Below are positions 1 through 21,891 of a stretch of 21,891 bases of DNA, piece after piece; the stretch's first letter is position 1; each line of letters begins with the position of its first letter. Source of the stretch: a virus; the IMG/VR virus record IMGVR_UViG_3300017958_001457, positions 1 through 21,891 of that record. One strand, given 5' to 3'. The translations under genes were made by a program, and so were the position numbers. The notes beneath the pieces are model-generated. The model was not told the DNA's origin. It saw only the letters and a program-made list of their open reading frames with translations, and searched no databases.

Positions 1-652
1 ACCATAATTTAGCATAGTCAACATCTTGACAGTTTTTAAACCAAGGGCCGCCTTCGGTAAAATGAATTGCTTTAGGTTTACCATCTTTAGGTTCTTTATA
101 CCAACCTTCTAACCAATTCCATTCATGGCTTAGAGATCCTATTTCTGAATCTTTTAGCCAACTAAATCTATGCATAAATTTTCCTGTTTCTTTATTAACC
201 ATAGCAGGTATAACCTGTGCGTTACTAGGATGTCCACAGTTCCATAATACCATTGAACTCCAGTTCTTTCTTGGATATAATGTTTGTTGCTTACCATCCA
301 TTTTAACATCTTCTTTAGGTGTGTAGTCATGATGCACACACATTACAGCATACTTGTCATCTCGTTGTGCAAATAATTTGTCTACATCTTCTAACCATAA
401 AAAATCACAATCGCAGAACAATGCCCAGCCTTCGTAGTTCATTAGGTATGGAATAAGAAATCTAGTAAAAGTAAATTCTGTTGAACTTAATGTGTCAACA
501 GGTCTTGTATAAATTTTTGTTGATCGTAGTTCGTGTTGTTTTAAATATTTTATGTTTAGAGGTTCTTCTGTTGTGTGTCGTAAACTATATTCACATACAG
601 CACTAGCAATAGGCTCTCTACTGTCCCATCCTATAAAAACAGTATTTGTCAT
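1..652 (-). CDS. GT8-like glycosyltransferase, partial (C-terminus beyond window)
   Basis: Reading leftward from the ATG at 652-650, the frame is open for 217 codons to the window edge, so the C-terminus is missing. It starts MTNTVFIGWDSREPIA, a beginning I associate with phage and bacterial glycosyltransferases of the GT8-like fold. Residues 81-83 are a DCD (DxD) motif inside 'ALFCDCDFLWLEDV', expected to bind the metal and nucleotide-sugar. Near residue 197 'HFTEGGPWF' resembles the GT8 HxxGxxKPW metal-binding motif. The likely role is transfer of a sugar from a nucleotide donor in the infected cell; the acceptor (virion protein, DNA or host glycan) is unknown. Its ATG overlaps the stop of the upstream nucleotidyltransferase-cupin gene as ATGA (649-652), so translation is probably coupled. 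The fold call is fairly secure; the substrate is not. Confidence 0.8.
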   Translation of the reverse strand, partial: MTNTVFIGWDSREPIASAVCEYSLRHTTEEPLNIKYLKQHELRSTKIYTRPVDTLSSTEFTFTRFLIPYLMNYEGWALFCDCDFLWLEDVDKLFAQRDDKYAVMCVHHDYTPKEDVKMDGKQQTLYPRKNWSSMVLWNCGHPSNAQVIPAMVNKETGKFMHRFSWLKDSEIGSLSHEWNWLEGWYKEPKDGKPKAIHFTEGGPWFKNCQDVDYAKLW

Positions 653-1443
653 TTTTGTTCTCCATAGTTGGCAACTACACCAACCCTTTCAATGTCATCT
701 TCTACACAGTTATCACCGTATTGTATTTCTACAACCTTAAGCGGCAATAAAGATTCGTTGCACAACTGATGCCATTGTTTGTTTGTAATATGCAATGATT
801 CGAACTTACTATACTTACCTAAAAGTTCCATGTCAGTGGACACATTTAGAGTATATACAGTTGCTTCTCCTTCACTTATAAACCAATGTTCTGCACGGTG
901 ATTGTGCTTTTGCATTGATAATCTTTGCCCCGGGTCTACAACCAATTCCTTTACTTTAACAGTATTATCGACTTCAAACAGTACTCTATAATAACCCCAC
1001 GGTCTTTTTGTTTTTGGATATTTGTATTCTTCCAAAATCCAACTGCTCGAATTCTTTTTATTTTCTCCACCAACTCCAAATTCAAATGTTAATCTAGGAT
1101 GAAAAATTTCCATTTCTGGAATATTGTCCTTGGTTCTATCTCCACCGTTTGCAAATATTAAATGTTCATCTATGTTTAAAGTTTCTAAAATCTTTTTAAT
1201 TGCATCACAGGCAGTGTTATCGCTATCATCAAAAGCAATTACTTCGTCGACCATTGCGAGATTACGTATGATTTCTGCTCGTTCTTCGAATGGCATAAAA
1301 GATTTTCCTTTTTTACGCGATAGCCATTCGTCGGAGTTGACTCCAACAATTAAGTAACTACCAAGTTCTTTGGCAGATTTAAGGTATGCTATATGTCCTG
1401 AGTGTAGTGGATCGAAGCCACCTGTTACTAGTACTGTGTTCAT
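649..1443 (-). CDS. Nucleotidyltransferase - cupin (phosphomannose isomerase type II-like) fusion
   Basis: This 264-aa protein has two domains. Residues 1-135 form a cytidylyl/adenylyltransferase-like domain: 'VTGGFDPLHSGH' carries the HxGH nucleotide-binding signature (H14, H17), with a second phosphate-site-like stretch at 'GGDRTKDNIPE'. Residues 147-262 form a cupin like the C-terminal isomerase part of ManC/AlgA: 'RPWGYYRV', then a metal site with H180, H182 and E185 ('KHNHRAEHW'), H225, and 'VVEIQYGD...EDDIERV'. It probably makes or isomerises an activated sugar (NDP-sugar or sugar phosphate) in the cytoplasm. It is translationally coupled to the downstream glycosyltransferase, which may use its product. 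A perfect late octamer lies 5 nt before the ATG and no Shine-Dalgarno is visible. The domains are clear; the exact sugar is unknown. Confidence 0.85.
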   Translation of the reverse strand: MNTVLVTGGFDPLHSGHIAYLKSAKELGSYLIVGVNSDEWLSRKKGKSFMPFEERAEIIRNLAMVDEVIAFDDSDNTACDAIKKILETLNIDEHLIFANGGDRTKDNIPEMEIFHPRLTFEFGVGGENKKNSSSWILEEYKYPKTKRPWGYYRVLFEVDNTVKVKELVVDPGQRLSMQKHNHRAEHWFISEGEATVYTLNVSTDMELLGKYSKFESLHITNKQWHQLCNESLLPLKVVEIQYGDNCVEDDIERVGVVANYGEQK

Positions 1444-1448
1444 ACTAG

Positions 1449-1456
1449 TATTTATA
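1449..1456 (-). promoter_or_regulatory. Late promoter octamer TATAAATA, 5 nt before ATG
   Basis: The minus strand reads TATAAATA-CTAGT-ATG. This is the exact T4 late -10 consensus. There is no Shine-Dalgarno between it and the nucleotidyltransferase-cupin start at 1443, so the transcript is predicted to be leaderless or nearly so. Confidence 0.75.
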
Positions 1457-1486
1457 TGGGTAGTTTATTCTTAATTTGTCGAATGA

Positions 1487-2152
1487 TTATTCGATATTTT
1501 TTGTAAAGAAAGGCATGGTTGTATATTGTAAATTTATGATACCACCGTTCAACATTACTTCAATTGGCATTGCCCCTTCCTTGGCTACGAATCTTGCTAG
1601 TCTTCTTACACCTGCGGGTTTTATTGCATAAGCAACAAGATTAGGTATATAATTTTCTCTCATTTTTTCGTATTCTAAAAAAGGAAGTCGTTGTTTTGTT
1701 TCAGCATCTCTATAACTTCCATCATCCTCAATTATCAATGATGGCTTAAATGATTTGATAATGTTAATAGAATGATTGGCTTTAATGCTTAAATGAAGTG
1801 CGTGTACAAATAGTTGATCAAGATTTCCAGGCAGTTCTGTAATTTGATAACCATTATAATCAACAATTAGATAAGGTATGTTGTCTTTAACGCAATCTTG
1901 CCAACATTTCCAATGTGATAAAAATTTAGATAGTGCCATAGGATCTCTGGCATACGTGTCTTTCATATTTGGGAAATGTTTAAAATTTAAAGAATTAAAA
2001 TATGCAGAAGCGGTGTTTAAATCAAAATATTCTCTTGTTTCAGGATTTAAATTCATCCTTTTGCAGACGTCAACTGCTTCTCGACTGTATTCTTTATCTT
2101 TATCTGTCGGAAGATTTTTTGGATCTAATTTTTGTAAAACAATCGTTTTCAT
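1487..2152 (-). CDS. GT25-like (LPS-type) glycosyltransferase-related protein
   Basis: This is a 221-aa protein. The segment at residues 78-105 ('LSKFLSHWKCWQDCV' then 'PYLIVDYNGYQI') has the layout of GT25 family glycosyltransferases: a 'SHxxLW' helix followed by a strand ending at an acidic active-site motif. The usual 'ILEDD' is replaced by 'LIVDYN', so the DxD-type site looks altered. A later 'LIIEDDGSYRD' (about residue 140) and 'VAYAIKPAGVRRLA' (about residue 175) resemble the GT25 'G..aYliskkGAkkL' region. It could be an active divergent transferase or a non-catalytic relative. It lies upstream of the nucleotidyltransferase-cupin and GT8-like genes and has its own late octamer, suggesting a late sugar-modification cluster. 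It could instead be an unrelated conserved phage protein. Confidence 0.5.
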   Translation of the reverse strand: MKTIVLQKLDPKNLPTDKDKEYSREAVDVCKRMNLNPETREYFDLNTASAYFNSLNFKHFPNMKDTYARDPMALSKFLSHWKCWQDCVKDNIPYLIVDYNGYQITELPGNLDQLFVHALHLSIKANHSINIIKSFKPSLIIEDDGSYRDAETKQRLPFLEYEKMRENYIPNLVAYAIKPAGVRRLARFVAKEGAMPIEVMLNGGIINLQYTTMPFFTKNIE

Positions 2153-2157
2153 ATTAC

Positions 2158-2165
2158 TATTTAAT
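2158..2165 (-). promoter_or_regulatory. Late promoter octamer ATTAAATA, 5 nt before ATG
   Basis: The minus strand reads ATTAAATA-GTAAT-ATG (start 2152). It matches the late consensus except in the first bases. No Shine-Dalgarno precedes the start codon. The 5-nt spacing equals that of eight other genes here. Confidence 0.55.
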
Positions 2166-2187
2166 AATTTTGATTTTCGGAAATGTA

Positions 2188-2646
2188 TTAAATGGAAGCA
2201 TCTTCCATTCCTGCTACACGTAATTTAGTAATATTAGTTATTTGCCATTGCTTCATGTCAATGCCTTTTAAGATACCTAACCATTTATTACGCAACAGGG
2301 CAAACTCGTTGATAATTTTTTCCATATCAACTACGTCCGCTTCGCCGTCGACATACTTTTCTACATCTCGACTGCTTAATGCTCTTTGATAATTTTCTAA
2401 ATACTTTTTGAAAAACTTGCTTCTAGTTCTTCGTAGTTCGATGTTAAGGTACTCAAGAACTGCTTCAATTTCCTGCAACTGTGCAAAACGTTTTTCAACT
2501 ACGCCAGGTAATGACGCGGCATTCTTTTCAAGATTACCTTTGAGTCCACACTCTATTCTAGCATCTTGCATTTCGTTTTCATACCAAGTAATACAATCTG
2601 GTATGTTTGCAATGTCTTGAGTAACTCTTGAGTACCAATTAATCAT
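2188..2646 (-). CDS. uvsY: UvsY-like recombination mediator
   Basis: This 152-aa protein is similar in size to T4 UvsY (about 137 aa). The central charged helix ('IELRRTRSKFFKKYLENYQRA') and the ending 'WQITNITKLRVAGMEDASI' fit the pattern of marine T4-like UvsY proteins: a basic helical core, then a C-terminal helix with 'f.IkN.i...rf.aG'. In T4, UvsY loads UvsX on gp32-coated ssDNA. It is the last gene of the gp32-uvsX operon, which supports the call. It starts immediately after the stop of the acidic 95-aa gene (TAG-ATG). No late octamer precedes it, so it probably relies on the gp32 promoter. The assignment rests on pattern and context, not alignment. Confidence 0.7.
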   Translation of the reverse strand: MINWYSRVTQDIANIPDCITWYENEMQDARIECGLKGNLEKNAASLPGVVEKRFAQLQEIEAVLEYLNIELRRTRSKFFKKYLENYQRALSSRDVEKYVDGEADVVDMEKIINEFALLRNKWLGILKGIDMKQWQITNITKLRVAGMEDASI

Positions 2647-2934
2647 CTAGTTCCACTCATCTTCGCCTTCTTGGAATTCGGACCATTCATCACCTTCGTC
2701 GTTGTACTCTTCGTCACCCGACAAAAGGCTTTCACGTTTGCCTTGTACTTCTTCAACTGCATCATGAAGATATGGATCTTCATCAGCCAAGTTATACAAT
2801 ACTTCTTCCTCAATTCCATTATCCTGACACCATTTAACAAATCCTAGTGCCGCGGATTCTTTGTCTTTCTTTGCAATATGCGAAGTAAACATATCCCAAA
2901 GATCAATAAGTTGTTCGTCACTCATTTCTATCAT
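2647..2934 (-). CDS. Small acidic conserved phage protein in the uvsX operon
   Basis: This 95-aa protein of unknown function has a folded-looking N-terminal half ('LIDLWDMFTSHIAKKDKESAALGFVKWCQDNG') and a strongly acidic tail rich in Asp and Glu from about residue 60. The ATG at 2934 overlaps the end of uvsX by 17 nt. A second in-frame ATG at 2925 ('MSDEQ') overlaps by 8 nt. Purine-rich GAGGAAG lies 12 nt before the first ATG, which I favour weakly. Being embedded between uvsX and uvsY suggests a role in recombination or replication. The tail could mimic nucleic acid or bind a partner; that is inference only. Confidence 0.75.
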   Translation of the reverse strand: MIEMSDEQLIDLWDMFTSHIAKKDKESAALGFVKWCQDNGIEEEVLYNLADEDPYLHDAVEEVQGKRESLLSGDEEYNDEGDEWSEFQEGEDEWN

Positions 2935-4009
2935 CTTCTTTTTCTTCCTCTAAAGTAGATTCTGTTTCTGTACCAGAATACTTATCTTCGATGGATGAAA
3001 AATCTTTCATAATGATTTCGAGTTTATCACCTGTCCAATCTTTACGATAATCCAAGTGTTCTTTCCCAGTTGAGTCAACAAACTTTAAGCGGTTACCTTG
3101 TTGTTTTAGCAATCCATGTTTTTCAAACATATCAACTAAACCACTGTAAGGATCCATACCTGTTTCGTACGGAATCTTTACTTGTACACCTTCAAAAGGT
3201 TTTGCGTAACGTGTTTTCATAACCTTACAAGCGGCTCTGATACCACGCACATCTGTTACCTTTTTACCGTCTTCATCTTCTTTCAGTTTCAATTTTTTCA
3301 TTGCGATCACAATTGAACTTGCATAGATAAATCCTTGTCCACCTGATATCTTATCATCTGGATCAAACATATCCTGTGAAGCGTAAGTGTGGTTAGTACA
3401 TACCATACCAATATTATAACTACCAAACATATTGACACAGTTACGTACAAGTGCTGTAAGTGCCTTAGGTTTTCTACCCATATCACCCTTCAAGTCACCT
3501 CTATCGAACTGATCAACATCTGTTGGAGTTAGTAACATACCCAATGAGTCAATTACAAACAATACTTTAGGACGCTCTTCTGGATCCTTATCTGCATAAT
3601 CTGTTTTGTATTCACTCATAAAGTTTGATACAGTTTTTGCTACGTCATCAATCATACTCATCGATAAACGTAATAGTTTGTCTTCGCTAGTGTCAACACC
3701 AAGTGCCTGCAACCACTTTTCATCAAGTGCATTCTCTGAGTCAATTAGGACTACAAATATACCTTGTGCTTGTGCGGACTTTACAATGTTACCACTTGCA
3801 AAATAACTTTTACCTGCACCGGATTCGCCAGCAAACACCGTTACCTTACCTAAGGGGATTCCTTTGTGGAAATCCCCAGAGATAAGATAGTTAAGTGCGT
3901 AATTGCCAGTCGAAACCCAGTCAGTAGGATCGTTAAAGCCAATACCTAAGCCATTAATGCTTTTGGTCAGACCTTTACGAAATTTACTTACGTCGAATGG
4001 TTTCGCCAT
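2918..4009 (-). CDS. uvsX: UvsX RecA-like recombinase
   Basis: This 363-aa protein is close to T4 UvsX (about 390 aa). Walker A is GESGAGKS at residues 61-68. The catalytic glutamate is in 'LIDSEN' (E92). Walker B is 'VLFVIDS' at 149-155. A DNA-binding-loop region with 'KISGGQGFIYASS' lies around 220-232. It polymerises on ssDNA and does ATP-dependent strand exchange for recombination-dependent replication. The C-terminal tail ('ESTLEEEKEDDRNE') is acidic. Shine-Dalgarno GGAG lies shortly before the ATG ('GGAGATAGCATATGG'), 10 nt after the gp32 stop, so it is co-transcribed with gp32. No late octamer precedes it, fitting early/middle expression. Confidence 0.95.
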   Translation of the reverse strand: MAKPFDVSKFRKGLTKSINGLGIGFNDPTDWVSTGNYALNYLISGDFHKGIPLGKVTVFAGESGAGKSYFASGNIVKSAQAQGIFVVLIDSENALDEKWLQALGVDTSEDKLLRLSMSMIDDVAKTVSNFMSEYKTDYADKDPEERPKVLFVIDSLGMLLTPTDVDQFDRGDLKGDMGRKPKALTALVRNCVNMFGSYNIGMVCTNHTYASQDMFDPDDKISGGQGFIYASSIVIAMKKLKLKEDEDGKKVTDVRGIRAACKVMKTRYAKPFEGVQVKIPYETGMDPYSGLVDMFEKHGLLKQQGNRLKFVDSTGKEHLDYRKDWTGDKLEIIMKDFSSIEDKYSGTETESTLEEEKEDDRNE

Positions 4010-4019
4010 ATGCTATCTC

Positions 4020-4997
4020 CTATGCGTTTCTTGAACGAATCATTGCCAAAATATCTTGGGCACGTTCGCTTGATGGTTTATCAGAACTTGCTGGTGCAGT
4101 TGCTTCTGCTACTGCTGGAGTCGGTTCTGCTACTGGAGCCGGAGTTGCTTCTACTACTGGAGCCGCCGCTGGTGCTGATGCACCTTTGTTTGGATCACCT
4201 GTAGATGCACTCATGCCTGGAGCACGAAAGTACTGTCCAAAACGATCTGGATCATACGCTTCGCCATCAACTGACGCTTCAAACATTTCAGTCATTACTT
4301 TAACTTCAACGTCTGTAGGTTTTTTAGGTAAAAAGTCATTTAGATTAAACAATCCAAACGAATCAACTGCCGCTTTTTCTTGATCACTCAATGCACGTTC
4401 TCTACGTGACCATTGTGATGTTGAGTAGTCAGCATATCCGCCTTTAGATGTTTTCTTAATACGGAAGTCAACACCTCTTACATAATCTGTAGGAAGTTCT
4501 TCCATCTCAGGATCCATCAAAGCACCTTTGATAATTTGGAAAATTTGTGGACCAATAATAAAACGTCTAATTGGATTCTCTGGAGTTTCGTCATCCTTAA
4601 GTGGATTCTCGGTCACGAAACCTTGGAAGATATATGATTTTTTCTTCCAATATTTACGACCTTGATCTTCTAAGGATTTATCTTTAAACCAACCTCTAAC
4701 TTCTGATAGGATTGGACAAGTTTCTCCATACATTTCCATACATGGAACGTTAACTGTCACTGGACGTGAATCAGTTTGTCCTTTGATACCCGCGAATGGA
4801 AGTTTAATCATCAAACGCTCTTTCCAAAAGAAAGTTGCATCTTTGTCAGCATCTGGTAAGAATCGAAGCACTGCTTCGCTACCTTCTGCCATATTCCAAT
4901 GTGGATAAATTGCTTTGTCGCCGCCGCCTGTAGACTGACCGCCTTGGCGTGTTTCTTGCTCTTTAAGTTTTGCACGTATTTCTGCTAATGTTGCCAT
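4020..4997 (-). CDS. 32: gp32 single-stranded DNA-binding protein
   Basis: This 325-aa protein is slightly longer than T4 gp32 (about 301 aa). The N-terminus 'MATLAEIRAKLKEQE' fits the basic cooperativity arm. The OB-fold core spans about residues 30-250 ('YPHWNMAEGSEAVLRFLPD', 'FVTENPLKDDETPENPIRRF'). T4 uses one His and three Cys to hold zinc; here the whole protein has only C86 and C94 plus one His (H33), so the T4-type zinc site is incomplete. Residues 272-306 are a low-complexity Ala/Pro/Val/Glu/Thr linker, and the last 17 residues ('SSERAQDILAMIRSRNA') are not acidic, unlike T4's tail. It coats ssDNA and organises replication and recombination with UvsX and UvsY. It has a strong RBS (AAGGAGG) and a sigma70-type promoter. 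Confidence 0.92.
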   Translation of the reverse strand: MATLAEIRAKLKEQETRQGGQSTGGGDKAIYPHWNMAEGSEAVLRFLPDADKDATFFWKERLMIKLPFAGIKGQTDSRPVTVNVPCMEMYGETCPILSEVRGWFKDKSLEDQGRKYWKKKSYIFQGFVTENPLKDDETPENPIRRFIIGPQIFQIIKGALMDPEMEELPTDYVRGVDFRIKKTSKGGYADYSTSQWSRRERALSDQEKAAVDSFGLFNLNDFLPKKPTDVEVKVMTEMFEASVDGEAYDPDRFGQYFRAPGMSASTGDPNKGASAPAAAPVVEATPAPVAEPTPAVAEATAPASSDKPSSERAQDILAMIRSRNA

Positions 4998-5003
4998 AAT
5001 AAG

Positions 5004-5010
5004 CCTCCTT
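5004..5010 (-). promoter_or_regulatory. Strong Shine-Dalgarno AAGGAGG for gp32
   Basis: AAGGAGG on the minus strand is followed by CTTATT and the ATG at 4997. It is the longest anti-16S match I saw in the window and fixes the gp32 start. Confidence 0.85.
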
Positions 5011-5014
5011 TGTT

Positions 5015-5063
5015 TGCCTGTTTTGTGCCTGTTGTAGATATGAAGTAACCTAACAACATATCT
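5015..5063 (-). promoter_or_regulatory. gp32 leader: inverted repeat plus direct repeats (possible autoregulatory site)
   Basis: An inverted repeat AGATATG / CATATCT (5057-5063 and 5036-5042, 14-nt loop) sits at the predicted transcription start. It is followed by two copies of AACAGGCA (5026-5033 and 5015-5022) in a G- and U-poor linker before the ribosome site. T4 gp32 represses its own translation by binding a structured then unstructured leader; this layout is reminiscent of that. The inverted repeat could instead be a DNA operator at +1. The function is inferred. Confidence 0.45.
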
Positions 5064-5065
5064 AT

Positions 5066-5094
5066 ATTATAGTTACCTTCTGTTACAAAGTCAA
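5066..5094 (-). promoter_or_regulatory. Sigma70-type promoter for gp32-uvsX-uvsY operon
   Basis: The minus strand carries -35 TTGACT (5089-5094), exactly 17 nt of spacer, and -10 TATAAT (5066-5071). Expected start is near 5060. It lies in the only sizeable gap (112 bp) of this operon and has no late octamer, so it should be used by unmodified host polymerase early or mid infection. Confidence 0.85.
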
Positions 5095-5109
5095 CTATAA
5101 ATTCTGAAA

Positions 5110-7155
5110 TTACTTAATTAATTTTGCCAATTTACTTTTGATGTACTCAAGATCTTCGTTTGTTCTCTTCAAAGCGTTCGCTACGCTAGGATGTTTTGAT
5201 AATCCTTTTGCAATCTTTTCAATTACTTCGACTGCACCAGTATAGTTACCGCCTTTAAATCTTTTGTCATTTAATACACCAAATGCCATTTTAATTTCTT
5301 TATCACTAAAGCCTTTGTTGTCTCTGTCGTGATATTCATTAGTTTCTACTTCACTATCGTCGTCAGCAAGTTCTACCCGTTTACCTGTCAGTTTGGATAC
5401 AAACTTCTCGACTAGATCCCCTATGGAATCGCCAAAACGCTTACGAGCGGAAATGACCACTCCTGTTTCGCCTCTTGGAAACGCTCCAGTTTCTTTATCA
5501 TAGAATGAGCGGACAAACTCAATGATCTCTTCAGTGCTGGCTTTTTCGTCTTTAGGCTCTTTGTCATCGCCTGCTAGTTTCATAGCACCGTCTTTATCAA
5601 TTGTAACATCTGTAGTATCGTCTTCCATTTTCATATCACCAAAGTTTAGTTTGTCTAGTGATTCTGGATCGTTGTTTTTAATGTAGTTGTAGATTAAAGG
5701 TCTTGCACAAGAATCAGGATCTTTTTTTGCTAACATTTTAAGTGAGTTAACAAATCCTTCATCGTTAATAATATCTTTTAAACTTTCAATTGCATTTGTG
5801 GCATCTGGTCCAACTGCAAAATGTTTGCCTACTAATTTGTTTAGCAAAGCAATTTTGGCTTTATCTATTGTTTCATCAACAACAGTATCTGCCCAATCTT
5901 CAAACTCTTCTTCTGGAGTAATAGATTTAATACTTTCTTCCTTGTTTTTGAGATAGCCTAATCTTTCAAGTTCGTCTGCAATCCAAACATCTGGATCACC
6001 ATCTCTTGCTTTCATTACACCGTATGGCATTTCTCCCGAATCCATAAAATAACCAAATACTTCATCATAGAATTGATCAAATTCCATTGGACTATCGCCA
6101 TTAGCGATTGCTTTTATTTCTTCTGGATATTTTGCAATAATTTTATCTAGTACAGGATCGGTACTTATTCTACCAATAGATTCTAAATTAATTTCGGAAC
6201 GTTTTTGTTGAATATTATGTAACAACGGAAACATTTCTTTTAGATCATCATTAAAATTATGAAGTGTGAATGCACTTGTTAAATCATTTACAATGTTTTC
6301 ATCTAAGTCTGTATTAATTTCTGGTGCAATAAAGTTTTCTGAACATTCTTTATAGTACTGTTGTGATTGTAATTTTTTAATGTGTGATCTTAAATTTTCA
6401 AGTTCAATAGATGATCCTTCAATAATATCATTTGAAGTTGAATTCATAAAATCTTTATTTTGTACATAGCGTTTGAATGCAGTAAGTTTTGCAATGTTGC
6501 CTGATGTTTCAATAATGTGTCTACCAAAGTCGTCATGCGGTAATCCGCCGTTAGCAACGTGACGTGCCATTGCTCTAGCACCTGCTAAATGATTGTATGG
6601 ATATTTGAATCTTTCACCTGTTTCATTTTCAATAAACAAAGATTGAATATGACGTGCTCTAGCACCCATTTGCTCTGCATTAATTTCTTTTTTATGTCTA
6701 ATTATTAGTCTAGTTTTATCTAGATTTTCATAACTTGATTTTGTTGTACCATACATATTAGATTCCTGAACTTTTACGTTTTCTTTCATTGCCAAGTATT
6801 TATAGTCTCTTTTGTCTAAATTGTTCTTTGCAATGTCTCTTGCATCAAAGGACATTAAGTGCTTTTTAGCGAAAAAACGCAGTTCTTTAAGGAAACTGTA
6901 CCATTCATTTTCTACCATTTCTGGTGCATTTTCGAGCATATTTTGACTATAATATACTTTTAATTCGTTAGGGTCTTTAATTGATATGCTAATAGCACCT
7001 TGGCTTTCGCCCTCTATTACATAATCAAAATCAAAGAATCTTGCTTGAGTTTCGTCTGACGTTGGAGCACCTGTTTCATCGCCCATAATCACGCGGGGGA
7101 AACGTGTCCTAATTTTCTCAAACAAAGATGATGAAATATTCTCTAAACCCTTCAT
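5110..7155 (-). CDS. Large conserved phage protein of unknown function (681 aa), late-expressed
   Basis: I do not recognise a named family, though the sequence feels like an uncharacterised protein of marine T4-like phages. I place the start at M11 of the longest frame (7155, 'MKGLENISSSLF') rather than 7185: the late octamer CATAAATA then sits 5 nt upstream, as for other late genes, and the overlap with gp17 disappears. The N-terminal 130 residues look globular and beta-rich ('RFFDFDYVIEGESQGAISISIKD'). A segment 'GGLPHDDFGRHIIETSGNIAKLTAFKRYV' is helical. Residues about 510-560 are highly charged. A C-terminal helical region ends in lysine-rich 'YIKSKLAKLIK'. No signal peptide or membrane segment is seen. 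Late expression next to the terminase suggests a virion or packaging role; this is inference. Confidence 0.8.
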   Translation of the reverse strand: MKGLENISSSLFEKIRTRFPRVIMGDETGAPTSDETQARFFDFDYVIEGESQGAISISIKDPNELKVYYSQNMLENAPEMVENEWYSFLKELRFFAKKHLMSFDARDIAKNNLDKRDYKYLAMKENVKVQESNMYGTTKSSYENLDKTRLIIRHKKEINAEQMGARARHIQSLFIENETGERFKYPYNHLAGARAMARHVANGGLPHDDFGRHIIETSGNIAKLTAFKRYVQNKDFMNSTSNDIIEGSSIELENLRSHIKKLQSQQYYKECSENFIAPEINTDLDENIVNDLTSAFTLHNFNDDLKEMFPLLHNIQQKRSEINLESIGRISTDPVLDKIIAKYPEEIKAIANGDSPMEFDQFYDEVFGYFMDSGEMPYGVMKARDGDPDVWIADELERLGYLKNKEESIKSITPEEEFEDWADTVVDETIDKAKIALLNKLVGKHFAVGPDATNAIESLKDIINDEGFVNSLKMLAKKDPDSCARPLIYNYIKNNDPESLDKLNFGDMKMEDDTTDVTIDKDGAMKLAGDDKEPKDEKASTEEIIEFVRSFYDKETGAFPRGETGVVISARKRFGDSIGDLVEKFVSKLTGKRVELADDDSEVETNEYHDRDNKGFSDKEIKMAFGVLNDKRFKGGNYTGAVEVIEKIAKGLSKHPSVANALKRTNEDLEYIKSKLAKLIK

Positions 7156-7160
7156 ATAAC

Positions 7161-7168
7161 TATTTATG
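7161..7168 (-). promoter_or_regulatory. Late promoter octamer CATAAATA, 5 nt before ATG
   Basis: The minus strand reads CATAAATA-GTTAT-ATG (start 7155). It lies 4 nt after the gp17 stop at 7172-7174 and favours the 7155 start over the upstream ATG at 7185. No Shine-Dalgarno is seen. Confidence 0.65.
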
Positions 7169-7171
7169 CTA

Positions 7172-8761
7172 TTAGAAAGAAACAAAGACTGGCATTGGCA
7201 ACGTGTGTTCTTCTACGGTATCACGCATTTTATCATAAATTGCCGGATCCCAATCAGCCAGAATTTTTTGCATTCGCACATTTAATAATGTAGCACTCAC
7301 TAAATCGTCGTGTTCTCCTGTTTTTGCTCCATATGTAGTTCCGTGTGCCACATATGCTTTTAGTTCACTTATTAACGGTTTACTATAAATCTTTAGTTGT
7401 CCTGTTTCTAATAAATGTTTGAATTTAGCACAAGCACCAATTTTGGTTTTATGAGTTGTATTAAATCCTTTACGGAATTTTCTAACGTGTCCTTTTCTAA
7501 TAGGCTCACTTAAAAACATACCATAGATATTTTGTTCTCCAAAATCATTAATTGAGATCAACGCCGCTTCTCCGATTGAGTTGTTTTCTACACTATAATA
7601 CAACTGAGGTAGATCGCTAGATGTTTCTTGACATTGTTCCATAACGTGTTTATTGATCTCTGCTAATATTCTAACTTGACCTTGTATGGGAGTAGTATTA
7701 TGTTGCCATTCTGCTACCTGTTCAAAACTTGGAAGTTCAAATACCTGTATGGCCGCATAGTCTCCGCCTGTACCTAAACTTGGATCCCAACTAACAACAT
7801 ACGTCATTTTATGATTACATTTTTTGTACCAGCGTGTCTGACCCATTTTACTAACAGGATCTACTCCTTCTAGTTCTGCAAGTCTAACACTGTTGATAAG
7901 AGTTTCATCAAAGATCAAGAACTCACATTCGTGTTCTCGACGGAAGCGTTCTTCACCAATACGTGATTTTTCTTCGGCGGCCCACACTTCATCTCTTTCA
8001 GGATGTTCACTCCAGTGTGCCGTGAATGCAAAGAAACCGTTGATACCTACTTCGGTATCATTACCGTGTTCATCAAATCTTTTGCAAGCCTCTGTCCATA
8101 TAAGTGCAAACTGATCCTCGTCACTGTTGGGCGTTGAAGTAATAATTGCCTTACCACCTGTTGCTAGTGTTGGAGAAATCGCAGTCCAGAATTCTTTGGC
8201 AATGGTAGGGTTAACGAACGCAAACTCATCACAGTATAGCAACGAAATACTCATACCTCGTCCTGTGTTGTCTGTGGTTGTTTGTGCTACAATACGCGAA
8301 CCGTTATCAAATTCCATTGACCCTTTGTTATATGAAGTTACCCCACATCTGATATGGTCTGGACAGTCTTCGTAGGCATAACGAATACGGTGCATAATTT
8401 CTTGTGCACCTGCGTATTTGTGAGCGGCAATTAACACAGTAACATCTGGATTGAACATTGCATACCACAATAGATACCCGGCCGCTGTGGTAGACTTACC
8501 AGTCTGCCTAGGCAACATATTAATATTAAATCTATGGTCGTGATATGAGTCTACAAGACGTTCTTGAAATTCAAAAGGCGAAAATAACAGTTTACCCTTA
8601 ACAGGATGTTGGATATAAAAGAAATTTTTCATAAAGAACATAGCACCTGTGTCTTTATCTGCACAGGCTTGTAGTTCTTGAATTTCTTTTTCTGTATATC
8701 TAGTTCTCTTATGTGCTTTTTTGACCAGAACACCGTCGAGACTTTTACTGTTTTGTACCAT
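7172..8761 (-). CDS. 17: gp17 terminase large subunit (packaging ATPase-nuclease)
   Basis: This 529-aa protein is shorter than T4 gp17 (610 aa). The ATPase domain has Walker A 'LPRQTGKST' at residues 83-91, Walker B 'LLYCDE' at 174-179 with catalytic E179, and coupling motif 'TST' at 208-210. The RNase H-like nuclease domain has D326 in 'VVSWDPSLGTGGDYAA', 'YSVENN' around 389-394 and 'GEHDDLVSA' at 482-490. It cuts concatemeric DNA and pumps it into the prohead through the portal. The probable small subunit gp16 lies a few genes upstream rather than directly adjacent as in T4. The only upstream signal is the weak late octamer GATAAGTA, 5 nt before the ATG. Confidence 0.97.
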   Translation of the reverse strand: MVQNSKSLDGVLVKKAHKRTRYTEKEIQELQACADKDTGAMFFMKNFFYIQHPVKGKLLFSPFEFQERLVDSYHDHRFNINMLPRQTGKSTTAAGYLLWYAMFNPDVTVLIAAHKYAGAQEIMHRIRYAYEDCPDHIRCGVTSYNKGSMEFDNGSRIVAQTTTDNTGRGMSISLLYCDEFAFVNPTIAKEFWTAISPTLATGGKAIITSTPNSDEDQFALIWTEACKRFDEHGNDTEVGINGFFAFTAHWSEHPERDEVWAAEEKSRIGEERFRREHECEFLIFDETLINSVRLAELEGVDPVSKMGQTRWYKKCNHKMTYVVSWDPSLGTGGDYAAIQVFELPSFEQVAEWQHNTTPIQGQVRILAEINKHVMEQCQETSSDLPQLYYSVENNSIGEAALISINDFGEQNIYGMFLSEPIRKGHVRKFRKGFNTTHKTKIGACAKFKHLLETGQLKIYSKPLISELKAYVAHGTTYGAKTGEHDDLVSATLLNVRMQKILADWDPAIYDKMRDTVEEHTLPMPVFVSF

Positions 8762-8766
8762 ATATA

Positions 8767-8774
8767 TACTTATC
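8767..8774 (-). promoter_or_regulatory. Late-type octamer GATAAGTA, 5 nt before gp17 ATG
   Basis: The minus strand reads GATAAGTA-TATAT-ATG (start 8761). It has one G in the otherwise A/T core, so it may be a weak promoter. It overlaps the stop codon of the upstream 142-aa gene. Its spacing matches the phased set. Confidence 0.45.
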
Positions 8775-9198
8775 TTAAATTTAGCGGTTGATTTTGCTTA
8801 TTGATTGCTACATCAATAAAATTACGCAAGAAGTCAAAATGTGTGCTTAAATTTTCAAATAGATCTGCATTTAAATATTGTTTAGCCATACTATAACTAC
8901 TTTTACCTATATTGCTATAATAAACTACATTAAGGCCTCTTTTAGTACCATATTCGGGGAATACACCAGTAACAAATAAACAGGTGTCGCCTAATTCTTT
9001 TGCATTTAAGGTAAATGGTTCTTTTAATTTTAGTAAAGATTCTGCAAAACTATCTTGAGGAAGAAAGTCTGGTTTGTCTATATGACTAGCCAAAAGAAAG
9101 ACGATGTAAGATTCAAGTTCAACAGGTAGTTCGTAACCATGTGTACCTTTGGTCTCACAAACAATATCATAGAAGGCTTGAATGTATTGATCCTTCAT
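8770..9198 (-). CDS. Conserved phage protein of unknown function (142 aa)
   Basis: A compact, globular protein without signal peptide or membrane helix. The centre reads 'KELGDTCLFVTGVFPEYG' followed by 'GLNVVYYSNIGKSSYSMAKQYL' and a helical C-terminus ('LSTHFDFLRNFIDVAINK'). From memory, the 'GD.cLFv.G.FP ... v.YY..iG..sY' pattern occurs in uncharacterised proteins of marine T4-like phages and some bacteria; no function is known to me. It begins a new unit: a strong terminator precedes it, a late octamer lies 5 nt before the ATG, and gp17 follows within a few nucleotides. Late expression beside the terminase suggests a packaging or head-related role, without direct evidence. Confidence 0.8.
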   Translation of the reverse strand: MKDQYIQAFYDIVCETKGTHGYELPVELESYIVFLLASHIDKPDFLPQDSFAESLLKLKEPFTLNAKELGDTCLFVTGVFPEYGTKRGLNVVYYSNIGKSSYSMAKQYLNADLFENLSTHFDFLRNFIDVAINKQNQPLNLR

Positions 9199-9203
9199 AA
9201 TAA

Positions 9204-9211
9204 TATTTATT
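9204..9211 (-). promoter_or_regulatory. Late promoter octamer AATAAATA, 5 nt before ATG
   Basis: The minus strand reads AATAAATA-TTATT-ATG (start 9198). It lies 11 nt downstream of the T-tract of a terminator, so the 142-aa gene and gp17 probably depend on it. No Shine-Dalgarno is present between it and the ATG. Confidence 0.7.
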
Positions 9212-9222
9212 TGTAATCAGTC

Positions 9223-9250
9223 AAAAAAAAGCCCCGCTTTTACACGGGGC
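9223..9250 (-). terminator. Intrinsic terminator after the 236-aa gene
   Basis: On the minus strand a perfect 6-bp GC stem GCCCCG/CGGGGC (9245-9250 with 9231-9236, 8-nt loop) is followed by eight T (9230-9223). The plus strand has no T-tract after the stem, so it acts leftward. A weaker hairpin AAATCC/GGATTT (9268-9273 with 9252-9257) lies just upstream. Confidence 0.92.
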
Positions 9251-9278
9251 AAAATCCCAAGGTAGCAGGATTTAAAAC

Positions 9279-9989
9279 TTATGCTTTCTTTTTAGCCATC
9301 TTGGTTGCAGTTGCATACATTACTGCTTCTGCATCCTTACCGTAACGATCTTTAAAATCACCTTTGGCTTTTTTCATTCCTTTAACAAATTTTTCTTTTG
9401 TTTTTTCTTCGCCTTTTGAAAGTTTTCTTTCATTAATAAAAGAAGTATATTCGTCTTTTAATTTTTCTTCTATTCCTTCTAGTGGATTATCGCCTTGGCT
9501 TCTTACAATTTTTTGTGGTTTGCCTCTTGTGGTTAAGTTTGCATAGTTAGGATCATACTCTTTGTATTCTTCTTCTGGTTCGTTGTCCCAACCTTCTTCT
9601 TGTTCTGAATCACCGCAAGAACCAACACTTGGATCTGCTTTCATAACTGGTAAATTATCACTGTCAGGCATATCATCTGCACTAACTTTGTTTAATCCAG
9701 CAAGTTTCATAATTTGTTGTAATACAGGAAGATCTTCAGGACTATCAGCAGTAATAGTAATAGTTTCGTCTACTTTTTTCTTAGCATCTTTAACTGCCTT
9801 TTTCATCGGCTCTTTTTTGTTGCCGTCTTTGTCCATATCTAAAAAATCTGGTTTTGCTTTTTTAGCCTCTTCAACTTGTTCACCGTTCATTCTTTCGGTG
9901 TTGCTAACAGCATCAGAAATGACGTTAGGATTCTTTTTGTCAAGTTCTCTTAATCTTGTTAACACATCTATCATTTCATAACTAGCCAT
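9279..9989 (-). CDS. Charged conserved phage protein with DxDxDG motif (236 aa), possibly head-core/structural
   Basis: Highly charged, Lys/Glu/Asp-rich and mostly helical or disordered. Residues 47-65 contain 'PDFLDMDKDGNKKEPMKKA', whose D51-x-D53-x-D55-G resembles the first half of a calcium-binding EF-hand or dockerin loop, although the usual acidic residue at loop position 12 is M62. A second block, 'ADSPEDLPVLQQIMKLAGL', covers residues 81-99. The C-terminal block at 190-236 ('KLSKGEEKTKEKF...') is lysine-rich. Such blocks recur in marine T4-like phage proteins as I remember them, without assigned function. Its ATG overlaps the upstream stop as TAATG, with GGAGG just upstream. It ends a transcription unit closed by the strong terminator. 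The composition would suit a scaffold or internal head protein; that is a guess. Confidence 0.75.
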   Translation of the reverse strand: MASYEMIDVLTRLRELDKKNPNVISDAVSNTERMNGEQVEEAKKAKPDFLDMDKDGNKKEPMKKAVKDAKKKVDETITITADSPEDLPVLQQIMKLAGLNKVSADDMPDSDNLPVMKADPSVGSCGDSEQEEGWDNEPEEEYKEYDPNYANLTTRGKPQKIVRSQGDNPLEGIEEKLKDEYTSFINERKLSKGEEKTKEKFVKGMKKAKGDFKDRYGKDAEAVMYATATKMAKKKA

Positions 9990-10489
9990 TAGTCTTCCTC
10001 CTTAAATCTTTCTTTGGCTTCTTTTGCAAGGCCTTGTAAGAAAGTTTCTTTACCTTTTTCTGTTACAACTAAATCGTCTTTGTTAACTGATCCAACTTCT
10101 TTATATTCACCGTCCATTAATTTTGATTCGTATGGTTTGTTTTCTGTTTCTGCTTGATATTGCTCATATGGTTCGCCTGGTTTGCGTACTCTAATTTTAT
10201 TTAAATCGTGACTAAAATAATCTGCAATATATTGTTTTAATTCTGTTGTTGATACAGGATAGTTAACTGTTGTTTCATATATGGTAACTTCCATATTTTT
10301 GTATTCTGGAAAATCTAAAGGAAGTTTTTGAATTGGAGTTTTTTTGGCAGATGATAGGTTAGCAACTTCGTACTTAGATAGTGCTGTTTCTAATTTGTTT
10401 TCAAAAGACTCAGGTAAGTCTCCTGCGATTTTAATTACAAAATCATACTGTTTAGATGCTTCTGCTAAAAATTTCTTAAATTCACTCAT
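9989..10489 (-). CDS. Conserved phage protein of unknown function (166 aa), late
   Basis: The protein begins 'MSEFKKFLAEASKQYDFVIKIAGDLPESFENKLETALSKYEV', an alpha/beta pattern of about 110 residues that looks like one small domain ('TPIQKLPLDFPEYKNMEVTIYETTVNYPVST'). A charged C-terminal tail from about residue 105 ends in 'KERFKEED'. I do not recognise a named family. It is one of three genes here with a late octamer (GATAAATA) followed by a true leader (22 nt) and Shine-Dalgarno (AAGGA, 8 nt before the ATG), as for gp18 and gp19. That suggests efficient late translation and perhaps a virion component. It is coupled by TAATG to the 236-aa gene. Confidence 0.75.
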   Translation of the reverse strand: MSEFKKFLAEASKQYDFVIKIAGDLPESFENKLETALSKYEVANLSSAKKTPIQKLPLDFPEYKNMEVTIYETTVNYPVSTTELKQYIADYFSHDLNKIRVRKPGEPYEQYQAETENKPYESKLMDGEYKEVGSVNKDDLVVTEKGKETFLQGLAKEAKERFKEED

Positions 10490-10511
10490 AGTTTAAATCC
10501 TTTATATACGT

Positions 10512-11015
10512 TTATTTATCTTTGTCTTTGTTTAATATACGGTCTAAAAGAGCATTACGATCGGTTACAATAACGCTTTCTCCGTCTATTGTTTCAATAT
10601 TATCGCCCGCTTTTTGGTCTACTGCCTGCTTTTTAAGTTGCAATTCGATCATTTTTAACTTTTTATCCAGTTTTTGACTCTTAGCATCTATGGCATTTTT
10701 AAGCATATTGCTAGCCACTTCAAACACCCTACCACTATAACGTGAATCTACGTTCATGCCCAAGTCCATTAGATCTTCATAACTCTGTGTTGCTTTTTCG
10801 GCTAGATCATCAAGTTCTTTATCCGCTAATTCTCCCAATCCTTTAACCATTGGAAGTGCGGCAGTAATTTTGTCAAACTCTGCGATCGATCGTTGCATAC
10901 TGTTTGTTTCTTTGACAGCAGTTTGCTTTGTTTTTTCTACTGTTGGTTCTTCAACTTTGGACATAACTTCTTCTACCTCTGGTAGATCCAACAGTTCTTC
11001 TAGTTTCTTAGTCAT
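10512..11015 (-). CDS. 16: Probable gp16 terminase small subunit
   Basis: This 167-aa protein matches T4 gp16 in size (164 aa) and layout: an acidic N-terminus ('LEELLDLPEVEEVM'), a long central helical region (residues 60-130: 'SYEDLMDLGMNVDSRYSGRVFEVASNMLKNAIDAKSQKLDKKLKMIELQLKKQ', here in pieces), and a C-terminal 'VIVTDRNALLDRILN' that mirrors T4's 'VFMGSPTELMDEI'. Small terminases recognise DNA and stimulate gp17. Its position just after head-completion gene 4 and upstream of gp17 in the same direction fits. Three unrelated genes separate it from gp17, which is unlike T4. Unaligned, so moderate confidence. Confidence 0.6.
   Translation of the reverse strand: MTKKLEELLDLPEVEEVMSKVEEPTVEKTKQTAVKETNSMQRSIAEFDKITAALPMVKGLGELADKELDDLAEKATQSYEDLMDLGMNVDSRYSGRVFEVASNMLKNAIDAKSQKLDKKLKMIELQLKKQAVDQKAGDNIETIDGESVIVTDRNALLDRILNKDKDK
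10513..10520 (-). promoter_or_regulatory. Late promoter octamer GATAAATA with leader and Shine-Dalgarno
   Basis: GATAAATA on the minus strand overlaps the gp16 stop codon and lies 23 nt before the ATG at 10489. AAGGA precedes that ATG by 8 nt. This is the conventional, leadered type of late promoter. Confidence 0.6.
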
Positions 11016-11020
11016 ACTAT

Positions 11021-11028
11021 TACTTACC
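11021..11028 (-). promoter_or_regulatory. Weak late-type octamer GGTAAGTA, 5 nt before gp16 ATG
   Basis: The minus strand reads GGTAAGTA-ATAGT-ATG (start 11015). The spacing matches the phased set, but the octamer is poor, and an AAGG 11 nt before the ATG could serve as ribosome site for read-through from gene 4. Confidence 0.3.
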
Positions 11029-11458
11029 TTCTTTTGCCTTGGTGGAATAAATCTTTTTCAGTTATTACCCTAAAAAATATACCGTGTTGCTTGGCATAAG
11101 CACTTGCGGCTTCCCATTTTGCACGATTCTTAATATATTGTGCTTGATTATATCCATTTTTCCCCACACTTTCTCGCATGGTTTGATTGTCTGGTTTAAT
11201 TTCAATTATTTCTGCTTTGGTCTTTCCTTTTTTATTAGCGTAAACAATAAAAAAGTCTGGAACATATACAGTGTATTTTCCTGTCAACGGATCTCTATAA
11301 GGAATCTTTATGCTTTCACTTGCCCACTTGGCAACAGCAGGATGTTCGTCACACATCTTCATAAAGTGCCATTCCCAACTTGATCTATATCTTGGAGTTT
11401 TAGTTCCAATATATTTTTCAGGATTCTTGAGTTCGTATTTTCCTTGAGCAAACTTCAT
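11024..11458 (-). CDS. 4: gp4 head completion protein (PD-(D/E)XK nuclease-like)
   Basis: This 144-aa protein is similar in size to T4 gp4 (about 150 aa). It has the TnsA/PD-(D/E)XK-type layout: 'YRSSWEWHFMKMCDEHP' near the N-terminus (E29), 'YVPDFFIVY' with D68, and 'AEIIEIKPDNQ' with E86-x-K88. It ends 'GIFFRVITEKDLF', a pattern shared with T4 gp4. In T4, gp4 acts late in head assembly, trimming or sealing packaged DNA before tail joining. The upstream 129-aa gene ends in TAATG overlapping this start (11458), so translation is coupled. The weak late-type octamer for the next gene overlaps its stop codon. Confidence 0.9.
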   Translation of the reverse strand: MKFAQGKYELKNPEKYIGTKTPRYRSSWEWHFMKMCDEHPAVAKWASESIKIPYRDPLTGKYTVYVPDFFIVYANKKGKTKAEIIEIKPDNQTMRESVGKNGYNQAQYIKNRAKWEAASAYAKQHGIFFRVITEKDLFHQGKRR

Positions 11459-11847
11459 TACGCTAAAATATTTCTTTTTGCGATATTATTAGTTTCAGTT
11501 GGTTTTGCTGTTCCTAGGGTTGAAGTTTTTATTCTATTAACATTTAAAATTTCACCTAGTACATCACTCAACTGAACGCTATCAAAATCTTTAATTTCAT
11601 CCAACAAGTCACGAACTTTTACACCGTCAATTTTTGCTTGTTTCAAAACAATCAGTGCAACAGTTTTTGCCGCTTGTTCTTCCATACCACGTTTTGTAAA
11701 AAAAGAAATTACAGTGTCACTTTCAGATGCATTAAATTCTAATGGTGCTTTACCGTATGCGTCAAAATATCGGATGGTAGCATCAGAACTGCTTTTACCA
11801 GTGTTACTGTTTAAGCCTTCTTTTGGTAAATTAGAATAATCAGCCAT
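11458..11847 (-). CDS. Conserved marine T4-like phage protein, probable virion component (129 aa)
   Basis: The protein begins 'MADYSNLPKEGLNS', has a compact helical core ('YFDAYGKAPLEFNASESDTVISFFTKRGMEEQAAKTVALIVLKQAKIDG', in sequence from residue 27) and ends in a polar tail after 'GEILNVNRIKTSTLG'. I recall similar small proteins near the structural genes of marine T4-like phages, but no function. The start at 11847 has Shine-Dalgarno AGGAG and overlaps the methyltransferase end by 8 nt. Its stop overlaps the gp4 start. Being coupled to gp4 suggests a role in head or neck assembly; this is inference. Confidence 0.75.
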   Translation of the reverse strand: MADYSNLPKEGLNSNTGKSSSDATIRYFDAYGKAPLEFNASESDTVISFFTKRGMEEQAAKTVALIVLKQAKIDGVKVRDLLDEIKDFDSVQLSDVLGEILNVNRIKTSTLGTAKPTETNNIAKRNILA

Positions 11848-12571
11848 TTACTATCTCCTTTAGTTGATTTTTATTTAATAGAATAGCGTGTTTCATATAT
11901 CCTTTTATTCTACAGTGTGCTGGTAATACATATGGTTCTAACCATTCGCCAACATCTGTAGGTCCCCAATGAGACTTTTCACTTTCAGGTAATATTTTAT
12001 ACGGAAGTCTTTTTCCTCCGCTGTTCATTCCTAGATATATGTGTCCGTCGTCTTCTAAATAATTTTGTATATCATTAAAGAAAAATTTCCATTCTTTCTT
12101 TGTCCATACTGTTTCTCCTCTTGTAGAAAAGAAACCTCTCATGCAAGTAATTAAGTTATATTTTTGTGGTAAATTTAATTTAGTATTTGCATACACTAGT
12201 TCTTGAATAACTCGATCTTGAATATTTAAAAACTCGTATACAGGTTCGTAATCATGTCTATTTTTTATATCTGTTCCAAGAACATCGTGTCCTAATTTCT
12301 TACACAAATATACCATCCATCCAGCACCTGTACCTATGTCTAATACTTTTTGATTTTTATTATTATGAAGATTAAAATAAAATGCAACGGATAATTTTTC
12401 TCCTAACCATTTTCTTATAGGACCTGTAACATATCTATTACCTGTTCTAGTTGCTAGATCTTCTAGTTGGGTTTTATCTATTGTTGCTAATGTCTCTGTT
12501 ATATAATCTTCAACCTGACTTCTTAAAGGTCCTAGTTCATATTGTTCACGCAATGGAATTACTTTTAACAT
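11840..12571 (-). CDS. Class I SAM-dependent methyltransferase
   Basis: This 243-aa protein has the Rossmann methyltransferase motif I 'VLDIGTGAGW' at residues 76-85 and a motif II acidic residue, D101, in 'HDVLGTDIKN'. A post-motif strand 'YNLITCMRGFF' lies near 139-149, and 'FFNDIQNYLEDDGHIYLGMNSGG' has the usual motif near the fifth strand. No DNA-methylase DPPY/NPPY motif is seen, so a small-molecule, sugar or protein substrate seems likelier than DNA. The N-terminal 70 residues are helical and may recognise the substrate. It sits inside the structural operon, 9 nt after the tail-tube-fold gene and overlapping the next one, with no promoter of its own. This is odd for a non-structural enzyme, so late expression and perhaps modification of virion or cell-surface components can be inferred. 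Confidence 0.85.
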   Translation of the reverse strand: MLKVIPLREQYELGPLRSQVEDYITETLATIDKTQLEDLATRTGNRYVTGPIRKWLGEKLSVAFYFNLHNNKNQKVLDIGTGAGWMVYLCKKLGHDVLGTDIKNRHDYEPVYEFLNIQDRVIQELVYANTKLNLPQKYNLITCMRGFFSTRGETVWTKKEWKFFFNDIQNYLEDDGHIYLGMNSGGKRLPYKILPESEKSHWGPTDVGEWLEPYVLPAHCRIKGYMKHAILLNKNQLKEIVNG

Positions 12572-12580
12572 TTTTATCTC

Positions 12581-13771
12581 TTATTCGTTTGAAACACCAT
12601 TTAGATCTACTGTTATAGTTCCGTTGGCATTTTCTGTTAATATCGCTCCATCGGCAGTTCTAGTTACTGTTCCGGCAGGTAACTGTCCTGGTTGTAATCC
12701 TGTTGGACTTGTTGATGCTCCTTGTGTAATTTTACTTTGATCTAATTTATTAGCACCTGCAACATTAATTGTACGCTGAGTTCCATTAATAATTGCCTTG
12801 GTTGCAATGCTTTCAACTTCATTGCTTACACCTGCTTTGGTTAATTGTTTTGCATTCTCGATAGTATTTTTTGCTTTAATGGCCGTCCCTATTAATGCTA
12901 AAGGATTTGTTCTTACATTCGGATCCATTAAATCACCAAACACATCCAGTCCCCCAGCAATTACACCACCAGAACCAAACAATGTTGCACTACCTCCGCC
13001 CATAACACTTAACGGAGAAGGAGTCTTATCATAGTGTATACTTGAAAAGCCGCCTGGACTTGATCTCACACTACCTTCAGAATATCTAATACCTTCGTAG
13101 ATTACTGTCATTTGATTTTCTACAGGAGCAGAATTTCCAGCATCGTGTTGTGGTGCGTCCCATTGTGAAATCATAGGATTGATAAGTTGAAACTGTTTAA
13201 ATTTTTGTCTACTTAATTGATATATGCTTATCTCATTAAAAAATCTTCTTGATCGATTCGAATCTAAACCAAATTTAAAATGTCCTGACGGAATAGGACT
13301 GTATGTTGGCGTTTGTTGTAAAGCATCAACATACTGCGAATCAGCGTAATTGTATTTGAAATATTGTTCCCACATACCACTGACAACATTTGAATTATCG
13401 TCATGGAATGTAAATGTTACTGGTGTATATTGTATTGCTGTTTGAATATTTGTTTTCTTACCGTATTGATTTTTTGTTTCTGTATTAACTTGTATTCCAG
13501 GTAACTTAACACTTTTAACTAACATACCACATTCAATTTGTGGTTGACTTTTTGCAAATCCAAATAAATCAAAACCAAAAGGAATTGGTGCTCTACTAGC
13601 CGCACCGTCAAATCCAAAGTAAACGTGATATAAAAAACCAACCTTTGGTGCAAGAGCCATTGTGTTATCAGTGAACAATCTAGCCGCGTGTTGGTAATCT
13701 CTCATATCACCTTCACCACCAAAAATTCCACCAACTACACTACCAAGAAATTTTGTAAGTTTGTTTGCCAT
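12581..13771 (-). CDS. Tail-tube-fold protein (gp19/gp48/gp54-like baseplate-tube or tube protein)
   Basis: In this 396-aa protein, residues 40-240 look like the T4 tail-tube/tube-initiator fold: 'KVGFLYHVYFGFDG', 'ECGMLVKSVKLPGIQVNTETKNQYG', 'TAIQYTPVTFTFHDDNSNVVSGMWEQYF' and a matching beta-strand near 225 ('MTVIYEGIRYSEG'). This is the pattern of proteins built on the gp19 fold. The C-terminal 150 residues are low-complexity, Gly/Ser/Ala/Asn/Thr-rich ('VMGGGSATLFGSGGVIAGG'). It could be gp54 or gp48, the baseplate proteins that nucleate the tube, or a second tube protein. It lies directly after gp19 but is separated by a terminator and has its own late octamer 5 nt before the ATG, so its level can differ from gp19. 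Confidence 0.65.
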   Translation of the reverse strand: MANKLTKFLGSVVGGIFGGEGDMRDYQHAARLFTDNTMALAPKVGFLYHVYFGFDGAASRAPIPFGFDLFGFAKSQPQIECGMLVKSVKLPGIQVNTETKNQYGKKTNIQTAIQYTPVTFTFHDDNSNVVSGMWEQYFKYNYADSQYVDALQQTPTYSPIPSGHFKFGLDSNRSRRFFNEISIYQLSRQKFKQFQLINPMISQWDAPQHDAGNSAPVENQMTVIYEGIRYSEGSVRSSPGGFSSIHYDKTPSPLSVMGGGSATLFGSGGVIAGGLDVFGDLMDPNVRTNPLALIGTAIKAKNTIENAKQLTKAGVSNEVESIATKAIINGTQRTINVAGANKLDQSKITQGASTSPTGLQPGQLPAGTVTRTADGAILTENANGTITVDLNGVSNE

Positions 13772-13776
13772 ACTAT

Positions 13777-13784
13777 TATTTAGT
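13777..13784 (-). promoter_or_regulatory. Late promoter octamer ACTAAATA, 5 nt before ATG
   Basis: The minus strand reads ACTAAATA-ATAGT-ATG (start 13771). It lies 3 nt after the T-tract of the gp19 terminator. No Shine-Dalgarno is present. Confidence 0.6.
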
Positions 13785-13787
13785 CAC

Positions 13788-13820
13788 AAAAAAAGGCCGA
13801 AGATTTTTTGGTCTCCGGCC
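13788..13820 (-). terminator. Intrinsic terminator after gp19
   Basis: On the minus strand a 9-bp stem with one G-T pair (13812-13820 with 13795-13803, 8-nt loop) is followed by seven T (13794-13788). It lies 19 nt after the gp19 stop and would end the abundant sheath-tube transcript. Confidence 0.9.
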
Positions 13821-13839
13821 TTAATTTTAATTACTTTTA

Positions 13840-14466
13840 TTAGCCTGTTGCTAACGTTCTAATTGATCTTCCAATTGCTTGACCAATACCATCTGGCTGA
13901 CCAGCACCGTTAGTCTGGATAGCGTTATCGTATTGAATTGACATTTGGATATCAACTGGGTTTGAATCACTGTATGTTAACTGATTGTAGTTAATATCTT
14001 GAATGAAACAACCTACTAGTTCAAAAGTTTCAAGGACGCCAGGAGCATTAGCACCATTTCCACCGTCTAGTATTTCAATTCTAGTTTTAAATTTGTAATC
14101 TATACCCGAAGCCGCACTTGACTGTTCGAAGAAGTCAAACTGTTTCTGTAACTGTTCGCCACATAACTTGTTAACTGCATTGGATACGTCATCACGTACT
14201 GTTAATGCAATAGGTTGCCATGTATGCTTACCAGCATAGTAAACCTTTGAGTTGTACACATCGATTGCCACTGACTCAAAGTTAACGTTTGGTCTTGCAA
14301 CGTCGATAACTTGTTTTGTCAATTCAACTACCGGACTTCCTGCACCAAAATTTTCAAGCGTCACTCTAAAGCGATACTTGAGTTTCGGCATCAACAATCC
14401 TTGTGTAGAGGATGATTGATCACTTGCTAGTGGCACTGTGAATCTTGATAAACTTGAAATTGCCAT
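13840..14466 (-). CDS. 19: gp19 tail tube protein
   Basis: This 208-aa protein is longer than T4 gp19 (163 aa). Residues 28-175 carry the tube-fold pattern: 'KLKYRFRVTLENFG', 'LTKQVIDVARPNVNFESVAIDVYNS', 'WQPIALTVRDDVSNAVNKLC' and the C-terminal strands 'LVGCFIQDINYNQLTYSDSNPVDIQMSIQYDNA'. It polymerises into the inner tube of the contractile tail. It directly follows tail sheath gp18, as in T4. It has a strong late octamer (GATAAATA) with a 24-nt leader and Shine-Dalgarno AGGAG, and a strong terminator after it, fitting very high late expression. The extra N- and C-terminal length relative to T4 is typical of tube extensions but unexplained. Confidence 0.95.
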   Translation of the reverse strand: MAISSLSRFTVPLASDQSSSTQGLLMPKLKYRFRVTLENFGAGSPVVELTKQVIDVARPNVNFESVAIDVYNSKVYYAGKHTWQPIALTVRDDVSNAVNKLCGEQLQKQFDFFEQSSAASGIDYKFKTRIEILDGGNGANAPGVLETFELVGCFIQDINYNQLTYSDSNPVDIQMSIQYDNAIQTNGAGQPDGIGQAIGRSIRTLATG

Positions 14467-14490
14467 TTTAATTTGCTCCTTTTATAATGT

Positions 14491-14498
14491 TATTTATC
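14491..14498 (-). promoter_or_regulatory. Late promoter octamer GATAAATA for gp19
   Basis: GATAAATA on the minus strand lies 4 nt after the gp18 stop and 24 nt before the gp19 ATG. A Shine-Dalgarno AGGAG (14476-14480) lies between. It is a conventional leadered late promoter. Confidence 0.75.
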
Positions 14499-14502
14499 AC
14501 CA

Positions 14503-17500
14503 TTAGTTTGCCCCTAGAGTTGCAATTTCACCTGTGTTCTTTAAACGTAATGGAATGTATATAAATTCCACCGCTTTCACTGGCTCAATAGCAATATCCA
14601 AGTAAAGTTCACTTCTGTCAATTCTTGAAGGTGTGTTATTTGACTCATCACACACTACCAAGAAGTCATAAAGTGCTCTTTGACCTACAAGTTCTAGTAA
14701 TAAACTTTCAGCCGCTTGTTTGATTTCATCTCTTGTAATCTTATCGTTAGGCTCAAACATAAATGGTTTAGCCAACAATGTTAATTGACGTCTTAGATAT
14801 GCAACCAATCTCGCAACGTTGATTCTATCAAGTGCTGAGGCATTTCTTGCTCTAGTAAATTGACCGAAGTTAACTAAACCACTACCTGTGATATAAGTTA
14901 ATGGGTTAATTTTAACTTGAGCCATTGTGTCTCTAACACCTTCATTCAATGCAACTGCTTTGAATTCACCTTCACCGTCAATGTAACCAACACTTGAAGC
15001 GTTAGTAATACCACCACGTCTTGTACCTGCTGGTGCAAACCATGGATAAGAAACTGCATCACTTAATGCAATAGTTCTTAACATCATGTAACTTGGTGGA
15101 ACAACAATGTTGTTACCATTTACGTCTGTTGTAAATCCTGACGGATAAAAAGTTGCCATATACTCATCGTAAGTTAAGAAACCTTTTTCACCATCTGCTA
15201 AAGCATTTGATCCATTGTTACCGTAGTTCAATAGTTCAGTTGCTGTGCTACCTAATCTAAATGGAGTGTCTGCAACAACAAAGCCTGTAATTCCTCTGTC
15301 AACGTTTAGGTTAACAAGGTTACTTGTTGCTTCAGTATAACCAGGTGCACTTAACAATGTGAATGTTCTTGTTTCTTCATCACGTAAGTCTTGGTTAGTA
15401 TCAATTTCTGATTTCATTGCCGCAACAACTGTTTTACGTTGTGCGTGTCTACCAAATAATCCTGAACCATCTTCTGCTGTTGTGTTCCAACCAACCCAAC
15501 GGTCAACTTTGTAAGAAGCCATTGATTCGTCAGTTCCGCCATTGTAAGAAGTTCCTGAACCTTGGAAGCGAATGTTACGTCCGTTATTATCGTTAAGGTC
15601 GATATGACCTTTAACAAATTTCTTAACGTTATAACCAGAACGTCTAGTATTCCATAACAACATACCTCTTGGATATAAGTCTGGATCTGGAGCGTCTGGA
15701 TCTAAATAATCGCTTGTTAGGTATTCACTAATATCTGCCGCAGTATCACCTGTAGCACCTGTGTAACCATAACGTGCATCAGCAAACAAAATACCATCTT
15801 CTGTAGTTTGATCACTTACATCAACAGCAACCCATTCTAAATTGTTGCCGTCCCATTTGTAAATGTTTTGACCATATACTTCTGAAGCAGATGAATCAAC
15901 CCAAATGTCGCCATTTACTAAAGCAGTTCCATCTGTTTGTACAGTTGGTTGTGTTGCTGAAACAATAATTTCAGTTCCTGCGTTTACGTTGTGATAACCT
16001 CTCCAAGTCACACCGTCGTGTACCATGATATCAACTTCGTCAAGTGTAGTTGAATACCATAATGTACCATCTTCTGGTGTTGAACTAGGAGCACCTGCTG
16101 ATGCTGTGTAAACTAATGGTTTCCAGTTAGAAATAACAATAGTTGCACCGCTGTCTGCTGGAGCACTGTAAACATTATCAGGTTTAGTAGTAACAAAGCC
16201 AGCAGTAGTTAAAGGATTTCCTGTAACTTCTGTTAAAATAATTTCGCCACCTAATTTGTGTGAAATTTTAACAGCACCTGTTGCCGTTACTTCTGCTAAT
16301 ACGTTTGTTAAACCTTCAGCACTGATTGCCGCTACCATATCTTCAGCAGTTGTTCCAGTAAATGTTACTGTTTGTGCTGTTCTTGGTGTAGCATTGCCGG
16401 CAATAGTTTCGCTAATTGTAAACTCTTTTGTTCCTGCTGTAAATGCCGGATTATTAACACCGCCAGTTGCAGTTGTAGGAGAAGGAGTTACACGTCTGTA
16501 AATTTTAAACTGTGCTAACGGATCAGTTGATCCAGTAGTGTTTGCTTTAATAAACAACATACCTGTGGAAATTTTTGTTCCACCAGTAGCATCCATTGCC
16601 TTGATGGCTTCTGCCGCACTGTTGTAAATTGGAGCATTAACAGTTGTCCATAAACCTGTTGCACTGCTGTAAAGTTTTAATTTCCAACTAGCACCTAAAT
16701 TAGGATCTGTTGATTTAATCCATACAGAACCATTTGGTCTAATTGCATCATAAGTTGTAGCACCTATGTCAACTGTGTCACCTGATTTCCATTGAGGAAT
16801 TTTTGTGTGAGCACTAATTTGTAAAGCCGGACCTGCATAGTAACCTTCAACAATACCTAAGTCACCTGTGTCAGCAACACTAGGACCTACGTATGTGCTT
16901 GTAGCATTTCCGCTTCCATCTCTTGGAATTTGAACTAGAATTCCGCCATCCATTGATGAACCGTCTGCTTTTGAAGTTCCATCGCTGTAAAGTTCTAATC
17001 TACCTGCTGTTGTAACTTTAGCACCAACACCCATATTCAATTGTCTTGATTTAGTGTTAATTGATTGTGCTAGTGTTTCAACTGTTGCACCACTGTTTGT
17101 TACAGTTTGGCCATTGATAATAATCGCACCACCGTTTGCTAAAGAGCCTGGTGATTTAGATCCAATAACTGTTGCATGACTTGATGCCCAAGTTGTAGCA
17201 GACCAAGTTGTAGCAGAATCAAAGCCTGCGTTATTAAAATAACTTTCATCTTCAGAACCTACTTGTACCCAGTTGTTGCTTGAATTTTTATACCAAACTT
17301 TATTTTCTGTATTCCATGTTACAATAGCATAGTCACCAACTGCACCTACGCTTGATTTAACACCTGTGTATGTGGCACCACTCCAGCCTACTAAATCACT
17401 TGCAGAAGAAATAATTGTCGGAGTAACATTTGTAAACTTCTGTGCTGATTTGTCCCATACAAAAATACCATAGTTTGAATCGTCTGTATCAAACCAATAT

Positions 17501-17901
17501 GTTCCGTCTACCGCTGGACCGGCTGGTGAACTAGCAGAACCTGAAAGTTCTCCTAGGTCAACATCTGCTCTTACAACGTATGCTCTGTTAGCCACACCCA
17601 AATATGAGTAAGCCGCTTGTAGACCGTATTCGTTAAGTTCGCTACCGTGTAGCGGATTGTTTGATGCATCTGTGTAAAATGTTGGATTACCAAATGTATC
17701 TGTTAATTCTCTTTGAGATGTAATTAAGTACACCTTTCCTGCATTTGATTTTAATGTACCTGCGGCTGTTCCTGTGCCTGAACCGTTTGGTTTAGATTCA
17801 GCAGTTGCCACCATAATTAGTGGAACGGTTGCACCCGCGGCAGGCGTGTAAAAACTTTCGTCAATTACGTTGACTTCTACTCCTGGTGATGATAGTGCCA
17901 T
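14503..17901 (-). CDS. 18: gp18 tail sheath protein, greatly enlarged (1132 aa)
   Basis: The N-terminus ('MALSSPGVEVNVIDESFYTPAAGATVPLIMVATAE', in pieces) and C-terminal third (residues about 740-1132: 'GMLLWNTRRSGYNVKKF', 'SYPWFAPAGTRRGGI', 'INPLTYITGSGLVNFGQ', 'INVARLVAYLRRQL', 'VKAVEFIYIPLRL') are typical of contractile sheath proteins. T4 gp18 has 659 residues; here about 600 residues (roughly 125-735) are inserted. The insert holds at least five degenerate modules with G-x-x-W or similar, at 132-137 'DGTYWF', 189-194 'GDYAIV', 390-395 'NGSVWI', 611-616 'DGTLWY' and 664-669 'GDIWVD'. Each is followed by a Trp-rich stretch such as 'YKWDGNNLEW'. These should decorate the outer sheath surface. 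Expression is from a late promoter with leader and AAGGAG. Confidence 0.96.
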   Translation of the reverse strand: MALSSPGVEVNVIDESFYTPAAGATVPLIMVATAESKPNGSGTGTAAGTLKSNAGKVYLITSQRELTDTFGNPTFYTDASNNPLHGSELNEYGLQAAYSYLGVANRAYVVRADVDLGELSGSASSPAGPAVDGTYWFDTDDSNYGIFVWDKSAQKFTNVTPTIISSASDLVGWSGATYTGVKSSVGAVGDYAIVTWNTENKVWYKNSSNNWVQVGSEDESYFNNAGFDSATTWSATTWASSHATVIGSKSPGSLANGGAIIINGQTVTNSGATVETLAQSINTKSRQLNMGVGAKVTTAGRLELYSDGTSKADGSSMDGGILVQIPRDGSGNATSTYVGPSVADTGDLGIVEGYYAGPALQISAHTKIPQWKSGDTVDIGATTYDAIRPNGSVWIKSTDPNLGASWKLKLYSSATGLWTTVNAPIYNSAAEAIKAMDATGGTKISTGMLFIKANTTGSTDPLAQFKIYRRVTPSPTTATGGVNNPAFTAGTKEFTISETIAGNATPRTAQTVTFTGTTAEDMVAAISAEGLTNVLAEVTATGAVKISHKLGGEIILTEVTGNPLTTAGFVTTKPDNVYSAPADSGATIVISNWKPLVYTASAGAPSSTPEDGTLWYSTTLDEVDIMVHDGVTWRGYHNVNAGTEIIVSATQPTVQTDGTALVNGDIWVDSSASEVYGQNIYKWDGNNLEWVAVDVSDQTTEDGILFADARYGYTGATGDTAADISEYLTSDYLDPDAPDPDLYPRGMLLWNTRRSGYNVKKFVKGHIDLNDNNGRNIRFQGSGTSYNGGTDESMASYKVDRWVGWNTTAEDGSGLFGRHAQRKTVVAAMKSEIDTNQDLRDEETRTFTLLSAPGYTEATSNLVNLNVDRGITGFVVADTPFRLGSTATELLNYGNNGSNALADGEKGFLTYDEYMATFYPSGFTTDVNGNNIVVPPSYMMLRTIALSDAVSYPWFAPAGTRRGGITNASSVGYIDGEGEFKAVALNEGVRDTMAQVKINPLTYITGSGLVNFGQFTRARNASALDRINVARLVAYLRRQLTLLAKPFMFEPNDKITRDEIKQAAESLLLELVGQRALYDFLVVCDESNNTPSRIDRSELYLDIAIEPVKAVEFIYIPLRLKNTGEIATLGAN

Positions 17902-17920
17902 TTTTAGTTACTCCTTTTTA

Positions 17921-17945
17921 TTAAGTAAGTCATTTTATTACTTAA
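17921..17945 (-). promoter_or_regulatory. Perfect inverted repeat in the gp18 mRNA leader
   Basis: TTAAGTAA (17938-17945 read on the minus strand) and TTACTTAA (17921-17928) form a perfect 8-bp stem with a 9-nt loop. It falls at the predicted 5' end of the tail sheath transcript and upstream of the AAGGAG ribosome site. A 5' stem-loop can protect mRNA; it could also be a protein site. AT-rich, so only moderately stable. Confidence 0.5.
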
Positions 17946-17948
17946 ACA

Positions 17949-17956
17949 TATTTATA
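17949..17956 (-). promoter_or_regulatory. Late promoter octamer TATAAATA for gp18
   Basis: This is the exact T4 late consensus on the minus strand, 47 nt before the gp18 ATG, with a Shine-Dalgarno AAGGAG between. It is the longest late leader in the window. Confidence 0.85.
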
Positions 17957-18011
17957 CTGTTCTCCAAAAAAACAGCAACAATTCACATTGAAAAAGGGGT
18001 CGAAAAGGGCG

Positions 18012-18019
18012 GGTAAATA
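18012..18019 (+). promoter_or_regulatory. Late-type octamer GGTAAATA, 5 nt before ATG (plus strand)
   Basis: The plus strand reads GGTAAATA-CAGTT-ATG (start 18025). It follows the same 5-nt spacing rule as the minus-strand genes. The G-rich run before it is too far from the ATG to be a ribosome site. Confidence 0.5.
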
Positions 18020-18024
18020 CAGTT

Positions 18025-18363
18025 ATGACTAGATCGTTATGCAAACTGTGTAAGAAAAGACCTGTTGCTATAAACTATTACAAAGGTAAGAAGGCCTATT
18101 ATAGAAGCAAGTGCGAGCAATGTGCAACAGGTAGAAAACCCAGTACACCTTCGTGGTACCAATCAGGGTATCGTATGCAAAACAAGTGTGAAAAATGTGG
18201 GTTTGAGAGCAAACACTCGGAACAGTTTAACGTATTTCATATTGACGGAAAACTAAACAATACTAGGTATTCTAATTTAAAAACTATATGTGCTAACTGT
18301 CAAAGAATACTACAAAAAGAAGGAGTTACTTGGAAACAGGGAGACCTAACACCTGATTTCTAA
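18025..18363 (+). CDS. Small HNH-like zinc-binding protein
   Basis: This 112-aa basic protein has four Cys pairs: C6/C9, C30/C33, C55/C58 ('KCEKCGF') and C89/C92 ('CANC'). The stretch 'FHIDGKLNNTRYSNLKTICANC' (residues 71-92) matches an HNH-type beta-beta-alpha-metal motif (H-x-D-G...N...N-L...C-x-x-C), with F71 where a second His or Asp usually sits. I recall similar small proteins in marine T4-like phages. It may be a nicking endonuclease, a degenerate homing-type enzyme or a nucleic-acid-binding zinc finger. It is one of the few plus-strand genes, set between tail sheath and dNMP kinase genes that both run the other way. Its 3' end overlaps the end of gp1 by 38 nt. Confidence 0.75.
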   Translation: MTRSLCKLCKKRPVAINYYKGKKAYYRSKCEQCATGRKPSTPSWYQSGYRMQNKCEKCGFESKHSEQFNVFHIDGKLNNTRYSNLKTICANCQRILQKEGVTWKQGDLTPDF

Positions 18364-18988
18364 CTGCTTGATGTAACTCGTCAAGTGTGCCATCATTTTC
18401 AATAGTGTCGTCTACTTTTTCACCCACCCATGCATATTCGCTTTGATGCACATCGGGCCAATGTTCTTTCATCTTATCAGTAAGTATCATATTCTTAGTA
18501 ACCAGTGCTTCTTTATTATGTTCGTTTTGTTTGATAGCATCTTCCCACCATTTAGGCTCAGGTCCACGTTTAATACGATAAACTTTACCTCTTAATCGTT
18601 TAATCATCTTAACTTCATTAGGAAAACGCACATCACTAATAACAGCATCCTGTTTCATTTGTAATAGTCTATTTTCTAAACTAGCAATCCAGATATCGTC
18701 ATGAAATCCTTTACGCAGAACATCTGTACCCCAATACTGTAATACCCATCGAGGAGTGAGTTTAGGCATACCTAGTTTTTCTGCCCACCATTCGTCGACC
18801 TGTTCACGCCAAACACGTGACTCTTCTGAATTGCCTTCAAGCATTTCTCTGTCCCAACCAAATACAGCCGCAACAGCATCTTTGAGGGTGGTAGCAAAAC
18901 TAACACGTTTATACCCGCCTTCGCTAACAAGGATGTCAGCACAGGTATCTTTTCCAGAACCAATAAGTCCTACGAATCCAATAATCAT
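18326..18988 (-). CDS. 1: gp1 deoxynucleoside monophosphate kinase
   Basis: This 220-aa protein is close to T4 gp1 (241 aa). Its P-loop is 'GLIGSGKDTCAD' (residues 7-18). 'LTPRWVLQYWGTDVLRKGFHDDIWIASL' and 'VISDVRFPNEVKMIKRLRGKVYRIKRG' follow the layout of phage dNMP kinases, including the 'DVRFPNE' segment. It phosphorylates dNMPs to dNDPs from degraded host DNA for phage replication. It has two promoters: a consensus sigma70 site (19019-19047) and a late-type octamer at the ATG. Its coding region converges with, and overlaps by 38 nt, the HNH-like gene on the other strand. No terminator was seen between them. Confidence 0.93.
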   Translation of the reverse strand: MIIGFVGLIGSGKDTCADILVSEGGYKRVSFATTLKDAVAAVFGWDREMLEGNSEESRVWREQVDEWWAEKLGMPKLTPRWVLQYWGTDVLRKGFHDDIWIASLENRLLQMKQDAVISDVRFPNEVKMIKRLRGKVYRIKRGPEPKWWEDAIKQNEHNKEALVTKNMILTDKMKEHWPDVHQSEYAWVGEKVDDTIENDGTLDELHQAVRNQVLGLPVSK

Positions 18989-18992
18989 AGTA

Positions 18993-19000
18993 AATTTATA
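18993..19000 (-). promoter_or_regulatory. Late-type octamer TATAAATT, 4 nt before gp1 ATG
   Basis: The minus strand reads TATAAATT-TACT-ATG (start 18988). It matches seven of eight late consensus bases and lies 4 nt rather than 5 nt from the ATG. It is downstream of the sigma70 promoter of the same gene. Confidence 0.45.
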
Positions 19001-19018
19001 TATCCCATGTAAAGTTTA

Positions 19019-19047
19019 ATTATATGCTGTTAGAATGATTTTGTCAA
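19019..19047 (-). promoter_or_regulatory. Consensus sigma70 promoter for gp1 (TTGACA-17-TATAAT)
   Basis: The -35 hexamer TTGACA is at 19042-19047, the -10 TATAAT at 19019-19024, with exactly 17 nt between, all on the minus strand between the gp13 stop and the gp1 start. Both hexamers are perfect consensus. This predicts early expression of the kinase by unmodified host RNA polymerase. Confidence 0.9.
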
Positions 19048-19054
19048 GCAATTT

Positions 19055-19813
19055 TTAGCCAATTATAAACGATAGTGGCTTAGAACCATCAATATAATTG
19101 TTTATTTCTTGCTCTAATTTTTCCATTTCTGCTGTTGCATCGGCTTTGAGTGCATCGCCATTTAATGAAGTTCCACCTTGTGGACCGGCAATAGTAGCAA
19201 ATTTGCCACGTGCTTCACCAAGCATATATTTGCATACTGCTAAAGTATAATCTTTTAGCCATTGTCCAGCATAAGGATCTGATAACAAAGCAACATCGGG
19301 TCTAATGTTATATAATTGTAATAACACTTGTTCAGTACCTCGAGGTCTTTGCATAATTGTTAATTTTTTACTAACGGGTTCAAATTTAAAGTTAATAAAA
19401 CTACCAAACATTTTTCCTACAAGTTCTTGATAACCTGCAAAAGCATAGTAGGTTGCAAGTCCGCCCATTTGTGTGGAACTTAACAAGTATGTGTTGGTAT
19501 AGGCAAGATTAAATGGTTCAAATATTGTTCCGCCATCTCCACCACCTGTTCGTGAACCAATGCTTCGACGAAAAACTTCTCTTACTTCCATAACTTCGTT
19601 TGGAAGAATATAGTCGTTTGTGTCTTCTTGTAACTCTAGTGTCGCATAAGATTCTTCAACAGCATTTTCACTTCGCTGTTTTAATTTACCCAGTGCTTTT
19701 TCTAGTGCTACTTCGTAATGATTAGGGTCTAATTCAACGTCAATCATGCCATCGCCAAGCATAGCACGTACATAGTTAAACACCTTTTGTTTAGTAGATT
19801 CTAAGTCGTTCAT
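19055..19813 (-). CDS. 13: gp13 neck protein
   Basis: This is a 252-aa protein from the start I choose at 19813 ('MNDLESTKQKVFNYVRAMLGDG'). An upstream in-frame ATG at 19837 exists, but the perfect late octamer lies 5 nt before 19813 and inside that extension. The sequence fits marine T4-like gp13: 'PNHYEVALEKALGKLKQRSENAVEES', 'FEPFNLAYTNTYLL', 'GGLATYYAFAGYQE', 'KKLTIMQRPRGTEQVLLQLYN', 'WLKDYTLAVCKYMLGEARGKFATIAGPQGG'. T4 gp13 (309 aa) forms the head-neck connector with gp14 after packaging. It is transcribed divergently from gp14, with only 42 nt between the two starts. Confidence 0.88.
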   Translation of the reverse strand: MNDLESTKQKVFNYVRAMLGDGMIDVELDPNHYEVALEKALGKLKQRSENAVEESYATLELQEDTNDYILPNEVMEVREVFRRSIGSRTGGGDGGTIFEPFNLAYTNTYLLSSTQMGGLATYYAFAGYQELVGKMFGSFINFKFEPVSKKLTIMQRPRGTEQVLLQLYNIRPDVALLSDPYAGQWLKDYTLAVCKYMLGEARGKFATIAGPQGGTSLNGDALKADATAEMEKLEQEINNYIDGSKPLSFIIG

Positions 19814-19818
19814 ACAAG

Positions 19819-19826
19819 TATTTATA
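19819..19826 (-). promoter_or_regulatory. Late promoter octamer TATAAATA, 5 nt before gp13 ATG
   Basis: The minus strand reads TATAAATA-CTTGT-ATG (start 19813), exact consensus. It is divergent from the gp14 octamer, whose first base is 14 nt away. Confidence 0.75.
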
Positions 19827-19839
19827 TGATTGCTCATTC

Positions 19840-19847
19840 AATAAATA
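19840..19847 (+). promoter_or_regulatory. Late promoter octamer AATAAATA for gp14 (plus strand)
   Basis: The plus strand reads AATAAATA, then 8 nt, then the ATG at 19856. No Shine-Dalgarno precedes the ATG. The leader would be about 3 nt. It lies back to back with the gp13 octamer. Confidence 0.65.
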
Positions 19848-19855
19848 CATTTGTT

Positions 19856-20965
19856 ATGCCGAGACTATCATTATATAAACCAGAAAAATCAGCGGATTAC
19901 CGCTTTTTAGATCGTAACATTACAGAGACGTTTCAAGTAGGTGGAACTGATGTATTTGTACACAAATATCTTGGACCTGTTGATCCAGGCCAAGCAAACT
20001 CTACGCCTACACAGCCTGCTGGTCAAAATGATATTCCTGAAACAAAAATACAAGATTTATTATTCTTAGAAAATAGAGATAGAAGATACTCTGAGGATGT
20101 TTATACTGTTAGAGGCATCTATAATGTGCAAGATATTGATTTTGATCTTTCACAATTTGGAATGTTCTTACAAAACGATACAGTGTTTATAACATTTCCT
20201 TTAAACCATTCAGTTGAACTATTAGGAAGAAAGTTAATGAGTGGTGACGTATTAGAACTACCACATCTTAAAGACGAAAATGCACTTAATGATTTTCAAG
20301 TAGCATTAAAACGATTTTATGTAGTAGAAGATGTAACCAGAAGTGCTGAAGGATTTAGTCAAACTTGGTATCCGCATTTGCTTAGAGCAAAATGTAAACC
20401 AATATTAGATAGCCAAGAATTTAAAGAAATTTTTGATAAAGATAGCGGTGAAGGAACTGGGTCAACAATTAGAGACGTGCTTTCTACATATGAAAAAGAA
20501 ATGCAAATTAATCAAGCAATAATTGATCAAGCAGAAGAAGATGCACCTAAATCAGGATACGATACAAATCAATTTTTTGTTGTGCCTACAGATAGCGAAG
20601 GTGCTGTTAATTTAAAACCAAACGGTACGCTACAAACACCAAGTGGTGATTACTATATCGCATATGGTGGACGCGGCACGATACCACCTAATGGTGCACC
20701 GTATACATTTGGTGCTAGTTTCCCAAGTGGAGTAAGTGAAGGATCATATCATTTAAGAACTGATTACTTGCCTAATCGATTATTTAGATACGATGGTACA
20801 CGTTGGGTTAAAATTGAGGACGGTGTAAGAGTAGAACTTACTGAAAATGCACCTTCATATGTTGCTGGATTTGTTAACAATACAAACACAAATCAAATTG
20901 GCGGAAAAACAGTTGAAGAAAGACAGAGTTTATCAGAAGCACTTAAACCTAAGGCGGACAATTAA
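19856..20965 (+). CDS. 14: gp14 neck protein
   Basis: This is a 369-aa protein, longer than T4 gp14 (256 aa). I start at 19856 ('MPRLSLYKPEKSADYRFLDRN') because the late octamer lies just upstream of it; a longer frame from 19826 would run through the promoter. The core matches gp14: 'DIDFDLSQFGMFLQNDTVFITFP' (T4 'FGMQVQDEVTLSINP'), 'SGDVLELPHL' and 'RFYVVEDVTRSAEGFSQTWYPHLLRAKCKPI'. The C-terminal third is an added region with 'SGDYYIAYGGRG' and 'EGSYHLRTDYLPNRLFRYDGTRWVKIEDGVR' (in pieces; residues 262-325), resembling the Trp-rich modules in gp18. It closes the neck with gp13 and joins head to tail. Its stop overlaps the gp15 start as TAATG. Confidence 0.88.
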   Translation: MPRLSLYKPEKSADYRFLDRNITETFQVGGTDVFVHKYLGPVDPGQANSTPTQPAGQNDIPETKIQDLLFLENRDRRYSEDVYTVRGIYNVQDIDFDLSQFGMFLQNDTVFITFPLNHSVELLGRKLMSGDVLELPHLKDENALNDFQVALKRFYVVEDVTRSAEGFSQTWYPHLLRAKCKPILDSQEFKEIFDKDSGEGTGSTIRDVLSTYEKEMQINQAIIDQAEEDAPKSGYDTNQFFVVPTDSEGAVNLKPNGTLQTPSGDYYIAYGGRGTIPPNGAPYTFGASFPSGVSEGSYHLRTDYLPNRLFRYDGTRWVKIEDGVRVELTENAPSYVAGFVNNTNTNQIGGKTVEERQSLSEALKPKADN

Positions 20966-21891
20966 TGCAACATTTTTATGATGGACAGATTAGAAGATTT
21001 GTAACACAGTTTATTCGTGCTATGAGTAACTTTAGTTACAAGGATGGAGCGGGTACGCTTCGAAAAGTACCTGTAAGTTATGGTAACTTAACAAGACAAG
21101 TTGCTATGATTATTAGAGATAACTCTGAAAACAAAGTTATAAGTGCACCGCGAATTGCCGCATATATCACAGGACTTGATTATGCTAGAGACAGAGTGCA
21201 AAGTCCGTCACACGTAAGCAAGGTTCATTTAAGAGAAAGAGAATTTGATACTAATACACAGACATATACTGACCAACAAGGTCCTGGTTATACCGTAGAA
21301 AGAGTTATGCCTGTACCATTTAATTTGCAAATGAAAACAGATATCTGGTCAACTAATACAGATCAAAAATTACAAATTATGGAACAGATATTAGTATTGT
21401 TTAACCCAAGTTTAGAAATTCAAACAACAAACAATTATGTTGATTGGACTAGTTTAAGTCTAATTGAATTAACAGGAACAACATTTTCAACACGTTCTAT
21501 TCCACAAGGTATTGATACAGAAATAGATGTGGGCGAATTGACATTCACAATGCCTATATGGATTACTCCTCCTGCGAAAGTTAAAAAATTAGGAGTAATT
21601 GAAAAAATAATTATGAGTGTTTTTGATGAAACAGGAAGCATCGCAGATGGAATAATTAACGAAGAAAAAAATCTAGGCACTGTCACAGTTTCGCCTGGAA
21701 ATTATGATCTATTAGTTTTAAACAACACAGCAAAATTACTTGCAGGTAGTGAAGGACTTATAGAAAACCAAGGTACCAAAGGGGAAGAATTTATTAGAAC
21801 AGGTACTCCAATTAGTTGGTTTAAGTTATTAGACTTGTACCCAGGTAAATTTAGATCAGGAATAACAACAATAAGATTAATGAAGTCGGAC
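20965..21891 (+). CDS. 15: gp15 proximal tail sheath stabiliser, partial (C-terminus beyond window)
   Basis: The frame is open for 309 codons from the ATG at 20965 to the right edge, already longer than T4 gp15 (272 aa). It opens 'MQHFYDGQIRRFVTQFIRAMSNF', like T4 'YFYNSSFRRYATLMGDLFSN', followed by 'RKVPVSYGNLTRQVAMII' and 'DIWSTNTDQKLQIMEQILVLFNPSLEIQ', like T4 'EDDMFQIVEQILPYFQPHF'. 'ELTFTMPIWITPPAKVKKLG' corresponds to the later sheath-stabiliser strands. gp15 caps the tail and binds the neck. Translation is coupled to gp14 through TAATG. No separate promoter was seen. Confidence 0.88.
   Translation, partial: MQHFYDGQIRRFVTQFIRAMSNFSYKDGAGTLRKVPVSYGNLTRQVAMIIRDNSENKVISAPRIAAYITGLDYARDRVQSPSHVSKVHLREREFDTNTQTYTDQQGPGYTVERVMPVPFNLQMKTDIWSTNTDQKLQIMEQILVLFNPSLEIQTTNNYVDWTSLSLIELTGTTFSTRSIPQGIDTEIDVGELTFTMPIWITPPAKVKKLGVIEKIIMSVFDETGSIADGIINEEKNLGTVTVSPGNYDLLVLNNTAKLLAGSEGLIENQGTKGEEFIRTGTPISWFKLLDLYPGKFRSGITTIRLMKSD

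Follow-up and report, generated by a model that had tools for sequence, protein, structure and literature searches.

The minus-strand open reading frame (ORF) at positions 649..1443 of the window (the whole stretch of 21,891 nucleotides analysed here) encodes, uninterrupted from its ATG start, a protein of 264 aa plus stop, in which an HxGH (HIGH-superfamily) nucleotidyltransferase (NT) domain is joined to a type II phosphomannose isomerase (PMI) cupin. This fusion is probably a bifunctional sugar-activating enzyme, a non-orthologous replacement of ManC/AlgA that makes GDP-mannose and is supplied by the phage during infection. GDP-mannose is the activated sugar used for building surface sugars.

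The NT domain comprises residues 1-140 (1024..1443, minus strand). Residues 6-106 match CTP_transf_like (PF01467) with 64.6 bits against a Pfam cut-off of 21, and this score, together with the HxGH motif, places the protein in the HIGH nucleotidyltransferase superfamily. The motif reads HSGH (residues 14-17; 1393..1404, minus strand), and H14, G16, and H17 are invariant in 35 aligned rows, as are S133 and S134 of NSSSWIL (residues 131-137; 1033..1053, minus strand), which occupies the place of the ISSTxxR-type motif. The GT-A domain NTP_transferase (PF00483) is absent from the Pfam matches of the fusion at E ≤ 1, the N-terminus being PF01467. The cupin comprises residues 141-264 (652..1023, minus strand), and its membership in the type II PMI family follows from the match of residues 143-254 to MannoseP_isomer (PF01050; 87.5 bits, gathering cut-off 23.6). 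The C-terminus contains both the SxQxHxxRxExW and the ExQxG....ExDIxR motifs of type II PMI; the former, SMQKHNHRAEHW in the active site (residues 176-187; 883..918, minus strand), has S176, Q178, H180, R183, E185, and W187 invariant in the 35 rows. Among 17 aligned viral members, HxGH, GGDR, VGGxxKxNSSSW, SMQxHxxRxExW, WHxLxN, and EIQxGxxCxExDIxR are all invariant. The first-pass annotation, which described an HxGH nucleotidyltransferase and a PMI-like cupin in one protein, with the former in place of the GT-A domain of ManC/AlgA, is thus borne out on both points, the two Pfam scores lying far above their cut-offs.

The ManC/AlgA model TIGR01479 (GMP_PMI) matches the fusion with 85.9 bits over its cupin positions 353-461 only and does not reach its cut-off of 372.95. 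The two proteins share a homologous C-terminal PMI cupin, the order of NT followed by cupin, and the same predicted pair of reactions, but differ in the N-terminal NT (HxGH superfamily instead of GT-A) and in length (264 aa versus about 470). HldC and domain II of HldE belong to the same superfamily as the fusion NT and provide its best named profile and one of its nearest folds; unlike HldE, however, the fusion has its NT joined to a PMI cupin rather than to a kinase, and it scores below the cut-off of the HldE domain II model (TIGR02199, rfaE domain II; 74.5 bits, cut-off 181.5). The glycerol-3-phosphate cytidylyltransferase model likewise stays under its cut-off (58.3 bits, cut-off 165.4). 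Neither of these best named NT models represents a GDP-mannose enzyme, which counts against GDP-mannose as the product.

An AlphaFold2 model built on the 35-row alignment has a mean pLDDT of 90.4 and a pTM of 0.60, so that both modelled domains may be trusted but not their placement relative to each other. The NT half matches 3glv (Z 16.2) and HldC (5xf2; Z 15.3, 118 residues aligned, 1.9 Å on re-alignment), and the cytidylyltransferases 1coz, 5x3d, and 3elb are also among its nearest folds. GDP-mannose pyrophosphorylase is not among the fold matches listed for the model, which excludes nothing. On re-alignment, the cupin half matches the Thermococcus PMI best (7zvy, Z 15.1, 108 residues aligned, 2.2 Å; 7zvm, Z 14.9), with CapF (Z 14.6) and many other cupins (Z 13-14) close behind; Foldseek's own ranking has CapF and other cupins on top, not a PMI. 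By re-alignment, the cupin fold is nearest to archaeal PMI, narrowly. In PDB sequence searches with the fusion, the best stretches lie within one domain or the other, save for one chance-level match.

Relatives of the fusion are encoded in 598 of 599 candidate stretches in IMG/VR, so that there are at least 598 of them. The possibility that the fusion is absent from relatives, raised by the first-pass annotation, was not realised: all of the best 80 viral loci (identity 58-100%) carry both domains fused. Each of these is matched from residue 1-4 to at least residue 249, which confirms that the fusion of HxGH NT and PMI cupin is real and not an accident of assembly. Matches were obtained in 63 GenBank phage records, but none of these covers as much as 80% of the fusion protein. 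A cupin match is present in 13 phage records. The NT part lies between DNA polymerase (gp43) and uvsX in four cyanomyoviruses (S-SSM7, P-TIM68, S-SCSM2R, and Sf-FS3). In the complete cyanophage S-SCSM2R the NT and the cupin are separate genes, as they apparently are in the single-cell virus AG-345-D19; in S-SSM7, P-TIM68, and Sf-FS3 the NT part is seen without the cupin.

In the genome collection, 80 loci were kept of at least 276 relatives, and 78 of them reach well into the cupin, the other two (L165 and L167) having the NT part only. The bacterial fusion loci among the 80 are mostly from SAR11 or SAR86. Judged by their neighbouring genes, five loci (L088, L089, L090, L127, and L165) resemble phage contigs binned into MAGs, and 74 of the 78 two-domain loci are accordingly counted as cellular. 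In 25 SAR11 loci, in which the full fusion ORF is available, the fusion lies between the same two genes, which were scanned in one copy each and are polA (1110.9 bits) and an MFS transporter. Since SAR11 and SAR86 commonly carry the fusion, an invention confined to phages was dropped. A phylogenetic tree with 84 rows groups 34 viral rows, including the phage-like MAG contig L088, in one clade (100/99) and seven SAR11 rows in another (100/96). Because the phage-like MAG contigs L089, L090, and L127 fall outside the viral clade and the branch joining viral and SAR11 rows is weak (29/64), with the root unresolved, no donor is assigned to the viral fusion.

The bacterial genomes permit the proposed product to be named. 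Twenty fusion genomes were hand-picked from the 80 loci, those of L162 and L163 after a gmd-like neighbour had been noticed. ManC (TIGR01479) is over the cut-off in none of the 20, and in all 20 an ORF as long as the fusion matches this model in its cupin part only (positions about 352-467); extra lone cupins occur in two and a single 18-bit GT-A match in one. Type I PMI is likewise over the cut-off in none of the 20. A phosphohexomutase is present in all 20, with two or more in 17. Gmd, which consumes GDP-mannose, is over the cut-off in nine of the 20, or in seven of 18 if L162 and L163 are set aside.

Among the 107 genomes of the SAR86 family (the family to which the SAR86 genome G016 belongs), ManC is present in five and fusion-type cupin ORFs in 61 by our count, and no genome has both. 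Any match was found in 72 of the 107, of which six were left out, three for a short or weak cupin (G091, G116, and G120) and three with a GT-A-type match only (G063, G078, and G081). Gmd is over the cut-off in 18 genomes: five with ManC (that is, all of the ManC genomes), 12 with the fusion, none with both, and one (G085) with neither. NT and cupin are read in one ORF in all 12 Gmd-positive fusion genomes (11 directly, and G016 as L164). By Fisher tests on these 107 genomes, which ignore kinship, completeness, and number of tests, p is 0.013 for the mutual exclusion of ManC and the fusion, 0.001 (uncorrected) for the association of Gmd with either of them, and 0.008 (uncorrected) for that of Gmd with the fusion outside the ManC genomes.

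The 53 Pelagibacteraceae genomes (the family of G004) have no ManC over the cut-off, a fusion-type cupin in 49, and Gmd in 27, of which 25 also carry the fusion-type cupin. Here the fusion is judged from ORF length, which is 258-273 aa in 48 genomes and 127 aa in one, near a contig start. Many fusion genomes have no Gmd over the cut-off (11/20 of the hand-picked set, 49/61 in the SAR86 family, and 24/49 in the Pelagibacteraceae). Conversely, Gmd occurs with neither fusion nor ManC in G085 of the SAR86 family and in G149 and G183 of the Pelagibacteraceae, which may be explained by incomplete genomes.

Gene order in the bacteria agrees with the GDP-mannose proposal. In the Dadabacteria locus L163 a GT2-like gene and then gmd (452.2 bits, cut-off 415) come after the fusion, and L162 has these three genes adjoining as well, its gmd being on the opposite strand. 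A gap of 294 bases separates the fusion from the gmd that follows it in the SAR86 genome G044. In G109 the fusion, a Wzz-like gene, gmd, and fcl lie in an island that begins at uvrC-pgsA (uvrC, pgsA, and Wzz were identified by eye), and G080 has the same order plus one short ORF, likewise in the uvrC-pgsA island; the fcl genes of G080 and G109 score 480.0 and 511.7 bits, respectively, against a cut-off of 500. A similar uvrC-pgsA island in G061 and G086 carries manC instead of the fusion, and in SAR86 the fusion is found in the same kind of gene neighbourhood as ManC. The role in activated sugar synthesis put forward in the first-pass annotation is supported as likely by these data, and the bacterial context allows the more specific proposal of GDP-mannose.

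The weight of the missing ManC depends on what else might make GDP-mannose. Among 14 named control genomes, Gmd is over the cut-off in six and ManC in four; because at least two control genomes with Gmd have no ManC over the cut-off, and may use separate guanylyltransferases, absence of ManC alone is weak evidence. The fusion might then make another activated sugar or polyol (e.g. CDP- or ADP-linked), with a GT-A enzyme, either unrecognised or promiscuous, as the source of GDP-mannose in these bacteria. Such an arrangement, which we regard as unlikely, would agree with these controls and with the presence of cytidylyltransferases among the nearest folds of the NT half. The GT-A proteins of the Gmd-positive fusion genomes bear on it in both directions. 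Three of these genomes, G006, G016, and G017, have 3, 3, and 2 PF00483 matches, respectively. In each of the three, one small GT-A protein has MurU as its best model (over the cut-off in one of the three) and adjoins an AmgK-like gene, MurU and AmgK being a peptidoglycan recycling pair, which speaks against a GT-A source of GDP-mannose in these genomes; the other five matches were judged by length, and in two cases by the first residues as well. In the other six Gmd-positive fusion genomes, 20 of 25 GT-A matches were scanned, the five left out being of about GlmU length. The best models were RmlA (three), glucose-1-phosphate cytidylyltransferase (six, one of them weak), MurU (three), GalU (two), and inositol-1-phosphate cytidylyltransferase (one), and four proteins, in G019 and G020, had no well-fitting model. 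The remaining one, in G004, has mannose-1-phosphate guanylyltransferase as its best model, weakly (131.6 bits, cut-off 440). No GT-A protein scanned in the Gmd-positive fusion genomes passes the mannose-1-phosphate guanylyltransferase cut-off; G004, G019, and G020 nevertheless keep putative GT-A candidates for GDP-mannose synthesis. A further argument against a separate GT-A source is that ManC and the fusion-type cupin never occur together in the 107 SAR86-family genomes.

In the window, the fusion overlaps the next gene, at 2..652 (minus strand) and open at the window end, by the four bases 649-652 (tcat on the plus strand, giving an ATGA stop/start overlap). The product of this gene is a GT8-like glycosyltransferase, as indicated by phrog_28018 (174.5 bits) and by its fold matches (WbbM, Z 17.3; LgtC, Z 16.9), its score with the GT8 model PF01501 (18.7 bits) being under the gathering cut-off of 24.3; locus L002 holds a complete copy, with 100% identity where the two overlap. 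UDP-sugars are the substrates of characterised GT8 enzymes, and the coupled enzyme, by analogy, probably takes one too. It is therefore not clearly the consumer of the product of the fusion, and of the two-gene activation and transfer unit suggested in the first-pass annotation the ATGA coupling stands, while the part given to the glycosyltransferase as user of the product is doubtful. Upstream of the fusion are a GT25-like glycosyltransferase (1487..2152, minus strand; PF01755, 26.7 bits, cut-off 24), a UvsY-like protein (2188..2646, minus strand; PF11056, 17.1 bits, below the cut-off of 22.8), and a UvsX/RecA-like recombinase (2918..4009, minus strand). The best phage matches of this UvsX are in Sinorhizobium and Agrobacterium phages (66.9 and 66.5%, respectively), and that of the window terminase is in Pseudomonas phages (53.8%). 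A methyltransferase-like protein, with no target assigned, is also among the seven window proteins scanned.

Gene maps were compared for 81 loci, namely the best 80 viral loci and the window. Of these, 60 contain the uvsX cluster and 63 the UvsY-like cluster, and 49 contain a cluster that by eye looks like gp32. The gene downstream of the fusion has a GT8-like motif in 45 maps; two further types, in the same cluster and without a confident Pfam match, account for 12 and 6 (one copy of the 12-map type was scanned as next gene and had no Pfam match), a GT-B-like gene with weak Pfam matches for 6, and other genes for 10, and in 2 the contig ends there. The overlap between the fusion and the next gene is exactly four bases in 40 maps. 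On the preferred reading, the fusion is a long-standing resident of T4-like phages beside uvsX.

This location invites the explanation that the phage enzyme serves DNA modification (e.g. DNA glycosylation) or another task linked to replication, and not glycan building. Such a role fits the frequency of the uvsX cluster and the position of the NT-only gene in the four cyanomyoviruses, with DNA polymerase on one side and uvsX on the other. It also fits viral copies such as L034, L068, and L079, in which the fusion is amid replication genes with no adjoining glycosyltransferase. The frequent succession of the fusion by a GT8-like or, in a few maps, a GT-B-like gene speaks for glycan building, and a replication-linked task seems quite unlikely. 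The likely use in the phage is glycosylation by the enzymes of the island.

A heptose pathway was considered first because of the similarity to HldE and HldC. In such a pathway the HxGH domain would be a heptose-1-phosphate adenylyl- or guanylyltransferase like HldC or HldE domain II, and the cupin would isomerise sedoheptulose-7-phosphate in place of GmhA. In addition to HldE domain II as the best named NT model and HldC among the nearest folds, the name of PHROG 7878, heptose 1-phosphate adenyltransferase, points in this direction. The proposal was set back by the bacterial genomes, where the HldE kinase model TIGR02198 is over the cut-off in none of the 20 fusion genomes: G001 comes near (305.6 bits, cut-off 345), 16 have weaker sugar-kinase-like matches of 43.6 bits or less, and three have none. 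Furthermore, G085 has an HldE-like two-domain protein beside GmhA- and GmhB-like ORFs (read by eye save for the NT match) and no fusion match, the cupin is of the PMI type, and the pattern with Gmd and ManC would be left without an explanation. A heptose pathway is thus distinctly improbable. A structural or regulatory cupin, with the NT domain alone active, is very improbable. H182, the second His of the cupin HxH, indeed varies across the fusion family, but full-length SAR86 ManC proteins vary there too, for which reason loss of the cupin site was dropped, and the remaining motif residues do not vary among the 35 rows.

Under the preferred reading, that of a GDP-mannose enzyme, the cupin would interconvert fructose-6-phosphate and mannose-6-phosphate, a phosphohexomutase of the host would convert mannose-6-phosphate to mannose-1-phosphate, and the HxGH domain would join mannose-1-phosphate and GTP to yield GDP-mannose and pyrophosphate. 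In bacteria, GDP-mannose would then pass to users such as Gmd/Fcl (for GDP-fucose) and mannosyltransferases. If the phage enzyme has retained the bacterial specificity, GDP-mannose formed during infection would be available to at least one glycosyltransferase in the variable island beside uvsX. The mutase step would have to be supplied by the host, because no phosphohexomutase was found in 19 phage records, some of which may be fragments. Nor does any of seven epimerase-like phage ORFs scanned (of 10 listed, within 5 kb flanks) pass the Gmd cut-off; one passes Pfam's broader GDP_Man_Dehyd cut-off, scoring below its Epimerase match. A complete GDP-mannose pathway on the phage was rejected on these two results.

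The components of the fusion have precedents. Cyanophage S-SCSM1 is reported to have a stand-alone type II PMI together with genes for gmd, GDP-fucose synthase, and GDP-mannose 3,5-epimerase, and the 267 cyanophage MPIs retrieved in that study are described as all monofunctional (Wang et al. 2022, PMC9602691). The S-SCSM1 PMI resembles the fusion in being a phage-borne PMI cupin in a GDP-mannose/GDP-fucose setting, as far as that account goes, but is a single-domain protein. Iyer et al. (2021, PMC7824862) have described phage clusters for glycans in which cupin isomerases occur together with HIGH nucleotidyltransferases and glycosyltransferases; they have the same ingredients and the same suggested role in surface glycans, but in section 3.4.10 of that paper these are separate parts, neither fused nor assigned to GDP-mannose. 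Among the titles and beginnings of abstracts listed in searches of the open PMC literature, there was no report of an NT-cupin fusion or of a GDP-mannose enzyme of the HIGH superfamily. What is known is separate phage PMIs and phage HIGH nucleotidyltransferases, and what seems new is the same predicted job as that of ManC with another NT.

Bacteria with relatives of this marine phage's fusion, some of them very common in the ocean, probably use it instead of the textbook enzyme for GDP-mannose. The broader proposal, held with even confidence, is that in SAR11 and in much of SAR86 a HIGH-superfamily class of GDP-mannose pyrophosphorylase joined to a PMI cupin takes the place of ManC, and that T4-like marine phages have long carried it. 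If this is true, GDP-mannose synthesis would gain a new fold and a metabolic hole in SAR11 and SAR86 would be filled, ManC being over the cut-off in 0 of 53 Pelagibacteraceae genomes and Gmd present in 27. Phage genes labelled, for example, 'heptose 1-phosphate adenyltransferase' would then have to be renamed. PMI genes are about as frequent in viral metagenomes as psbA, according to an earlier report quoted in Wang et al. (2022, PMC9602691), and the proposal may bear on this frequency. Phages would then bring their own copy of a GDP-mannose enzyme typical of very abundant ocean bacteria.

The fusion of an HxGH nucleotidyltransferase with a type II phosphomannose isomerase cupin occupies a fixed site in 25 SAR11 loci (L110, L099 and 23 others), with polA on one side and an MFS transporter on the other. 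No polysaccharide cluster was seen near the fusion within the flanks of these 25 loci.

In G004, a SAR11 genome carrying both the fusion and the GDP-mannose consumer Gmd, a GT-A nucleotidyltransferase of 355 aa with an extra N-terminal part (locus L253, 1059–2126) is, judging from its sequence, a possible rival source of GDP-mannose. Its top model is mannose-1-phosphate guanylyltransferase, at 131.6 bits versus a cut-off of 440. The SAR86-family genome G085 bears gmd in an island (locus L240, 6055–11822) that includes an HldE-like two-domain protein and apparent GmhA and GmhB; neither ManC, the textbook GDP-mannose enzyme, nor the fusion was matched in this genome.

In the window, a gp32-uvsX-uvsY-like core appears to precede a variable glycan island, gp32 being identified by eye and the UvsY-like protein, a conserved neighbour of 152 aa (2188–2646, minus strand), by a match under the cut-off (17.1 bits). 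The other minus-strand genes include a T4-like deoxynucleoside monophosphate kinase (18326–18988; phrog_139, 164 bits) and a methyltransferase-like protein (11840–12571; Methyltransf_23, 26.4 bits, slightly under the cut-off), the latter lying in the half of the window with larger, structural-looking genes.

Some fusion-bearing phages have an additional HxGH-type nucleotidyltransferase gene of 148–165 aa without a cupin (viral loci L061, 7663–8160; L071, 8231–8674; L076, 7681–8151), and profile matches were obtained for two of these three. A GT8-like part and a second glycosyltransferase-like part are apparently joined in proteins of 545–576 aa in L014 (1680–3410) and L061 (4363–6000); a Pfam scan of one of this pair gave no match.

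Five loci from the genome-collection scan (L088, L089, L090, L127 and L165) are phage-like by their neighbour genes, as judged by eye, yet are filed under bacterial MAGs, and the genes on them would be mistaken for bacterial.
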